This document shows, one piece after another, positions 1-64,000 of a DNA stretch of 64,000 bases. The position numbers and the translations under genes were made by a program. The number at the start of each line of letters is the position of its first letter. The stretch's first letter is position 1. The notes beneath the pieces are model-generated. The model made no database searches. It was given only the letters and a program-made list of their open reading frames with translations, and had not been told where the DNA came from. This stretch comes from Paraburkholderia aromaticivorans (GTDB taxonomy: Bacteria > Pseudomonadota > Gammaproteobacteria > Burkholderiales > Burkholderiaceae). Location: assembly GCF_002278075.1 (NCBI RefSeq), contig NZ_CP022990.1, positions 992,001-1,056,000 on the forward strand, in the 5' to 3' direction.

Positions 1-879
1 GAATATTCTAATCACTTTAATCGTCGCGCCGCTGGGGAAAACCCTGAAAGGATTCCGAAATGTGAATGACGCAACGAACGTTCCCAGCAGGCAGGATTCT
101 AGCCAGACCTTCGGGAAAGCCCTGATAAATGTTTTATCAAAAAGGATTTGACGGCTTTATTGGCTCGTATATGCTGATTCTCAGGCGGTCGTCATGCCGG
201 CGTCGAGAAGCACCCAAGCGTGTTTTGCGGCGCAGCGAATTCAGTTCGCATCGGTTCGAGACGATTTTCCCAGCGTCCTGTTTCTTTAAACGCCCCGGGC
301 GGATTTCGAGCAGGCCGTTCAATACTTTCAACGTCGCTAGTCGAGTGTAATCGTGAGAGTCCGAGGCCCTTTGGTGAGATGGAATCGTAGTCAGGCGAGT
401 TGTCCTCGCGCTGACGGCGCCATCGCCGACGGCAGCAACGGCAGCCTTGCGTTCCGCCGCTTTCTGTCCGTCTTCACGATCCTGTCCCGCCGTTCAGTTC
501 GACGTCACAACTCCATCTCCGCGCGCGCCTTCATCGCCGTGCGCACGGATGAAGTCGCCTCGCTGCTGCCGTAGCGCCTCCCACCTTTTCGCCGTTCGAT
601 TCATCCGTTTGCGTGAGCGCGCTCTTTCGAGCCGTGCGTTCCTGCATGTGCGGTGCCGTCTGCCGCCCGCGCGTGTCATGCCCATCGGATCGGTTGCGCA
701 CCGCAGCGGATCGAATCGAACAGCCCATCCGATCACCACGCGCGGCGCGTTTCTGTTGACGACGGCCGCCTGCACTACCCCGGTGGCTTTGCGCGCGGCG
801 CACGGCTGCGGAGTCGTGCCGCGCTGTGTTTAACGTTGTTCATGCCGCGTCCCGCGGGGAACACACACGTCTATTCGTT
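1..879. other. Gene-poor leader region upstream of the polyamine cluster
   Basis: No convincing gene is seen in these 879 bases. Short open frames exist on both strands, but their translations are arginine- and serine-rich out-of-frame translations typical of high-GC DNA and match no family I recognise. The first 350 bases are clearly more AT-rich than the rest and hold a perfect TGATAAA/TTTATCA palindrome. The region probably carries the promoter and control sites of the polyamine operon starting at 880, but I cannot place a -35/-10 pair with confidence. Confidence 0.5.
123..139. promoter_or_regulatory. Perfect 17-bp palindrome TGATAAA-TGT-TTTATCA
   Basis: Two 7-base arms in exact inverted repeat are separated by three bases in the AT-rich part of the leader. 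The shape fits an operator for a dimeric repressor (GntR, IclR or similar). It lies about 740 bases before the first gene of the polyamine cluster, so it may instead serve a gene to the left of the window. The same half-site recurs near 61119-61163. The function is inferred only. Confidence 0.35.
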
Positions 880-1674
880 ATGCGAACCAAACCCCTCGTC
901 GGCATCAGCGCCGACAGAACGATGATGGGAGTCCACCCGTCGCACGTGGTCGGCGAGAAGTACATCGCCGCGATCGTGGACGGCTCACAGGCGCTGGCCA
1001 TGTTGCTGCCGGCGCTCGGCGAGCGGCAGTCCGCCGCGGACGTGCTCGCGACGGTCGACGGCCTGCTGTTTACCGGCAGCTATTCGAACGTCGAGCCGCA
1101 CCGCTACGGCGGCGCGCCCAGCACGCCGGGTACGCTGCACGACGCCGCTCGCGATGCGACGACGCTGCCGCTCATGCGCGCGGCGATCGCCGCCGGTGTG
1201 CCGGTGCTGGCCGTCTGCCGGGGCTTCCAGGAAATGAACGTGGTTTTTGGCGGGACGCTGCATCAAAGCGTTCACGCGGTGGCCGGCCTGAACGACCATC
1301 GCGAGAACAAGGAAGACGACCTCGACGTGCAATACGCACCGTCGCATTCGATCACGCTGACGCAGGGCGGCTTGTTACAGCGCCTCGCGGGCGGCACGAA
1401 TGAAGCGCGTGTGAATTCATTGCACGGTCAAGGCGTCGAGCGGCTGGGCGTCGGCCTCATGGCCGAAGCCACCGCGCCGGATGGCCTGATTGAAGCGGTG
1501 AGCGTGAAAGATGCGCGCGCCTTCGCGCTGGGTGTGCAGTGGCACCCGGAGTGGAAGCATGCCACCGACGCGCTTTCCACCGCGATCTTTCGTGCGTTCG
1601 GCGACGCCTGCCGCGATCGAATGCGCACCAAGGCCGGCTATGGCGCGGCATCCGCCGCTGCCACGCATGCCTGA
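880..1674 (+). CDS. puuD: Gamma-glutamyl-gamma-aminobutyrate hydrolase family (class I glutamine amidotransferase-like)
   Basis: A 264-aa cytoplasmic hydrolase of the PuuD/peptidase C26 type, expected to release GABA from gamma-glutamyl-GABA in the gamma-glutamylated putrescine pathway. The nucleophile elbow VLAVCRGFQE carries the catalytic Cys and the C-terminal GVQWHPEW carries the catalytic His of this fold. 'DGLLFTGSYSNVEPHRYGG' matches the conserved N-terminal block of the family. I chose ATG 880 because the 18 residues upstream in the same frame look non-coding; no strong Shine-Dalgarno is visible. It is followed 32 bases later by a glutamylpolyamine synthetase and by polyamine transport genes, which supports the role. 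Confidence 0.85.
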   Translation: MRTKPLVGISADRTMMGVHPSHVVGEKYIAAIVDGSQALAMLLPALGERQSAADVLATVDGLLFTGSYSNVEPHRYGGAPSTPGTLHDAARDATTLPLMRAAIAAGVPVLAVCRGFQEMNVVFGGTLHQSVHAVAGLNDHRENKEDDLDVQYAPSHSITLTQGGLLQRLAGGTNEARVNSLHGQGVERLGVGLMAEATAPDGLIEAVSVKDARAFALGVQWHPEWKHATDALSTAIFRAFGDACRDRMRTKAGYGAASAAATHA

Positions 1675-1706
1675 GCCGGTCGCGCACCAAAACAGAGAGA
1701 ACAATC

Positions 1707-3041
1707 ATGCATGACATCGACGAATTTCTGAAGAAGAACCGTGTCACCGAAATCGAAGCGATCATTCCGGATATGGCCGGGATCGCGCGCGGCAAGATCA
1801 TTCCGCGCAGCAAATTCGAGTCCGGCGAGTCCATGCGCTTGCCGCAGGCGGTGATGATCCAGACCGTCACAGGGGACTATCCGGAAGACGGCACGCTCAC
1901 CGGCGTCACCGATCCGGACATGGTCTGCGTGCCCGACCCGAGCACCATCCGCATGATTCCGTGGGCCGTCGATCCGACCGCCCAGGTGATCCACGATTGC
2001 GTTCACTTCGACGGCACACCGGTCGCGATCTCGCCGCGCCGCGTACTGCGCCGCGTGCTCGAACTCTACAAGGCCAAGGGCTGGAAGCCGGTCATCGCGC
2101 CCGAGCTCGAGTTCTACCTGGTCGACATGAACAAGGATCCGGACCTGCCGCTGCAACCGCCTATCGGCCGTACCGGCCGCCCGGAAACCGGCCGTCAGGC
2201 GTATTCGATCGAAGCGGTCAACGAATTCGATCCGCTCTTCGAAGACATCTACGAATACTGCGAGGTGCAGGAGCTGGAAGTCGATACGCTGATTCACGAA
2301 GTCGGCGCCGCGCAGATGGAAATCAACTTCATGCACGGCGATCCGCTCAAGCTCGCCGACAGCGTGTTCCTGTTCAAGCGCACCGTCCGTGAAGCCGCGC
2401 TGCGCCACAAGATGTACGCGACCTTCATGGCCAAGCCGATGGAAGGCGAACCGGGTTCGGCGATGCACATGCATCAAAGTCTCGTCGACGAAGAAACCGG
2501 CCACAACCTCTTCACCGGCGCCGATGGCAAGCCGACCACCTTGTTCACGAGCTATATCGCCGGTTTGCAGAAGTACACGCCTGCGCTGATGCCTATTTTC
2601 GCGCCGTACATCAACTCGTATCGCCGCCTGTCGCGCTTCATGGCCGCGCCGATCAACGTGGCATGGGGTTACGACAACCGCACGGTGGGCTTCCGGATTC
2701 CGCATTCGGGGCCGGCCGCGCGCCGCATCGAAAACCGCATTCCTGGCGTGGACTGCAACCCGTATCTGGCGATTGCAGCGACGCTCGCCGCCGGCTACCT
2801 CGGCATGACGCAGCAACTCGAAGCCACCGAGCCGCTGCTCAGCGACGGCTACGAATTGCCGTATCAGCTGCCGCGCAATCTCGAAGAGGGCCTCACGTTG
2901 ATGGGCGCCTGTGAGCCGATCGCCGAAGTACTCGGCGAAAAGTTCGTCAAGGCGTACCTCGCCCTGAAAGAAACCGAATACGAAGCGTTCTTCCGCGTGA
3001 TCAGTTCGTGGGAACGCCGGCATTTGCTGCTGCACGTGTAA
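1707..3041 (+). CDS. puuA: Glutamine synthetase family protein, probable gamma-glutamylputrescine/polyamine synthetase
   Basis: A 444-aa glutamine-synthetase-fold ligase, expected to couple ATP-driven gamma-glutamylation to putrescine or another polyamine. GS landmarks appear in order: APELEFYL (metal-binding Glu), GAAQMEINF, GSAMHMHQS (catalytic and metal His), NSYRRL, NRTVGFRIP and RIENRIPGVDCNPYLA. It lacks the adenylylation loop typical of housekeeping GlnA and has PuuA-type length. ATG 1707 is preceded by GAGAGA; the open frame reaches back into puuD but that part is not GS-like. The neighbouring amidase, aminotransferase and Pot importer favour a polyamine substrate over ammonia. Confidence 0.85.
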   Translation: MHDIDEFLKKNRVTEIEAIIPDMAGIARGKIIPRSKFESGESMRLPQAVMIQTVTGDYPEDGTLTGVTDPDMVCVPDPSTIRMIPWAVDPTAQVIHDCVHFDGTPVAISPRRVLRRVLELYKAKGWKPVIAPELEFYLVDMNKDPDLPLQPPIGRTGRPETGRQAYSIEAVNEFDPLFEDIYEYCEVQELEVDTLIHEVGAAQMEINFMHGDPLKLADSVFLFKRTVREAALRHKMYATFMAKPMEGEPGSAMHMHQSLVDEETGHNLFTGADGKPTTLFTSYIAGLQKYTPALMPIFAPYINSYRRLSRFMAAPINVAWGYDNRTVGFRIPHSGPAARRIENRIPGVDCNPYLAIAATLAAGYLGMTQQLEATEPLLSDGYELPYQLPRNLEEGLTLMGACEPIAEVLGEKFVKAYLALKETEYEAFFRVISSWERRHLLLHV

Positions 3042-3068
3042 GGCAAACGCAAAATTATTGGAGGCAGT

Positions 3069-4508
3069 ATGAGCTACAGAACAGAAGAAGTCGCTTACGT
3101 GCAACCGGCGCAACCCGGCGCAAACGCACAAGCCACGCAACAGCAACGCAGCACCGCCGAATATCGCGCGCTCGACGCCGCGCACCACATTCATCCGTTT
3201 TCGGATATGGGCGCGCTCAATCGCGCGGGCAGCCGTGTGATCGTCAAGGCACAAGGCGTGTACCTGTGGGACTCGGACGGCAACAAGGTGATCGACGGCA
3301 TGGCCGGCCTGTGGTGCGTGAACGTGGGTTATGGCCGCAAGGAACTGGCCGACGCCGCGTACCGGCAGATGATGGAACTGCCTTTCTACAACACCTTCTT
3401 CAAGACGACGCACCCGCCGGTGATCGAGCTGTCGGCGCTGCTCGCGGAGCTGGCGCCGGAACCGTTCAATCATTTCTTCTACTGCAACAGCGGTTCGGAA
3501 GGCAACGACACGGTGCTGCGCATCGTCCACCACTACTGGGCCACGCAGGGCAAACACTCGAAGAAATTCGTCATCTCGCGCAAGAACGGCTATCACGGTT
3601 CGACCATCGCGGGCGGCACGCTCGGCGGCATGGGCTACATGCACGACCAGATGCCCTCGAAAGTCGAGAACATCGTGCATATCGACCAGCCGTATTTCTT
3701 CGGTGAAGCAGAAGGCAATCTGACGCCGGAAGAGTTCGCTCTGGCTCGCGCGCAGCAACTGGAAGCGAAGATTCTCGAAATCGGTGCGGACAATGTCGCC
3801 GCATTCATCGGTGAGCCTTTCCAGGGAGCGGGCGGCGTGATCTTCCCGGCTTCGACGTACTGGCCGGAAATCCAGCGCATCTGCCGCAAGTACGACATTC
3901 TGCTCGTCGCCGATGAAGTGATCGGCGGCTTCGGCCGCACCGGCGAATGGTTCGCGCATCAGCACTTCGGTTTCGAGCCGGATCTGATCACGATGGCCAA
4001 GGGCCTGACGAGCGGCTACGTGCCGATGGGCGCGGTCGGCCTGCATGACCGCGTCGCCAAGGCGATCATCGAAAACGGCGACTTCAACCACGGGCTCACG
4101 TACTCCGGGCATCCGGTCGCCGCCGCCGTCGCGGTCGCGAACCTCAAGCTGCTGCGCGACGAGAAGATCGTCGAGCGCGTCAAAACCGATACGGGTCCGT
4201 ACTTCCAGAAGAAGCTGCGCGACACGTTCGGCGCTCACCCGATCATCGGCGAAATCTCCGGTGCGGGTCTGGTGGCCGGCCTGCAACTCGCGCAAGACCC
4301 CAAGACACGCAAGCGTTTCGCCAATGGCGGCGATGTCGGCACGATCTGCCGCGACTTCTGCTTCAACGGCAATCTCATCATGCGCGCCACCGGCGACCGG
4401 ATGCTGCTGTCGCCACCGCTGGTCATCAACAAGCTGGAAATCGACGAGATCGTCTCGAAGGCCAAAAAAGCCATCGACGCAACGGCACAACAACTCGGCA
4501 TTTCGTAA
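3069..4508 (+). CDS. spuC: Class III aminotransferase, probable putrescine/polyamine:pyruvate aminotransferase
   Basis: A 479-aa PLP-dependent class III aminotransferase of the SpuC/omega-transaminase type, which moves the terminal amino group of putrescine (or cadaverine, spermidine) to pyruvate. Visible signatures are the N-terminal HPF(S)DMGALNRAGSRVI substrate-pocket block, LVADEVIGGFGRTGEWF, and TMAKGLTSGYVPMG, with the Schiff-base lysine at about residue 311. A strong GGAGG lies just upstream of ATG 3069. It gives the cell a transaminase route beside the gamma-glutamyl route of puuA/puuB. Exact substrate preference cannot be read from sequence. Confidence 0.85.
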   Translation: MSYRTEEVAYVQPAQPGANAQATQQQRSTAEYRALDAAHHIHPFSDMGALNRAGSRVIVKAQGVYLWDSDGNKVIDGMAGLWCVNVGYGRKELADAAYRQMMELPFYNTFFKTTHPPVIELSALLAELAPEPFNHFFYCNSGSEGNDTVLRIVHHYWATQGKHSKKFVISRKNGYHGSTIAGGTLGGMGYMHDQMPSKVENIVHIDQPYFFGEAEGNLTPEEFALARAQQLEAKILEIGADNVAAFIGEPFQGAGGVIFPASTYWPEIQRICRKYDILLVADEVIGGFGRTGEWFAHQHFGFEPDLITMAKGLTSGYVPMGAVGLHDRVAKAIIENGDFNHGLTYSGHPVAAAVAVANLKLLRDEKIVERVKTDTGPYFQKKLRDTFGAHPIIGEISGAGLVAGLQLAQDPKTRKRFANGGDVGTICRDFCFNGNLIMRATGDRMLLSPPLVINKLEIDEIVSKAKKAIDATAQQLGIS

Positions 4509-4581
4509 CGGCAGTTCGTACCGGCATGGGCACACCCACACATCACGCTCATGCCGGCTCTTCACATCAAGGGAAAAAACC

Positions 4582-5703
4582 ATGAGCGTTAGTCATCTTC
4601 GTCATGCGGTCGCGGGGGCCGCGCTTCTCGCCTTCACCGGTTTTGCGGCGCTGTCGGTGACGCCGGCCCTTGCGGCCGACACGGAACTGAATGTGTACAA
4701 CTGGTCGGACTACATCGCGAAGGACACGATTCCGAACTTCGAGAAGCAGGACGGCATCAAGGTCAAATACGACAACTACGATAGCGACGACACGTTGCAG
4801 GCCAAGCTGCTTGCCGGCAGTTCCGGCTACGACATCGTGGTGCCGACGTCGAATTACATGGCCAAGCAGATTCAGGCCGGCGTGTACCAGAAGCTCGACA
4901 AATCGAAGCTGCCGAACCTCGCCAATCTCGACCCCGTGCTGATGAAGATGATCGCGGACGCGGACCCGGGCAACCAGTACGGCGTGCCTTGGGCATACGG
5001 TACGGACGGCATCGGCTATAACGTGCAAGCCGTGCAGAAAGCGCTCGGCGCCAATGCGCCGGTGGACAGCTGGGCACTGATCTTCGATCCGGCCAATCTC
5101 TCCAAGCTGAAAAGCTGCGGCGTATCGATCCTCGACCAGGCCGTCGACGTCTTCGCCGCCACGCTGCAATACATGCACAAGGATCCGAACAGCACGAATC
5201 CCGCCGACTACCAGGCCGCATTCGAAGTGCTGAAGAAGATCCGCCCGTATATCACCCAATTCAATTCGTCGGGCTATATCAACGACCTCGCCAACAACGA
5301 CGTATGCGTCGCATTCGGCTGGTCGGGCGACGTCGGCATCGCGAGCCGCCGTACCGAAGAAGCCAAGCGTTCGTACCAGATCAAGTTCTCGAACGTGAAG
5401 GAAGGGGGCCTGCTCTGGTTCGACGTGATGGTGATTCCGAAAGATGCGCCGCATCCCGAAGCCGCGTTGAAATGGATCAACTACATTTCGGACCCGAAGG
5501 TCAACGCCGCCATCACCAACGAGGTGTTCTACCCTACCGCGAACAAGGCCGCGCGCCAGTTCGTGACGCCTGCTGTCGCACAGGACAAGACCGTTTATCC
5601 GGGCGATGAAGTGTTGAGCAAGATGACGCTGATGAAGCCGATGCCGACCGACATTCTGCGCCTTGAAAACCGTCTTTGGGCCCAGCTCAAAACCGGCCAT
5701 TAA
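4582..5703 (+). CDS. potF: Periplasmic putrescine/spermidine-binding protein of ABC importer
   Basis: A 373-aa solute-binding protein of the PotD/PotF family, with a Sec signal peptide (MSVSHLRHAVAGAALLAF, cleavage near ALA-ADT around residue 32). The mature N-terminus 'ELNVYNWSDYIAKDTIPNFE' is the classic opening of polyamine-binding proteins, followed by AGSSGYDIVVPT and PWAYGTDGIGYN. It delivers polyamine to the PotGHI complex encoded next. ATG 4582 follows an AGGGAAAA ribosome site; the longer open frame upstream overlaps spuC out of frame and was rejected. A 211-base gap to the next gene is larger than elsewhere in the cluster, as is common after abundant binding proteins. Confidence 0.92.
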   Translation: MSVSHLRHAVAGAALLAFTGFAALSVTPALAADTELNVYNWSDYIAKDTIPNFEKQDGIKVKYDNYDSDDTLQAKLLAGSSGYDIVVPTSNYMAKQIQAGVYQKLDKSKLPNLANLDPVLMKMIADADPGNQYGVPWAYGTDGIGYNVQAVQKALGANAPVDSWALIFDPANLSKLKSCGVSILDQAVDVFAATLQYMHKDPNSTNPADYQAAFEVLKKIRPYITQFNSSGYINDLANNDVCVAFGWSGDVGIASRRTEEAKRSYQIKFSNVKEGGLLWFDVMVIPKDAPHPEAALKWINYISDPKVNAAITNEVFYPTANKAARQFVTPAVAQDKTVYPGDEVLSKMTLMKPMPTDILRLENRLWAQLKTGH

Positions 5704-5914
5704 TCAGGCCGACGATATAAAGCATTGATCCCGCGCTCAGGGATCGCTCGAACCCCGAGCGCATGAATAGCAGTCACGGTAGTCAGCCTGCGCGCCTCCA
5801 GCGTCCCACCGGTGCGCAGTCCCATGTTTTCCGATCGCAGCGCACGTTGCGAAGCGCTTCCCGCGCCTCGTATGGAGACACTTGCGCCCGCGATCCGCAA
5901 GGAATGGTTACATC

Positions 5915-7078
5915 ATGAACTCGACGACCTTAAACAGTGCCGCCGGCGCCACCCAGATGGCTCGCCCCGCAGCGACGGCAAAATCGAAAGCGGACGAATT
6001 CGTTCGGATCGAAAATGTCGTGAAGAAATTCGGCGACAGCACCGCTGTCGACAACGTCAACCTGAGCATCGCCAAGAACGAGTTGTTCGCGCTGCTCGGC
6101 AGCTCCGGCTGCGGCAAGTCCACGCTCCTGCGCATGCTCGCGGGGCTCGAGACGGTCACGTCCGGACGCATTTTCGTCGACGGCGAAGATCTCGCCGCGA
6201 TGCCGCCGTACAAGCGGCCGGTCAATATGATGTTCCAGTCGTACGCCCTCTTCCCGCACATGAGCGTGGAGGCGAACATCGCCTTCGGCCTGAAGCAGGA
6301 AGGCACGCCGAAAAACGAAATCAGGGAACGCGTGGCCGATGCGCTCAATCTCGTGCAGATGAGCAAGTACGCGCAACGCAAGCCGCATCAACTGTCAGGC
6401 GGCCAGCAGCAGCGTGTGGCGCTCGCCCGTTCGCTCGTCAAGCGCCCCAAGCTGCTGCTGCTCGACGAGCCGATGTCGGCGCTCGATAAAAAAATCCGCC
6501 AGAAGACCCAGCTCGAACTCGTGAACATCATCGAAAAGGTCGACGTGACCTGCGTGATGGTCACGCACGACCAGGAAGAAGCGATGACCATGGCCGGACG
6601 CCTCGCCGTGATGAGCGAAGGCCGCATCGTGCAGATCGGCTCGCCGAGCCAGGTCTACGAGTTTCCGAATAGCCGCTTCTCCGCCGAATTCATCGGCTCG
6701 ACCAACCTGTTCGAAGGCACGGTGGTCGCGGATGAGCCAGACCACATCTTTGTGGAAAGCGAAGACCTCGAATCGCGCATTTATGTGAGCCACGGCATTA
6801 CCGGGCCGCTCGGCATGCTGGTCGGCATCTCCGTGCGTCCGGAGCGCATCAAGGTCTCGCTCGACAAGCCGTCCACACCGCACAACTGGGCGCGCGGCGT
6901 GGTGTCGGATGTCGCGTACATGGGCAGCTATTCGCTGTATCACGTGCGTCTGCCGAGCGGCAAAACCGTCGTGTCGAATCTCTCCAGCTCGCATCTGATG
7001 GCCGAAGGTGCGCCCTCCTATAACGACGACGTGTTCGTCTACTGGTCGCCGGCTAGCGGCGTGGTGCTGACGCAATGA
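5915..7078 (+). CDS. potG: Polyamine ABC transporter ATP-binding protein
   Basis: A 387-aa ABC ATPase energising polyamine import. Walker A GSSGCGKST, signature LSGGQQQR, Walker B LLLLDEPMSALD and the switch His in MVTHDQEEAMTMA are all present. A C-terminal TOBE-type domain (from about residue 290, ISVRPERIKVS) is typical of PotA/PotG. ATG 5915 has AAGGA 11 bases upstream; an upstream TTG in frame has no ribosome site. The stop overlaps the next start (ATGA), so it is translationally coupled to the permease genes. The ATPase has about 35 extra residues before the ABC domain. Confidence 0.93.
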   Translation: MNSTTLNSAAGATQMARPAATAKSKADEFVRIENVVKKFGDSTAVDNVNLSIAKNELFALLGSSGCGKSTLLRMLAGLETVTSGRIFVDGEDLAAMPPYKRPVNMMFQSYALFPHMSVEANIAFGLKQEGTPKNEIRERVADALNLVQMSKYAQRKPHQLSGGQQQRVALARSLVKRPKLLLLDEPMSALDKKIRQKTQLELVNIIEKVDVTCVMVTHDQEEAMTMAGRLAVMSEGRIVQIGSPSQVYEFPNSRFSAEFIGSTNLFEGTVVADEPDHIFVESEDLESRIYVSHGITGPLGMLVGISVRPERIKVSLDKPSTPHNWARGVVSDVAYMGSYSLYHVRLPSGKTVVSNLSSSHLMAEGAPSYNDDVFVYWSPASGVVLTQ

Positions 7079-8046
7079 GCAATCCCACTACCTCCTCCGC
7101 GGCGCTCGGCGCGCCGTCCGGCAGCCGTGTGCCCGGCTCGCTGAAAAAACGCCTGTCGATGCTGCTGCCCTCGGGCCGCGCGACCGTGATCGGCGTGCCG
7201 TTCCTCTGGCTCGCGGTGTTCTTCGCGTTGCCGTTCGTGCTGGTGCTGAAGATCAGTTTCGCCGATCTGCGTCTGGGCATTCCGCCCTACACGGATCTCG
7301 TGACGGTCAAGGACGGCATGGTGCATTTCGCCATGCAGCTCAGCCACTACGCGTTCCTGCTGCAGGACGATCTGTACGTCGCCACGTATATCAGCTCGCT
7401 GAAGATGGCCGCGGTCTCGACCTTCTTTTGCCTGCTGATCGGCTATCCGATTGCGTACTACATCGCCCGTTCCGAGCCGACCAAACGCAACCTGCTGATG
7501 ATGGGCGTGATGCTGCCCTTCTGGACCTCGTTCCTGATTCGTGTCTATGCATGGATCGGCATCCTGAAGGACGACGGACTGCTCAATCACACGCTGATGG
7601 CGATCGGCATGATTCATTCGCCGTTGCGCCTCTACCACACGGATATTGGCGTCTATATCGGCATGGTTTATTCGTACCTGCCCTTCATGGTGATGCCGTT
7701 GTATGCGCACCTCGTGAAGATGGATCTGACGCTGCTCGAAGCGGCCTACGACCTCGGTTGCAAACCGTGGACGGCCTTCACGCGCATCACGTTGCCGCTG
7801 TCGAAGAACGGCATTATCGCCGGCAGTCTGCTGGTGTTCATTCCGGCGGTCGGCGAGTACGTGATTCCGGAACTGCTCGGCGGCGCCGACACGCTGATGA
7901 TCGGCCGTGTGATGTGGGATGAATTCTTCAACGATATGGACTGGCCGATGGCATCCGCAGTGACGGTCGCCATGGTTCTACTGCTGCTCGTGCCGATGGC
8001 CGTGTTCCAGTACTACCAGGTCAAGGAACTGGAGGGCGCGAAATGA
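7075..8046 (+). CDS. potH: Polyamine ABC transporter permease 1
   Basis: A 323-aa inner-membrane permease with about six membrane segments, forming half of the polyamine translocation pore. The EAA loop reads LEAAYDLGCKPWTAFTRITLPLSKNGI, the coupling element contacting the PotG ATPase. The cytoplasmic N-terminus of about 40 residues is usual for PotH. It overlaps potG and potI by four bases at each end, indicating one transcript. Confidence 0.93.
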   Translation: MSNPTTSSAALGAPSGSRVPGSLKKRLSMLLPSGRATVIGVPFLWLAVFFALPFVLVLKISFADLRLGIPPYTDLVTVKDGMVHFAMQLSHYAFLLQDDLYVATYISSLKMAAVSTFFCLLIGYPIAYYIARSEPTKRNLLMMGVMLPFWTSFLIRVYAWIGILKDDGLLNHTLMAIGMIHSPLRLYHTDIGVYIGMVYSYLPFMVMPLYAHLVKMDLTLLEAAYDLGCKPWTAFTRITLPLSKNGIIAGSLLVFIPAVGEYVIPELLGGADTLMIGRVMWDEFFNDMDWPMASAVTVAMVLLLLVPMAVFQYYQVKELEGAK

Positions 8047-8954
8047 TCAAGCCTAATAAGACGCTGTCCAATAGCGTGCTGACATTCGGATTTCTGTTTC
8101 TTTACATTCCGATCATCAGCCTGGTGGTGTATTCGTTCAACGAATCGAAGCTCGTCACGGTGTGGTCCGGCTTCTCGCTCAAATGGTACGGCGCGCTGTT
8201 GCACGACGGCGAACTGCTGAATGCCGCATGGCTTTCGCTGAAGATCGGTCTGTTGACCGCGTGCGCTTCCGTTGTGATCGGCACATGGGCCGGATTCGTG
8301 CTCGCGCGCTTCGGACGCTTTCGCGGCTTCACGCTGTTCGCCGGCATGATCAACGCGCCGCTCGTGATTCCGGAAGTGATTCAGGGTATCTCGCTGCTGT
8401 TGCTGTTCGTCGCGCTCGAACAAATGCTCGGTTGGCCGAAGGGCCGCGGGCTCTTCACGATCTGGATCGGCCACGTCATGCTGTGCGTGTCGTATGTGGC
8501 GATCATCGTGCAATCGCGTGTGAAAGAGCTCAACAAGTCGCTCGAAGAAGCCGCGCTCGACCTCGGCGCCACGCCTTTCAAGGTGTTCTTCCTGATCACG
8601 CTGCCGCTCATCTCGCAGGCGCTGATGTCGGGCTGGCTGCTGTCGTTCACGCTTTCTTTCGACGACCTCGTGCTCTCCGCGTTCCTGTCCGGCCCCGGCT
8701 CGACCACGCTGCCGCTCGTCGTGTTCTCGCGTGTGCGTCTCGGCCTGAATCCGGAAATGAATGCGCTCGCCACGATCTTTATCACCACCGTGACAATCGG
8801 CGTGATTGCCGTGAACCGCTGGATGCAGTTGCGCGAGCGCAAACGCAACCGCGACATGCAAATGGCTTTCGCCCTCGCCGAAGCCGCCGATCCCCTGCCC
8901 TCCGCTCCACAACAAGCCGCCGTACGGAAGTCGCTCGATACGGCACGTGCATAA
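8043..8954 (+). CDS. potI: Polyamine ABC transporter permease 2
   Basis: A 303-aa second permease with about six membrane segments and an EAA loop (LEEAALDLGATPFKVFFLITLPLISQAL). It pairs with PotH to form the heterodimeric channel of the putrescine importer. The start overlaps the potH stop by four bases. The C-terminal 40 residues are a charged, alanine-rich cytoplasmic tail that looks longer than in the E. coli protein. The stop is 38 bases before the DUF3138 gene, which has its own strong ribosome site. Confidence 0.92.
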   Translation: MIKPNKTLSNSVLTFGFLFLYIPIISLVVYSFNESKLVTVWSGFSLKWYGALLHDGELLNAAWLSLKIGLLTACASVVIGTWAGFVLARFGRFRGFTLFAGMINAPLVIPEVIQGISLLLLFVALEQMLGWPKGRGLFTIWIGHVMLCVSYVAIIVQSRVKELNKSLEEAALDLGATPFKVFFLITLPLISQALMSGWLLSFTLSFDDLVLSAFLSGPGSTTLPLVVFSRVRLGLNPEMNALATIFITTVTIGVIAVNRWMQLRERKRNRDMQMAFALAEAADPLPSAPQQAAVRKSLDTARA

Positions 8955-8992
8955 GCAGTGATTTTGCAGTACGACCAATAAGGAGAATTTGA

Positions 8993-10561
8993 ATGAGAAA
9001 GAAACTCATCTGTCTGTTGGTGGCGGGGAGTCTGCCTGGCATTGCCATGGCGGATGCCACCAGCGACCAGATCAAGGCGCTTCAGGCTCAACTGAATGCA
9101 CTGCAAAAGGAGGTCAAACAGTTGCGCGCTGAAGTCGCCACCAAACCGAAGGCAGCCGCGGCGGCGAGCGCGCCCCCTGCCCCGGCGGTGGTGGCGGCGC
9201 CCGTGGATATCTCGTCGCCTGAATACGGCAAGGCTCAGGCAACGCTGACCAACGACGACGTGACGGCGATGAAGCAACAGATCGCCAATCAGCAGTTGAA
9301 GGTCGATTCGCTCGAAGACGCGGCGCAGACCGGACCGATCGCCGGTCTGTCGGTGACGGGCTATATCGATCCGACCTATATCTATAACCGCGCGCAGAGC
9401 AGTTCGTCGTTCCTGTTCGCGAACCACGAAAGCAGCTACAACTACTTCAACAGCACGTTCGGCGACCTGTACCTCGACATCAAGAAGACTTTCGGTGTCG
9501 GCCCGATGGCGCCGTCGGCGGAAATCACGTTGATGCCCAATCGCGGCAACGGCATTACGCTGCTGCAGAATTCGCACGGCAATATCGGCAACAACATCCT
9601 GAATACGGCGGTGGTCAACGTGCCGCTGACGGCGAGCACGACGCTCGTGGCCGGTTTGATTCCGAGCTTCGGCGGCTATGAAGTGCAGCAGTCGAACCAG
9701 ATGCTCACGCTCACGCACAACCTGCTGTACGACTTCTCGGATCCGGGCAGCTATGTCGGGATCGGCGCGAACTACACGGCCGGCAACTGGGCGTGGAAGT
9801 TCTTCCTCGGCAACGAGCAGTACCGCACCTATGGCGCGACGACGCAGATCGGCACCAACGCGCTGGGCGACCCGATCACGACCAGCAACAAGATCCCGAC
9901 CTTCACCGCGCGTACCGACTACACATGGTCGAGCGCGCTGGATATCGGCGGATCGTTCAATATCGGGCGTCAGACCTTGCCTAGCGCGATCGACGCGAAC
10001 GGCGTGGTCAGCTACGGCGTAGGCGGCCAGGCGCCGAGCTCGGGCGGTACCTTCTTCTTCACCGAAGCCGACCTGACCTATACGCTCGCCGACGTGCAGT
10101 ACAACGCCGAGATCGACTACGGTCAGCAGCAAAACGCCGCGTACAACGGCGGCCAGGCGCAGTGGTACGGCCTGTCGCTGCTCGCGCACCGCAAGTTCAA
10201 CCTGCCGGTGGTGGGCCGCATGGGCGCGACCCTGCGCTATGACCTGCTGGTCGACAGCAAGAACGGCGGCGGCGGTGGCGGCATCGCGTTGAACGGCAAC
10301 GGCATGGACACGGCGAACGGCTTCGGCATCGGCGCGGACTGTCTGGCCAATTCGCAGGCGAACGGCGGCCTTGGCTTCGAGTGCAAGGGCGCAACCCGCC
10401 AGGACGTGTCGCTCGACCTGCTGTTCTATCCGACCCAACAGATCACGGTCAAGGTGGAATATCGCCACGACTGGGCCAACAAGCAGGTGTTCCTGAAGAA
10501 CGACGGTTCGTACGGCAAGTCCAACGACCTGCTCGCGACCCAGTTCATCTACTCGTTCTAA
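8993..10561 (+). CDS. DUF3138-type putative outer-membrane beta-barrel protein
   Basis: A 522-aa exported protein. The signal peptide (residues 1-20, ending AMA-DAT) is followed by a coiled-coil-like segment (QIKALQAQLNALQKEVKQLR), an alanine/proline-rich linker, and a C-terminal half rich in aromatic, Gly and Asn alternating strands that ends in a terminal aromatic (YSF), as in outer-membrane barrels. I recognise it as likely DUF3138, a family common in Burkholderiales without a settled function. AAGGAG precedes ATG 8993. Lying between the Pot importer and the polyamine oxidases, it could be the outer-membrane route for polyamines. That is inference. Confidence 0.6.
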   Translation: MRKKLICLLVAGSLPGIAMADATSDQIKALQAQLNALQKEVKQLRAEVATKPKAAAAASAPPAPAVVAAPVDISSPEYGKAQATLTNDDVTAMKQQIANQQLKVDSLEDAAQTGPIAGLSVTGYIDPTYIYNRAQSSSSFLFANHESSYNYFNSTFGDLYLDIKKTFGVGPMAPSAEITLMPNRGNGITLLQNSHGNIGNNILNTAVVNVPLTASTTLVAGLIPSFGGYEVQQSNQMLTLTHNLLYDFSDPGSYVGIGANYTAGNWAWKFFLGNEQYRTYGATTQIGTNALGDPITTSNKIPTFTARTDYTWSSALDIGGSFNIGRQTLPSAIDANGVVSYGVGGQAPSSGGTFFFTEADLTYTLADVQYNAEIDYGQQQNAAYNGGQAQWYGLSLLAHRKFNLPVVGRMGATLRYDLLVDSKNGGGGGGIALNGNGMDTANGFGIGADCLANSQANGGLGFECKGATRQDVSLDLLFYPTQQITVKVEYRHDWANKQVFLKNDGSYGKSNDLLATQFIYSF

Positions 10562-10573
10562 TCCGCTCTGCCG

Positions 10574-10603
10574 GCGCGTGGCCTTGCAGGAAAGGCCACG
10601 CGC
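10574..10603. terminator. Strong hairpin after the DUF3138 gene
   Basis: Perfect 12-base arms GCGCGTGGCCTT and AAGGCCACGCGC enclose a six-base loop 12 bases after the DUF3138 stop. There is no downstream T-run, so it may be a partial terminator or an mRNA-stabilising stem that lowers expression of the two oxidase genes that follow. Confidence 0.5.
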
Positions 10604-10629
10604 ACAGGCTCATTCCGCACGCACTGCCT

Positions 10630-11922
10630 ATGCTCCGATTCTCGAACCAGCCTCACGTCGCCTCGTACTACGCCGCCACCGCCAACGACACCACCCGCTA
10701 TCCCGCGCTCGAAGAAACGATGACCGTCGACGTCTGCGTGATCGGCGCAGGCCTCACCGGCATTTCCACTGCGCTGAACCTTGCCGAACGCGGCCATTCG
10801 GTCGCGGTGCTCGAAGCATCGAAAGTCGGATGGGCGGCGAGCGGCCGCAATGGCGGCCAGTTGATCGGCGGCTTTGCGTGCGATATCGATACGTTCGCGA
10901 AGTACATGCCCGCGGACGACGTGAAGCGCGTTTGGGACATGGGGATCGAAACCCTCGATATCGTCAAGGAACGGGTCGCGAGGCATCAGATCGATTGCGA
11001 CTTGACCATCGGCTATCTGACCGTTGCCAATAAGCCGCGCGATACCGACGCGCTGCAGAAATGGCGCGATGAAGCGCAACGGCGCTTCGGCTACGACCGC
11101 TTCAGTTATGTCGACGCCGACGGCGTGGGCAACTATGTCCAGTCCCAGCGCTACCTGGGCGGCCTGTTCGACGCGGACAGCGGCCATCTGCATCCGTTGA
11201 ATTACACGCTTGGCCTCGCGCGCGCGGCACGCGAGGCCGGCGTGCGGATTTTCGAAGACAGCTGCGTCACCGCCTTGCGTGAAGAAAACGGCCTGCATGT
11301 CGCGCAGACCGCGCGTGGCGACGTGCGCGCGAAATTCGTCGTGCTCGCCTGCAACACCTACCTCGGCAAGCTTGCGCCGGAGGTGGCGAGCAAGATCATG
11401 CCGGTCGGCACCTACGTGATCGCCACCGAACCGCTCGACCCCGATCGCGCCGAAGCGCTGATGCCCGCCAAAGCCGCCGTGTGCGACAGCCGCTTCGTGC
11501 TCGACTATTTCCGGCCCGCGCCCGATCACCGCTTGCTGTGGGGCGGCAAGGTGAGCTACTCGACGTTCGCACCGCGCAACCTCGGCGAAGCGATGCGCCG
11601 CGATATGCTCAAAACCTTTCCGCAACTCGACGATGTCAAAATCGCCTATGCGTGGGGCGGTTTCGTCGATATCACCATGAACCGCGCGCCGCATTTCGGC
11701 CGGCTCTCGCCGACCGTGTATTTCGCGCAAGGCTTCTCAGGGCACGGCGTGAACACGACCGGTCTCGCGGGCAAGCTGATCGCCGAGGCGATCGACGGCC
11801 AGGCGTCGCGCTTCGATCTGTTCGGCAAGATTCGCCACCGCGACTTTCCTGGCGGCGCTACACTGCGCACCCCTGCCCTCGTCCTCGCGATGGCGTGGTA
11901 TCGAATGAAGGACCTGCTTTGA
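10630..11922 (+). CDS. puuB: FAD-dependent amine oxidoreductase, gamma-glutamylputrescine oxidase-like (copy 1)
   Basis: A 430-aa DAO-fold flavoprotein expected to oxidise gamma-glutamylputrescine to the aldehyde. The FAD motif VCVIGAGLTGIST begins near residue 36, and GWAASGRNGGQ and SGHLHPLNYTLGLARAA are typical PuuB blocks. Near the C-terminus, WGGFVDITMNRAPHFGR and QGFSGHGVNTTGLAGKLIAEA complete the domain. The start at ATG 10630 has only a weak ribosome site; the open frame extends upstream into DUF3138 but without similarity. Its stop overlaps the start of a paralogue, so the two are likely co-translated. Confidence 0.85.
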   Translation: MLRFSNQPHVASYYAATANDTTRYPALEETMTVDVCVIGAGLTGISTALNLAERGHSVAVLEASKVGWAASGRNGGQLIGGFACDIDTFAKYMPADDVKRVWDMGIETLDIVKERVARHQIDCDLTIGYLTVANKPRDTDALQKWRDEAQRRFGYDRFSYVDADGVGNYVQSQRYLGGLFDADSGHLHPLNYTLGLARAAREAGVRIFEDSCVTALREENGLHVAQTARGDVRAKFVVLACNTYLGKLAPEVASKIMPVGTYVIATEPLDPDRAEALMPAKAAVCDSRFVLDYFRPAPDHRLLWGGKVSYSTFAPRNLGEAMRRDMLKTFPQLDDVKIAYAWGGFVDITMNRAPHFGRLSPTVYFAQGFSGHGVNTTGLAGKLIAEAIDGQASRFDLFGKIRHRDFPGGATLRTPALVLAMAWYRMKDLL

Positions 11923-13244
11923 TGAATGCTCCGACGCCTGGCTTCAACACACTCGATCTGCGCGCCGACGCGCTGATCGCCAACTCCTACTATGAGGCGA
12001 GCGCAGTCCGTCCGCTCACCGACGACCCCGCGCTCGACGGCACGCTCGAAGCCGACGTGTGCGTGATCGGCGCGGGCTTCTCCGGTTTGTCGGTGGCGCT
12101 GGAGTGCCGCGCGCGCGGGCTCTCGGTGGTCGTGCTCGATGCGCACCGTCCCGGCTGGGGCGCGTCGGGCCGCAACGGCGGGCAGACGCTCGTAGGTTTC
12201 GCGAAAGACGAGATCATGGAGCGCCAGCTCGGTCTCGACGGTGCGCGAGCCGCGTGGGCAATGTCGGTGGAAGGTGTAGCGCTCGTGCGCGAGCGCATCG
12301 AGCGTTATGGCATCGACTGCGATTTCACGTCCGGCTATCTGACGGTCGCCACCAAACCGAAACGCGTGCCCGATCTGCGTGCGTGGATGGAATCGGCTTC
12401 GCAACGCTGGGGGTATGCCAGGCTCGCGTGGCTCGATACCGACGAAATTCGTGCACGGGTTGCGTCGCGACGCTATCTGGCCGGTGTCTACGATCCGTTT
12501 TCCGGCCATCTGCATCCGCTCAAATACTGTCTGGGTCTCGCCGCTGCGGCGCGCCGCGAAGGCGCGCAATTGTTCGCCCATTCGCCCGTCATCGAAGTCG
12601 TGCGCGGGGCGCGCCCCGTGGTGCGTACCGCGCGCGGCGAAGTGCGCTGCCGCTTCGTCGCGGCCTGCGGCAATGCGACGATCGGCGAGGTGCTGCCCGT
12701 GCCGGTCGCCGCGCGCATCGCGCCGATCGCGTCGTATATCGTCGCCACCGAACCGCTCGGCAAGGAACGCGCGGATGCGTTGATCAAAGGCCGCGAAGCG
12801 ATTTGCGACAACAACTTCTTTCTCGACTACTTCCGTTTGTCGGCGGACCATCGCGTGCTGTTCGGCGGGCGGGCGAGTTCGACCGGCGCATCGCCCGTGC
12901 AACTCGGTGAAGAGATTTGCCAACGCATGATCGCCGTATTCCCGCAACTCGCCGATGTGAAAATCGACTATGCGTGGGGCGGCTTTGTCGACGTGACGCG
13001 CAATCGTGCGCCTGATTTTGGCTCGATCGATCCGAATTACTTCTACGTGCAAGGGTTTTCCGGGCACGGCGTCGCGCTGACAGGCATTGCCGGGCGCGTG
13101 GTGGCCAAAGCGATGGCGGGCGAGACGGCCGCTTTCGATCTGTTCGCGCGCTTGCGCCATGCGCGTTTTCCGGGTGGTCCGGCGTTGCGGGGGCCGGCGC
13201 TGGAACTCGGGATGATGTATCACCGGATCCTCGAGTTGTTCTAG
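11922..13244 (+). CDS. FAD-dependent amine oxidoreductase, gamma-glutamylputrescine oxidase-like (copy 2)
   Basis: A 440-aa second DAO-fold flavoprotein, clearly paralogous to the preceding gene. Shared blocks include VCVIGAGFSGLSVAL, GWGASGRNGGQTLVGFAKDE, DCDFTSGYLTVATKPKR, SGHLHPLKYCLGLAAAARREG and WGGFVDVTRNRAPDFGS. The ATG overlaps the previous stop by one base (TGATG). A tandem pair suggests the enzymes divided polyamine or glutamylated-polyamine substrates between them. A DUF969 gene follows after 344 bases with its own leader, so this probably ends the polyamine operon. Confidence 0.85.
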   Translation: MNAPTPGFNTLDLRADALIANSYYEASAVRPLTDDPALDGTLEADVCVIGAGFSGLSVALECRARGLSVVVLDAHRPGWGASGRNGGQTLVGFAKDEIMERQLGLDGARAAWAMSVEGVALVRERIERYGIDCDFTSGYLTVATKPKRVPDLRAWMESASQRWGYARLAWLDTDEIRARVASRRYLAGVYDPFSGHLHPLKYCLGLAAAARREGAQLFAHSPVIEVVRGARPVVRTARGEVRCRFVAACGNATIGEVLPVPVAARIAPIASYIVATEPLGKERADALIKGREAICDNNFFLDYFRLSADHRVLFGGRASSTGASPVQLGEEICQRMIAVFPQLADVKIDYAWGGFVDVTRNRAPDFGSIDPNYFYVQGFSGHGVALTGIAGRVVAKAMAGETAAFDLFARLRHARFPGGPALRGPALELGMMYHRILELF

Positions 13245-13588
13245 CCGTCGTTGCTCGTCAGGAACAGCACACGCGCGCGCCGCTGTGCCGTCTTTCCCTT
13301 CTCCACGCTTTCGCCACGCCTAACGCGCCGCCGGGTCGACGCGTGAGCCTGGCTCGCCTTTCCCTCCCCTGCGCCTCGACCCGATTTTCTCTTTTAAGCG
13401 TTTACCCGCAAAACCCAATTTGTCGACTATTTATCGATAAATTCTCGTGTTAGATTGCTTCGCCTGTGAGCCAGTGCAACCTGGCGCAACCAACCGGCGC
13501 CCACGTGCAACCCGTGCGCTCCGGAACAAAAGCACGCATCCGGCAGCACACAATAACGACACATCAGCGACGCAGCAAGGAGAACAGC
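13245..13588. other. Intergenic region between polyamine oxidases and DUF969 gene
   Basis: No gene is seen in these 344 bases. The middle (about 13385-13460) is AT-rich and holds a perfect 14-bp palindrome, fitting a regulated promoter for the DUF969/DUF979/DUF2891 unit. An AAGGAGAA ribosome site for the next gene is at 13577-13584. Confidence 0.6.
13429..13442. promoter_or_regulatory. Perfect palindrome ATTTATCGATAAAT upstream of DUF969 gene
   Basis: A 14-bp perfect inverted repeat lies in an AT-rich stretch about 147 bases before the DUF969 start. It is a plausible operator for a dimeric helix-turn-helix regulator. No regulator gene is adjacent, so the binder cannot be named. Confidence 0.45.
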
Positions 13589-14278
13589 ATGGGGGTTTTA
13601 ATCGGCGTGCCGATCGTCGTATTCGGCTTCGCAATGCGCTTTAACGCGCTACTGGTCGTGACGATCGCGGGGATCGTCACGGGCATCGCCGGCGGCTTGC
13701 AGCCGGTCGAGATCGTCAGCGCATTCGGCAAGGCATTCGCGGATAACCGCTACATGGGGCTGATCTGGCTGACGCTGCCGGTCATCGCGCTGCTGGAGCG
13801 CAACGGCCTGAAAGAACAGGCGAGGCACCTGATTTCGCGCCTGCACGCCGCCACCACCGGCCGTGTGCTGATGCTGTACTTCGTGATCCGCCAGATCACG
13901 GCGGCGCTCGGGCTGACATCGCTCGGCGGCCACGCGCAGATGGTGCGTCCGCTGATCGCGCCGATGGCGGAGGCCGCCGCCGCGAACCGCTACGGTGAAC
14001 TACCGGACGCGGTGCGCCAGCAGATCCGCGCGAATGCATCGGCGGTCGACAACATCGCCGTGTTCTTCGGCGAAGACATTTTCATTGCGATCCAGTCGAT
14101 CCTGCTGATCAAGGGCTTCCTCGAACAGAACGGCATCGCGGTCGAACCGCTGCAGGTGTCGGTGTGGGCGATTCCCACGGCCGTGGCCGCGCTTCTGATT
14201 CATGTCGTGCGCCTGATCCTGCTGGACCGCAATCTCTCGCATAAGATGACCGCGTACGGCCGAGGTATCGCACGATGA
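13589..14278 (+). CDS. DUF969 family membrane protein
   Basis: A 229-aa integral membrane protein with roughly five or six hydrophobic segments, recognised as DUF969 (start MGVLIGVPIVVFGFAMRFN, conserved RQITAALGLTSLGGHAQMVRPLIAPMAE). DUF969 is nearly always paired with DUF979, and the two are thought to form a two-part transporter of unknown substrate. AAGGAGAA sits six bases before ATG 13589; the in-frame extension upstream lacks membrane character. Its stop overlaps the DUF979 start (ATGATG). Confidence 0.85.
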   Translation: MGVLIGVPIVVFGFAMRFNALLVVTIAGIVTGIAGGLQPVEIVSAFGKAFADNRYMGLIWLTLPVIALLERNGLKEQARHLISRLHAATTGRVLMLYFVIRQITAALGLTSLGGHAQMVRPLIAPMAEAAAANRYGELPDAVRQQIRANASAVDNIAVFFGEDIFIAIQSILLIKGFLEQNGIAVEPLQVSVWAIPTAVAALLIHVVRLILLDRNLSHKMTAYGRGIAR

Positions 14279-15228
14279 TGGTCAAACTCGAATCACTCTA
14301 CGTGCTGGCCGGTTTGATGTTTGCCGCCTTCGCCCTGTTCAATCTGCGGGATCGTTCGAATCCGCGCCGCATCGGCAACTTCCTGTTCTGGGGGATCTAC
14401 GCGATCACTTTCCTGTTCGGCGGAGAACTGCCGCACTTCGTGACAGGCTGCCTCGCCATCGCACTTGCCGTGATCGCCGGTTCCGGCAAGCTCGGCAAGG
14501 GCAAGACGGACAACAATACGGAAGCCGCCGCCACGCGCCGCGAAGCGAATGCGCAGCGCTTCGGCAACACGCTATTCATTCCGGCGCTGCTGATTCCGTT
14601 CATCACGTTGCTCGGCACGTTGGCGCTCAAACACGCGCCATTCGTCGAAGCGAAGAACGTCACGCTGATTTCGCTCGTATTGGGCACGCTGGTCGCGTTC
14701 GGCGCGGCGCTCTTCATGCTGCGCGACTCGCCGGTGCACGCATTGAAAGACGCGCGGCACACCATGGACACCGTCGGCTGGGCCGCCATTCTTCCGCAGA
14801 TGCTGGCCGCCCTCGGGGCGCTGTTCGCCGTCGCGGGCGTGGGCCACGTAGTGTCGGATCTGGTGAAAACGTGGATTCCGCTCGACTCCGCCTTCGCGGT
14901 GGTGGCCGCTTATACGTTCGGCATGGCGATCTTCACGATGATCATGGGCAACGCATTCGCCGCGTTCCCTGTCATGACCGCGGGTATCGGCCTGCCGTTG
15001 ATCGTGCATCAATTCCACGGCAACCCCGCCATTCTGGGCGCTATCGGCATGCTGTGCGGCTTTTGCGGCACTTTGATGACCCCGATGGCGGCCAACTTCA
15101 ATATCGTGCCGGCCGCGCTGCTGGAGCTGAAAGATCAGAACGGCGTGATCAAGGCGCAATGGCCGACCGCTTTACTATTGTTGATCGTCAACACCATACT
15201 GTTATATCTGTTCGTATTCCGCTTTTGA
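14275..15228 (+). CDS. DUF979 family membrane protein
   Basis: A 317-aa protein with about nine or ten membrane segments, the usual partner of DUF969. Typical blocks are LMFAAFALFNLRDRSNPRR, NAQRFGNTLFIPALLIPF and GFCGTLMTPMAANFNIVPAALLELKDQ. Its start overlaps the DUF969 stop by four bases. The pair resembles split ion-transporter-superfamily permeases (inference). In other bacteria I recall such pairs near pyroglutamate or peptide metabolism genes, but no such gene is next to them here. Confidence 0.85.
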   Translation: MMVKLESLYVLAGLMFAAFALFNLRDRSNPRRIGNFLFWGIYAITFLFGGELPHFVTGCLAIALAVIAGSGKLGKGKTDNNTEAAATRREANAQRFGNTLFIPALLIPFITLLGTLALKHAPFVEAKNVTLISLVLGTLVAFGAALFMLRDSPVHALKDARHTMDTVGWAAILPQMLAALGALFAVAGVGHVVSDLVKTWIPLDSAFAVVAAYTFGMAIFTMIMGNAFAAFPVMTAGIGLPLIVHQFHGNPAILGAIGMLCGFCGTLMTPMAANFNIVPAALLELKDQNGVIKAQWPTALLLLIVNTILLYLFVFRF

Positions 15229-15238
15229 GGAGGCGCCG

Positions 15239-16249
15239 ATGACTACTCTGCTCACTCGCGAATTCGCGTCGAAATTCGCCAATCTCGCGCTTGCCCATCT
15301 CACGCGCGAATATCCGAACAAGCTGACCCACTCGCTCGCCGGACCGCAAGACGTGCAGGGCCCGCGCGCGCTGCACCCGATTTTTTACGGCAGCTACGAC
15401 TGGCATTCGTGCGTGCACGGCTACTGGTTGATTCTGCATCTACTGGAACGCTTTCCCGATCTGCCTGAAGCGGCGCGCATCGTCGCGGTGGTCGACGAGC
15501 ATTTCACCGCGGCGAATGTGGCCGGCGAGATTGCCTATCTCGATCTGCCGCATAACCGTGGTTTCGAGCGCCCGTATGGTTGGGCCTGGTTGCTCGCCCT
15601 CAGCGCGCAAATCGATTCGCTGAAACTCTCGGAAGCCGCGCGCTGGTCGAAAACTTTCGCGCCGCTCACCAAGGTGTTTGTCGAACGTTTCGAGGAATTC
15701 CTGCCGAAAGCGACCTACCCGTTGCGCGTGGGCACGCACTTCAACATGGCCTTCGCGTTGGCGCTGACGCTGGATTTCGCACGGCAAACGTCGCGCGAAT
15801 CGCTGGAAGTACTGGTCGTGAATACCGCGGAACGCTGGTTCGTGGACGACGTCGCGTGTCAGGCGTGGGAGCCGGCCGGCGACGAATTCCTCTCGCCTTC
15901 GCTGATGGAAGCGGAGCTCATGCGCCGGGTGTTGCCGCCCGCGCAATTCGTCGACTGGTTCGGCCGCTTTCTGCCGAACCTCGGCGCGAAAAAACCCGCT
16001 ACGCTGTTCGAGCCCGTCACCGTAACGGATCGCACCGACGGCAAGATCGCTCACCTCGACGGCCTGAATCTGAGCCGCGCATGGTGCCAGCGTTCGCTGG
16101 CGCGCGCGCTGCCCGCCGGCGACATTCGCCGCACAGTCCTGTTCGACGCAGCCGAGCGCCATCTGCAAAGCGCACTACCGCACGTGGCCGGTGATTATAT
16201 GGGCGAGCACTGGCTCGGCACATTCGCCACGCTCGCGCTGCAAGCCTGA
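15239..16249 (+). CDS. DUF2891 domain-containing protein
   Basis: A 336-aa soluble protein recognised as DUF2891 from HPIFYGSYDWHSCVHGYWLILHLLERFP, DLPHNRGFERPYGWAWLLAL and TRTDGKIAHLDGLNLSR-like blocks (here DRTDGKIAHLDGLNLSRAWC). The helical His/Trp-rich make-up recalls alpha/alpha-toroid enzymes, but no catalytic activity is established. It begins ten bases after DUF979 with GAGGAG in front, so it belongs to the same unit. The three proteins probably act on one imported compound. Confidence 0.85.
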   Translation: MTTLLTREFASKFANLALAHLTREYPNKLTHSLAGPQDVQGPRALHPIFYGSYDWHSCVHGYWLILHLLERFPDLPEAARIVAVVDEHFTAANVAGEIAYLDLPHNRGFERPYGWAWLLALSAQIDSLKLSEAARWSKTFAPLTKVFVERFEEFLPKATYPLRVGTHFNMAFALALTLDFARQTSRESLEVLVVNTAERWFVDDVACQAWEPAGDEFLSPSLMEAELMRRVLPPAQFVDWFGRFLPNLGAKKPATLFEPVTVTDRTDGKIAHLDGLNLSRAWCQRSLARALPAGDIRRTVLFDAAERHLQSALPHVAGDYMGEHWLGTFATLALQA

Positions 16250-16311
16250 TAAGGCCTGATTCAAGGCTCCAAATCCAATTTTTATGGGCGGCCTCGTCCG
16301 CTGAAACGACG

Positions 16312-16376
16312 AAAGCGGCGCCGCACGCGCGAAACGGTTTCTCTCACCAACCGTTTCGCACCGCGAGCGCCGCTTT
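16312..16376. terminator. Large nested stem-loop between convergent genes
   Basis: Outer arms AAAGCGGCGC (16312-16321) and GCGCCGCTTT (16367-16376) pair perfectly. Inside them GCGAAACGGTT (16329-16339) and AACCGTTTCGC (16349-16359) pair perfectly around a nine-base loop. It sits between the DUF2891 and PRC-barrel genes, which converge, and A/T-ended arms make it a likely bidirectional terminator. Confidence 0.7.
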
Positions 16377-16442
16377 GTCATGATCGCGCCCAACTCGAGC
16401 CGCTTCTTGCGGCTCAGCCGGCGACCACGCCGGCTTTCTGCA

Positions 16443-16868
16443 TCACTGCCCCGTCAGCTTCTTCGGCTTCGGCGGCGCTTGAACCTTGTTGTACTGGAAT
16501 GCGGGGGTCGCCTTCAAGGCGTCTTTGGTGGCGCCGGCCAGATAGAAATTGCCCTGGCGGATATCCAGTGCCGCGATGGGCACCGCAACGTCGTGCGAGG
16601 CCACGCCGAGGAATCCACCGGCGGAGACGATTGCGGCGGACAGCGAGCCGTCCGGCGCAACCACCAGATCGCGGACCGTACCGATCTTCTCGTTCTGATC
16701 GTTGTACACCGTCTTGCCGAGAATGCTCTTCTTCACACTCCAGCCGCTCAGCAGTGCGGTCGACTGTTCGACGGTGACGCTCAGCGGTTGCGTGCCGGCG
16801 ACTTGCGCCTGCGCACCCAGGCTGGTTGCAGCTACTGCGACGACAACAACTAGTTTGCCCAAAGTCAT
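16443..16868 (-). CDS. Exported PRC-barrel domain protein
   Basis: A 141-aa secreted protein with signal peptide MTLGKLVVVVAVAATSLGAQA, then a PRC-barrel-type core (WSVKKSILGKTVYNDQNEKIGTVRDLVVAPDGSLSAAIVSAGGFLGVASHDVAVPIAAL). PRC barrels in exported form are common in Burkholderia with unknown roles, possibly envelope stress or cation binding. I chose ATG 16868 because GGAG lies eight bases before it; an in-frame GTG three codons upstream overlaps that ribosome site. It is divergent from polB. Confidence 0.8.
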   Translation of the reverse strand: MTLGKLVVVVAVAATSLGAQAQVAGTQPLSVTVEQSTALLSGWSVKKSILGKTVYNDQNEKIGTVRDLVVAPDGSLSAAIVSAGGFLGVASHDVAVPIAALDIRQGNFYLAGATKDALKATPAFQYNKVQAPPKPKKLTGQ

Positions 16869-17097
16869 ATGGTTCACTCCGTATTTAAAGACTTGATCGG
16901 CACATGGCCTGCGCCAAAAGGAATCGCTGCAGCACGATCATACAGATTGCGCCGCGCGGCTGCATCCAGCGTGGCGCAAGGCCGCATGCGCGCCACTTCA
17001 CGCGCCTGCGTTGCCACGCCCGGCGCTGGCGTCACGACCCGAAGCGCATGGCGGTAAAATCGTGCAAGGCGATCACGCCCGCTTTAGAGGTGGCAGT

Positions 17098-19473
17098 TTG
17101 ACTGAGCTTGAACAGGGTTTCATTTTGACCCGACATTGGCGGGATACGCCCGCCGGCACGGAAGTCGATTTCTGGCTGGCAACGCACAGCGGGCCCCGTC
17201 ACATCCGTCTGCGCCCTCAGCCTTCGGTCGCGTTCATTCCCGCGGAGCACCGCGAGCGGGCCGAAACGATCCTGCGCCGCGAAACACCGCTCGATCTGCG
17301 CCCGCTCGATCTCCGCGACTTTCAGCATCGGCCGGTAATGGGACTTTATTGCCTGCAGTACCGGCAATTGACGGGGTTCGAAAAACGCCTGAAGCAAGGC
17401 GGGGTCGATGTCTACGAAGCCGACATCTTCCCGCCTGAACGCTACATGATGGAGCGCTTCATCACGGCGCCGGTATGGTTTACCGGCGATGCGCCGGGCA
17501 ACGGCAACCACGGCCCGCTTCTGAACAGCGAACTCAAGCCGGCCACGGGTTATCGCCCGCCCTTGAAACTCGTTTCGCTCGATATCGAAACCAGCGCTCA
17601 TGCCGAGCTGTATTCGATCGCGCTGGAAGGTTGCGGGCAGCGCCAGGTGTATATGCTGGGGCCGCCCAACGGCGACGCGAGCACGCTCGACTTCGACCTC
17701 GAATACTGCGAAACCCGCGCACAGTTGCTGGAAAAACTGAACGTGTGGCTGGAGCGGCACGATCCCGATGCGATCATCGGCTGGAATCTGGTGCAGTTCG
17801 ATCTGCGTGTGCTGCAGCAGCACGCCGAACAATATCGCGTACCGCTGCGGCTCGGCCGCGGCGGCGCGGTCATGGAATGGCGCGAGCACGGGCTCAAACA
17901 GAACCATTTTTTTGCCGGCGCCGCGGGGCGGCTGATTATCGACGGCATCGAGGCGCTGCGCTCCGCGACATGGAGTTTCCCCTCGTTCAGTCTCGAACAC
18001 GTCGCGCGCTCGGTGCTCGGCGAAGGCAAGTCGATCGACAACCCGTATCAGCGCATGGACGAAATCCAGCGCCGCTTCGACGAAGACAAGCCCGCGCTCG
18101 CACAATACAACCTCAAGGACTGCGAGCTGGTCACGCGCATCTTCGCCAGAACGGAGCTGCTGCCGTTCCTGCTGGAGCGCGCGAGCGTCACCGGTCTGCC
18201 GGCGGATCGCAGCGGCGGATCGGTGGCGGCGTTCACGCATCTGTATATGCCGCGGATGCATCGGCAAGGCTATGTCGCGCCCAATCTCGGCGACGTGGCC
18301 GGCGCCGCGAGCCCCGGCGGCTTCGTGATGGATTCGCGGCCCGGCCTCTACGACTCCGTGCTGGTGCTGGACTACAAGAGCCTGTATCCGTCCATCATCC
18401 GCACCTTTCTGATCGACCCGGTCGGCCTGGTGGAAGGCATGCTGAATCCCGCCGACGATCAGTCGGTGCCCGGCTTTCTCGGCGCGCGCTTTTCGCGCAC
18501 GCGCCATTGTCTGCCATCGATCGTCGGGCAGGTCTGGCAAGGCCGTGAAACCGCCAAACGCGAGAACAACAAGCCGCTTTCGCAGGCATTGAAGATCATC
18601 ATGAACGCCTTTTACGGCGTGCTGGGATCGACTGGCTGCCGCTTCTTCGATCCGCGTCTCGCCTCGTCGATCACCATGCGCGGCCATGAAATCATGCACA
18701 CCACGCGCGAATTGATTCAAGGCGAAGGCTACGAGGTCATTTACGGCGACACGGATTCGACCTTCGTGTGGCTCAAGCACGCGCATAGCGAGGCGGACGC
18801 GGGGCGTATCGGCCGGGCGCTGGTCGAGCATATCAATGCGTGGTGGCGGCAGAATCTGCGGCAGCGCTTCGGACTCGACAGCGCGCTCGAACTGCAATTC
18901 GAACGGCATTATCGGCGCTTCTTCATGCCGACCATTCGCGGCGCCGAGGAAGGCAGCAAGAAACGCTACGCCGGGCTCACGGTTTTGCCTGACGGCAGCG
19001 AGGACATCGTCTATAAAGGGCTCGAAACGGTACGCACGGACTGGACGCCGCTCGCGCAACAGTTTCAGCAGGAACTCTACCGGCGCATCTTCACGCAGCA
19101 GCCGTATCAGGATTACGTGCGCGACTATGTGCGCGATACGCTCGAAGGCAAGCTCGACGATCAGCTCGTGTATCGCAAGCGCGTGCGCAGGCCGCTCGGC
19201 GAATATGAGCGTAACGTGCCGCCCCATGTGCGCGCGGCGCGTGTGGCGGACGAATTCAACCGGCGGCAGGGACGCCCGCTGCAATACCAGAACGGCGGCT
19301 GGATCAGCTACGTGATGACGGTTGCCGGGCCTGAGCCGCTGGAAACGCTGCGCTCGGCGATCGATTACGAACACTATCTGACGCGGCAACTGCAGCCCGT
19401 CGCGGACGCGATCCTGCCGCTGCTGCGCGATGATTTCACCACCTTGATGTCAGGGCAACGGCCCTTGTTTTAA
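17098..19473 (+). CDS. polB: DNA polymerase II (family B)
   Basis: A 791-aa family B polymerase with proofreading, close to the 783 aa of E. coli Pol II. Exo I is SLDIETS (near residue 165), followed by the Exo II-like [11 protein letters not shown]. Polymerase motif A is [13 protein letters not shown], motif [14 protein letters not shown], and motif [11 protein letters not shown] with the catalytic Asp pair. It acts in translesion and replication restart. The likely start is TTG 17098, with AGAGG seven bases upstream; no ATG fits the family N-terminus, and an ATG at 17011 would add 29 unlike residues. No LexA box was found upstream. Confidence 0.93.
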
Positions 19474-19533
19474 GGCAGTGCTAGCATCGGGCGAATCGAC
19501 GCAAAGCAAAGCTCACGCATGAAGGAGGCGAAA

Positions 19534-20499
19534 TTGAACGCGGCAGGCGAGCTGAAGGACGAGGCGCACACCCCTATCAATCGCGTGTTTTCGAACGGTG
19601 CGCTCAGTATCGGGCTCACTTTGCCGATGTTGCGCGCCGGCGCCGTCGTGGCCGATTTCGACGAGCAACTCGCGCTCGCGCGCCTCGCCGACGAACGCGG
19701 CTTTCGCGCACTCTGGATACGCGACGTGCCGTTGAACAGCGCGGATTATCCGGACCCTGTCGGCCATCTCGACCCGTGGGTGCTGGTCGGCGCGCTCGCC
19801 ATAAGCACTCGGCGTATCGCGCTGGCGAGCGGCGCCATCGTGCTCACGCTGCGTCATCCGCTGCATATCGCCAAGGCGGCCGTGTCCGCCGGCTCGCTCA
19901 GCCACGGGCGCTTCATTCTGGGGCTGGGTTCAGGCGACCGCCCACCGGAATATGCCGCGTTCGGCCAGAACTCCGACGAGCGCCGCGAACTGTATCGCCG
20001 TCACTGGGAAACGGTTGCTGCCGCGCTCGGCGAACCGTCTCGCGTGATTCCCGATCGCTCGCCAGAAGGCGCGCCGAGCTTTCGGCTGCTGCCCGAGAAC
20101 TCGCATGCGGTGCCGATGCTCGCCGTGGGTTCGGGCGGACAGAGCGTCGACTGGATTGCGCGCCATTCGCTGGGGTGGATGACCTACCATCGTGAACCGG
20201 ACGCGCAGCGGGCACGCTACAGCATGTGGCGCGCCGCCGCCGAACGCGTGGCGCCCGAGGCCTTTCGCGCGTTCGGCGTCGCCATGCGGCTGGACCTCAG
20301 CCGCGATCCGCATGAACCGGCGCAGGCCGTTTCACTGGGCTACCGGACCGGCCGGCATGCGTTGATCGACGTACTGACGCAGATGCGCGCGGACGGGACG
20401 CATCATGTGACGTTCAATCTGTCATCGGAGCGTCCCGTCGCCGAGGTGGTCGGTGAATTGGCCGACGAAGTGTTGCCGCAGTTTCACCAAGAGAAGTGA
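19534..20499 (+). CDS. LLM class oxidoreductase (luciferase-like monooxygenase, BA3436-type)
   Basis: A 321-aa flavin-dependent TIM-barrel oxidoreductase. LSIGLTLPMLRAGAVVADFDEQLALARLADERGFRALWIRDVPL opens the barrel. GSGDRPPEYAAFG and VGSGGQSVDWIARHSLGWMTY are characteristic of the BA3436-like luciferase subfamily. The substrate is unknown. AAGGAGG at 19522-19528 is five bases before TTG 19534, which is the best start; ATG 19519 would put the ribosome site inside the gene. It stands alone, 45-60 bases after polB, and converges on an MFS gene. Confidence 0.8.
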   Translation: MNAAGELKDEAHTPINRVFSNGALSIGLTLPMLRAGAVVADFDEQLALARLADERGFRALWIRDVPLNSADYPDPVGHLDPWVLVGALAISTRRIALASGAIVLTLRHPLHIAKAAVSAGSLSHGRFILGLGSGDRPPEYAAFGQNSDERRELYRRHWETVAAALGEPSRVIPDRSPEGAPSFRLLPENSHAVPMLAVGSGGQSVDWIARHSLGWMTYHREPDAQRARYSMWRAAAERVAPEAFRAFGVAMRLDLSRDPHEPAQAVSLGYRTGRHALIDVLTQMRADGTHHVTFNLSSERPVAEVVGELADEVLPQFHQEK

Positions 20500-20515
20500 A
20501 GCGCGCGCCGCGCCT

Positions 20516-21991
20516 CTACTTCGAAATCTTTTCCAGCTCGAGCCCTTTCGTGCGCGGCCCGATCAATCCAATCGCCAGCATCACGATCAGCATCGCCCCG
20601 GCGATGAACACAAAAACGCCCACCGTACCGAACTGTTTTAACACCGCTGCAATCAGAAACGCAGTGAAAATCGCGGAAAAGCGGCTCCACGAATAAACGA
20701 AACCCACCGCGCGCGCCCGAATGCTGGTCGGAAACAGCTCAGTCTGATACGCGTGGTAGCTGTACGAAATGATGTTGCCCGCGAGCGTCAGACACACGCC
20801 GAGACTCACCAGCAATACGGCCCCCGATGCCTGGCTGAACCATAACCCGCAGACGATGTTCACACCCGCCATCACCACGATCACCGTCTTGCGCTCGAAG
20901 CGGTCGCCGATGAAGAGCCCGATGATCGGCCCAAGCGGCGCGGCCAGCGCGATCACGCTCGAATACATCAGACTCGTGGTAATCGTAATGCCCTGCTTGA
21001 TCAACAGCGTCGGCACCCAGTTCGCAAAGCCGTAAAAGCCCACTGTCTGGAAGATATTGAAGATCGTCATCATCAGCGTGCGGCTGCGGTACGGCCGCAC
21101 CCACATATCGCGGAAGCTGCCGCGCGGGGCGACCGGCACCGCCGGCGCGGGCGGCGGCAGTTCGCGCCCGTACTCGCGGCGCACTTTCGCTTCGAGCTCG
21201 GTCATCACGCGATCGGCCTCGGCGAGACGTCCTTGTTGGGCAAGCCAACGCGGGCTTTCCGGCAAAGCGCGGCGAATCCACCACACGAACAGCGCGCCAT
21301 GTGCACCGATCAGCACGACCCAGCGCCAGCCGTCAAGGCCGAGCAGCGTGCGCGGCACCAGCAGATACGAAAGAAACGCCACCACCGGCACGGCCGTAAA
21401 GCCGACCGCCTGCTCGCACGCGAATGCACGGCCGCGAATCTGCTTGGGCACCAGCTCGGAGATATACGTGCCGATCGTCACGAGTTCGACGCCGATGCCG
21501 ACGCCCGCCACGAAGCGCCAGAAGTTCAGTCCCGTCGCCGTTTCCTGAAACGCCATCACGACGTTGGCCGCCGTGTACCACAGCAGCGAATACGTAAACA
21601 CCGCACGGCGTCCGAAGCGATCCGCCAGAAAGCCGCACGCGATCGTGCCGATAAAAAGGCCGCTGAACAGCGCGGCGATAAAGCTCGCGACGCCGGTCGA
21701 GCCGAACAGGCCATGCGTGGTCGCGGTGAGCAGGCCGCTTTTGACGAGACCCGGCGCGACGTAGCCTGAATACAGCAGATCGTAGAGTTCGAAGAAGAAG
21801 CCGAGGCTTAGCAGCACCACCAGCTTCCAGATGGAACGCGTGGCGGGCAGCCGGTCGAGGCGCGCGGAAATGCTGCCGGCGTCGAGCGGCGCGGCCGCGG
21901 CCGCTGCTGTCGCCGCTGCGATTGCCGCGTGATCGGAATATGCCGCGCCGCCGCTCTTCGCGACGGAGCCGGCATGATCTGGGGATGCCAT
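20516..21991 (-). CDS. MFS transporter, sugar/metabolite porter type
   Basis: A 491-aa major facilitator with 12 predicted membrane segments after a 60-residue alanine-rich cytoplasmic N-terminus. Conserved loops are GFLADRFGRRAVF (loop 2-3), LVPKQIRGRAFA and LPESPRWLAQQGR (sugar porter-like), and GDRFERKT. GGAG precedes ATG 21991. It lies 123 bases downstream of the aconitase-family gene on the same strand, so it probably imports the acid that the enzyme uses. The substrate cannot be told from the sequence. Confidence 0.85.
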   Translation of the reverse strand: MASPDHAGSVAKSGGAAYSDHAAIAAATAAAAAAPLDAGSISARLDRLPATRSIWKLVVLLSLGFFFELYDLLYSGYVAPGLVKSGLLTATTHGLFGSTGVASFIAALFSGLFIGTIACGFLADRFGRRAVFTYSLLWYTAANVVMAFQETATGLNFWRFVAGVGIGVELVTIGTYISELVPKQIRGRAFACEQAVGFTAVPVVAFLSYLLVPRTLLGLDGWRWVVLIGAHGALFVWWIRRALPESPRWLAQQGRLAEADRVMTELEAKVRREYGRELPPPAPAVPVAPRGSFRDMWVRPYRSRTLMMTIFNIFQTVGFYGFANWVPTLLIKQGITITTSLMYSSVIALAAPLGPIIGLFIGDRFERKTVIVVMAGVNIVCGLWFSQASGAVLLVSLGVCLTLAGNIISYSYHAYQTELFPTSIRARAVGFVYSWSRFSAIFTAFLIAAVLKQFGTVGVFVFIAGAMLIVMLAIGLIGPRTKGLELEKISK

Positions 21992-22114
21992 GTTGTCTGT
22001 CTCCTCATGAGGCGGGCGAAAGTTTGGGGCTCGCCAGGCCGGTCTCGTGCCGGCCTCTCGTACTGTCGCAAGTCAAACGCGCAATGAAGCCGGGCCCAAG
22101 GTCCGGCCAGCATT

Positions 22115-24064
22115 CTAGCCGTGCGCGCGCTTCAATTGTTCGAAGGTCGTGATTTTTCCGGCCAGCGCGCTTGCCGCCACCGTGTAAGGACTCGCGAGCC
22201 ACACATTGCCCGGTCCCGAGCGGCCCGGAAAATTGCGGTTGATCGCGCTGATCGTCACCTCGTTCGCATCGGCCGATTGCCCCGGCCCGCAATTCGCGCA
22301 GGATCCGCAGCCCGGCATGACGAGCGTCACGCCCGCGCGCTCGAAGACCGGCAAATAGCCCTGTTCCTCGCAATACGCGCGCACCGCCATGGTGCCGAAT
22401 TGCAGGAAAAGACGCGTACCCTCGGGCACCCGAATGCCCTGCTCGACGCCCCAGCGCAGCACCTCGTGATAGAAATCGAAGTCCTCGCGCTTGCCCGCCG
22501 TGCATGAGCCACCATAAGCGATGTCGATGGCGACGTCCCGCTCCAGTTGCAACGCCGGCACGCCATTGCCGGGATCGCCGGGACGCGCGAGCATCGGCTC
22601 GATGGCGCTCGCGTCGATGTGAATCGTGTCGCGATAGGTCGCGCCCGCATCGCTTTTCATCCAGCTTTCAAGGCTGAAATCGACGCCGCGCCGCGCTTTC
22701 AGAAACGCCACCGTGCGCTCATCCGGCTCGACGATTCCGGTGAAGCCCCCCAGTTCCGCGACCATGTTGGTCAAGGTCGCGCGTTCGTCGATCGACATGG
22801 CGCGCACGGCCTCACCGCCGTATTCGAACACCAGTCCGATCGCGCCGCCCGAGCGGATCGCCTCCATGTGCAGCAGATGCAGCACCACGTCTTTCGCGGT
22901 CACGCCGTCGCGCAATTCACCGCTGATTTCGATGCGCAAGGTCTCCGGCACTTTGCAGCGCACGTAGCCCGTCACCCAGCTATTGGCAATTTCCGTTGCG
23001 CCCGCACCGAATGCGAGGCAGCCGAGCGCGCCCGAATGCGGCGTGTGCGAATCGGTGCCGCACGCCACCTGACCCGGCAACGCGTATTGTTCGGCCATCA
23101 GCGCGTGACAGATGCCTTCGGAGCCCGGCATACCGTCGAGCGCGCCGTGCGAGCGCACCGGATAGTCGCGCGAGAACGACGTATGCCCTTCCATCAGATT
23201 GGCGACGCCCGGCAGCAGACCGTCGCGCACGTGCGGAATGCTTTGCGACGCAAGCACCAGATGATCCTGGAACGCGATGATGTGATCCGGCGCATGCAAC
23301 GGCGCAGGCTTGCCGAACGCGCGGTGCATCAGGTGCGCGCACATGCCGGTAAAGTAATCGTGGCTGAAGCGCCAGTCGGCGGCAATGAATACGCCGTCGC
23401 CGCGCTGCGCGCCCACGCTGCCCGGATGCAGGTGCCGTTCGATGATCTTCTCGACCAGCGTCTTCGGCGCCGCGGCTTGCGCAACATGGCCGCCCTCGGC
23501 CACGCGCGGCGCGGGCCAGTCGGCGAACCTGCTATATGCGAGCAGGCCGCCGCTGCGAATGATCTGCTGCGTGAGCGCGTCGCGGCCTTTGAGAAACTCG
23601 TCGATAGGCACCGCTTCTCCCGCGCTCAACCGATCGAGCACGGCGAAATCGGTCGTGGTGAGAATGCCGATGTTGTCGCAATTCTGCTGATAGATCCGCT
23701 CGAAACTCTCCGCGACGATCAGCCGGATACCGGCGGAAAGCTCCGCCAACGGGCTCGATTCGCGCGACGAACCCTTGCCATAACGCTTGCCGGCCACCGT
23801 CACCTGAAAGCCGCCGTTCTTCACCGCATCGCGGCCGATCGGCATGCGCTCGCCGGCCTTGAGACCGACGTACGGATACTGCCCGAGGCGTTCGTCGTAC
23901 GTGAGCATGACGGTGACCGGCGTGATCTCGTCGGTGGAGACGTTCTCGCGCAACGGGCCCGCGGTGGCGAGCGTGAAATTTTCGCCGGCGAGTTGGGCCT
24001 CGATCACCGCGGGGTCTTGAGACAGGTACAGCACGCGGCCGTCCAGACGAATCGTATCGCGCAT
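22115..24064 (-). CDS. Aconitase-family hydratase with N-terminal swivel domain
   Basis: A 649-aa [4Fe-4S] hydro-lyase. The swivel (LeuD-like) domain comes first: YGKGSSRESSPLAELSAGIR and ESFERIYQQNCDNIGIL, residues about 1-200. The catalytic LeuC-like part follows with ACGTDSHTPHSGALG, YGGSCTAGKREDFDF and PGCGSCANCGPGQ, which supply cluster cysteines. It should isomerise or hydrate a citrate- or isopropylmalate-like acid. The swivel-first order without an AcnB HEAT domain is unusual. ATG 24064 fits AGGAG with a seven-base gap; ATG 24070 would be too close. It is flanked by a LysR gene upstream and an MFS gene downstream. Confidence 0.85.
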   Translation of the reverse strand: MRDTIRLDGRVLYLSQDPAVIEAQLAGENFTLATAGPLRENVSTDEITPVTVMLTYDERLGQYPYVGLKAGERMPIGRDAVKNGGFQVTVAGKRYGKGSSRESSPLAELSAGIRLIVAESFERIYQQNCDNIGILTTTDFAVLDRLSAGEAVPIDEFLKGRDALTQQIIRSGGLLAYSRFADWPAPRVAEGGHVAQAAAPKTLVEKIIERHLHPGSVGAQRGDGVFIAADWRFSHDYFTGMCAHLMHRAFGKPAPLHAPDHIIAFQDHLVLASQSIPHVRDGLLPGVANLMEGHTSFSRDYPVRSHGALDGMPGSEGICHALMAEQYALPGQVACGTDSHTPHSGALGCLAFGAGATEIANSWVTGYVRCKVPETLRIEISGELRDGVTAKDVVLHLLHMEAIRSGGAIGLVFEYGGEAVRAMSIDERATLTNMVAELGGFTGIVEPDERTVAFLKARRGVDFSLESWMKSDAGATYRDTIHIDASAIEPMLARPGDPGNGVPALQLERDVAIDIAYGGSCTAGKREDFDFYHEVLRWGVEQGIRVPEGTRLFLQFGTMAVRAYCEEQGYLPVFERAGVTLVMPGCGSCANCGPGQSADANEVTISAINRNFPGRSGPGNVWLASPYTVAASALAGKITTFEQLKRAHG

Positions 24065-24084
24065 GGGCATTCTCCTTGCGCTCA

Positions 24085-25077
24085 CTATACGGCGCGCGCG
24101 GTCGATGCCGAAGTGCCGGTGCGGCAACGCAGACCTCTCGTTTGGCGACGCTCGGCGCCCGCCGCCGTTGCAGTCACACGCCCTTGCCGAGAAAGCCGAC
24201 CAGCGCCGCCGCGCTCGCGCTCAACTGGTCGCGTGCCTTGAAAGATCATGATGAGGCGGCGCACCGCCCACGCGTCGCTCAATGACAGCAGGCTCACGTC
24301 GAGCGCGTTCAGATAGAGCAGCCCGACCTGCTCCGGCACGATCGCGATGCCGAGCCCGGCGTGCACCATCCTGCATAGCGCGTCGAGGCTGCTCACGCGA
24401 ATCTTCACATCCAGTTGCCGCCCGGCGCTGGCCGCCTGTTGCGTGAGCAGTTGCGTCAGCGCGCTCTCGCTGCGCAGGCCGACGAAACTGTCGTCGAGCA
24501 ATTCGTCGAACCTCACGCGCATCGCGCCGGCCAGACGATGGCCGCCCGGCACCAGCACCGCCAGCCGGTCCTGCCGGTACGGCACCTGCTCGAACGATTC
24601 GCTGCCGGCCACCGCATTGCAGATGCCTAAGTCCGCGCCATGTTCACCGACGATCCGCAGCACGTCGGCGCTGTTCTCCTCTTCAAGTTCGATCGACACT
24701 TCAGGAAACGCGCGGCCGAACGCGGCCACGTCTTCCGGCAGGAACTGCACGATGGAAGACAGATTCGCCACCAGCCGCACGCGCCCCTTTGCGCCTGACG
24801 AAAAGCGCGACAGCTCCGCGCTCATCTGTTCGATATTGCCGATGATCGCCAGCGCGTAGCGCAACACGGTCTCGCCAACCGGGGTCACGGCGATGCCGCG
24901 CGACTGGCGCTGGATCACGGGCAAGCCGATCACCGCTTCGATCTCGGCGATGCGCCGGCTCACCGCCGACGACGCGATGAACTCGCGCTCCGCCGCGCGC
25001 GCGATGTTGCGCTCCTGGCAGACCGCGACGAACAGGCGCAACGAAGTGAGGTCGAGCTTCTTGAGAAGGTTTTCCAT
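24085..25077 (-). CDS. LysR-family transcriptional regulator with apparent C-terminal frameshift
   Basis: A 330-aa LysR protein. The helix-turn-helix is at residues 7-66 (LTSLRLFVAVCQERNIARAAEREFIASSAVSRRIAEIE), then a substrate-binding domain. Near RRLIMIF (about 24244) the frame runs into an arginine-rich tail unlike the family. Shifting by one base gives KARDQLSASAAALVGFLGKGV and a stop at 24174, a normal LysR ending of 300 aa with much higher GC3. One extra base near 24241-24246 is the simplest reading. It precedes the aconitase-family gene on the same strand and probably controls it. Confidence 0.85.
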   Translation of the reverse strand: MENLLKKLDLTSLRLFVAVCQERNIARAAEREFIASSAVSRRIAEIEAVIGLPVIQRQSRGIAVTPVGETVLRYALAIIGNIEQMSAELSRFSSGAKGRVRLVANLSSIVQFLPEDVAAFGRAFPEVSIELEEENSADVLRIVGEHGADLGICNAVAGSESFEQVPYRQDRLAVLVPGGHRLAGAMRVRFDELLDDSFVGLRSESALTQLLTQQAASAGRQLDVKIRVSSLDALCRMVHAGLGIAIVPEQVGLLYLNALDVSLLSLSDAWAVRRLIMIFQGTRPVERERGGAGRLSRQGRVTATAAGAERRQTRGLRCRTGTSASTARAV

Positions 25078-25312
25078 TGTTGTGCCTTCACGCCCGGTGA
25101 GGCCGAGGCACGCGAGGGCGAACCCGGCGGCGGGACGAAGGAACCCGGCAAACGAGATGGGCAAGTGTAACGCAGGCGAATGCGTGCACCGGCAGCGCCC
25201 GCGCGCCGCGCGGCGTCGATCCGGCAATACGACGCGGCCTCGGCGCGAGGCGAGCATGCCGGCGCTTGCCCGGCACATTCAGCGCTGTGGAGCCCTCTCC
25301 GCATCCTGGCGC

Positions 25313-25633
25313 TCACCTCAGGATGTCAGTGGCGCGATGCCGCTCGTCCACACCATCGATCAGAATCACCGGCCCACGCGCATGTTTCGTTCGCAACGGC
25401 AGAATCCGCTGATACGCATGCGACTCGTACCAGGCACGCGCGGCATCGAGATCGGGGAACGCAATGGCGATCAGATCGCCGCGCCATTCGCCTTCGCGCA
25501 CCTCCGGCCGGGCGCCGTGCACGATGAAATGGCCGTCGAACGGCGCGAGCGTGGCGTCGATGCCGTTGAGATAGTCGACGATGTCGTCGCACAGTTCGAC
25601 GTCGTGCAGGTGGGCGATGGCATACGCAGTCAT
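25313..25633 (-). CDS. DUF1330 domain-containing protein
   Basis: A 106-aa small ferredoxin-like (dimeric alpha/beta barrel) protein of the DUF1330 type. MTAYAIAHLHDVELCDDIVDYLNGIDATLAPFDGHFIVHG and DLDAARAWYESHAYQRILPLR are the usual strand-helix blocks of the family. Members are uncharacterised. ATG 25633 has GGAG upstream; longer in-frame starts add residues of no family character. It sits between a LysR gene and the gluconate dehydrogenase operon, with no clear functional link to either. Confidence 0.8.
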   Translation of the reverse strand: MTAYAIAHLHDVELCDDIVDYLNGIDATLAPFDGHFIVHGARPEVREGEWRGDLIAIAFPDLDAARAWYESHAYQRILPLRTKHARGPVILIDGVDERHRATDILR

Positions 25634-26066
25634 GGCGTGGCTCCGGGGAAGTGGCTCCTGGGAAGGGATGGATGCGAATCGATGACTCGCATACCGCCCA
25701 TGGTCGCCGCGTGCGTGACGCCCGTCGATTACCTGCCAGGTAAAGAATCTGCGGCTGCGCGCCCGGCGCCGCCACCCAGCGCCACCCATCGCCGCCCATT
25801 CACCGCCCATTCGCCCCGTGTTGCGCGCGCGCCGCAACGGGATCGCCGAAGCCCCCGCCCCGAGCTCGCCAGCGCCCCGCGCCGCTGCTGAAAACCCTTG
25901 ATTAAAAAGATGTTTCCCCGGAGGAGCGGGATTGGATCACTTCGCGAAACAACTTATTGTAAAAAAGTTAAAAGACTTTGGAACCGGTTCCATTTACTAT
26001 ACCGCCGGCAATCCGATGACTGCCCGGGGGCGCAATGGCGCGCTCCAATCTGGTGACTAGAACAAT
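25634..26066. other. Intergenic control region before the gluconate dehydrogenase operon
   Basis: No gene is seen in these 433 bases. The last 130 bases drop sharply in GC (for example the A-rich run at 25959-25974) and contain the palindrome TGGAACCGGTTCCA. A start-proximal promoter for the following operon is likely here, but no clean -35/-10 pair could be assigned. Confidence 0.6.
25979..25992. promoter_or_regulatory. PtxS-like operator TGGAACCGGTTCCA
   Basis: A perfect 14-bp palindrome 75 bases before the first gluconate-dehydrogenase gene. It differs at only two symmetric positions from the known PtxS operator of Pseudomonas (TGAAACCGGTTTCA). PtxS is a LacI-family repressor that responds to 2-ketogluconate and controls gluconate dehydrogenase (gad) genes there. 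The centre CCGG is typical of LacI-family sites. The link is by analogy; no LacI-family gene lies in this window. Confidence 0.6.
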
Positions 26067-26807
26067 ATGCCTTCATCCCCTCTCAGCTCTCGCCGCGGCT
26101 TTTTACGCACGGCTATCGCCCTGGTTCCGGCCGGCACGCTTGCCGGTTGCGAGGTCAAACAATCCGCGACCACCGCCGCGGCGGGCTCGAACGAAGGCGC
26201 GAATGCGTCCGCGGACCACGCGCCGCGCGCCCACTACCAGCCGCATTTCTTCGACGCGAAGGAATGGGCGTTCATCCATGCGGCGGTCGACCGTCTGATT
26301 CCGCCGGACAGCGAAGGCCCCGGCGCAGTCGAAGCGGGCGTGCCCGAATTCATCGACCGGCAGATGGATACGCCGTACGCGCACGGCGCGCTCTGGTACA
26401 TGCAGGGTCCATTCGCCCAAGGCGCGCCGGAACTCGGCTACCAGTTGAAGCTCGTGCCGCGCGATCTCTACCGGCTCGGCATCGCGGCGCTCAACGCATA
26501 TTGCGCGAAGACCTACGCGCATCCCTTCGACGCGCTCGACGCCGCCACGCGCGACACCGTGCTTGCCGCGCTCGAGAAAGGCAGGATCGAGCTCGCCGAC
26601 GTGCCCGCCGCGACCTTCTTCGGCCAGCTTCTGCAAAACACCCGCGAAGGCTACTTCTGCGACCCGATCCACGGCGGCAATCGCGACATGGCCAGCTGGA
26701 AGATGATCGGCTTTCCCGGCGCGCGCGCCGATTTCATGGACTTCGTCAATCAGAACGGCGCGGCCTATCCGTATGGCCCGGTGTCGATCGAAGGAAAGCG
26801 CAGCTGA
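26067..26807 (+). CDS. Gluconate 2-dehydrogenase-type small subunit (subunit 3), Tat-exported
   Basis: A 246-aa periplasmic protein with a twin-arginine signal (SRRGFLRT at residues 8-15, then a hydrophobic stretch). The core FDAKEWAFIHAAVDRLIPPDSEGPGAVEAGVPEFIDRQ is the hallmark of gluconate 2-dehydrogenase subunit 3. The small subunit helps export and stabilise the flavoprotein, which lacks its own signal. A Cys at VPAGTLAGCEV could be a lipobox, so it may be lipid-anchored. Its stop overlaps the flavoprotein start (TGATG). Confidence 0.88.
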   Translation: MPSSPLSSRRGFLRTAIALVPAGTLAGCEVKQSATTAAAGSNEGANASADHAPRAHYQPHFFDAKEWAFIHAAVDRLIPPDSEGPGAVEAGVPEFIDRQMDTPYAHGALWYMQGPFAQGAPELGYQLKLVPRDLYRLGIAALNAYCAKTYAHPFDALDAATRDTVLAALEKGRIELADVPAATFFGQLLQNTREGYFCDPIHGGNRDMASWKMIGFPGARADFMDFVNQNGAAYPYGPVSIEGKRS

Positions 26808-28585
26808 TGTCTACTCAAACCAAACCCCATGTGGACGCGGTGATCGTCGGCTTCGGCTGGACCGGTGCGATTCTCGCGAAGGAGCTCACCGAAGCGGGCC
26901 TGCAAGTGCTCGCGCTCGAACGCGGCGAGTATCGAGACACCTACCCGGACGGCGCGTATCCGAACACGATCGACGAGCTGACCTACAACGTCCGCAAGAA
27001 GCTGTTTCTCGATCTCTCGAAGACCACCGTGTCGATCCGTCATAACGTCGGCGATACGGCGCTGCCATACCGGCAACTCGCGGCGTTTCTGCCGGGCGAA
27101 GGCGTGGGCGGCGCGGGTCTGCACTGGTCGGGCGTGCATTTCCGCATCACGCCGGAGGAACTGCGCTTGAAGAGCCATTACGAAGAACGCTACGGCAAGC
27201 GCTTCATTCCCGAAGGCATGACGATTCAGGACTACGGCGTCAGCTACGAAGAACTCGAACCGCATTTCGACTTCGCCGAGAAAGTGTTCGGCACCTCGGG
27301 GCAGGCGTATAAGGTCAACGGCAAAGTGGTCGGCGACGGCAACGTGTTCGAAGCGCCGCGCAGCGACAATTTTCCGCTCGCCGCCCAACTGAACACCTAT
27401 TCCGCAGAACGCTTCGGCAAGGCCGCGCGCGAACTCGGGCTCAATCCATACCGGCTGCCGTCGGCGAATACGTCGGGTCCGTACACGAACCCGTACGGCG
27501 TGCAGATGGGTCCGTGCAACTTCTGCGGATTCTGCAGCGGCTACGCGTGCTACATGTATTCGAAGGCGTCGCCGAATCTGAACATTCTGCCCGCGCTCAA
27601 GCAGTCGCCGAACTTCGAATTGCGCTCGCGCTGCCACGTGCTGCGGGTCGAACTCGACGACACAAAAAAGCGCGCCAGGGGCGTGACCTATGTCGATCCG
27701 GCGGGCAACGAAGTGTTCCAGCCGGCCGATCTGGTGATCGTCGCGGCGTTCCAGTATCACAACGTCCATCTGCTTCTGCTGTCGGGCATCGGCAAGCCGT
27801 ACGACCCGATTTCGGGCGAAGGCGTGGTCGGCCGCAACTTCGCGTATCAGAACCTCTCCACGATTACCGCGTTCTTCGACAAGGACACCTTCACCAATCC
27901 GTTCATCGGCGCGGGCGGCAACGGCGTCGCGGTCGACGACTTCAACGCCGACAACTTCGATCACGGCCCGCTCGGCTTCGTCGGCGGTTCGCCGTTGTGG
28001 GTGAACCAGGCGGGCACCAAGCCGATCAGCGGCATCGCGACGCCGGCGGGGACGCCGAACTGGGGCGCCGACTGGAAGAAGTCGGTGAAGGATCACTACG
28101 CGCACACCATTTCGATGGACGCGCACGGCACCAACATGTCGTACCGCGACGTGTTCCTCGACCTCGATCCGACCTACCGCGATTCATACGGCCAGCCGCT
28201 GTTGCGCATGACCTTCGACTGGAAGGACAACGACATCAAAATGGCCCGCTACGTGACCGGCCAGATGCACAAGATCGCGCAGCAGATGGGTCCGAAGTCG
28301 ATCAACGTCTACACGCGCGAATTCGGCGCGCACTTCGACTCGCGCCGCTATCAGACCACTCACCTGGTGGGCGGCGCGGTGATGGGCACCGATCCGAAGA
28401 CGAGCGTACTGAACCGCTACCTGCAAAGCTGGGACGTGCATAACGTGTTCGTGATGGGCGCGTCTGCTTTCCCGCAAGGTATCGGCTATAACCCGACCGG
28501 TCTTGCCGCGGCGCTCGCTTACTGGTCGGCGCGCGCCATCCGCACGCAGTATCTGAAGAACCCCGGGCCGCTGGTGAGCGTATGA
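26807..28585 (+). CDS. GMC-family FAD dehydrogenase, gluconate 2-dehydrogenase flavoprotein-like
   Basis: A 592-aa flavoprotein without a signal peptide, probably exported with the Tat small subunit. The N-terminal Rossmann motif is VIVGFGWTGAILAKELTEAG. GMC blocks include PGEGVGGAGLHWSGVHFRI, a Cys-rich CNFCGFCSGYACYM, and a C-terminal FVMGASAFPQGIGYNPTGLAAALAYW with the FAD-binding end. It oxidises a sugar acid (gluconate to 2-ketogluconate is the best guess, other aldonates or alcohols possible) and passes electrons to the cytochrome. The downstream start overlaps by four bases. Confidence 0.88.
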   Translation: MSTQTKPHVDAVIVGFGWTGAILAKELTEAGLQVLALERGEYRDTYPDGAYPNTIDELTYNVRKKLFLDLSKTTVSIRHNVGDTALPYRQLAAFLPGEGVGGAGLHWSGVHFRITPEELRLKSHYEERYGKRFIPEGMTIQDYGVSYEELEPHFDFAEKVFGTSGQAYKVNGKVVGDGNVFEAPRSDNFPLAAQLNTYSAERFGKAARELGLNPYRLPSANTSGPYTNPYGVQMGPCNFCGFCSGYACYMYSKASPNLNILPALKQSPNFELRSRCHVLRVELDDTKKRARGVTYVDPAGNEVFQPADLVIVAAFQYHNVHLLLLSGIGKPYDPISGEGVVGRNFAYQNLSTITAFFDKDTFTNPFIGAGGNGVAVDDFNADNFDHGPLGFVGGSPLWVNQAGTKPISGIATPAGTPNWGADWKKSVKDHYAHTISMDAHGTNMSYRDVFLDLDPTYRDSYGQPLLRMTFDWKDNDIKMARYVTGQMHKIAQQMGPKSINVYTREFGAHFDSRRYQTTHLVGGAVMGTDPKTSVLNRYLQSWDVHNVFVMGASAFPQGIGYNPTGLAAALAYWSARAIRTQYLKNPGPLVSV

Positions 28586-29952
28586 CGAAGAAGATCGATA
28601 TCCAACGCCTCACGCGGGCACTCAAACGCGCGGGCGCGGCCTCGTTGTGCGCAGCCGCCGCGCTCGGCACGACGCCGCTCGCCGCGCACGCGGCGGCGCC
28701 TCACAACGCGAACGACGCGGCGCTGATCGCGCGCGGCGAATACCTCGCGCGGGCCGGCGACTGCATTGCGTGTCACTCCGCGAACGCGGGCAAGCCCTTT
28801 GCCGGCGGTCTGAAGTTCGACACGCCGATCGGCGCGATCTACTCGACCAACATCACGCCGGAGCGCGGCACCGGCATCGGCGCGTGGAACTTCGCGCAGT
28901 TCGACCGCGCGGTGCGCGCCGGCGTGAAGCCGAACGGCGACACGCTGTATCCGGCCATGCCGTACCCGTCGTATGCACGATTGAGCGAAGACGATATGCA
29001 CGCGCTGTACGCGTATTTCTCGCAAGGCGTCGCGCCGGTAAAACAGGCGAACCGTCCGGTCGATATCGTCTGGCCGCTATCGATGCGCTGGCCGCTCGGC
29101 ATCTGGCGCCACCTGTTCGCGCCCGAGCCGGTTTCGTTCGACGCGAAGCGCTACGCCGACCCCGTCATCGCGCGCGGCGCCTACCTCGTGCAAGGGCTCG
29201 GCCATTGCGGCGCGTGTCATACGCCGCGCGCGGCAACGATGCAGGAACGCGCGTTGAGCGACCTCGACGGTTCGGCGTTTCTCGCGGGCGGCGCGACGAT
29301 CGACGGCTGGACGCCGTCGAGTCTGCGCGGCAATCCGCGCACCGGCATCGGCGCCTGGAGCGAAGCCCATCTCGTGCAATTCCTGAAGACCGGACGCACG
29401 CAGCACAGCGCGGCCTTCGGCGGCATGACGGACGTCGTGCAGCACAGCATGCAGCACATGAACGACGCCGACCTCACGACGATGGCACGCTACCTCAAGA
29501 CGCTGCCGTCGACCGATCCGAAGGAAGCGCCGTACGTGTACGACGACACGGCCGCGCACGCGCTGCGCTCGGGCGACGCCACCGCGCCGGGCGCCGCCGT
29601 CTACCGGGACAACTGCACCGCCTGCCACCGCAGCGACGGCCACGGCTACAACCGCGTGTTTCCGGCACTGAGCGGCAATCCGGTCGTGCAGGGCAAGGAC
29701 GCGACCTCACTGATTCACGTGCTGCTCACCGGCAGCACGCTTGAAGGCACGAAGACCGCGCCCTCCTCGTTCACGATGCCGGCCTTCGGCTGGCGCCTGA
29801 ACGATCAGGAAGTCGCCGACGTAACCAACTTCGTGCGCAACAGTTGGGGCAACACTGGTTCGACGGTCAGCTCGACGGATGTCGCGAGAGTCCGCAAGAC
29901 GGTCACGGTGCACACGCCCGAGATGCCACGAGGCGCCGCGTTGAGCCATTGA
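28582..29952 (+). CDS. Triheme c-type cytochrome subunit of the membrane-bound dehydrogenase
   Basis: A 456-aa exported cytochrome with a signal peptide (ending near AAHAAA, residue 39) and three CxxCH heme sites at about residues 61 (CIACH), 209 (CGACH) and 345 (CTACH). The layout matches the cytochrome subunit of gluconate, sorbitol and alcohol dehydrogenases, which passes electrons to ubiquinone. Met ligands are likely in PAMPYPSYARLSEDDMHALYAYF and similar repeats. ATGA overlap with the flavoprotein gene shows tight coupling. Confidence 0.92.
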   Translation: MTKKIDIQRLTRALKRAGAASLCAAAALGTTPLAAHAAAPHNANDAALIARGEYLARAGDCIACHSANAGKPFAGGLKFDTPIGAIYSTNITPERGTGIGAWNFAQFDRAVRAGVKPNGDTLYPAMPYPSYARLSEDDMHALYAYFSQGVAPVKQANRPVDIVWPLSMRWPLGIWRHLFAPEPVSFDAKRYADPVIARGAYLVQGLGHCGACHTPRAATMQERALSDLDGSAFLAGGATIDGWTPSSLRGNPRTGIGAWSEAHLVQFLKTGRTQHSAAFGGMTDVVQHSMQHMNDADLTTMARYLKTLPSTDPKEAPYVYDDTAAHALRSGDATAPGAAVYRDNCTACHRSDGHGYNRVFPALSGNPVVQGKDATSLIHVLLTGSTLEGTKTAPSSFTMPAFGWRLNDQEVADVTNFVRNSWGNTGSTVSSTDVARVRKTVTVHTPEMPRGAALSH

Positions 29953-30137
29953 TCGCACGCCGCCTTGCGTGACGCGTCCGGTTGCGGGGCGCGCCGCAAG
30001 CACCGCATCAGTACCCCTTTCCCCGCTTCACGCGGTCCGCTCCGATGGTCGGGAGCGGGTGCTCGCGTGCGCGGAAAAAAGAGAAATCGCCAATCAGGTG
30101 ACCTGAGATAGACGTTCCAACCAGACTGAATACAACG

Positions 30138-31331
30138 ATGAAAAAGCCATGGATTGCCGCCCCCCTTTTGATGTCTTTTGCCGGCATTGCGTCCGCGCAG
30201 AGTTCTGTCGTGCTGTACGGCATCGTCGATGCGGGCATTTCGTACCGCAGCAACGAGCGCACCGGCACCACCGGCAACTATAGCGGCCACTCGAATGTCG
30301 CCCTGACGAGCGGCAACCTGTCCGGCAGCCGCTGGGGCATCAAGGGGCAGGAGGACGTCGGCGGCGGCTGGAACGCACTGTTCCAGCTCGAGGACGGCTT
30401 CGACGTCACCAACGGCAAGACGGGGCAGAACGGGGGCCTGTTCGGCCGCCAGGCGTATGTGGGGATCGGCAGCCGGCAGTACGGCACGATCACGCTGGGC
30501 CGGCAGTACACGTCGCTGAACGACTTCGTCTCTCCCGTCGCGCCGGTGGCAATGGTCGGCGGCTATGGCGCGCATCCGGGCGACATCGACGATCTCGATC
30601 AGACCGCGCGCGTGAACAACTCGGTCAAGTACACGAGCGCGAACTATTCCGGCTTCACATTCGGTGCGCTGTACGGTTTCGGCGGCCAGCCCGGCAGCCT
30701 GAAGCAGCAGAATACGTGGAGCGTGGGCGCCGCCTATGGCAACGGTCCGCTGCATGTGGGCGTCGGCTACGAGCGCTCCGACAACAGCAAGACCGGCACG
30801 CGCGACGCCACCTACGGCAAGTGGAGCGGCACGGACGACGGCCTGTTCAATTCATCGATCAACGAAGGCTACGCGAGCGCGCAATCGCAGCAGATCATCG
30901 CGACGGGCGCCACGTACGACTTCGGCCCGGCCGTCGTCGGCGTCAATTACAGCAACGTGCAATACCGCTCCGGCGCCGACTCGCTGTTCAAGGGACACGC
31001 CACGTTCAACGTCGCGGGCGTGTTCGGCCAATGGACGATTCGTCCGGCCGTGCAACTGTTCGCGGGTTACAGCTACACGCGCGGCGGCGAAGTGGATGGC
31101 GTGGATGAGCGCGCGCAGTATCACAACGTGACGCTCGGCGCGCAGTACGCCCTCTCGAAGCGTTCGACCGCCTATCTGATGGGCGGCTATCAGCACGCAT
31201 CGGGCGGCACGCTGGATGCGCTCGGCAATCCGGTCGCGGCCACCGCGTCGGTCAGCGACAAGGGCAACGGCCATTCGTCGTCCGCGCAGTCCCAGGCGAT
31301 CGTCAGCATCGGCTTGCGGCACAGGTTCTGA
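30138..31331 (+). CDS. Gram-negative general porin
   Basis: A 397-aa trimeric-porin-type protein. The signal peptide ends SFAGIASA-QSSVVLYG, and the QSSVVLYGIVDAGI opening, SGSRWGIKGQEDVGGGWNALFQLE, FGRQAYVGIG and the C-terminal GLRHRF (final Phe for BAM recognition) are standard for Burkholderia porins. It forms a diffusion channel in the outer membrane. It is 185 bases after the dehydrogenase operon and may take up the operon's sugar-acid substrate, but porins of this type stand in many contexts. Confidence 0.93.
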   Translation: MKKPWIAAPLLMSFAGIASAQSSVVLYGIVDAGISYRSNERTGTTGNYSGHSNVALTSGNLSGSRWGIKGQEDVGGGWNALFQLEDGFDVTNGKTGQNGGLFGRQAYVGIGSRQYGTITLGRQYTSLNDFVSPVAPVAMVGGYGAHPGDIDDLDQTARVNNSVKYTSANYSGFTFGALYGFGGQPGSLKQQNTWSVGAAYGNGPLHVGVGYERSDNSKTGTRDATYGKWSGTDDGLFNSSINEGYASAQSQQIIATGATYDFGPAVVGVNYSNVQYRSGADSLFKGHATFNVAGVFGQWTIRPAVQLFAGYSYTRGGEVDGVDERAQYHNVTLGAQYALSKRSTAYLMGGYQHASGGTLDALGNPVAATASVSDKGNGHSSSAQSQAIVSIGLRHRF

Positions 31332-31552
31332 TGCTGCGGGGCGGCGCCGCAACGCGCCGCCGGCGGATCCGCCGCTCACGGAGGGAGTCGCTCCTCGTTC
31401 GTTTGCGCGGCGGGTGAGGCACCCGGCTCGTCCCGCAACGCCGGCGTCCGATCGTCGAGCATGCGCCCACAGCCCGTGGTATTTGGCCGACAATGGAGAC
31501 CGCGACGCTCTGATCAACGACATCGCCCTCTCATTGTCCGGAGACCACGCTC

Positions 31553-32149
31553 ATGAACAAACGCCAGTTTCTCGGCAGTGCGGCGCTGCTGAGCGCGGCT
31601 GCCGCGCCCGCATTCGGCAGCCAGCACGCCCGTAAATCGGCCTGCGCGGCATCTCCCGTCATGCTCACGATCAGCGGTGCGATCAGGCGCCACAATCGCG
31701 GCGCGCTCGATCCCGCGTTCGACCCGTTGCTCGCCAAGCACCAGGTGAAGTTCTCCGAAGCCTATGGCGTCGATCTGGCGCTGATCGCCGGCATGCCGGC
31801 CGTGACCATCAACCCCACCACCGAATACGATTCTCGCCAGCACAGCTTGAGCGGCCCCTTGCTCACCGGCGTGCTCGAACACGTCGGCGCGCCTGCCGCG
31901 GGCAGCACGCAAATCGTCATGCACGCGGTGGACGGCTACGCGGTCGCCACGACACTCGACAAGGTGCGCGCCTATCGTTTCATCGTGGCGACGCACATGG
32001 ACGGCAAGCCGCTGCCGCTTGGCGGCGTCGGCCCGCTATGGGCAACCTACGACGCGGACCATATCCCCGAGTTGTCGAACAAGCCGCTCAAGGACCGCTT
32101 CGAGCTGTCGCCGTGGGGTCTCTATCACATTCAGGTCGCCGAAGGCTAA
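31553..32149 (+). CDS. Exported molybdopterin-binding oxidoreductase-fold (SUOX-like) protein
   Basis: A 198-aa protein with a KR-type signal (MNKRQFLGSAALLSAAAAPAFG), then a single domain: MLTISGAIRRHN, HSLSGPLLTGVLEHVGAP, MHAVDGYAVATTLDKVRAYRFIVATHMDGKPLPLGGVGPLWATYD. These resemble the sulfite-oxidase/molybdopterin-binding fold found in small periplasmic proteins of proteobacteria. The cofactor Cys of true sulfite oxidases is not evident, so enzymatic activity is doubtful. The decayed LysR remnant begins immediately after the stop. Confidence 0.65.
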   Translation: MNKRQFLGSAALLSAAAAPAFGSQHARKSACAASPVMLTISGAIRRHNRGALDPAFDPLLAKHQVKFSEAYGVDLALIAGMPAVTINPTTEYDSRQHSLSGPLLTGVLEHVGAPAAGSTQIVMHAVDGYAVATTLDKVRAYRFIVATHMDGKPLPLGGVGPLWATYDADHIPELSNKPLKDRFELSPWGLYHIQVAEG

Positions 32150-32157
32150 CGGTACGG

Positions 32158-32674
32158 CGCCGCAAGCCGCCGCCCGGCGTCGTGGAGGTGCGCGCGTTCG
32201 CGCAGCCTCTCGGGCAGGTCACGCCGCCGGGCCATCCGCTCACGAAGCTCCAGAAGCGTCCACGCCTGCGCGATTGCCTCGACTACCCGCTTATCCTGAT
32301 GACGCCGGACACCTAATTGCGCGCGATGGTGGGCCAGATCGATCACCGCGAACGGCGCAAGGCGCGTCCGCTGGTGGAAACCAGTTCGGTTTCGATGGTG
32401 CGCCGGCTCGTGGCGGATGGCGTCGGCATCGGCATCGGCTTTCTGATCGCGGAGAACGTTGCGGAAGACGTCACGCAGCGTAAGCTGGCGTGGACACCGC
32501 TCGCCGATGCGGAACGCGCAATCGTCCAGTTGCCTGTATCAACGCTCGGATTTGACGACCACCGTCGCGATGAGCATGTTCCTGCAGTTTCTCGGCCAGG
32601 CGATCGAGACGATCGAAGACCGCTTTTACACAGCGACGCAAGCCGCCCGCAAGCGCCGCGCGCGGCTCACGTGA
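32158..32674 (+). pseudogene. Remnant of a LysR-family regulator (substrate-binding half only)
   Basis: Translation shows the C-terminal half of a LysR effector domain: PPGVVEVRAFAQPLGQ, TPPGHPLTKLQKRPRLRDC, then an in-frame TAA (32314-32316) where CAA would continue LRAMVGQIDHRERRK, then VRRLVADGVGIGIGFLIAENV. A frameshift near 32540 moves to the frame reading SMFLQFLGQAIETIEDRF, ending at 32674. The DNA-binding half is missing; the space it would have occupied holds the SUOX-like gene. Three separate lesions mark it as dead. The start coordinate is approximate, and the end overlaps the convergent TPR gene by eight bases. Confidence 0.8.
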
Positions 32675-34811
32675 GCGCGCGGCCAGCCGCGGCGAATCGC
32701 TGCACGCAAGCCTGCCGCACGCGCTCGACCGGCATCGACCAGTCCTCGACCGGCGCGCGCCGGAACAGGCGCAGCGTGTGCGGATACCACGCCGAATCGT
32801 TGCGTTCGTGCAGCCAGCGCCAGTCGATGTCTTTTTCCGGCAGCATCACCCAGCACGGCTTGCCGAGCGACGCGGCCAGATGCACGGTGGATGTGTCCAC
32901 GGCAATCACCAGATCGAGTTGCGCGATGATCGCGGCGCTGTCCGCGAAATCCGTCACACGCGATCCGAGGTCGAGCAGCGGCTGACCAGCGGGAGGATTG
33001 GCCGCCTCGTCTTCGCCGCGCCCTTTTTGCAGACTCACGAAACTCACGCCGGGCACGCTCCAGAGCGGCGCCAGCACGGCGAGCGAAGGAATCGACCGGT
33101 TCGCGTCGTTATGATGGTTCGGGTTGCCCTTCCACACGAGACCGATCCTGCGGCCGGGTGGCAATGCGTCCAGCAACGGCCGCCACTGTTCGACCAGCCC
33201 CGGCTCGGCCGTGAGACGCACGGCGCGCGGAATCGTATCCACTCTCGTGCGCAGATGCAGCGGCGCGCTCAGCAGACTGGTCCAGCAGTCGTAAGCTCGC
33301 GCGTTGGCGCGAGCGGTGTCATGATCGAACACGGCGTCCACGCCATCGACGCGAGCCATCAGCCGGTGCAGCGACGGCGCGCAGGCGAAGGCGATATGCG
33401 AGGCGCCCTGAGCCTTTAACAAAGCGAAATAGCGGCTGAACTGGATCATGTCGCCGAGGCCGTCTTCCTGCCACACCAGCAAGGACTGGCCCGCGAGCGG
33501 AGCGCCTTGCCACCGCGGGCAGCCTAGCATCGACGCGCTCGCGTGATGGACGAAACCGGGATGTTCGTAGCGGCACTCGTACAGACGCCACCCTTCCTCG
33601 AAGCGGCCCATGCCGAGCAGCAGGACGGCCAGCCCGAACTTCGCATCGCCATAATCGGCACGTAAAGCAAGCGCCCGGCGATATGCGCTTTCGGCCTCGG
33701 GCAGTTGCGTGAGCTGCGCCAACGCCGCGCCGAGGTTGTAGTGCGCCTCCGCCAGATCCGGACACACGCTGAGGGCCTGCTCGAAAGCCGCGACAGCCGC
33801 GGGCAGACGATCGAGCCGTCGAAGCACACAGCCCAGGTTGTTATGCGCACGGGCGAGATCGGGCCGCAGGCGGATCGCCTCGCGATAAGCCGTTTCGGCC
33901 TCGAACAGCCGCTCCAGTTTGCCCAGCGCCGCGCCCAGGTTGTAGTGTGCTTCGGCGTAGTCGGGGCGTTGCGCGATGGCTTCGCGGTAGGCGGCTTCGG
34001 CTTCGGGCAGGCGTTCGAGATCCGCGAGCACCGTGCCGAGATTCAGATGGGCTTGCGGATAGTCCGCACGAATGGCAATCGCGAGGCGAAAAGCCAGTTC
34101 GGCTTCGGCGAGACGGAACGTGGCCTTGAGCACGCCACCGAGGTTGTTGAGCGCCTCGGGATACTGCGGCCGGATTTTCAGCGCTTCGCGGTACGCGTCG
34201 TCCGCCTCGGCGAGACGTCCCAGCTCCATCAGCACGTTGCCCAGGTTGTTATGGAGTTCGGCGCGATCCTGCAGCCCCGGCAATGCGCGGCGAAACGCCG
34301 CTTCCGCTTCGTGCAGGCGGCCCAGCTCGTGCAGCACGATGCCGCGGTTGTAGTGGGCTTCGACGTAGTCGGGACGAAGCGCCAGCGCCTCGCGATAGGA
34401 CGCCTCCGCCTCCTCCCTGTAGCCGAGGCCGTGAAGCACGGCGCCAAGATGATTGCGGGCGTCGGCGTGGCCAGGTTGCAGCGCGACCAGTTGCCGGTAC
34501 ATCGCCTTGGCCGCCGACAGCCGCCCGAGCGACTTGAGCAGCATGCCGAGCGTGCCGTACACCTCCGCGTAGCCGGGTTTGATGCGCAGACAGCGGCGCC
34601 AATGCTCTTCCGCAGCGGCCGGCCGCTGCAAGGCGAACGCACACGCGCCGGCGATATTCAACGCGTCCGCCCGCGCGTCGTCCGGCAGTGCGTCGGCCTC
34701 CAGCAGCGGCATCACCATTGACAAGGCCTCGGCGAATTGTCCGGCTGAGAACAGCGAGACGGCCTGTTGGTTGATATCGTCGATCGGGAATGCGAGCTGC
34801 GTGTCGGTCAT
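32667..34811 (-). CDS. TPR-repeat protein with C-terminal glycosyltransferase-like domain
   Basis: A 714-aa protein. Residues about 10-410 are roughly eleven tetratricopeptide repeats (pattern ...AEAxYREAIxxRPDYAEAHYNLGxxLxxLxR...). The C-terminal 270 residues (LLVWQEDGLGDMIQFSRYFALLKAQG, RIGLVWKGNPNHHND, DLVIAVDTSTVHLAASLGKPCWVMLP) resemble glycosyltransferase family 9/heptosyltransferase folds. This architecture is common in Burkholderia and is thought to act in surface-glycan or protein glycosylation; no direct target is visible. No signal peptide is seen, so it is probably cytoplasmic. Confidence 0.8.
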   Translation of the reverse strand: MTDTQLAFPIDDINQQAVSLFSAGQFAEALSMVMPLLEADALPDDARADALNIAGACAFALQRPAAAEEHWRRCLRIKPGYAEVYGTLGMLLKSLGRLSAAKAMYRQLVALQPGHADARNHLGAVLHGLGYREEAEASYREALALRPDYVEAHYNRGIVLHELGRLHEAEAAFRRALPGLQDRAELHNNLGNVLMELGRLAEADDAYREALKIRPQYPEALNNLGGVLKATFRLAEAELAFRLAIAIRADYPQAHLNLGTVLADLERLPEAEAAYREAIAQRPDYAEAHYNLGAALGKLERLFEAETAYREAIRLRPDLARAHNNLGCVLRRLDRLPAAVAAFEQALSVCPDLAEAHYNLGAALAQLTQLPEAESAYRRALALRADYGDAKFGLAVLLLGMGRFEEGWRLYECRYEHPGFVHHASASMLGCPRWQGAPLAGQSLLVWQEDGLGDMIQFSRYFALLKAQGASHIAFACAPSLHRLMARVDGVDAVFDHDTARANARAYDCWTSLLSAPLHLRTRVDTIPRAVRLTAEPGLVEQWRPLLDALPPGRRIGLVWKGNPNHHNDANRSIPSLAVLAPLWSVPGVSFVSLQKGRGEDEAANPPAGQPLLDLGSRVTDFADSAAIIAQLDLVIAVDTSTVHLAASLGKPCWVMLPEKDIDWRWLHERNDSAWYPHTLRLFRRAPVEDWSMPVERVRQACVQRFAAAGRALT

Positions 34812-35008
34812 GAGTCGTGGCTACTGGGATCAGTGGCGATCCGGCCGGGAAAGCGGAACATGTACCACGCAGCTTACGCGAATCGGCGCGCCTGTAACGC
34901 GGCGAAATGCACGGCTTTCAGGCTTCTAATCCCACGCTATAACCAGGATCACGCGCGAAAAGAGCGCGCGGCGATGTTAGAATCGCCCGCGTCTTTAAGC
35001 CCACCATC

Positions 35009-35410
35009 ATGACTCTACGCGCCCGCAACCGCATGACCGCCTGGCTTGGCCTGTTCGCCATGTGCCTCGTCGTGTTCGCGCCGCTCGTGAGTCAGCTGCT
35101 GCTGTCCAACCGTGCGCACGAACCCATTGCCGCGCTCTGTTCGGCGCTCCAGCCGCGCGACTTCAGCATGGCGAGCGCGGCGACCCAGGCCGCTGCGGCA
35201 CCGGTCCATTTGAGCCATGACGACGCGTTCGGCGCGTGCGGCTACTGTCACCTGCTCCAGCACCACGTCGCCATGCCCACGGTCGCCGTGGTCGCGTCGC
35301 CGCCCGCCCTCGCGCTTGCCGGCACCGCGCCGCCCACGCTTTCCACCCGCTTCACGCCGCTCGGCGCATTTCCATCCGGCCGTCCCAGAGCTCCACCCGT
35401 CGTTTCCTGA
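35009..35410 (+). CDS. DUF2946 family protein
   Basis: A 133-aa membrane-anchored protein: an N-terminal hydrophobic segment (MTAWLGLFAMCLVVFAPLVSQLLL) and a conserved HDDAFGACGYCHLLQHH motif, characteristic of DUF2946. The clustered His and Cys residues suggest metal binding. DUF2946 genes often lie beside TonB receptor and PepSY genes, as here (receptor starts 82 bases later); in Pseudomonas a similar trio includes the copper receptor OprC. Only a weak ribosome site is visible, and the ATG at 35030 is an alternative start. Confidence 0.75.
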   Translation: MTLRARNRMTAWLGLFAMCLVVFAPLVSQLLLSNRAHEPIAALCSALQPRDFSMASAATQAAAAPVHLSHDDAFGACGYCHLLQHHVAMPTVAVVASPPALALAGTAPPTLSTRFTPLGAFPSGRPRAPPVVS

Positions 35411-35492
35411 TCGCTGCCAGTCCTGATCGCGCATTCGCCGCACCCGTCGAGGGGGCGCACGATCGCCTGTTCCATGCATCAAGGAAACGTTC

Positions 35493-37871
35493 ATGTTCAA
35501 CTTCGTTGTGCGAAGGCTGTCTCTTTGCGCCCGCCACGGCGCGCGCGGCTTCTCGCTTCAAGTGCTGCCCCAGTCGTTAGTCCCGGCCTGTTTGCCCGCC
35601 ATCGTTCCGGCGTTCGTGCCCGCCTTCATCGCCTCGCCCGCTCATGCGCAGAGCGCGAGCGCCGAAGCCACGCTACCTGTGGTCAGCGTTAGCGCGAGTG
35701 CCGTCGCCGCGCCGCGCGCCGTCGATCCCAACCTGCCGGCTTCAGTCGAAACCGTCACGCCCGAGCAGTTCGACAACTGGAACGTCGTCAATACGGAAGA
35801 CGTGCTGAAGTACATGCCGAACCTCGCCGTGCGCAAGCGCTTTATCGGCGACCTGAATTCGATCATCGCCGTGCGCGGCACCAGCAACACGCAAAGCGCG
35901 CGCGGTCTCGTCTACGCGGACGGCCTGCTGCTCAGCAATCTGCTCGGCAACAGCTATGCGTTTCCGCCGCGCTGGTCGATGGTGTTTCCTGATGAGATCC
36001 AGCAGGTCGATGTGATCTACGGGCCGTATTCGGCGCTCTATCCGGGCAACTCGCTCGGCGCGACCGTCCTGATCAGCACGCGCATGCCGAAACAGTTCGA
36101 AGCGAGCGCGGACCTCAAAGGCTTCACCCAGCACTTCAGCCTGTTCGGCGTGAACCAGAATTTCAACGGCAGCGAGGCCAGCGCGACGATTGGCGAGCGC
36201 ATCGGCAAATTCTCGTATCTGCTCGGCGTAAATCACCTGGAAAACACCAGCCAGCCGCTGCAATTCGCCACACTGGCCCAATCGCACACGCCCGCGAAAG
36301 CCGGCGACATTCCGGTCACCGGCGCGTACTTCTACAACAACCAGACCAATACGCCGACGGCGGTGCTCGGCGTGAACGGCGAAGGCATCGAACATACGGT
36401 GCAGGACCAGTTCAAGCTGAAGATGCAGTACGACTTCACGCCGACACTGCAAGGCGGCTTCACGCTCGGCTACTGGCATCAGACCTATAACAGTCAGACA
36501 TCGAGCTTCCTGCGCGATGCGAACGGCAATCCGGTCTACAGCGGCAAGGTCGCGATCGACGGCTATGAATACACGATTCCCGCGGCCGCACTCGCCCCGA
36601 GTCTCGGCCATAGCGAGAACTGGCTCTACGGCGTGTCGCTCAAAACGCGCAATGCCACCGGCTGGAACGGCGAAGCCATTGCTTCGTATTACGACGTCGG
36701 CAACAGCGTGGCGCGCACCGCGAGTTCCGGCGTGCCGGGCAACGGCCCAGGCACCGTGATCTTCGGCGACGGCACCGGCTGGAAAACACTCGATCTGCGC
36801 AGCACCTATACACCCGTGACGCAACAGGCCGGGCTCGCGAATCACGCGCTGAGCTTCGGCTACCACTACGACAACTACTTTGTCGATAACGAGAGCTACA
36901 ACACGCTGAACTGGCGCGACGGCGCGGCCACGTCGTTCGCCAATGCGTTCGCCGGCAAGACGCGGACTCAGGCGCTCTACGCGCAGGACGCGTGGCGCTT
37001 TCTGCCGCGCTGGAAGCTCGTCTACGGCGTGCGCTACGAAGACTGGCAAGCGTACGGCGGCTCGCAGTCGCTCGCCGGCACGACCCTGCCGTACAGCGAC
37101 GTGAGCCAGCATCACTTCTCGCCGAAAGCATCCCTGTCGTTCGACGTCACCGACGACCTGACCTTGCGCGCGTCGATTGGCCGCGCCTATCGCTTCCCGA
37201 CGGTCAGCGAACTGTTCCAGGGGCAAATCAACGGCTCCGCGATCGTCAACAACAATCCGAACCTGAAGCCCGAAGACGACCTCTCGAAAGAACTAACCGC
37301 CGAATGGGCGCACTGGAACGGCGTCTTCCGCCTCTCGCTGTTTCAGGACGACGTGAAGAACACGATCTTCAGCCAGACCGATACGACCGTGATTCCCAAC
37401 GTGACGAACTTCCAGAATATCGGCAAGGTCCGCTCGCGCGGCGTGGAGACGAGCTACTCGGGAGAGAACGTGCTGGTGCACGGCCTGGACCTGCTCGCGA
37501 GCGTGGCCTACACGCAGTCGAAGATTCTCGCCAACGCGCAGAACCCCGCCACGGTCGGCAAGTACTTCTACCGGATTCCGCTGTGGCGCGCGGATCTCGC
37601 GGCGACGTATCACATCGACGAACGCGCGGCGTTCACGCTCGCCGCGCGCTATTCGGGACGTCAGTACAACACGCTCACCAACACCGATACGAATCCGGAC
37701 GTGTTCGGCGGCACCAGCTCGTACACGGTGGCCGATGCGAAATTCACCTACAAGCCGACCAGGTTGAGTGAAGTCGGCATCGGCGTCGACAACCTGTTCG
37801 ATGCCCGCTATTTCGTCTATCACCCGTACCCCGGCCGCACGTTCTACGTGGAAGCGAAGCTGCGCATGTAG
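35493..37871 (+). CDS. TonB-dependent outer-membrane receptor
   Basis: A 792-aa TonB-dependent receptor. After a long signal region (ending near AHAQS, residue 52), a TonB-box-like start TLPVVSVSASAV leads into the plug domain (SVETVTPEQFDNWNVVNTEDVLKYMPNL, IAVRGTSNTQSARGLVYADG, VDVIYGPYSALYPGNSLGATVLI). A 22-strand barrel follows, with FTLAARYSG and a C-terminal GRTFYVEAKLRM. The substrate is not obvious. Its neighbours, a DUF2946 protein and a His/Met-rich PepSY membrane protein, favour copper or another metal chelate over a siderophore. No Fur box was recognised upstream. Confidence 0.88.
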   Translation: MFNFVVRRLSLCARHGARGFSLQVLPQSLVPACLPAIVPAFVPAFIASPAHAQSASAEATLPVVSVSASAVAAPRAVDPNLPASVETVTPEQFDNWNVVNTEDVLKYMPNLAVRKRFIGDLNSIIAVRGTSNTQSARGLVYADGLLLSNLLGNSYAFPPRWSMVFPDEIQQVDVIYGPYSALYPGNSLGATVLISTRMPKQFEASADLKGFTQHFSLFGVNQNFNGSEASATIGERIGKFSYLLGVNHLENTSQPLQFATLAQSHTPAKAGDIPVTGAYFYNNQTNTPTAVLGVNGEGIEHTVQDQFKLKMQYDFTPTLQGGFTLGYWHQTYNSQTSSFLRDANGNPVYSGKVAIDGYEYTIPAAALAPSLGHSENWLYGVSLKTRNATGWNGEAIASYYDVGNSVARTASSGVPGNGPGTVIFGDGTGWKTLDLRSTYTPVTQQAGLANHALSFGYHYDNYFVDNESYNTLNWRDGAATSFANAFAGKTRTQALYAQDAWRFLPRWKLVYGVRYEDWQAYGGSQSLAGTTLPYSDVSQHHFSPKASLSFDVTDDLTLRASIGRAYRFPTVSELFQGQINGSAIVNNNPNLKPEDDLSKELTAEWAHWNGVFRLSLFQDDVKNTIFSQTDTTVIPNVTNFQNIGKVRSRGVETSYSGENVLVHGLDLLASVAYTQSKILANAQNPATVGKYFYRIPLWRADLAATYHIDERAAFTLAARYSGRQYNTLTNTDTNPDVFGGTSSYTVADAKFTYKPTRLSEVGIGVDNLFDARYFVYHPYPGRTFYVEAKLRM

Positions 37872-37945
37872 GCGCGCCGAAGCCGCTGCACGCATCAGCA
37901 TGCGGCTCGCCCCGATCGATTCAATTTCTGCTCCAGGAGGATTCC

Positions 37946-39448
37946 ATGTCCACCACCACTGTCGAGACGTCACGCGTGACGAGCGCCGCCAACGCGGGCT
38001 ATCGAACGCTCTGGCGCTGGCATTTTTATGCCGGCCTCTTCGTGATGCCGTTTCTGCTCGTGCTCGCGATCACCGGCACGCTGTATTGCTTCCAGCCGCA
38101 AATCGAGCCGCTGCTGTATCCGCAGCGGCTGATCGTCGCACCACAAGCCGTGCCCAGGCTGCCTGCGGAAGCGCTGCTTGCCCACGCGCGTTCGGCCATG
38201 CCGCCGAATGCGACCGCGGTGACCGCGGTCGTCGCGAACGACCCGCGGCGCAGCGCCGAATTCGTCTTCCGTCTCGCACACGGCGATAAACAGAGCGTCT
38301 ATGTGAACCCGTACACGGGCGCGGTGCTGGGCACGCTGAGCGTCGAGCGGCGCTTCATGCAAGTGGACCGGATGCTGCATCGCAAGCTGCTGCTCGGCAA
38401 ACCCGGCGAACTGCTGATGGAACTCGCCGCATGCTGGACGCTCGTGATGATCGGCACCGGCGTCGCCTTGTGGTGGCCGCGCGAGAAAACCACGGCGCGC
38501 AACGCGCTGCTGCCGCGTTTCGCGCTGAAGGGCCGTCCGTTGTGGAGGAACGTTCACGCAGTCATGGGCATCTGGCTCGCGCTCGGCGCGCTCCTGTTCG
38601 TGTTGTCAGGACTGCCGTGGACGGGTTCGTGGGGCAAGCAGTTCAAGGCGCTCGCGAGCGCTGCGAATCTTGGGGCGCCGCCGGGAGCGTGGGGCGGTTT
38701 GCCGCTGCAATCCGGCGTGCCCGCAAAAGGCGGCAACGGTATCTCCGGGCCGGACACGCATGCGGAAAATGCGTCGAACGATGAACACGCCGCACACGAA
38801 GGCCACCGCGCGCATACGGGCAACACGGACTCGATGCCCGGCATGGTGATGGACGACTTGCCTCTGCCGCTCACGCCGTGGGCCGTGGGCAACGCCCGCG
38901 TGCCCAACTCCGGCGCCAACACCGGGGCGCACCCGCTGCCGCTCGGCCACGTCGTCGCGCTGGCCGCATCGCTCGGCTTGACTGAGGGCTACAACATCGC
39001 GCTGCCGGCTTCCGCGACCGGCGTCTACACCGTCTCGTACTTTCCGGGTGATCCCAAAGACGAACGCACGCTATACGTCGACCAATACAGCGGCGCGGTC
39101 CTGAAGGACATCCGCTATGGCGATTACGGCGCGGTATCGAAAGCCGTGTCGTACGGAACGTCGCTGCATATGGGCCGTTATTTCGGTCTCGCCAATCAGC
39201 TTCTCTGCACCGCCATTTCCCTCGGGCTTGCGGCGATGGCCGTCACCGGCTGCGTGATGTGGTGGAAGCGGCGGCCGCAACGCTCGCTCGGCGCACCGTC
39301 GCGTGAACGGGCCGCGCCACCGATGCGCGGCTGGAAAACCGGCCTCGTGCTGCTCGGCATCGTGTTCCCGTTGATGGGCGCCACGCTGGTCGCCGTGTGG
39401 CTCGCCGATCGGGCGATGGTTGGGCGAGGCGCGCGGCGCATCGCGTGA
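37946..39448 (+). CDS. PepSY-associated inner-membrane protein with His/Met-rich periplasmic loop
   Basis: A 500-aa inner-membrane protein of the PepSY_TM family (iron-regulated membrane protein type). Membrane helices occur near residues 25-48, 155-175, 205-225, 405-425 and 465-485. PepSY signatures are SVYVNPYTGAVLG and TLYVDQYSGAVLKDI, each with a nearby HRKLLLGKPGE- or HMGRYFG-type block. The loop at about 270-303 holds seven His and a MPGMVM motif, resembling copper-binding segments. AGGAGG precedes ATG 37946. It is probably a reductase or release partner for the metal brought in by the adjacent TonB receptor. Confidence 0.82.
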   Translation: MSTTTVETSRVTSAANAGYRTLWRWHFYAGLFVMPFLLVLAITGTLYCFQPQIEPLLYPQRLIVAPQAVPRLPAEALLAHARSAMPPNATAVTAVVANDPRRSAEFVFRLAHGDKQSVYVNPYTGAVLGTLSVERRFMQVDRMLHRKLLLGKPGELLMELAACWTLVMIGTGVALWWPREKTTARNALLPRFALKGRPLWRNVHAVMGIWLALGALLFVLSGLPWTGSWGKQFKALASAANLGAPPGAWGGLPLQSGVPAKGGNGISGPDTHAENASNDEHAAHEGHRAHTGNTDSMPGMVMDDLPLPLTPWAVGNARVPNSGANTGAHPLPLGHVVALAASLGLTEGYNIALPASATGVYTVSYFPGDPKDERTLYVDQYSGAVLKDIRYGDYGAVSKAVSYGTSLHMGRYFGLANQLLCTAISLGLAAMAVTGCVMWWKRRPQRSLGAPSRERAAPPMRGWKTGLVLLGIVFPLMGATLVAVWLADRAMVGRGARRIA

Positions 39449-39527
39449 CCCGCGCGGCGTCCGCGGAACCGTGAGCCGTCCGCGATTTTCGTGGAACGCA
39501 GGCCGCCCATGGCCCAAGAAACGCACG

Positions 39528-39581
39528 TTGCACGCTTTGTGCGTTTACGATACATTTTGCTCGTTTATGATCGATTTATCG
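39528..39581 (+). promoter_or_regulatory. DeoR-gene promoter with 10-bp direct repeats
   Basis: A -35-like TTGCAC (39528-39533), a 17-base spacer and a -10-like TACATT (39551-39556) lie upstream of the DeoR gene at 39601. Within and after it are CGTTTACGAT (39542-39551) and CGTTTATGAT (39562-39571), spaced exactly 20 bases, then CGATTTATCG (39572-39581). DeoR-family repressors often bind such repeats in their own promoters, so autoregulation is likely (inference). Confidence 0.5.
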
Positions 39582-39600
39582 AACCGGGCAAGGTGAAGAC

Positions 39601-40395
39601 ATGCAACGAACGCGACAGGAAGCCATCGAAGGGCTCTTGCCCGAGCAGCGCGAGGCGCTGATTCTGGCGCGGCTGCGAGCGCACGGGCGCGTGCTGGCAT
39701 CGGAACTAGCCGCCGAACTTCAAACCTCGGAACACACGGTGCGCCGCCACCTGCGGGACCTCGCCGACCAGGGCCATTGCAAGCGCGTCTACGGCGGCGC
39801 CCTGCTGATCTCGCCGTCCGACAAACCGGCGGCGGAGCGCATGAACGAGGCCATGGATCGCAAGGCCTGTCTCGCCGCCGCCGCGGTGTCGATCGTCCGC
39901 CCGAAGCAGATCATTCTGCTGGACGCCGGATCGACCAACGTCGCGATCGCCGCGGCCTTACCCGCCAACGCGGAGTTGACGGTCGTCACCAATTCGCCCG
40001 AGGCCGCCGTGCGTCTGCTGAACCGGCCGGGCTTCGAAGTGCTTCTGATCGGCGGGCGGATCGCGCGCGGCGCGGCGGGCTCGCTCGGCGCGACCGCGTT
40101 GCTGCAGATCCAGCAGATCCGCGCCGACCTGTGCTTTCTCGGCGCCTGCGCGCTCGACCCGGAGGAAGGCGTCGCCGCGTTCCACGCCGAAGACGCCGAA
40201 CTCAAACGGGCAATGGTCAAGGCAAGCGGCCAGATCGCCATCGCCATGACCTCGGAAAAGCTGATGACGGCGGCGCCGTTCTCGGTGGCGCCCGCTGCCG
40301 ACGTCGACTACCTGTTCGTCGAAGCCGACGTGCCCGCCGCGCGGCTCGCCAGTCTCGAAGCAGTCTGCGACAACGTGGTGGTGGCGCGCTCATGA
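39601..40395 (+). CDS. DeoR-family transcriptional regulator
   Basis: A 264-aa repressor. The winged helix-turn-helix at residues 14-70 (REALILARLRAHGRVLASELAAELQTSEHTVRRHLRDLADQG) is followed by RVYGGALL, the DeoR hinge, and a sugar-phosphate-sensing domain (ILLDAGSTNVAIAAALP, GGRIARGAAGSLGATALLQIQQIRADLCFLG). It likely senses a phosphorylated sugar and controls the coupled MFS gene. The stop overlaps the MFS start (ATGA). Confidence 0.9.
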   Translation: MQRTRQEAIEGLLPEQREALILARLRAHGRVLASELAAELQTSEHTVRRHLRDLADQGHCKRVYGGALLISPSDKPAAERMNEAMDRKACLAAAAVSIVRPKQIILLDAGSTNVAIAAALPANAELTVVTNSPEAAVRLLNRPGFEVLLIGGRIARGAAGSLGATALLQIQQIRADLCFLGACALDPEEGVAAFHAEDAELKRAMVKASGQIAIAMTSEKLMTAAPFSVAPAADVDYLFVEADVPAARLASLEAVCDNVVVARS

Positions 40396-41558
40396 CACCA
40401 TCCGCTACGTCCCCACTCAAGCCGGTCAAGGAACGCATTGCGACGCTGGGCGTGTTTCTCGCCAACGGTTTCGGCATCGGCGCGTGGGCCGTCGAAGTCC
40501 CGCGCATCAAGGAAAGCCTCGCGCTTGGCGACGCCTCGCTCGGCATTGCGCTATTCGCCTTCGCGCTCGGTGCGATCGTGGCCATGCCGCTGGCGGGACA
40601 ACTCGCGCCGCGCTTCGGCAGCGGCCGCGCCACCGCGCTGCTCGGCGCGGCGTTCGTCATCGCGCTGCCATTGCCGGCTTTTGCGCCCGGCATGGCCGCA
40701 CTGTGCATCGTGCTGTTTCTGCTCGGCGCGGCAAACGGCGCGCTCGACGTCTCCATGAACGGCCACGCCAGCACCATCGAAACGCAGTGGCATGCGCCGA
40801 TCATGTCGTCGTTTCATGCGGCGTGGAGCGCGGGCGGCCTGCTCGGCGCCGCCACGGGTGCGATGCTGCAAAAAGGTGGGGGCGGCGTAACCGGCGGCCT
40901 GCTGATACCGGACCTGTGCATCGCGGTTCTGATCGCCGCCGCCGCGTGGCTTGCCCTGCGTGACCTCGGTCCGAGAGCGGCTGCCGCGTCGAGCGGCCTC
41001 GCGTGGCCTTCGCCCGCCGTGATGAAACTCGCCATGCTCGCGTTTCTGTGCATGCTGGTGGAAGGGGCGGTCGCCGACTGGAGCGCCGTGTATCTGCGCT
41101 CGGCGTTGAACCGCGAGGCCAGCGTCGCGGCGCTCGGCTACTCCGCGTTCGCGTTCTCGATGGCAGCGTGCCGCATCGTCGGCGACGTGTCCGTGCGGCG
41201 TTTCGGTTCGAGCAGGGTCGTGGCGCTCGGCGCTCTGATTGCGGTGGCGGGGCTTGCGCTCGTACTGGGCTGGCCGACCGTGTTCACCGCTTGCGTGGGC
41301 TTCGCGATGGTCGGCGTGGGCCTCGCGAATATCGTTCCGGTGATCTTCAGCGCGGCGGGCCGCTCGACGCTCACGCCGGCAACCGGCGTCTCGATGGCCG
41401 CGACCTTCGGTTATGCCGGCTTCCTCGTCGGGCCGCCGTTGATCGGCCTCGGCGCGGGCCTGCTCGGCCTGCGCCTCGCGTTGTGCGTGCTCGTCATGGC
41501 GACGCTGGTCGTTTGCCTCGTCGGCGGCCAGGCCGTGCGCAGCGCGCGGCTCGCCTAG
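40392..41558 (+). CDS. MFS transporter coupled to DeoR regulator
   Basis: A 388-aa major facilitator with 12 hydrophobic segments. It resembles the YbjJ/fucose-permease-like branch: GFGIGAWAVEVPRIKESLALGDASLGIALFAFALGAIVAMPLAGQLAPRFGSG, and AANGALDVSMNGHASTIETQWHAPIMSSFHAAWSAGGLLGA in the centre. The direction and substrate are unknown; the coupled DeoR protein suggests a sugar or sugar alcohol. It converges on the ICMT-like gene with a 20-base gap. Confidence 0.85.
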   Translation: MTPSATSPLKPVKERIATLGVFLANGFGIGAWAVEVPRIKESLALGDASLGIALFAFALGAIVAMPLAGQLAPRFGSGRATALLGAAFVIALPLPAFAPGMAALCIVLFLLGAANGALDVSMNGHASTIETQWHAPIMSSFHAAWSAGGLLGAATGAMLQKGGGGVTGGLLIPDLCIAVLIAAAAWLALRDLGPRAAAASSGLAWPSPAVMKLAMLAFLCMLVEGAVADWSAVYLRSALNREASVAALGYSAFAFSMAACRIVGDVSVRRFGSSRVVALGALIAVAGLALVLGWPTVFTACVGFAMVGVGLANIVPVIFSAAGRSTLTPATGVSMAATFGYAGFLVGPPLIGLGAGLLGLRLALCVLVMATLVVCLVGGQAVRSARLA

Positions 41559-41578
41559 CAGTCCGCCCGGCGGTCCGC

Positions 41579-42292
41579 CTAGAACACGCCCGGAATCACG
41601 CGGTAACGCACGCGGCCCTTGTAGGTCCGATACCCTTCGTCCGCCGAGAGCAGTTGCTCCTCGCGCACGATGCGCCCCACCTGCAATGCGAACTGGCAGC
41701 CATACACCAGCAGGTTTTGCAGACCGAAATTCACCAGCAGAAAACCGATGTCGGTCAAGAAATAACCGAGGTACATCGGATGACGCACGAAGCGATAGGC
41801 GCCACGCGATACGACACCGCGGTTGGCCGGCAAGATGCCGAACGAGCGGCGCAGCGACGCCTTGGCGAACAGTTGCCAGAAAATCCCCAGCAGTTGCAGC
41901 GCCGCGCCGACGGTCTCCGGCACGAGTTGCGCGCCCGGGGCGAGACGCACGGCCAGGAAGTAGTACGTGCCGCCCATCGAGCACATGAAAGCGAACGGCC
42001 GCCAGTCGCGTTTCATCGGCACCCGCGTGAAGAGCGACAAGCCCACCGTGAAGCACGCCGCGACCACCAGCAACAACAGCGTGATCCGCGACGGCGCGGC
42101 AAGCCATTGCATGATCGCGGCATAGGCGAACACGCTCAGCATGAGCGCGGCGCCCACGCGCGCGGCCACCTCGATCAGCGCGTGCCGCAGCCCAGGCGCG
42201 CCGCCCGCGGCGTCGGATCCGCTGCCCGTTGTGGTGGCGCCTTCGATGCTGGCGGCGAGGGGCAAGTCTTGCAAAGGGGTCGTCGGTGTCAT
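41579..42292 (-). CDS. Isoprenylcysteine carboxyl methyltransferase-like membrane methyltransferase
   Basis: A 237-aa protein with about five membrane helices. The C-terminal SAM-binding signature GAYRFVRHPMYLGYFLTDIGFLLVNF and the EEQLLSADEGYRTYKGRVRYRVIPGVF tail identify the ICMT/PEMT-like family, which methylates lipids or lipidated carboxyl groups in membranes. It begins seven bases after the tadG stop, so it appears to be the last gene of the tad operon. Its target is unknown; a pilus or envelope lipid is one idea. No signal peptide is seen. Confidence 0.8.
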   Translation of the reverse strand: MTPTTPLQDLPLAASIEGATTTGSGSDAAGGAPGLRHALIEVAARVGAALMLSVFAYAAIMQWLAAPSRITLLLLVVAACFTVGLSLFTRVPMKRDWRPFAFMCSMGGTYYFLAVRLAPGAQLVPETVGAALQLLGIFWQLFAKASLRRSFGILPANRGVVSRGAYRFVRHPMYLGYFLTDIGFLLVNFGLQNLLVYGCQFALQVGRIVREEQLLSADEGYRTYKGRVRYRVIPGVF

Positions 42293-42299
42293 GGCGCGC

Positions 42300-43640
42300 T
42301 CACTTGGAAATACGCAGGATTTGCGAAGCCAGCTGCGAAAAGCACGGCTTCAGATCGGCGGGCGTCGCGGCGTAGCAATACACGCCGACCGGCTGTTTCG
42401 GGTTGTAGCAGCGCGACAGCGAATCGGCTGTGTTGGCCATGCACTTGAGCAGGTCCTGGCCGAGTTCGTTGTCCGGGCCGGCGGGCTGCACCAGTTCGGG
42501 TCCGTAACCGAGCGTGAACACGTAGGTGCCTTCATCACGCGCCGCCGAGGCCATCGCTTCGAGCAGATTGCGCGACGCGCGATTGACGTTCACGTAGGTG
42601 ATGGTGCCGTTGGGCACGGCGCGCGGCGCGCTCACGGGCCAGATCGGGAACGTCTGTTCGTTGACGTTGTGGGCGTTGTACCACTTCGGCATGGCCGTCA
42701 CGAGCTTGGTCACGTTGCTCTGGAAACACGGCGAGCCGAGCGTCTGGTTGAGCGCATTCATGTTGTACAGCCCCGACATCGTGCCAGGGCTGTCCGGACT
42801 CGCAATCGTGCCGGCGGTGTTGTTGCAGCCGCTCTGATTGGTCGTGAAAAACGAGGAGAAGCTGTTGGGCGCGCCGTCCGAGAAGAACACGATCACGCGC
42901 AAACTGGACGGCTGCGTGATCACCGTGTTCAACTGATTGCGCGCGTTCCAGATCGCTTCGGCCGAATTGGTGCTGCCGTTGAACGTGTATTTATTGATGT
43001 CGGCGGTCATCGTCGTGCGATCGAAACCGCGCGCGTCGCCGTTGAACGGCACGTCGACCACGGTGCCGTACGCGAAGTGCATCAGCGCCACCCGGTCGTT
43101 GGTCACATCGAAATTGTTGAGAAAGGCCACCGCGTTCGAGCGCACCGCGGCCGGCACGCCCGAGCTATTCAGCGAACCCGTCGTATCGATCACGAACGCC
43201 ATATCCAGCGTCTTGCGAATCGCCTGTGACGACGCGCTCACGTTCAGCACCTTGAAGCCGAGCACCTTCGTGAAGCTGACCGGCACGCTCGCCTGCGCGT
43301 TCATGCCGATCGTCACGGTACCGCCGTTGAACACGATCGACGGTGTGCCCGCCGTCACGCTCGAGCCGAGAAACCCCGCCGGATAGTTCGCCGCGAAAAA
43401 AGCCGTTGCCGCCTGCTGCGCGTTGTTGGTCTGCTCCGTCTGGTTGGCGCCGCGCGTGACCGCTTCGCCGGCCGCGATCACCGCGCCGTCGGTGGCGGCA
43501 TCCAGGCGCGCCTTGATCATGTAGCCGAGACCGGAATCCACGGCGAGACCGAGAATGCCCAGCAACGCGATCAGCGAGACCGCCACGATGATGCTGACCG
43601 AGCCCCTCTGCCGCCTTCTGAATGTCGCTGTCGTTTTCAT
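42300..43640 (-). CDS. tadG: Tad pilus assembly protein TadG (VWA-domain pseudopilin-like)
   Basis: A 446-aa protein. The N-terminal TadG/TadE-like anchor (RRRQRGSVSIIVAVSLIALLGILGLAVDSGLGYMIKARLDAATDGA) is followed by a von Willebrand A domain with a MIDAS-like DTTGS at residues 152-156. TadG is thought to anchor or adjust Flp pili at the envelope. GGGGGAAG precedes ATG 43640. It was originally about 49 bases from the upstream pseudopilin gene; an ISL3 element now separates the two, ending 28 bases before this start. Confidence 0.87.
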   Translation of the reverse strand: MKTTATFRRRQRGSVSIIVAVSLIALLGILGLAVDSGLGYMIKARLDAATDGAVIAAGEAVTRGANQTEQTNNAQQAATAFFAANYPAGFLGSSVTAGTPSIVFNGGTVTIGMNAQASVPVSFTKVLGFKVLNVSASSQAIRKTLDMAFVIDTTGSLNSSGVPAAVRSNAVAFLNNFDVTNDRVALMHFAYGTVVDVPFNGDARGFDRTTMTADINKYTFNGSTNSAEAIWNARNQLNTVITQPSSLRVIVFFSDGAPNSFSSFFTTNQSGCNNTAGTIASPDSPGTMSGLYNMNALNQTLGSPCFQSNVTKLVTAMPKWYNAHNVNEQTFPIWPVSAPRAVPNGTITYVNVNRASRNLLEAMASAARDEGTYVFTLGYGPELVQPAGPDNELGQDLLKCMANTADSLSRCYNPKQPVGVYCYAATPADLKPCFSQLASQILRISK

Positions 43641-43659
43641 GGCTTCCCCCGAAACTGCT

Positions 43660-43667
43660 TTTTCTTA
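43660..43667. repeat. Target-site duplication, tadG-side copy
   Basis: TTTTCTTA directly abuts the inverted repeat on the tadG side of the ISL3 element. The identical eight bases follow the other end, matching the 8-bp duplication made by ISL3-family transposases. Confidence 0.93.
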
Positions 43668-43694
43668 GGTTCGTCAGTAAAAAGTGTGGGTTGT
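43668..43694 (+). repeat. Terminal inverted repeat of ISL3 element, tadG-side end
   Basis: This 27-base end starts GGTTCGTCAGT and matches the complement of the opposite end at 19 of 27 positions, including the outer GG-TCGTC and an inner TGTGGGT block. It overlaps the 3' end of the transposase gene. Confidence 0.88.
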
Positions 43695-44921
43695 CGGCGG
43701 CTCGGGCAAATTGCCAAGTGCATGATATAGCGCGATTTCCGTCGTTCGAAACGTCCGGAAGCCGTACGCTTTTCTCATGGTGACTTTGGCCTTGTTGTTC
43801 AAACCCTCGACGATTCCGCTGGAGAACTGCTTGCGCGCATGAAAGTAGTTGAGAATCAGTTCTCGATGGGCGCGCACGGTGCGTGCGAACTTCTTCATTG
43901 GTTCGATGCGTGAGCGCATGACCCGGGTGCACCACTGATCGAGGAACTTGCCTGCCCAGACAGGCGAGATGTAATCCCAGATCTGCTGGAACTCCTCCTT
44001 GAGAAGATAGGCGCGGACACTGCGCAGGTTGTAGTGCAGCAGATCGCGCAGGCGCAGTCGCTGATTGTCAGTAAGGTTCTCTGGCCGCTTGAGCAAACAC
44101 CAGCGGGACTTCTTGAGGACTGGCTCATAGCCGTCGCGGGTCATGCGGCGAGCTTCCTCGGCGCGAACCTCGTCGATCGCCTTGTTCATTTTGGCAACGA
44201 TGTGGAAGCGGTCGAGGATGTTCAGCGCGTTGGGGCAATGTAGTGCGATCATCTCGATGTAGGGCCGCCACATGTCCGAGCAGACGAACTCGACCTGCTC
44301 GCACAACCGTTTGCCGATCATGACGAAGAACTTTGCGAAGCTTTCCTTCGTGCGCTCCTGGCCAACCCAAAGCAGGCGCACGCAGCTGGCCTCGATCTGA
44401 TAGACCAGCGTGAGATAATTGTGCCCTCGGCCATACTGGATTTCATCGACGCCCAAAGCGCGGATGGTGCCGAGTTCGCGATGGGCCAGCCCCCAGTCGA
44501 CCACCCACTCCACCGCCTGGGCAACCTTCTCCCAACTGGTGCGAAAGCTTTGCGCTGTCTCTTTCCAGGAGAGCTTGCGTGCCCACTGCGCGAGAAACAG
44601 CATGTAGGCCTTGGTCAGCGTGTGCTTGCCGATGGCCCACGGCACCGTCTCGACCTTCACGCCGCACTCACGGCAGTCGACGCGGCGCATGGCGTACAGC
44701 AAAATCACCGCGAAGCCCCAGATCGGAATAAATTCGAAACTACGCGATGCGAGCGTGTCATAGCCGCTGCCAGGCCGGTTGCAACACGAACAGATCGGCT
44801 TCGAACCCTTGCGTGGCCGCACGTCGATCTCGATGGTTTTGGACTGCTCGCACAGTCGGGCACTTTCATAGACGAAGCCGGGAAAATGATGGCAGGCATT
44901 GAGCAGGCGGGTCAGCAACAT
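43674..44921 (-). CDS. tnpA: ISL3-family transposase
   Basis: A 415-aa DDE transposase. The N-terminal zinc finger region has CSCCNRPGSGYD and CRECGVKVE. The catalytic core includes GVDEIQYGRGHNYLTLVYQ (first Asp), CSDMWRPYIEMI (second Asp) and a C-terminal SGIVEGLNNKAKVTMRKAYGFRTF with the Glu. An in-frame TTG nine bases upstream is a weaker start. The ATG shares the tetranucleotide CATG with the start of the divergent accessory gene. Nothing suggests it is broken. Confidence 0.93.
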   Translation of the reverse strand: MLLTRLLNACHHFPGFVYESARLCEQSKTIEIDVRPRKGSKPICSCCNRPGSGYDTLASRSFEFIPIWGFAVILLYAMRRVDCRECGVKVETVPWAIGKHTLTKAYMLFLAQWARKLSWKETAQSFRTSWEKVAQAVEWVVDWGLAHRELGTIRALGVDEIQYGRGHNYLTLVYQIEASCVRLLWVGQERTKESFAKFFVMIGKRLCEQVEFVCSDMWRPYIEMIALHCPNALNILDRFHIVAKMNKAIDEVRAEEARRMTRDGYEPVLKKSRWCLLKRPENLTDNQRLRLRDLLHYNLRSVRAYLLKEEFQQIWDYISPVWAGKFLDQWCTRVMRSRIEPMKKFARTVRAHRELILNYFHARKQFSSGIVEGLNNKAKVTMRKAYGFRTFRTTEIALYHALGNLPEPPTTHTFY

Positions 44922-45339
44922 GGTTAGCAAGCGCGCGGGAATCAGTAAAGACGCTATTGTTACCTCAGATCCGCACGCACTGGAGCGCTACGTCCCGGAC
45001 TTGCAGAACTGGCCTGCCTCATGGCGCTTCGAGGACGAGGACATCCCATTCGGACAGGCGCTCGTGAAGGTCTTCACACCTTTCCTGCAACACCTGCTGA
45101 CCCACGGCTATGCCCGCAAAACGTTGCACCGCCACCGCGATCACCTTTGGATGCTTGGTGGCCATCTCATCGAAGTCCGTCACGTCGATCCGGACTTAGC
45201 CGCCATGGATGCCCGCACACTGCTTCTCAATGAGATCCACGAGTTCGGTGGCCCGCTTTCGAGGCACCTCTCCGAGCACGAGCAGAACGCCTTTGACGCT
45301 ACCTGCAAGAAACTCTATCGCTTCCTCTGTCCCTCATGA
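44920..45339 (+). CDS. IS-borne accessory protein of unknown function
   Basis: A 139-aa protein carried inside the ISL3 element, opposite the transposase. It has no named domain that I can assign. FGQALVKVFTPFLQHLLTHGYARKTLHRHRDHLWMLGGHLI resembles the helical SAM-like (core-binding) domain of tyrosine recombinases, but no catalytic domain is present. An in-frame start 21 bases upstream exists. The divergent ATGs overlap by two bases, so there is no separate leader between this gene and the transposase. It could regulate transposition or help target choice (inference). Confidence 0.7.
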   Translation: MVSKRAGISKDAIVTSDPHALERYVPDLQNWPASWRFEDEDIPFGQALVKVFTPFLQHLLTHGYARKTLHRHRDHLWMLGGHLIEVRHVDPDLAAMDARTLLLNEIHEFGGPLSRHLSEHEQNAFDATCKKLYRFLCPS

Positions 45340-45349
45340 ATCGCATCAA

Positions 45350-45376
45350 ACCACCCACAGATTCCGCCGACGAGCC
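45350..45376 (-). repeat. Terminal inverted repeat of ISL3 element, tadE/F-side end
   Basis: Read on the minus strand this 27-base end starts GGCTCGTCGGCGGAATCTG and pairs with the other end at 19 of 27 positions. It begins 11 bases after the accessory gene stop. Confidence 0.88.
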
Positions 45377-45384
45377 TTTTCTTA
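45377..45384. repeat. Target-site duplication, tadE/F-side copy
   Basis: TTTTCTTA directly follows the IS end and is identical to the copy on the tadG side, so the insertion is simple and undecayed. Confidence 0.93.
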
Positions 45385-45406
45385 TTTGACCCGGCTTATC
45401 GGCGCG

Positions 45407-46039
45407 TCAGAACACCGTCATGGCATAGAGATTCGGCGAGAGCGCGGGCGTCCTGATGCCGCCGCCGAGATTCAGCGAACCGATCAGCGGCGTTTGCAGA
45501 TAGAACGCCTCGACCACGTATGCGATCTGGCCGTCGGCGAGCTTGCCTTGCAACAGGTTCACCACCGGCGACGAACTGCCCGCAGCCGGAAGCCCGCTGC
45601 AACTGCCGGTGCCGTCCGTCGCCCAGCGCGTGCCGCTGCTGCCGCAACTCCACAACTGGCTCGCCGGATAGTAGTTGCCGCCGTTCCAGCGGTATTGCGC
45701 GACCACCACGCCGGTGCAGTTATTGCCGCTGCTGTCGCAGTTGTTGTTGCCCATGATCTCGGTGATGTAGATCATGCCGTGCGCCGTCATGTTCAGCGGC
45801 GGCGTGGTCGCGGTCAGCGAGGACATGATGGTCTGCATCGGATAGGTGAGCGACGCGCGCGACGACAGGCTCGCGCCTTCGCGGCTCACGTTGATCAGGA
45901 TCATCTGCGCCTGGATGTTGCGCGCAAGGTCGTACACCGGCAGCGCGAGCGCCACCAGGATCGGCAGCAACAGCGCCATTTCCACGCTGACGATGCCTTT
46001 GGACGCGCGGCGGCGGTTTCGCAGGGAGCGTATGCGCAT
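45407..46039 (-). CDS. tadF: TadE/TadF-like pseudopilin
   Basis: A 210-aa pseudopilin-like protein. The prepilin-type N-terminus SKGIVSVEMALLLPILVALALPVYDLARNIQ has Gly at the cleavage site and Glu at +5, then one membrane helix and a periplasmic domain with several Cys (NNNCDSSGNNC, LWSCGSS, GSCSG) that could form disulfides. It helps assemble Flp pili. Its start follows the tadE stop by one base, and the ISL3 element lies 22 bases after its stop. The TadE versus TadF assignment is by order only. Confidence 0.82.
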   Translation of the reverse strand: MRIRSLRNRRRASKGIVSVEMALLLPILVALALPVYDLARNIQAQMILINVSREGASLSSRASLTYPMQTIMSSLTATTPPLNMTAHGMIYITEIMGNNNCDSSGNNCTGVVVAQYRWNGGNYYPASQLWSCGSSGTRWATDGTGSCSGLPAAGSSSPVVNLLQGKLADGQIAYVVEAFYLQTPLIGSLNLGGGIRTPALSPNLYAMTVF

Positions 46040-46040
46040 G

Positions 46041-46571
46041 TCAGAATCCCTCGTTACGCATCGTCGCCGCGACGCTGAAGGTGAACTTGCCGTTGGCGAA
46101 GAACGGCTTGACGAGCGGCGTGAGGAGCGGCCAGATGCAGTTGATCTGCAGCACCACGATGTCGCCCGGGCTGCCGAACATGCCGGTGCTGTAACTCGTC
46201 TGCGTGTTGTAGGTTTGAGTCGCACCGTTGATGGTGATCACGTAGGTGGGCGAGACGAGCGAATAGAGGCCCATCGAGCTGTTCTTGATCTCCTGCACGA
46301 CGGCCAGATAACGTTGCTGGTTGGTCGCGTTCGGATCGAGGTTGGCCTGCCCCGTCACCGAATAGCGCGCGCCTTCCCGCACCGCGTATTGCATGGTCAG
46401 ATTGACCCACAGCGCGATGCCGAGATCCATCGCAATGCACAGCAACAGGAACAGCAGCGGCGCGATCAACGCGAATTCGATTGTGGCGACGCCGCGCTGC
46501 CTGCGCGTGAGGCCGCGCTTGCCCGCGCGCGCCTCGCCGCTGAAGGGGGACTTCCGGCGAGCGGCTTTCAT
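46041..46571 (-). CDS. tadE: TadE-family pseudopilin
   Basis: A 176-aa pseudopilin-like protein. RRQRGVATIEFALIAPLLFLLLCIAMDLGIALW is the TadE anchor, with Gly-Val cleavage and Glu at +5. The periplasmic part is of TadE size. The start at 46571 overlaps the stop of the hydroxylase-like gene by four bases, so translation is coupled. A longer upstream extension in the same frame is arginine-rich and not TadE-like. Confidence 0.87.
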   Translation of the reverse strand: MKAARRKSPFSGEARAGKRGLTRRQRGVATIEFALIAPLLFLLLCIAMDLGIALWVNLTMQYAVREGARYSVTGQANLDPNATNQQRYLAVVQEIKNSSMGLYSLVSPTYVITINGATQTYNTQTSYSTGMFGSPGDIVVLQINCIWPLLTPLVKPFFANGKFTFSVAATMRNEGF

Positions 46572-47434
46572 TTGGTCTCCTTGTCCAGCACCGGCACGGG
46601 CTTGCGGCCGAGCCCCGCAGCGCGTTCGGCGTGCAGGCGCAGCGGCCAGCAGAACGCCTCCAGCAGCGAATGCGGTTGCGCGCCGTCGTCCAGACCGGAG
46701 GCCGGCCACTCCTCGCTGGCCGGCACCCATTGCGTGTCGAACAGGTGGTCCCACAACGGCAGCAATTGCGTGAAGTTATGGTTGAAATGCTCGGTGCGGT
46801 TCGAATGATGCAGGCGGTGATAGTGCGGATTGTTGATCCACGTGACGCAGCGGCCGAGGTCGATGCGCAGGTTCATATGCGCGAAGTAATTGCCGAGCAT
46901 GAACACGACTGAAGTCGCGCCGACGATCCACGGATCGACCTTGAACAGCACGCCGACGAGTGGATAGAGCAGACAGCCCTTGATGAGCGATTCGACCCAG
47001 TGGTGCCGCCACGTGACCGTGATATTGAATTCGAGCGCGCTATGGTGCAGCGAATGCAGCTTCCACAGCACGGGCCACGTGTGCTGCAAGCGGTGAAACG
47101 CGTATTCGAGCACGTCGATGGTCAACAGCACGATCACGAACGAAGCCACCGCGCCCCACCCGCGCGAATTCAGCACCACCATGCCGCCGCCCAGCGCATT
47201 CACGATCGCGATGCTCGCCGCCGCCGTCAGCGGTTTCATCGCTTCCACCATGGCCAGATACACGCCCGCATACGCGACGTTCAAACGCTGTCCGGCGCGC
47301 GATTGCAGCCGCGCGGCGGGCCAGCGCCGTTCCAGCGCGGCCCCCACGGCCATCATCGCCAGGCCGAGCGCGTACGCGCGCAGCCAGAAGCTTGCGTGGT
47401 TCAACAGGTCAGGTAGCGGGCTGGATGCGAACAT
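46568..47434 (-). CDS. Fatty acid hydroxylase/sterol desaturase superfamily membrane enzyme
   Basis: A 288-aa integral membrane di-iron enzyme. Histidine boxes are HRLQH, HSLHH (then WRHH) and HRLHH, with a fourth His-rich stretch at HFNHNF; this is the full set of the superfamily. It should hydroxylate or desaturate a lipid acyl or sterol-like chain. GGGGA precedes ATG 47434; an in-frame TTG ten codons upstream overlaps the tadC stop. It sits in the place where tadD is usually found in tad operons, between tadC and tadE, overlapping tadE by four bases. A pilus role is possible but unproven. Confidence 0.85.
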   Translation of the reverse strand: MFASSPLPDLLNHASFWLRAYALGLAMMAVGAALERRWPAARLQSRAGQRLNVAYAGVYLAMVEAMKPLTAAASIAIVNALGGGMVVLNSRGWGAVASFVIVLLTIDVLEYAFHRLQHTWPVLWKLHSLHHSALEFNITVTWRHHWVESLIKGCLLYPLVGVLFKVDPWIVGATSVVFMLGNYFAHMNLRIDLGRCVTWINNPHYHRLHHSNRTEHFNHNFTQLLPLWDHLFDTQWVPASEEWPASGLDDGAQPHSLLEAFCWPLRLHAERAAGLGRKPVPVLDKETK

Positions 47435-47460
47435 AGGATTCCCCGGTGAAGACCCGGCGC

Positions 47461-48417
47461 TCAACCACCCGCCATCGAGTTCACGGCCGGGAATAGCTGG
47501 CGCACGACCTGGATCGCCGACGGGCCGACTAGCACGACCAGCAGCGTCGGAAAAATGAAAAACATCAGCGGAAACAGGAGCTTCAAGGCAATCTTGGCAG
47601 CCTGTTCTTCCGCGCGCAAGCGGCGCTTGGTGCGCAGGTTGTCGGTATAGACCCGCAGCGAATCGCCCACGCTGGTGCCGAAACGGTCGGCCTGGATCAG
47701 CATCGCGGCGAGCGTGTCGATATCTTCCACGCCGGTGCGCAGCGACAGGTTGCGCAACGCCTTGTCGCGGCCTGAACCGGCGCGCAGCTCCAGCAGCACC
47801 ATGTCGAACTCGTCTTTCAGCGCATGGCTCTTCACGCCGATTTCCTGAGTGACGCGCATCATCGCCGCGTCGAGGCCGAGGCCCGCTTCCACGCAGACGG
47901 TCATCAGATCGAGCGCGTCGGGCAGATCTTCGAACAGCTTGCGCTGGCGGCTTTCAACGAGACGCGTCATCACGAGATTCGGCAGATAGAAGCCGAGCGC
48001 GGACGCGGCCAGCACCGTCAGCAGCAGATAGATGCGCTGATCGGCTTCGAAGGCGTTGCCGAAGAAGATCAGCGCGAGCGCCGGCAGCGCGAGCGCCAGC
48101 ACCGTCTTGGCGGCGAAATAGACCGCCGGTGCGGACGGCGTGCGGATACCCGCATTGGCAAAGCGCAGACGCAGCGCCGACTTGTCCCAGTCGTCTTTCG
48201 GCAGCGACAGTTTGGCGACCCGCTCGGACATCTTCGTGACCGTCTCGACCCAGTTCTTCTGCGCGCCGGCGTCGGCCTCGACGGCCACGTCCGGCTGCGC
48301 GAGTTCCTCGATGCGCCGTTGCACCGGGTCGGGCCGCAACAGCGTCATCGCCTTCAGCGCCGCGCCGAACACGATCAGAAACATCACCCCCAGCATCACG
48401 ATCTGTTCTATTTTCAT
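47461..48417 (-). CDS. tadC: Tad secretion platform protein TadC
   Basis: A 318-aa type II secretion F-domain protein in the inner membrane, partner of TadB in the pilus assembly platform. DALDLMTVCVEAGLGLDAAMMRVTQEIG and LRTKRRLRAEEQAAKIALKLLFPLMFFIFPTLLVVLVGPS are the typical cytoplasmic four-helix and terminal membrane blocks. ATG 48417 is used because further upstream the frame is arginine-rich and overlaps tadB out of frame. Confidence 0.92.
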   Translation of the reverse strand: MKIEQIVMLGVMFLIVFGAALKAMTLLRPDPVQRRIEELAQPDVAVEADAGAQKNWVETVTKMSERVAKLSLPKDDWDKSALRLRFANAGIRTPSAPAVYFAAKTVLALALPALALIFFGNAFEADQRIYLLLTVLAASALGFYLPNLVMTRLVESRQRKLFEDLPDALDLMTVCVEAGLGLDAAMMRVTQEIGVKSHALKDEFDMVLLELRAGSGRDKALRNLSLRTGVEDIDTLAAMLIQADRFGTSVGDSLRVYTDNLRTKRRLRAEEQAAKIALKLLFPLMFFIFPTLLVVLVGPSAIQVVRQLFPAVNSMAGG

Positions 48418-48461
48418 GGTCTGCGGGCCGGGCCCGCGCTCCTCGTGTCGAAACCGGTGGT

Positions 48462-49439
48462 CTAGATATGGATGCGCACGACTTTGCGCATCCACACGAT
48501 GCCGATCAGCATCATGGTGATCGCCACGCCGGCGAGTTGCACGCCGGCCGGGTCCTTCCAGAACACGCTGATATAGCCGGGATTGAGCACCGTCAGCAGC
48601 CCAAGAATCGCGAACGGCAGCACGCCGAGCACCCAGGCCGACAGGCGCCCTTCCGCCGACAGCACGCGCACCTTGCCGAGCAGCTTGAGCCGCTCGCGGA
48701 TGATGCCGCTGATGCTGCCGAGAATCTCCGCCAGATTGCCGCCCGCCTCGCGCTGGATCAACACGGCGATCACGAAGTAGCGCAGATCCTCGACCGGCAC
48801 GCGGCTCACCATATTCAGGAGCGCGTCGTTCATCGAGACGCCGTAGTTGATTTCGTCGAACACCAGTGCGAATTCGCCGCCGAGCGGTTCGGGCAACTCT
48901 TCGCCAACCATGCCGAGCGCGGCCGGAAACGAATGCCCGGCGCGCAGCGCACGAGCGATCAGATCGGCCGCATCGGGCAACTGGCGTTCGAGTTGCAGCA
49001 CGCGTCTGGCGCGCTTGCGGCGCAGAAGCGTCGCCGGCAGCAGGGCTGCCGCCGCGGCGAGCGCGCCGCACACCAGCGCGGGCGCATGCAGCACGAAACC
49101 GCCAAACGCGCCCGCGAGTGCGCACAGCAGCGTGTAAGCGATAAAACGCGCGACCGACCACTTCAGCCCGGACTGCTGCAATTGCCGGTCGAGCGTGTGC
49201 ACGCGCGGCAGGCGCAGCAGCAGGTTCGTGACGAACGGCGAGTCGCTGAGCATGCGCTGCTTGAGAATCGACAGCTGTTCGCTGCTCACGTTGCCGCCCG
49301 CGGACAACGCGCGAATCCGCTCGTCCATGCGCTTCACGGCCTTGCCGTGATGGCTGCTCCAGAACAGATAAAGGCCCTCGATGGACAGCACCACCGCGAG
49401 AAACGCGAGCACCGCGAAGCCGATAAACGACGTATTCAT
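48462..49439 (-). CDS. tadB: Tad secretion platform protein TadB
   Basis: A 325-aa inner-membrane platform protein. An N-terminal helix (IGFAVLAFLAVVLSIEGLYLFW) is followed by the F-domain (LPDAADLIARALRAGHSFPAALGMVGEELPEPLGGEF, YFVIAVLIQREAGGNLAEILGSISGIIRERLKLLGKV) and C-terminal helices. It is likely driven by the TadA ATPase. It lies 27 bases after tadA and 44 before tadC. Confidence 0.92.
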   Translation of the reverse strand: MNTSFIGFAVLAFLAVVLSIEGLYLFWSSHHGKAVKRMDERIRALSAGGNVSSEQLSILKQRMLSDSPFVTNLLLRLPRVHTLDRQLQQSGLKWSVARFIAYTLLCALAGAFGGFVLHAPALVCGALAAAAALLPATLLRRKRARRVLQLERQLPDAADLIARALRAGHSFPAALGMVGEELPEPLGGEFALVFDEINYGVSMNDALLNMVSRVPVEDLRYFVIAVLIQREAGGNLAEILGSISGIIRERLKLLGKVRVLSAEGRLSAWVLGVLPFAILGLLTVLNPGYISVFWKDPAGVQLAGVAITMMLIGIVWMRKVVRIHI

Positions 49440-49466
49440 GTGCCTCTCCTCAACCCCGTGGCGCGC

Positions 49467-50846
49467 TCATACTTCGAAACGCCGCGCCGGATCGAACATC
49501 TGGTCCGGCAGCACGATGCCGAAGCCCGCCAGCCGCTCGCAGAATTTCGGCCGCACGCCGCTCGCGCAGAAATAGCCTTTGATCATGCCGTTTTCGTCGA
49601 CGCCGGTGCGCTTGAACGTGAAGATCTCCTGCATGTTGATGATGTCGCCTTCCATGCCGGTGATTTCCTGAATGCTCATCAGCTTGCGGCGCCCGTCGGT
49701 CAGACGCGAAGCCTGCACCACCACCGTGATCGCCGACGCGATCTGCTGACGGACTGCCTTGATCGGCATCGTCAAGCCCGCCATGCCGACCATGTTCTCC
49801 AGACGCGTGAGCGCATCGCGCGGCGTGTTCGCGTGCAGCGTCGCCATCGAGCCTTCGTGGCCGGTGTTCATCGCGTGCAGCATGTCGAGCGCTTCGGCGC
49901 CGCGCACTTCGCCGAGCACGATGCGGTCCGGGCGCATCCGCAGCGCGTTGCGCACCAGCGAGCGCTGCGAGATTTCGCCCTTGCCTTCGATATTCGGCGG
50001 CCGGGTTTCGAGCCGCAGCACGTGCTGCTGACGCATCTGTAATTCGGCCGCGTCTTCGATCGTCACGACCCGCTCGTCCTCGGGAATGAAACCGGAGAGC
50101 AGGTTGAGCAGCGTGGTCTTGCCGCTGCCCGTGCCGCCCGAAATCAGCACGTTCAGCTTCGCCTTGATCAGCGCTTCGAGCAGTTGCGCCATGGCGGGCG
50201 TGAAGCTCTGGTTGTTCACCATGTCGGTGACCGTGAGCGGATTCACCGCGAAGCGGCGAATCGACACCAGCGGTCCGTCGATCGCGGACGGCGGAATGAT
50301 CGCGTTGACGCGCGACCCGTCGGGCAGGCGCGCATCGACCATCGGCGTGGATTCGTCGATGCGGCGGCCCACGCGCGAGACGATGCGCTCGATGATCTTC
50401 ATCAGATGGGCGTCGTCGTAGAAGGTCACGTCGGTATGTTCGAGGCGGCCGCGCCGTTCCACATAGACGTGCTGCGACGTGTTCACCAGAATGTCGGAGA
50501 TGGTCGGATCGTTGAGCAACGGTTCGAGCGGGCCGAGGCCGACCATTTCGTCGTGCACGTCCTGGGCGAGACGGCGGCGCTCGAGCTCGTTCATCGGAAT
50601 CTTGTCTTCGTCGACGATCCGCTCCACCAGTTGCGCAAGCTCACGCTTGATCTGCTCGGGCGACAGGCGTTGCAGCTTGTCGAGCTCCACCCGGTCGATG
50701 ATCGCCTGATGAATGTTCATCTTGAGCTGCTGATACGCGCGCCGCGCCGCGAGGCTCTCGGCGGCCGCGCCGGCGGCGGCCGCGGGACTGGCGCTATCGA
50801 ACGGCAGCGTGCCGCTCTGGATCATCAACTGTTCGCGCAATGACAT
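49467..50846 (-). CDS. tadA: Tad pilus assembly ATPase TadA (CpaF family)
   Basis: A 459-aa hexameric secretion ATPase. Walker [10 protein letters not shown] is at residues 237-245. The Asp box ([12 protein letters not shown]), Walker B-like [19 protein letters not shown] and His box [18 protein letters not shown] complete the CpaF signature. It drives both extension and retraction of Flp pili. The N-terminal 100 residues are helical, as in CpaF homologues. The gene is intact. Confidence 0.94.
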
Positions 50847-50912
50847 GGTGCTCTCCGCATTCTTTTCGGTGGCAGCCGGACCTGAACGGATTCAGGCGGG
50901 GCGTCCTGAGGT

Positions 50913-52115
50913 TCAGTGTCCGGGCTTCAGTTGCGGCGGCGAATTCGACCTGCCGGGAAAGAGGCGCCCGAGCACGCTCTTGCGCGTCACGGCCGGCAGC
51001 GGCCACAGCAGCGCGGCCAGTTGCGAGATGCCCTGGGCGAGCGCGCCGCCCTTCGCGCCGGTGACGAGCGGCACGCCGTGATTCAGCGCCTCCGTGGCCT
51101 GCTTTTCGTCGCGCGGCAAGTGATGCGCGACCTTCGCGCCGAAGGTTTCTTCGAGCGTCGCCAGGTCGATGCGCGCGTGCTTGTCGTACTGGTTGACGAT
51201 CACCTTCACCTTGCCCGGCGGATAGCCGAGCTCCTTGAAGATGTCGAGCATGCGGCGGCCCGCATGCAGGTACGGAATGTTCTGCCGCACCACCATGCAG
51301 ATCGAATCGCTGTGATCGAGCGCGTAGATCGCGAGCGGATTGATGTTCTGGCCGACGTCGATCAGCACCGCGTCGTATTGCTCGCGCACCAGCGTGAGAA
51401 TCCGTTCGAGATGCGCGGCGCGCAGTTCGCCGGACTTGACCGGGTCGCCCGCGCCGGCCAGCACGTCGAGATTGGCGTGCACGTGCATCACGCAGGCTTC
51501 GAAGAACGCGGCGTCGAGCCGCTCGATCTGCGAGCACAGATCCGCGAGCGTGGCGGGCGGGGCCTTGTCGGCGACCAGCAGGCTCGCGTCGGCGAACTGC
51601 TGGTTCAGGTCGATCAGCAGCACGCGCTTCTCGCGCAGGGCGGCCAGCCCGTAGGCGAGATTCACGGCGATCAACGTGGTGCCGCTGCCGCCCTTGCAGG
51701 ACGTGAACGACACCACGCGGCCGTCGCGGCGCACGCCGGCGTTTTTCTTCGCCGAGACATGGGCGAGCGCGTCGGCGATCTCGCCGTCGTCGAGCGGCCA
51801 CGAGAGCACATGCCGCACGCCCACGCGCATTGCCGCCATCAACAGGGTGGTCGACGGCGCGGGCGTCACCAGCATGCAGTGCAGATTCGGCATGAGGGAC
51901 AGCATCTCTTCGACGCCGTTCAGATCGCGCGGCGTGAGCTCGGCGTCGTCGACGATCAGCAGGTCGGCGCTCTTGATCGCTGCGGCGTGCACGCGCAACT
52001 GCTTCGCGGTTCCGTGCAGCGTACGCAGACGAAACGCGATGCCGCTTGCCTCGAGACGCGCCGCGATCAGCGGCGCACGCTCGGCGCTGGACGAAATCAG
52101 AAGAGTATCGATCAT
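50913..52115 (-). CDS. tadZ: TadZ/CpaE-type localisation ATPase-like protein
   Basis: A 400-aa protein with an N-terminal atypical receiver-like domain (residues 1-125) and a C-terminal MinD/ParA-like ATPase fold. The P-loop reads KGGSGTT at residues 141-147, so the lysine normally in KGGxGKT is missing; weakened or lost ATP hydrolysis is known for TadZ proteins. LLIDLNQQFAD and VLIDVGQNINPLAIYALDHSD resemble the switch regions. It likely places the pilus machine at the pole. It starts 45 bases after the lipoprotein gene. Confidence 0.88.
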   Translation of the reverse strand: MIDTLLISSSAERAPLIAARLEASGIAFRLRTLHGTAKQLRVHAAAIKSADLLIVDDAELTPRDLNGVEEMLSLMPNLHCMLVTPAPSTTLLMAAMRVGVRHVLSWPLDDGEIADALAHVSAKKNAGVRRDGRVVSFTSCKGGSGTTLIAVNLAYGLAALREKRVLLIDLNQQFADASLLVADKAPPATLADLCSQIERLDAAFFEACVMHVHANLDVLAGAGDPVKSGELRAAHLERILTLVREQYDAVLIDVGQNINPLAIYALDHSDSICMVVRQNIPYLHAGRRMLDIFKELGYPPGKVKVIVNQYDKHARIDLATLEETFGAKVAHHLPRDEKQATEALNHGVPLVTGAKGGALAQGISQLAALLWPLPAVTRKSVLGRLFPGRSNSPPQLKPGH

Positions 52116-52160
52116 GGTCAGTCTCCGCTGGCTCCGGTGGAGCCGCCTGGTTGCACCGCT

Positions 52161-52454
52161 TCAGTACCCGCTCGACGAGCCGATGCCGATCGTGAAGGCA
52201 TTGGTCGGCGGGGGCGGCGCGGTGAACGACTTGGCGTAGCTCTTCTGCGCCGCCGCTGCCGCCTTGCCGTCGATACCCGCAACCGGATCGGTATTGGCCG
52301 AGCCCTGCGGGTTGAGCGTCTGCATTTCCTTGATCTGGTTGACCGAGTCGCCGAAGGTGGCGTCCCAGTGCGGCGTGGAACTCAGGCAGCCGGCGAGCGC
52401 GGCGCTCAAGCCGGCGCACAGTGCCATGCGGATCAGTGTGTTGGTGGTGGTCAT
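52161..52454 (-). CDS. Small Tad-locus lipoprotein (rcpB position)
   Basis: A 97-aa predicted lipoprotein with signal MTTTNTLIRMALCAGLSAALAGC, where LAGC is the lipobox. The mature part (TPHWDATFGDSVNQIKEMQTLNPQGS) is short and acidic to neutral, resembling the small Burkholderia pilus lipoproteins in the RcpB place. It could help the secretin fold or reach the outer membrane. ATG 52454 has GGAG in front. It is 23 bases after the secretin gene. Confidence 0.72.
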   Translation of the reverse strand: MTTTNTLIRMALCAGLSAALAGCLSSTPHWDATFGDSVNQIKEMQTLNPQGSANTDPVAGIDGKAAAAAQKSYAKSFTAPPPPTNAFTIGIGSSSGY

Positions 52455-52477
52455 GTCGATCTCCGGTAGGCCGCGCA

Positions 52478-54271
52478 TTACTGCGAGGCGTGTGAGTCGC
52501 TGGTTTCCGGCGTGGCCGGGAGCACAGCCACGGATGCGGCCGCACTCGGAGCGGGCGCGGGCGTGGGCGCGGGAACCGGCGCCGGGGCGGGCGCCGACGC
52601 TCCCGCAGCCGGTGCGGCGCGCTTCGTGCCTTCCATGTGGCCGGTCAGGTACACGTTCGCTTCGCCGGCGTCGCCGAAGCCGTCGGTGGGCAACGGATAG
52701 TGCTGCGGCAACGGTTTGGCCAGACGCGGCGTAACGACGAACACCAGTTCGGTCTTGTCCTGCTCGTAGCTCGTGCTGCGAAACAGCGCGCCGAGCACGG
52801 GCAACTCCGCGGCGCCGGGCAAGCCCTTGATCGAACCGGTCACGTTGCTCTTCAAAAGGCCGCCTATCGCGAAGCTCTGACCGTCGAACACCTGCAGCGT
52901 GGTGGAGGCGCGGCGCGTCGTGATCAACGGCAGGATCGACGTGGTGTTCGAGTTGCCGGCGCTCACCACCACGCCGGTGGACGACAGTTCGGACACTTCC
53001 GGCGCGACCTTCAGGTTGATGCGTCCGCCTTCGAGCACGGTCGGCGTGAAGGTGAGGCCGACACCGTACTGCTCTTCCTGCAGCACGATGGTGGTGCCGC
53101 CGGAGCCGTTGCTTTGCGGCACCGGAATATAGACCTTGCCGCCCGCGAGGAAACTCGCTTCCTGGCCGCTGATCGCCATCAGATTCGGCTCGGCGAGGAT
53201 CTTCACGAGCTGATCGGTTTTCTGCGCGTCGACCGCGAACCTGAGCGGCGAATTGTTCGCTTTCGACGCGGTCAGCGCGCTGAGTCCGCCCGACAGATAG
53301 TCGGCCAGCAAGCCGAAGCTCCAGCTGCCGATGCCGCCGTTGATATTGGCCGCCATGCCGAGCTGGTCGATCAACGTCTTCGACACTTCGGCGACCTTCA
53401 CTTCGAGCATCACCTGCTGCGGCGCGGCCACGTGCATCATGTTGATGATGCGCTCGCCGCTCGCGCTGCCGAGCGAGGGCGCCGGCGCGCCCATCGCGCG
53501 CGGCGCGGCGCCGACCGGCAACGGGCCGCTGCCCATCGGCGCGGCGCCTTGCAACGCGGTGGCCGGGCGGGCCACGAAGGCGCGCGCCAGCTCGAGCACG
53601 CGTTCGGCCTTGACCGCGTCGGAGACGGTGCCGGTCAGCACCAGCGAGTCGGCGGCGGCCTTCACCTGAATGCCGGTTTCCTCCGGCATCAGCGCGGCGA
53701 GGGTTTGTTGCAGTCCGCCCGGATCCGCGCCGACGCTCACGTCGATGATCGTGCAGGAGCCGCTGCGCCCTTGCACGATCATGTTGGTGGTGCCGACATC
53801 GGAGCCGAGCAGATAAAGCGTTTGCGGGGATACGAGCATGGCCTGCACGATCGACGGATTGCCGACCGTGCGGCTCTTCACCGGTTCGCGCACGTCGATC
53901 ATCGCGGACTTGCCGACCGGGATCGTCACCGAGCTATGGTCGGCGACCGGGCCGCTGCAGTTCGGGCCGCGGCTGCCTTGCTGCGCGCCGCCGGAGGAAG
54001 CGCCCGGGCCCATGCCGCTGGCGGCGATGGTCAGACGCACCGAGCCGTTCGACGCCACCGTGAGCGGCACGTCCGGCAGTCCCGGCACGCCCGCTGCCGC
54101 GTTCTGGCCGGCCGCTTGCGCCACCGGCAGCATCGTCAGGTACATGCCGAGCAGCACGCCGGTGCAGGCTTCGGCGATCCGGGTGCGGCCCCGTGGCGAG
54201 CGCGAATTCGCTTCGCGTGGGCCGGGCGGGTGCTGCGGCGCGCTAGCGCGCTGAGTCGTTCTGGCGTTCAT
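52478..54271 (-). CDS. rcpA: Outer-membrane secretin RcpA/CpaC
   Basis: A 597-aa secretin forming the outer-membrane pore for Flp pili. The N-terminal domain KSAMIDVREPVKSRTVGNPSIVQAMLVSPQTLYLLG leads to a BON-like segment (VKAAADSLVLTGTVSDAVKAERVLELARAFV). The secretin core then has PQQVMLEVKVAEVSKTLIDQLG and YGVGLTFTPTVLEGGRINLKVAPEVSELS. The C-terminal 70 residues are a Pro/Ala-rich tail. The first 50 residues contain a charged N-region before the hydrophobic signal (TGVLLGMYLTMLPVAQAAG). Start ATG 54271 has GGGGT upstream. Confidence 0.92.
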   Translation of the reverse strand: MNARTTQRASAPQHPPGPREANSRSPRGRTRIAEACTGVLLGMYLTMLPVAQAAGQNAAAGVPGLPDVPLTVASNGSVRLTIAASGMGPGASSGGAQQGSRGPNCSGPVADHSSVTIPVGKSAMIDVREPVKSRTVGNPSIVQAMLVSPQTLYLLGSDVGTTNMIVQGRSGSCTIIDVSVGADPGGLQQTLAALMPEETGIQVKAAADSLVLTGTVSDAVKAERVLELARAFVARPATALQGAAPMGSGPLPVGAAPRAMGAPAPSLGSASGERIINMMHVAAPQQVMLEVKVAEVSKTLIDQLGMAANINGGIGSWSFGLLADYLSGGLSALTASKANNSPLRFAVDAQKTDQLVKILAEPNLMAISGQEASFLAGGKVYIPVPQSNGSGGTTIVLQEEQYGVGLTFTPTVLEGGRINLKVAPEVSELSSTGVVVSAGNSNTTSILPLITTRRASTTLQVFDGQSFAIGGLLKSNVTGSIKGLPGAAELPVLGALFRSTSYEQDKTELVFVVTPRLAKPLPQHYPLPTDGFGDAGEANVYLTGHMEGTKRAAPAAGASAPAPAPVPAPTPAPAPSAAASVAVLPATPETSDSHASQ

Positions 54272-54358
54272 GTCCTACCCCCGTTATGTGCCGGTTTTTT
54301 TTGCGTGCTGGTCTGGACGCCAGTCATGCATCGGTCACGGCTTGCAGGCTCGAGCCTG

Positions 54359-55192
54359 TCAAAAACATTCTTGTCTTGCGTCGGCGCCGTCGAGCACTCG
54401 CACGCAGTTGGCCGGCGCATGCGCAACCACTTTGCGCACGATGTGCACCGGCTTCGGTTCGGGCGCGGGCGCCACGGCGACCGGCGTTTTCAGCAGCGTG
54501 GCCTTGGTGGCGCCGGCGGTATCGATCGCCTGCGGATCGATCTGGTTGCGCAACACGAGAGACAGCGTGCCGATGCTGCGCGCGAGGTCGATCTTCTCGG
54601 CCTGTTCCGGCGAGACTTCGAGCGTCACCGCGTCGACCACCTTCGGCTTGGTCTCGTCGCGGCCCACTTCCTGGGCGACGGCCAGTACGAGAATCTTTTC
54701 GAGCACGATCTTCGAGATGTTCTGGTCGCGCTGCGTGCCCGGATCGCGGGCATCCTTCTGCGTGTTGACAATGATGTCGACGTAATTGCCCGGCAGCGCG
54801 AAACCGGCCACGCCGATCACGTCGTTCACGCGCACCGTGATGGCGCGCTTGCCTTCGCCGATCACCGCCGAGAGGCCGCCGAGCGTGCCGACCGGCGTGA
54901 GCTTCGCCTCGAGGATCGGTTCGCCGTGCAGCAGGCTTTCCTTCAGCACGCGGCCGTCGAGTTTCTGCAGGTCGGTGAACGAACCCGGCGGCACGCTATT
55001 GGACGGCCAGTCGGTGAGCTTGAGGAAATCCGGGCCGATCCGCTGACCGAGATTGATGTCGGTTGCCGCCACCACCACCTTGGTCGTGGCATTCGACGAC
55101 TGCGAGACCATCCAGCGCGAGGCGAACACCACCGCGGTGAGGCCCGCCAGCGTCGCGATCAGCAGCATCGTTACAGCGCGCGCATTTTTCAT
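54359..55192 (-). CDS. cpaB: Flp pilus assembly protein CpaB/RcpC
   Basis: A 277-aa periplasmic protein with an N-terminal membrane anchor (RAVTMLLIATLAGLTAVVFAS). A SAF domain (VVVAATDINLGQRIGPDFLKLTDWP, VLKESLLHGEPILEAKL) and the CpaB core (GKRAITVRVNDVIGVAGFALPGNYVDIIV) follow. It is thought to bind peptidoglycan or the secretin. ATG 55192 is preferred over an upstream in-frame start because the anchor begins right after it. It is 36 bases after tadV. Confidence 0.9.
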   Translation of the reverse strand: MKNARAVTMLLIATLAGLTAVVFASRWMVSQSSNATTKVVVAATDINLGQRIGPDFLKLTDWPSNSVPPGSFTDLQKLDGRVLKESLLHGEPILEAKLTPVGTLGGLSAVIGEGKRAITVRVNDVIGVAGFALPGNYVDIIVNTQKDARDPGTQRDQNISKIVLEKILVLAVAQEVGRDETKPKVVDAVTLEVSPEQAEKIDLARSIGTLSLVLRNQIDPQAIDTAGATKATLLKTPVAVAPAPEPKPVHIVRKVVAHAPANCVRVLDGADARQECF

Positions 55193-55228
55193 TTTCAACC
55201 CCCGAATTGTGTCCTGTCCCGGCACACG

Positions 55229-55765
55229 TCACACGCTGGCGAACAACACGCATGCGCTGCCTATTGCTATCGCGACGCCGTACGGCATGGTCCCCGTCGC
55301 ACTGCTTTCAGCCACACTGCCCGACCTTCGCAGCGCGCCGTTTCCCGGCGTCGCGCAGTCGATCAGCAATGCCGCCATCCCACTCAGCCCGGCGCGCATC
55401 TGGCGGCGCCGCAGCCATATTGCGAGCGACCCGATGCCGCCGATCACACAGGTCGCCAAGCCAATTTCGAGCGCGCCGTAAGCGCCGCAGAAAGCGCCGA
55501 CCGCCGCCATCAGCTTCACGTCGCCCGCGCCCAGGAGCCGCATTGCGTAGCCCGGCAGGAAAATCGCGCCGCCGGCCAGCATGCCGCCCAGCCACAACGT
55601 CAATGCGTCGATACCGCCATGCGTGAACCACTGCACCGGCATCGCCACGACCAATCCCGACGCCACCAGCCAGTTAGGAATCCGGCGCGTTTGCACGTCC
55701 CACAGTGCGGCGACGAGTACCAATGTCATCACGCACGGCCCAACCGGAAAAGGAACCCCGTTCAT
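55229..55765 (-). CDS. tadV: Prepilin peptidase TadV/CpaA
   Basis: A 178-aa membrane aspartic protease with about five or six helices that cleaves Flp and pseudopilins. The two catalytic aspartates are visible: D23 in WDVQTRRIPN and D82 in GAGDVKLMAA (GxGD motif). It lacks the methyltransferase domain, as is usual for TadV/CpaA. The gene follows flp by 132 bases. Confidence 0.92.
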   Translation of the reverse strand: MNGVPFPVGPCVMTLVLVAALWDVQTRRIPNWLVASGLVVAMPVQWFTHGGIDALTLWLGGMLAGGAIFLPGYAMRLLGAGDVKLMAAVGAFCGAYGALEIGLATCVIGGIGSLAIWLRRRQMRAGLSGMAALLIDCATPGNGALRRSGSVAESSATGTMPYGVAIAIGSACVLFASV

Positions 55766-55897
55766 TGCCCGCTCCGTGTCGAGGATCGAATTGCCCTGTT
55801 TTACTGGAGTCGAATCGTTCGGCGCGGGGCCGTCGCTACCCTGTCCCGAAGGACCGTCGAGCCAGGGCGAGCGATCGGCTTTGCGCCTCCTGCCGCC

Positions 55898-56083
55898 TCA
55901 GGCGGCCGGGTTGGTCACACCGTTCAACGCGTTCTGCACGTACGTGAACACGGTGTTCAGCTTGCTGCCGACCGTAGTGATCGTCGCAATGATCGCCACT
56001 GCGATCAGGCCGGCCAGCAGGCCGTATTCGATCGCTGCAACGCCGTCTTCTTCGCGCAGAAATTGTTGGATCGTGTTCTTCAT
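55898..56083 (-). CDS. flp: Flp major pilin
   Basis: A 61-aa Flp/Fap pilin, the structural subunit of the Tad pilus. The leader MKNTIQQFLREEDG ends at Gly14; cleavage leaves VAAIEYGLLAGLIAVAII with Glu at +5 and Tyr at +6, the conserved Flp motif. The mature subunit is about 47 residues, with a short C-terminal SKLNTVFTYVQNALNG. GGGGGT is upstream. It is the first gene of the tad operon. Confidence 0.95.
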   Translation of the reverse strand: MKNTIQQFLREEDGVAAIEYGLLAGLIAVAIIATITTVGSKLNTVFTYVQNALNGVTNPAA

Positions 56084-57196
56084 GCTAACCCCCGTAGAGT
56101 GAAAGTTGACTTCGGTTTATGCCGCCTGCGGCTGCCTGAAAAACAGGTGTGCCGAAGTGGCGTTCAAGCCCGTCACGAGGACGGAAAAAAGTGGCGAGGT
56201 CAGCGCTTTACGTCGTCACGATCACGAGTGGCCGATACCCCGTATCGATTACCCGTGTCGTTGTTTATCGACATCCGCTTTTCGTTGGCCCCGCCGCCCC
56301 CCGTAAAACGCGTGGACCTCCCCGAACGCGCTTCACGAAGACTGTTGCTGCTGCCGGGAAGGCTTGCTGTTTGTGCATCTGTTTGCTGCTTCCCGGCGGC
56401 AACGTATTTCGTTTTGTGACTCTCTATTTGCAACGGCTGTGCCATGAGGCCGCAAAGCCTTGCGGGGCAATGACTGGAGGTTCGGTGAGCGAGCTCGCGG
56501 CAAGTTCGCAACACGCGATGGTTCGGATTTGAGACACGCGACGGCGTGTCGAAGAAGCCTTTTCGTCGGACATGACGGCTTGTTTCCGGGGGCGGAAAAA
56601 CCCGAAGGACCGTGGACTGGCAATGGTTTGACGAATGCCCCGGACAAATATGCCTGTGCGTGAGTGGGTGAAGTAGCTTTTACTGAGCGCGGTCCGGCAT
56701 GTTGCAAACGTGAGACGCACGAGTCGCGAGCGCCCGCTTTGTTGCGCCGGCACAAGCAGTCCTGGCGTGCATTCGTATGTGGGGTCGCGCACATTGGAGG
56801 ATTGACGGCGCATCGCCCACGCGTTCTGGCGGCGATGAAACCCGCGCGGTCGATGCCGCGCAGGCAAGAGGCGCGCGGCAGCGCGACCAGTTCACGGACG
56901 GTGCGCAACGCGTTGCCGGTCGCGCCTGTTGTGGCGGCCGACGGTTTTGCGCAGCGTCGCGACTTTGCGCCAGATCAAGGAAACCGCGGCCGATTGCGCG
57001 CGAAGCGGCGAGCGGGATGGTCCAGAGGGGCACGGTGCCCGTTTTCATTCAGACTTGCAAGGCGGTGCCATGAGAATTCGCCGCGCCGGCAGCTCCCCTG
57101 CCGTGCACGCGCATTCGCTTCACGCGAGACGCGCCTGGACATGAGGCCGTCGAGGCTATCGCGGCCACCGCGACCGTCCAGGCCGGGACCCGCCGA
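56084..57196. other. Gene-free region upstream of flp
   Basis: I see no gene in these 1,113 bases. Short open frames on both strands have Arg/Ser/Cys-rich translations with no family resemblance. The region should hold the flp promoter and regulatory sites; a small inverted repeat CGATAC-CCC-GTATCG (56233-56247) lies about 150 bases before flp. GC in 56250-56700 is lower than in the flanks. No repeat, tRNA or IS was recognised. Confidence 0.55.
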
Positions 57197-58519
57197 TCAA
57201 TGAACGTGCCGCACGCTGACCGCCAGCGTCCGCCTTCCCGGCAAAACGAGACTCGCCAGCAACGTGACCACGGAGGCGCCGATCACGTAATACGCCGGCG
57301 CCGCGAGCGACCCCGTCTCGCGGATCAGAAGCGTCGCAAGCAGAGGGGCAAAACCGCTGAACGCGACCACCGCGACGTTATACGACAGCGCAATGCCGCT
57401 GAAACGGATCTGCACCGGGAAATGATCGGCGAGCACCGACGCCCACGTCCCGCTTGCCAGCGAAAAGACCAGCGCCGCCAGCACGAAAAGCACGACGGGA
57501 TCGACCGAATGACGACTGAGCGCGACATAGAACGGATAGCTCAGCACGATCAGCAACAAGGCCGACAAGCGCAGCAGATGCCGGCGCGGGATTCTGTCGC
57601 CCAGCCAGCCCGCGAACAGCAGTCCGAACGAACTGACGACGAGATACGCGTTCTGCGCGATCGCCGCCGTGCGCGGCGCATAGTGCAATTGCTGAACGAG
57701 AAACGCCGGCATGTGACCATACAGAATGCCATTCACGCCAGCCATGACCGCAATCGACATCACGCCGGCCAGCACCGCTCTGCTGTGATTGCGCAGCGTT
57801 TCACGAAACGGCTGCTTCGCGACGGCGCCTTGCATCTGCTCGAACTCGGGCGACTCGTCGAGATTGCGCCGCATCCAGTACGACACGATTCCGCATGCTC
57901 CGCCGAACAGGAACGCGATGCGCCAGCCGTATGCGGCGGCGTCGGCGCTGGAGAGGAACGTCTGCACGGCGAGGTTCACCAGCGTCGCCAGCAACACGCC
58001 CACATTGACCGCGCAAATGATGATCCCCGCGGCCAGACCGGCGCGCTCGGGCGCGGCTTCCACCGCATACGTGATGGCGCCGGGCATCTCGCCGCCCACG
58101 CAAAACCCCTGCAGCATGCGCAGCACGATGAGCAGGATCGACGCCGTGACACCCCAGCTTCGATAGTTGGGCAGCAGCCCCAGACAGATCGTGGCCGCCG
58201 TCACGACGACGATGGAGACGAGGAACACCGGCCTGCGCCCATAGCGATCGCCCCAACTGCTCAGCACGATACCGCCGAGCGGGCGAATCACATAGCCGAT
58301 CGCAAGAACGGAAAACGAAAACAGCAAACTGACCACCGACGACGCGTTGGGAAAGAACTGTGCGGCGATGTAATGCGCGAAGAACCCGTAGACGATGAAA
58401 TCGTAAAACTCCAGCGAGCCGCCGAGACTGGCGATGAGGATCATCTTCCACTGCGCGCGGGAGATGCCGCGAGACGCGGTGCGCCGCGCCGCCATGACTT
58501 CGTGTTGGGTTGTTTCCAT
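57197..58519 (-). CDS. MFS transporter of the metabolite:H+ symporter type
   Basis: A 440-aa major facilitator with 12 membrane segments. SLGGSLEFYDFIVYGFFAHYIAAQFFP and RPLGGIVLSSWGDRYGRRPVF are characteristic of the MHS branch (ProP/KgtP/ShiA-like). It probably imports an aromatic or organic acid for the adjacent FAD monooxygenase and FAH-family gene. It follows the monooxygenase on the minus strand by 66 bases. Confidence 0.85.
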   Translation of the reverse strand: METTQHEVMAARRTASRGISRAQWKMILIASLGGSLEFYDFIVYGFFAHYIAAQFFPNASSVVSLLFSFSVLAIGYVIRPLGGIVLSSWGDRYGRRPVFLVSIVVVTAATICLGLLPNYRSWGVTASILLIVLRMLQGFCVGGEMPGAITYAVEAAPERAGLAAGIIICAVNVGVLLATLVNLAVQTFLSSADAAAYGWRIAFLFGGACGIVSYWMRRNLDESPEFEQMQGAVAKQPFRETLRNHSRAVLAGVMSIAVMAGVNGILYGHMPAFLVQQLHYAPRTAAIAQNAYLVVSSFGLLFAGWLGDRIPRRHLLRLSALLLIVLSYPFYVALSRHSVDPVVLFVLAALVFSLASGTWASVLADHFPVQIRFSGIALSYNVAVVAFSGFAPLLATLLIRETGSLAAPAYYVIGASVVTLLASLVLPGRRTLAVSVRHVH

Positions 58520-58585
58520 TGACTCCTCCGATAGGGGTGTCTGGCTTCTACTGGCCAGTACGAAAGGTGACCGCCGGCGGCAGCT

Positions 58586-60115
58586 TCACGCGTGTTCGGT
58601 CTGCAAACCCGCGAACGCGCGTGACAGCAATGCGTGCACTGAGGCTTCGTCGTGAGCCACGCCGTGGATGTAGCGATCCGGCCTGATGAGCACGGCGCGC
58701 GCGCCGATTTCCGCGAACCACGCCCGGACCGCTGCGCCGCCATCGGCGATGAGCGCGATGTCGGTGAGCGCCGCGCGTTCGGCGAGGCCGGGATCCCCAT
58801 GCAAGATTGACGGCGACACCACGAGCGCGAAGCGGTAGCCGACGGCGTCATCGAGCAGGCGTCCATCGGACAGGCGCGGCTGGGCGGCGATACTCCCTGC
58901 CAGCGGCTGAGCGGGGCCGAGATGCGCGCCCTCGCCGAGCCTCGGTTGCGGCGTCACGAAATGGCGGATCGCCCGGGTCGTTTCGCCGCCCGCGGCATCG
59001 GGACCGGCCGGCGGCGAAGGCGTCGTCTGGATCACCGCGCCGAGTTGCACGGCGGTCTCGATGAATTCGCGCACATGCGGCGAGCGTTCCGATTCGTAGC
59101 TATCGAGCAGCGCGCCGTCCGCTTCGCCGCGAATCACCGCGGCGAGTTTCCACGCAAGGTTGCTCGCGTCGCGAATGCCGGCCGCCATGCCCTGCCCCAT
59201 GAACGGCGGCGTCTGATGCGCGGCGTCGCCGGCGAGCAGGAGACGCTCGTTGCGCCAACCTTTGGCCACCACCGAATGAAACGTGTAGACCGCTGAGCGT
59301 TCGAGCGTCGCATCGGCCGGGCTCACCCAGCGAGCGAGCTTGTCCCATAGCCACTCGGGCGACGACAGCTTCGACGGATCGTCGCCCGGCATGACCATCA
59401 GCTCCCAGCGGCGGCGATTGTTCGGTCCGCGCGTATAGGTGCCCGGCCGCTCGGGGTCGCAGTATTGAATCGAGTAGTCGCCCAGATCGGGGCGCGGTGT
59501 GTCGAGCAGCACATCGACGACGACCCAGCGCTCGTGCGACTTGAGATCGTCCAGTTCGGTGCCCATGAAGCGACGCACGATGGAGCGCGCGCCGTCGCAG
59601 CCCACCACGTAGCGCGCCGTGGCTCGTCCGAGCTTGCCCGTGCGGGTGTCTTCGAAGCGAAGCGCGACCCCGTTGGCGGTCTGATCGAGCGCGAAGGCTT
59701 CGTGCCGCAGACGGACGTCGATCTGCGGCTGGTTCGCGAGCTGCGCGCGCAGTGCGCGTTCGAGATCGGGCTGGTGAAACTTGTAGCTCGCGCACCAGCC
59801 GAGCGGGCCGACGCCGGTAGGCCGCTGCCAGTCGATCAGCAACTGGCCGGCCGCGTCGACGAACTTCATGCCGGGTCCGACGAACAGGTTCGGCAGCAAG
59901 GTATCCGCGAGACCGATCGTCTGGAAGACGCGCATGCATTCGGCGTCGAAATGCACCGCACGCGGCAGCGCGAAGATGTCCTGGTCCCGTTCGAGCACCA
60001 GCACGCGCAAGCCGTCGAGCGCGAGCAGGTTGGCGAGCGTGGCGCCGGTCGGGCCCAGGCCGATCACGGCGACATCGTAGTCGCACGCATCAGGGTTGGG
60101 GATTGGCTGTGACAT
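58586..60115 (-). CDS. FAD-dependent aromatic-ring monooxygenase (MhpA-like)
   Basis: A 509-aa flavin monooxygenase. The FAD motif VIGLGPTGATLANLLALDGLRVLVLERD, the DG-type VGCDGARSIVRRFMGTEL and the second FAD motif LLAGDAAHQTPPFMGQGMAAGIRDASNLAWKLA are all present, with a thioredoxin-like C-terminus (RAVLIRPDRYIHGVAHDE). MhpA and related enzymes hydroxylate phenolic acids before ring cleavage. The substrate is unknown. The adjacent FAH hydrolase and MFS gene fit an aromatic catabolic unit. Confidence 0.88.
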   Translation of the reverse strand: MSQPIPNPDACDYDVAVIGLGPTGATLANLLALDGLRVLVLERDQDIFALPRAVHFDAECMRVFQTIGLADTLLPNLFVGPGMKFVDAAGQLLIDWQRPTGVGPLGWCASYKFHQPDLERALRAQLANQPQIDVRLRHEAFALDQTANGVALRFEDTRTGKLGRATARYVVGCDGARSIVRRFMGTELDDLKSHERWVVVDVLLDTPRPDLGDYSIQYCDPERPGTYTRGPNNRRRWELMVMPGDDPSKLSSPEWLWDKLARWVSPADATLERSAVYTFHSVVAKGWRNERLLLAGDAAHQTPPFMGQGMAAGIRDASNLAWKLAAVIRGEADGALLDSYESERSPHVREFIETAVQLGAVIQTTPSPPAGPDAAGGETTRAIRHFVTPQPRLGEGAHLGPAQPLAGSIAAQPRLSDGRLLDDAVGYRFALVVSPSILHGDPGLAERAALTDIALIADGGAAVRAWFAEIGARAVLIRPDRYIHGVAHDEASVHALLSRAFAGLQTEHA

Positions 60116-60183
60116 GAGTATCTGCCTTCAATGAGGGGCCGGCGCGGCGGTGCGAACACGCGGGCGCGCCGGCCGAACGCGCG

Positions 60184-61035
60184 TCAGGCCTCGTCGGCGA
60201 CCGGGTTGGACAGAATGCCGACGCGGTCCACTTCGACCTCGACCACGTCGCCCGCTTTCATGAAGAGCGGCGGATTACGCTTGGCGCCCACCCCGCCCGG
60301 CGTGCCGGTCACGATCACATCGCCGGGTGCGAGCGGCGTGAACGTGGACAGATAGGCGATCTGTCTGGCGATGCCGTGAATCAGCATGTCCGTCGTCGCG
60401 CGCTGCACTTGCTGGCCGTTCAGGCGCGTGGTGAGCGTCATCGTGGCGTTGGGCGCGATCTCGTCGCTCGTCACCATCCACGGACCGAATGCGCCGGTGC
60501 GATAGAAATTCTTGCCCGGCCCCCACTGACCGGTGTGACGCTGCCAGTCGCGAATCGAGCCGTCGTTGTAGCAGGCGTAGCCCGCGATGTGATCCCACGC
60601 GTTCTGCTCGGCAATGCGCCGGCCGCCTTTGCCGATGATCACGGCGATCTCCCCTTCATAGTCGAATTGCGTCGACTCGGGCGGCCGCAGCATCGGCTGG
60701 CCGGCGCCGACCTGCGAGGACGGCACGCGCATGAAGATCACCGGGTTCTCGGTCGTCTCGCGGTTGGTCTCTTTCACATGCTCCGCGTAGTTCAAGCCCA
60801 CGCAGAAAATCTGCCCGGGGTTCGGAATGACCGGCAGGAGCGCCACCTCGGCGAGCGGATAGTCGCTCGCGCCGCTTGTCGCGACGCGGCGGGCTTCGTC
60901 GAATGCATCGGCGGCGATCAGTGACTTCAGATCGGCGAAGCGCCCGTTCAGCCGCTTGCCGAGATCGATCACCTGGTGATCGCGGACGATGCCGAAGGAC
61001 GGCCCTTCATGAGTGGAAAAGCTGGCGAGTTTCAT
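60184..61035 (-). CDS. Fumarylacetoacetate hydrolase family protein
   Basis: A 283-aa FAH-fold hydrolase or isomerase. Metal-site residues are in FDYEGEIAVII (two Glu) and YNDGSIRDWQ (Asp), with PNPGQIFCVGLNYAEHV before and GDVIVTGTPGGVGAKRNPPLFMKAGD after. These proteins hydrolyse, decarboxylate or hydrate ring-cleavage products. It is upstream of the monooxygenase by 68 bases and transcribed from the repeat-rich region at 61036-61180. It is probably the first gene of the operon. Confidence 0.9.
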   Translation of the reverse strand: MKLASFSTHEGPSFGIVRDHQVIDLGKRLNGRFADLKSLIAADAFDEARRVATSGASDYPLAEVALLPVIPNPGQIFCVGLNYAEHVKETNRETTENPVIFMRVPSSQVGAGQPMLRPPESTQFDYEGEIAVIIGKGGRRIAEQNAWDHIAGYACYNDGSIRDWQRHTGQWGPGKNFYRTGAFGPWMVTSDEIAPNATMTLTTRLNGQQVQRATTDMLIHGIARQIAYLSTFTPLAPGDVIVTGTPGGVGAKRNPPLFMKAGDVVEVEVDRVGILSNPVADEA

Positions 61036-61106
61036 GTTGCTCCATGGATAAAAGGAAACGCTTGTCTTGAAAAATTCCGCGTTTTATTTGCTGAATTTAT
61101 CGTTAT

Positions 61107-61163
61107 TTGAGAATACACTGATAAAAACGCAGTCTACAAGACACTTTTTATCAGGGTTTATCA
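61107..61163 (-). promoter_or_regulatory. Divergent promoter region with TGATAAA-type operators
   Basis: TGATAAAAA (61119-61127) and TTTTTATCA (61145-61153) are perfect 9-base inverted arms 17 bases apart; a further TTTATCA is at 61157-61163. On the minus strand, TTGTAG (61139-61134) and TATTCT (61115-61110) form a candidate -35/-10 pair with an 18-base spacer, and one operator arm lies inside this spacer. The region divides the FAH operon from the VOC gene. The nearby IclR protein (61857-62612) is the natural candidate to bind it (inference). Confidence 0.5.
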
Positions 61164-61180
61164 TTACCAGGGAGGAAGAC

Positions 61181-61747
61181 ATGACCTCGACCAAGACCGG
61201 GCGCCCCGGCCTGTCGCTTAGCCACATGGGCTTTTACGTGAACGACATGCCACGGGTCGAAGACTTCTACACACGCGTGCTGGAGTTCACCGTGACCGAC
61301 CGCGGCAGTCTGTCGACGCCGCATGGCGACGTACGGCTCGTGTTCCTGAGCCGGGATCCGGCCGTGCATCATCAGATCGTGCTGGCGAGCGGCCGGCCCG
61401 CGCATCTCGCGTTCAATCCGATCAACCAGATCTCATTCGAGGCCGACAGCCTGGCGACGCTGAAGCGCTTCTACCGGCGTTTCATCGAAGAGGACGCGAA
61501 GGAGATCACGCCGGTCACGCACGGCAACGCGATCTCGTTCTACGCACGAGATCCGGAGGGAAACCGGCTGGAGTTGTTTATCGACACGCCGTGGTACGTG
61601 GATCAGCCCATGCGCGTAGCGGTGGATTTCTCGCTGCCGGATGCGCAACTGATGGAATCGGTGGAACGGCATGCGCGCGGCTTGCCGGGCTTTCGCCCGC
61701 GTGCGCAGTGGGAAGCGGAGATGGCCGCGCGCATGGGCATCGCCTGA
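61181..61747 (+). CDS. VOC-superfamily (extradiol dioxygenase-like) protein
   Basis: A 188-aa vicinal-oxygen-chelate protein of a single paired beta-alpha-beta domain. Likely metal residues are H15 (LSHMGFYV) and E131 (NRLELFID); the middle position, usually His in active extradiol dioxygenases, appears as Q83 in INQISFE. It could be a ring-cleaving enzyme with altered metal site or a related lyase. GGAGG is just before ATG 61181; an upstream in-frame start would cross the operator repeats. It diverges from the FAH operon. Confidence 0.82.
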   Translation: MTSTKTGRPGLSLSHMGFYVNDMPRVEDFYTRVLEFTVTDRGSLSTPHGDVRLVFLSRDPAVHHQIVLASGRPAHLAFNPINQISFEADSLATLKRFYRRFIEEDAKEITPVTHGNAISFYARDPEGNRLELFIDTPWYVDQPMRVAVDFSLPDAQLMESVERHARGLPGFRPRAQWEAEMAARMGIA

Positions 61748-61856
61748 GCGGTCGCGCAGTAGCGTGAAGGCGGCCTTGGCGACGGACGAGCCGCCGTGGC
61801 GATCCACGACCAAGCCGCGCGCGCTGCCGCTAGCGCGGCTCGAACACCGGCAGCGC

Positions 61857-62612
61857 TCAGCCGGAAATGAGGGCGCGCGTGCGCTGGGACGTGCGGGCGG
61901 CGGCTTCGCGAATCAGCTCGACGAGCCGTTCCAGATTCACGAACTCGAGCCGCGGCGTGGGCACGATCAGGGCGAGCGAACCGACGGCTTCGCCTTGATC
62001 GTCGGTGAAAAGCGGAGCGGCGATGGCCGAGACGCCTGCTTCCAGTTCGCCTTTCGACAGATAGAAGCCTGCCCGGCGGATCTTATGCAAGGCGGAGCGG
62101 AAGTCTTCGAACGTCGGACCCAGGCCGCTCGTTGCGATGTCGGCGGCATGCCGCTCGAACAGCAGCGCGAGCTTCGCCTTCGGGAAAGTCGAGAGAATGG
62201 CCTTCGGCGCCGCGCCAAGAAAGAGCGGCCGGGGACGTCCGCGCCCATAGCGCAGATCGAGCTTTGAATCGAGACTCTCGCGATGCGTATCCACCAGCTC
62301 GTCACCGTACCAGCGCGACATCACCACGTCGAAGCCGGAGTGCTCGCTCAATTCGCGCATGATGGGTTGCCCCACCTTCAGCAGCGGATCGGACATGCGC
62401 AGGTTGTAGTCGAGCTTGATGATGCGCGGACCGAGTCCATATTCGCCACCCGTGAAGCGCACCAGCATGCCGGACTCGACCAGCTCACGCACATAGCGGT
62501 AGGCGGTGGGAATCGAGCAGTCGAGTTCGGCAGCCACTTCTTCCGCGGAAAGAAAGGGGCGTCCTTCGGAAAAGAGTTCGAGTATGGAGAGAAGCTTGGC
62601 GATGCTCGACAT
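61857..62612 (-). CDS. IclR-family transcriptional regulator
   Basis: A 251-aa regulator with an N-terminal winged helix-turn-helix (residues 5-65: AKLLSILELFSEGRPFLSAEEVAAELDCSIPTAYRYVRELVESGML) and an effector-binding domain (RELSEHSGFDVVMSRWYGDE, RAGFYLSKGELEAGVSAIAAPLFTDDQGEAVGSLALIVP). IclR proteins often sense aromatic acids and control catabolic operons. It converges on the VOC gene (110 bases apart) and probably binds the TGATAAA sites in front of the FAH operon. Confidence 0.88.
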   Translation of the reverse strand: MSSIAKLLSILELFSEGRPFLSAEEVAAELDCSIPTAYRYVRELVESGMLVRFTGGEYGLGPRIIKLDYNLRMSDPLLKVGQPIMRELSEHSGFDVVMSRWYGDELVDTHRESLDSKLDLRYGRGRPRPLFLGAAPKAILSTFPKAKLALLFERHAADIATSGLGPTFEDFRSALHKIRRAGFYLSKGELEAGVSAIAAPLFTDDQGEAVGSLALIVPTPRLEFVNLERLVELIREAAARTSQRTRALISG

Positions 62613-62654
62613 CGAAGAGATTTCTTTCCGGGTGGGGTGGCGAAATTATAGCCT

Positions 62655-62987
62655 TCAGCCCGCGGCGACGACGTCGATACGCAAGGCTTCACCGCCTGCC
62701 GCGATCGCGAGCAGGATATCGACGTTCGGGTGCGCGCCGGGGCGGTTGCGCGCATCGGCCGTATGCTCGGCGAACACCGCGAGACCGTGCCCGGCCGCCT
62801 TGGCGTCGAGCGTGTCGAAGGTCTGCTGCAGATAGTTGTACACCGCGAGCGAGCCTTGCTTACCCGGCTTGTTCTCGATGCTCGCCACCACGGCGCCCTT
62901 GCCGTCGACCAGGTCGATGCGCGCGATGCCCTCGATGCCGGGCATCTGCGCGAGGTTGTCCGTGAATACGTTGCTCGGTTGAATCAT
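62655..62987 (-). CDS. DUF2322 family protein
   Basis: A 110-aa small cytoplasmic protein, recognised as likely DUF2322 from PSNVFTDNLAQMPGIEGIARIDLVDGKGAVVASIENKPGKQGSLAVY and FAEHTADARNRPGAHPNVD. The function is not known. ATG 62987 has AAGGAG eight bases upstream, whereas an in-frame GTG three codons earlier overlaps that ribosome site. It lies 43 bases before the IclR gene on the same strand and may share its transcript. Confidence 0.72.
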   Translation of the reverse strand: MIQPSNVFTDNLAQMPGIEGIARIDLVDGKGAVVASIENKPGKQGSLAVYNYLQQTFDTLDAKAAGHGLAVFAEHTADARNRPGAHPNVDILLAIAAGGEALRIDVVAAG

Positions 62988-63071
62988 TGAAACCACTCCT
63001 TCTGTTCGGAAAATGACAGCGCGGGCCGTATCTTATCCGATGGGTGTCGTTCAATCACCGAGCCACCGCCG

Positions 63072-64000
63072 TCACGGCGTCCAGCGATACACCACGACGC
63101 TGGAGCCGTTGTAGTTGTCCTTGGTGATCACGTACTCGCCCGCGGCTCGGAGATAGGCCCGCAGACCGTACATCGAATCGACGTCGTTACCGACATCCAG
63201 ACTTGCCGGATTCGAATTGGTCAGCGTGGTGACGAGTTGGCCGGTGGTGAGATTGAAGGCGTCGATATTCGGCACCGTATGCACATAACCGACGAACAGA
63301 TAATTGCCCGCCGCCGTGATCGACTTGGGATTGGCGCTGGTGAGATTGATCACCGGGTCGGGCCGCGTGGTGTTGCCCGCGCTCCAGCCGTGATACACCT
63401 CGATGCGCGACTGCATGGCCGTCCAGTCCCAGCTTCCGGCAATCCCTTGCGCGAGAATCATGGTGTCGCTCTCCGCGAGGTAGATGATGCGCGTGAGCGG
63501 CCGGATGCTCTGCGGAATGGAGAGGGTGACCGCCGGACCCCATGAAGGTTTTCCGTTGCCGTCGAAGCCGGTCAGCGGATAGTGGTAAATGTGATTCGTG
63601 CGGTCGAGGCCGGCCCACACGTCGCCCCGGCTGTCGATGCAAAACCCGCCCGTGACCTGACGGTCCGTATTGAACGCCGTGCCGGGAATCGACGCGTCCG
63701 GTATCGCGATGTAGCCGCTCGCCGGGTTGAAATGGAAAAAGTTGAAGACGCCGGGGTTCTGTCCGGACGCCACCAGAATCCGGTTGCCGCCCACCGTGAC
63801 TAACTGGCCGAAGTGCTGGCCGCGCTGCGTGTCGTTCATGTTCAGGCGTGGATCGGACGGATAGGCGAACGGATCGACCGTGTTCGCGACGAACGTGCCG
63901 CCCGCCGTGCCGGTGTGAATCTGGGTGCCGCTGTAGAAGTAGGCGCCGTCGGTCGACGGGTCCGGGGCCGCGACCGCCTCGAAGTTCAGCGACTGCAGCT
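63072..64000 (-). CDS. Partial gene: putative beta-propeller-like exported protein (5' end outside window)
   Basis: The frame stays open from 64000 to the stop at 63072, so the gene starts to the right of the window; at least 308 codons are visible. Repeated patterns such as GGFCIDSRGDVWAGLDRTNHIYHYPLTGFDGNG, IIYLAESDTMILAQG and YLFVGYVHTVPNIDAFNLTTGQLV recall beta-propeller (NHL/YVTN-like) blades. No enzyme motif is seen. An internal ATG at 63839 is not needed as a start. It is likely secreted, but the signal is out of view. Confidence 0.7.
   Translation of the reverse strand, partial: LQSLNFEAVAAPDPSTDGAYFYSGTQIHTGTAGGTFVANTVDPFAYPSDPRLNMNDTQRGQHFGQLVTVGGNRILVASGQNPGVFNFFHFNPASGYIAIPDASIPGTAFNTDRQVTGGFCIDSRGDVWAGLDRTNHIYHYPLTGFDGNGKPSWGPAVTLSIPQSIRPLTRIIYLAESDTMILAQGIAGSWDWTAMQSRIEVYHGWSAGNTTRPDPVINLTSANPKSITAAGNYLFVGYVHTVPNIDAFNLTTGQLVTTLTNSNPASLDVGNDVDSMYGLRAYLRAAGEYVITKDNYNGSSVVVYRWTP

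Follow-up and report, generated by a model that had tools for sequence, protein, structure and literature searches.

In other type IV pili, the bifunctional enzyme PilD acts as both prepilin peptidase and pilin N-methylase at the cytosolic face of the membrane. Its methylase domain binds zinc through cysteines (PMC10191384, PMC4471445). The first of these publications, a review, describes the Tad prepilin peptidase as lacking a methylase domain, and it calls the role of pilin methylation still a mystery (PMC10191384). TadD is treated as an accessory where the published Tad model is set out (PMC6668835), and it is the pilotin of Pseudomonas aeruginosa, in which the tip of RcpA ends in L414, S415 and D416, as stated in the corresponding part of PMC10499894. 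We analysed a window of 64,000 nucleotides of Paraburkholderia aromaticivorans DNA that contains a Tad/Flp (type IVc) locus. It shares tadV, rcpC, rcpA, tadZ, tadA, tadB, tadC, tadE, tadF, tadG and flp with the described loci. It differs from them in that it lacks tadD and the RcpA C-terminal tail, and carries in addition genes for a small lipoprotein-like protein, a fatty-acid-hydroxylase-type enzyme and a methyltransferase resembling isoprenylcysteine carboxyl methyltransferases (ICMT-like).

A Tad operon with two additional enzymes and no tadD

TadA, TadB, TadC, TadE/TadF, Flp, TadV, RcpA, RcpC and TadZ are encoded together, which identifies the locus as a Tad/Flp cluster. All features lie on the minus strand. 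The gene for the major prepilin, flp (55898–56083; gene call and sequence), encodes 61 residues with a REEDG/VAAIEYG junction and is followed by tadV (55229–55765), encoding a prepilin peptidase whose sole Pfam match is Peptidase_A24, without a methylase domain. Next come rcpC, also known as cpaB (54359–55225; Pfam RcpC, and TIGR03177 above its cut-off), the secretin gene rcpA (52478–54271; Pfam Secretin), tadZ (50913–52115; AAA_31), the ATPase gene tadA (49467–50846; T2SSE), tadB (48462–49439; T2SSF) and tadC (47461–48417; T2SSF). Pfam further identified tadE (46041–46571), a second TadE-type gene, tadF (45407–46039), and tadG (42300–43640), which encodes a VWA domain and a Tad domain.

As the initial annotation had reported, the hydroxylase gene (46568–47434) lies between tadC and tadE, its stop sharing four bases (ATGA) with the tadE start, and the ICMT-like gene (41579–42292) starts seven bases after the tadG stop. 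Base-by-base reading found the same overlap and the same gap in four relatives (L103, L104, L139 and L141, the last from Paraburkholderia bryophila LMG 23644, whose operon is uninterrupted), so neither spacing is due to chance, and the tight operon organization is borne out. The hydroxylase, the ICMT-like gene and the absence of tadD are three separate matters that share one operon.

Two further features of the window went beyond that annotation: an insertion sequence between tadF and tadG, and a gene for a 97-residue lipoprotein-like protein between rcpA and tadZ. The insertion sequence (43668–45376; 1709 bp) encodes an ISL3 transposase, is flanked by an 8-bp repeat, TAAGAAAA, and is one of 17 copies of this ISL3-family element in the genome. 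Because it splits the operon just ahead of tadG, co-transcription of tadG and the ICMT-like gene with the upstream genes appears doubtful in this strain, judging by the arrangement of the sequence.

The hydroxylase persists where tad genes are lost

The hydroxylase belongs to PF04116 (FA_hydroxylase; 84.1 bits, cut-off 31), and ten of its histidines (H114, H118, H127, H130, H131, H144, H186, H206, H209 and H210) are invariant across 18 aligned rows. Its best named family is the ornithine-lipid hydroxylase OlsE (NF052566; residues 53–242), a PF04116 enzyme with which it shares conserved histidines; however, at 73.2 bits against an equivalog cut-off of 475, it is not an OlsE equivalog. A phmmer search against solved structures gave no match.

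Orthologs (at least 59%) are present in 17 of 58 genomes of the genus, the window strain counted. Three of these genomes carry the gene in the tadC–tadE slot, two carry it downstream of another tad locus, and in 12 it stands alone at the same chromosomal site, adjoining the MFS and DeoR genes that also flank the window operon. Nucleotide searches found tadC remnants upstream of the hydroxylase in 11 of the 12 lone loci (the exception being L102) and in Paraburkholderia ginsengiterrae (L142), and none at five hydroxylase loci located at other sites. Two genomes that kept the hydroxylase yielded no tadC match and no close tadA: in G057, nothing matched tadA at E ≤ 1e-40, and in G030 there was one match, at 38%. 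Lone copies are constrained at least as much as those in tad operons, with a median pairwise dN/dS of 0.12 for lone copies, 0.24 for the relic group and 0.26 within the operons. Since the gene is kept under constraint where the surrounding tad genes are gone, the hydroxylase is probably not a part of the pilus, and we rejected it as a pilus component. The suggestion that the two enzymes belong to the pilus system therefore does not extend to the hydroxylase; for the ICMT-like gene, it agrees with the linkage described below.

In L139 (72%) and L140 (61%), a hydroxylase-like stretch immediately behind the ICMT-like gene was initially read as a second hydroxylase copy, a reading that we dropped. 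The similarity likely arises because the query hydroxylases of L105–L108, as gene-called, extend beyond their own end into sequence that, in tad-bearing loci, lies behind the ICMT-like gene. The junction in L106 is of this kind: there, the 3′ end of the hydroxylase continues into the terminal 12 bases of the ICMT-like gene and the sequence flanking it, with 245 of 262 positions identical to L104.

A methyltransferase with catalytic loops predicted to be cytosolic

The ICMT-like protein is a member of the ICMT superfamily (PF04140; 31.6 bits, cut-off 24) that also matches PEMT and DUF1295, and its alignment conserves the RHPxY and RxxxEE motifs found in this superfamily, which includes PEMT and LmtA. 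It differs from the named members in being bacterial, Tad-linked and far under the equivalog cut-off. NnrU and MddA sit near the same superfamily. An AlphaFold model built from 49 rows reached a pLDDT of 88.7, whereas 15 rows had yielded only a poor one (pLDDT 58), which we set aside. The nearest folds in Foldseek were 5v7p (E = 0.0077), 8xku and 4a2n (E = 0.028), all of them weak and none at E ≤ 0.001, and phmmer against solved structures gave four weak matches (best E = 0.018). The distribution of basic residues predicts that loops 2 and 4 and the C terminus are cytosolic. With the catalytic loops predicted to face the cytosol, the N terminus of a pilin, and not its C terminus, would be within reach of the enzyme.

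This topology bears on the proposal of the initial annotation that terminal carboxyls are modified, that is, that the protein methyl-esterifies the C-terminal carboxyl of a pilus protein. The family name suggests such a reaction, as does the presence of isoprenylcysteine carboxyl methyltransferases (5v7p and 4a2n) among the nearest solved structures. However, the protein scores 34.7 bits against the equivalog cut-off of 160 for protein-S-isoprenylcysteine O-methyltransferase (NF040696), and its catalytic loops are predicted to be cytosolic, while the mature pilin retains no cytoplasmic domain (PMC4471445). We rejected carboxyl methylation of pilins on the predicted topology and regard it as very improbable.

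The ICMT-like gene recurs at Tad loci

Within the genus, 14 of 23 orthologs of the ICMT-like gene lie 1.2–5.9 kb from tadC, whereas these genomes carry 80 further ICMT-family copies, none of which lies within 15 kb of tadC (Fisher P = 1.2e-11). In the family sample, the gene is present in 26 of 200 genomes, within 15 kb of tadA in 20 of the 26 (including G370 and G359) and without any tad gene across the 20 kb read in five. This distance comparison and the genome samples are less touched by the way in which loci were fetched, mostly through the hydroxylase and ICMT-like genes, which biases the locus tallies towards both. Other families, and Myxococcota too, have the gene in their Tad loci, in some cases adjoining the pilin gene, so its occurrence in Tad loci extends beyond this strain and this genus. 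Its position varies: after tadG, directly after tadC (which it abuts in L238), upstream of flp, or between tadV and rcpC (L233); in five loci it is 152–160 bases from flp.

The association is optional. Only 10 of 44 close tadC copies (at least 300 bits; genus sample) have the ICMT-like gene within 15 kb, and nine of the 23 orthologs are away from tadC, in six cases forming a pair with a lone tadZ. Among 80 named ICMT-like loci, a tad locus is present in the fetched stretch for 30, and 42 are without tad context, 20 of which come from a single Mesorhizobium clade. At least six changes between tad and non-tad labels are forced on the ICMT-like tree. We conclude that the gene is an accessory of Tad loci, both recurrent and optional, which tends to remain at the locus even as its position there changes. 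PMC10224339 describes an ICMT gene next to one for a collagen-like protein, not at a tad locus.

Repeated placement of the ICMT-like gene at differing points of differing tad loci, in both Pseudomonadota and Myxococcota, is more than chance would account for. It is therefore unlikely that both genes are chance passengers of tad operons, kept for other reasons and with no role in the pilus, even though this is true in effect for the hydroxylase and free ICMT-like copies are also under purifying selection (dN/dS of 0.17, similar to the 0.15 of tad-borne copies).

Greater weight, although still well short of probable, goes to the idea that both are lipid enzymes, the one methylating and the other hydroxylating an envelope lipid, which adapt the membrane surrounding the pilus or are merely co-regulated with it. 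Leptospira LmtA methylates lipid A phosphate, and the two proteins give weak profile matches, the ICMT-like protein to LmtA (TIGR04571; 26.4 bits, cut-off 325) and the hydroxylase, as noted, to OlsE. Two sphingomonad loci, in which no tad gene was found, have a PF04116-type gene immediately behind an ICMT-like gene, and the 20 kb read in L142 contains adjoining hydroxylase and ICMT-like genes but no tad gene. The order in L219 is tadC, ICMT-like gene, hydroxylase, and the ICMT-like gene accompanies the hydroxylase in all eight distinct tad loci that have one. These pairings and this co-occurrence fit a shared lipid pathway. By contrast, the ICMT-like gene has been lost from the site in all 12 lone-hydroxylase loci, and eight of these genomes have no ortholog anywhere; moreover, 33 of 41 distinct tad loci lack the hydroxylase and 28 of the 33 carry the ICMT-like gene, although most of this set was retrieved by way of that gene.

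Absence of tadD accompanies absence of the RcpA tail

Pfam detected no tadD in the operon, in agreement with the initial annotation, and a genome-wide search with a TPR TadD query from L119 returned six weak matches (best E = 1.4e-6, 30% identity). In a comparison of tails, the window RcpA lacks the C-terminal VGAAG[YF]VY of TadD-bearing loci, which is present in 9 of 9 readable TadD rows (seven distinct loci) and in 0 of 38 others (33 distinct loci). Absence of tadD thus accompanies absence of the tail in the loci compared, both those with the enzymes and those without. TadD-bearing Tad loci of the family resemble the P. aeruginosa system, as far as it is presented in the part of PMC10499894 concerned, in having a conserved RcpA C-terminal tip, although the motif differs from the P. 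aeruginosa residues; the window locus has neither TadD nor this tip.

The initial annotation had suggested that tadD is replaced. The hydroxylase does occupy the slot in which L117, L120, L121 and L235 have tadD, in the order tadC–tadD–tadE. However, the hydroxylase and tadD are both missing from 25 of the 41 distinct loci, five of which (L130–L134) have no ICMT-like gene either. Moreover, the ICMT-like gene can occur alongside tadD, its presence in all tadD loci being a consequence of the fetching method. An inner-membrane hydroxylase would also be unlikely to work as an outer-membrane pilotin. Given the sister loci without any of the three, we rejected replacement of TadD by either the hydroxylase or the methyltransferase, for which the probability is close to negligible. 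A candidate stand-in for TadD is the 97-residue protein (52161–52454), a lipoprotein by eye, which has no Pfam match and has relatives encoded in the same position between rcpA and tadZ.

Proposed roles and implications

The explanation that we hold to be somewhat better than even has three parts: a hydroxylase that is not a part of the pilus, an ICMT-like N-methylase of pilins, and joint absence of tadD and the RcpA tail with a lipoprotein as pilotin. The hydroxylase would act on a membrane lipid by hydroxylation, not on a part of the pilus; a small group of Paraburkholderia has it in the tadC–tadE slot, and selection keeps it where the surrounding pilus genes were deleted. The small lipoprotein encoded between rcpA and tadZ may serve as the secretin pilotin.

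The ICMT-like protein would be an S-adenosylmethionine-dependent methyltransferase, with its active site on the cytosolic face, that adds a methyl group to the N-terminal amine newly exposed when TadV cuts the pilins (Flp, TadE and TadF). This is the step of the PilD methylase domain in other type IV pili, and TadV is without that domain. The putative enzyme resembles PilD in the proposed reaction and membrane face, and differs in being a separate gene product of the ICMT/PEMT superfamily, with no invariant cysteine across 49 rows and no Pfam match to the PilD methylase domain. The N termini of Flp did not differ consistently according to whether a locus had the ICMT-like gene. That the ICMT-like protein performs the N-methylation missing from TadV is a tentative assignment, which may well prove wrong. 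More tentative still is the generalization that some Tad pili use a stand-alone ICMT/PEMT pilin N-methyltransferase, recruited repeatedly, and that many of these loci make up a TadD-free subtype with another pilotin and no RcpA tail.

As a natural experiment, the lone hydroxylase shows that overlapping genes in an operon need not encode parts of one machine. TadD-free loci with a matching absence of the RcpA tip point to a second route for escorting the Tad secretin. The recurrence of the ICMT-like gene at the Tad loci of at least two phyla makes the question of pilin methylation directly testable.

Organization of the Tad operon

The Tad operon lies on the minus strand, within a 3.0-Mb contig of the 8.9-Mb genome, in the order flp, tadV, rcpC, rcpA, a small lipoprotein gene, tadZ, tadA, tadB, tadC, a PF04116-type hydroxylase gene (46568–47434), tadE, tadF, an insertion sequence, tadG and a gene for a predicted ICMT-like membrane methyltransferase (PF04140; 41579–42292). 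The gene coordinates in the initial annotation proved exact, as did the 4-base overlap of the hydroxylase gene with tadE and the 7-base gap between tadG and the ICMT-like gene, and both spacings are repeated in all four relatives read (L103, L104, L139 and L141). Absent from that annotation was the insertion sequence (43668–45376; 1,709 bp; ISL3 transposase), which sits between tadF and tadG and, in this strain, cuts tadG and the ICMT-like gene off from the rest of the operon. It carries the 8-bp repeat TAAGAAAA on both sides, and all 17 genome copies, the operon copy included, are listed at 100% identity; it probably moved recently.

The hydroxylase has a use of its own

Orthologs of the hydroxylase (at least 59% identity) occur in 17 of 58 genus genomes, our own included, with an additional relative at 41% identity in G024. 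Three occupy the tadC–tadE slot (G000, G022 and G051), and another two (G019 and G029) belong to a different tad arrangement, about 5 kb beyond tadC. The other 12 are lone copies, each neighboured by the convergent MFS and DeoR genes that also border the window operon. When tadC DNA was compared at the nucleotide level with as much as 700 bases of upstream sequence from each of 18 hydroxylase genes (E ≤ 0.01), tadC remnants emerged in 11 of the 12 lone loci and in Paraburkholderia ginsengiterrae (L142), some of them short (matches of 24 and 56 bases in L095). The twelfth lone locus (L102) had none, and neither did the five loci where the hydroxylase is sited elsewhere (L109, L110, L111, L221 and L223). 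In L106, the hydroxylase frame continues through the final 12 bases of the ICMT-like gene into the flank beyond it, with 245 of 262 positions identical to L104. Taken together, the upstream remnants and this junction suggest that the hydroxylase was retained while the tad genes to either side of it were deleted.

Median pairwise dN/dS (NG86) is 0.12 among eight lone hydroxylases, 0.24 among four relic-group copies and 0.26 among five tad-borne copies; because these sets are unequal in divergence, we claim only that the lone copies are no less constrained than the others. Among the lone-copy genomes, tadA is unmatched in G057 at E ≤ 1e-40 and has a single match in G030, at 38% identity, and tadC finds no match in either genome at E ≤ 0.001; the remaining ten contain other tadA-like genes. 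The hydroxylase is therefore of use in its own right. Among named families OlsE (ornithine-lipid hydroxylase) fits it best, yet the score falls far below the OlsE cut-off, so we name it only as a lipid-type hydroxylase of PF04116.

Absence of tadD is mirrored in RcpA

The proposed absence of tadD is real and is matched in RcpA. We compared 48 loci containing rcpA, tadB and tadC (41 distinct), mostly fetched through either enzyme gene, so that the tallies are not those of a random sample. tadD is present in ten (eight distinct), never together with the hydroxylase; all ten have the ICMT-like gene, owing to how they were fetched. Neither hydroxylase nor tadD is found in 25 of the 41 distinct loci, five of which (L130–L134) also lack the ICMT-like gene. 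All 9 tadD rows that can be read have an RcpA ending in VGAAG[YF]VY, versus 0 of 38 others (7 and 33 distinct loci), the motif being confined in this set to L117, L119, L120, L121, L163, L229 and L235; the tenth tadD row, L230, is frame-broken and stands outside the count. According to PMC10499894, the last four residues of Pseudomonas aeruginosa RcpA bind TadD and are required for secretin assembly. The window operon has neither tadD nor the VGAAG[YF]VY tail. The small lipoprotein gene between rcpA and tadZ is also present in relatives of the window arrangement, tadD loci having a different one there, and its product would be a natural candidate for the TadD role. The Tad model described in PMC6668835 already ranks tadD as accessory.

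An ICMT-like methyltransferase recurs at Tad loci

The ICMT-like gene accompanies Tad loci beyond this strain. Its closest named relatives, among the matches listed, are from Paraburkholderia. Of 23 copies scoring above 200 bits in the 58 genus genomes, 14 lie 1.2–5.9 kb from a tadC, whereas none of the 80 ICMT-family matches with lower scores comes within 15 kb of one (counted over 80 tadC rows, with weaker rows left out). Six of the other nine stand behind a lone full-length tadZ, one at the same site without tadZ, and two alone. The seven free tadZ genes inspected retain the P-loop; free tadZ has a median dN/dS of 0.215, and the ICMT-like gene has medians of 0.17 (free) and 0.15 (tad-borne). 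In the family sample, 26 of 200 genomes (own included) have the gene at E ≤ 1e-20. In 20 of them tadA is no more than 15 kb away; coordinates give 18 of these, and the other two are G370 and G359, with seemingly frame-broken tad genes. G363 has the gene some 13 kb away from flp and tadV, and five loci show no tad gene within the 20 kb read. The order sample yielded four genomes in 150 (own included), with tadA about 7 kb (G203) or 16 kb (G198) away, or the gene on a 4.5-kb contig (G130).

A scan of named genomes returned at least 347 relatives. Among the best 80 of these, within the stretch fetched, 30 have a tad locus (Myxococcota and Alphaproteobacteria among them, as well as one long-branched actinobacterial MAG), five have tadZ only, three have a Tad gene that is distant or doubtful, and the other 42 have no tad gene, 20 of these being one Mesorhizobium clade. 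The tree requires 8 tad-label changes against a shuffled mean of 25, and well-supported branches force six of them; the link was thus gained or lost several times.

The gene's position varies. It follows tadG in the window, its near kin, L116, L235, L117, L120 and L121; tadD in L119; and tadC in L238 (abutting), L219, Pandoraea L155, L158 and L159, and L109–L114, where a small gene of MarR-like appearance intervenes. It lies 152–160 bases upstream of flp in L166, L168, L169, L171 and L181, and between tadV and rcpC in L233.

A free-standing tadZ–ICMT unit, under purifying selection and near a gene resembling nicotinamide phosphoribosyltransferase by eye, occurs in L124–L129, L145–L147, L149 and L151 (L125 and L149 are one locus), with no further tad gene in the stretch; tadZ of L124–L129 is about 70% identical to that of the window. 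The ICMT-like gene alone is retained at this site in L123/L144 and L143. Separately, in Tad loci from MAGs that bear the label Burkholderiales, Betaproteobacteria or Proteobacteria (L166, L168, L169, L181, L189, L194 and L207), the ICMT-like gene is preceded, immediately or at a distance of up to about 3 kb, by a gene of one family, which has a LuxR-type domain in L169. In the tad locus L109 (11433–13211), a GT2 glycosyltransferase gene and a methyltransferase-domain gene separate the ICMT-like gene from the hydroxylase; these clusters are also found in L110.

Candidate substrates of the ICMT-like enzyme

A model of the ICMT-like protein built from 49 rows (mean pLDDT 88.7) comes closest in Foldseek to the ICMT structure 5v7p, with 8xku and 4a2n next; each of these matches is weak. 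Basic residues average 2.9 in loop 2, 4.9 in loop 4 and 4.7 at the C-terminus, and 0.0–0.8 elsewhere, a pattern from which the positive-inside rule predicts a cytosolic location for the conserved RHPxY and EE regions. As described in PMC4471445, prepilins are cleaved on the cytoplasmic side and mature pilin keeps no cytoplasmic domain; the end within the enzyme's reach is thus the new N-terminus. TadV of the window is a peptidase alone, and prepilin peptidases of other T4cP likewise lack a methylase domain in the account of PMC10191384. From the predicted cytosolic loops, the reachable end and the methylase-free TadV, we infer that TadV would cut the prepilin at the cytoplasmic face and the ICMT-like enzyme may then N-methylate the new pilin N-terminus.

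A lipid substrate is a serious rival, since the pairing of a hydroxylase-type gene with an ICMT-like gene is also seen without tad (L142, L208 and L210), and each of the eight distinct hydroxylase-bearing tad loci has the ICMT-like gene as well. Flp N-termini show no consistent difference between loci with and without the ICMT-like gene, which counts against pilin N-methylation. In the sphingomonad loci L208 (9857–11298) and L210 (9782–11225), where no tad gene was found, the ICMT-like gene is directly followed by the PF04116-type gene (Pfam basis in L208).

In searches of an open-access library, which covers few subscription journals, we came across no paper on an ICMT-like/Tad link. The initial annotation, which proposed that modification by the two enzymes may be part of the pilus system, was sound as an observation and right in part as an interpretation: the hydroxylase serves a use of its own, and the association of the methyltransferase with Tad recurs. 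It is this recurrent link, rather than the pairing of the two enzymes, that is of greater interest.
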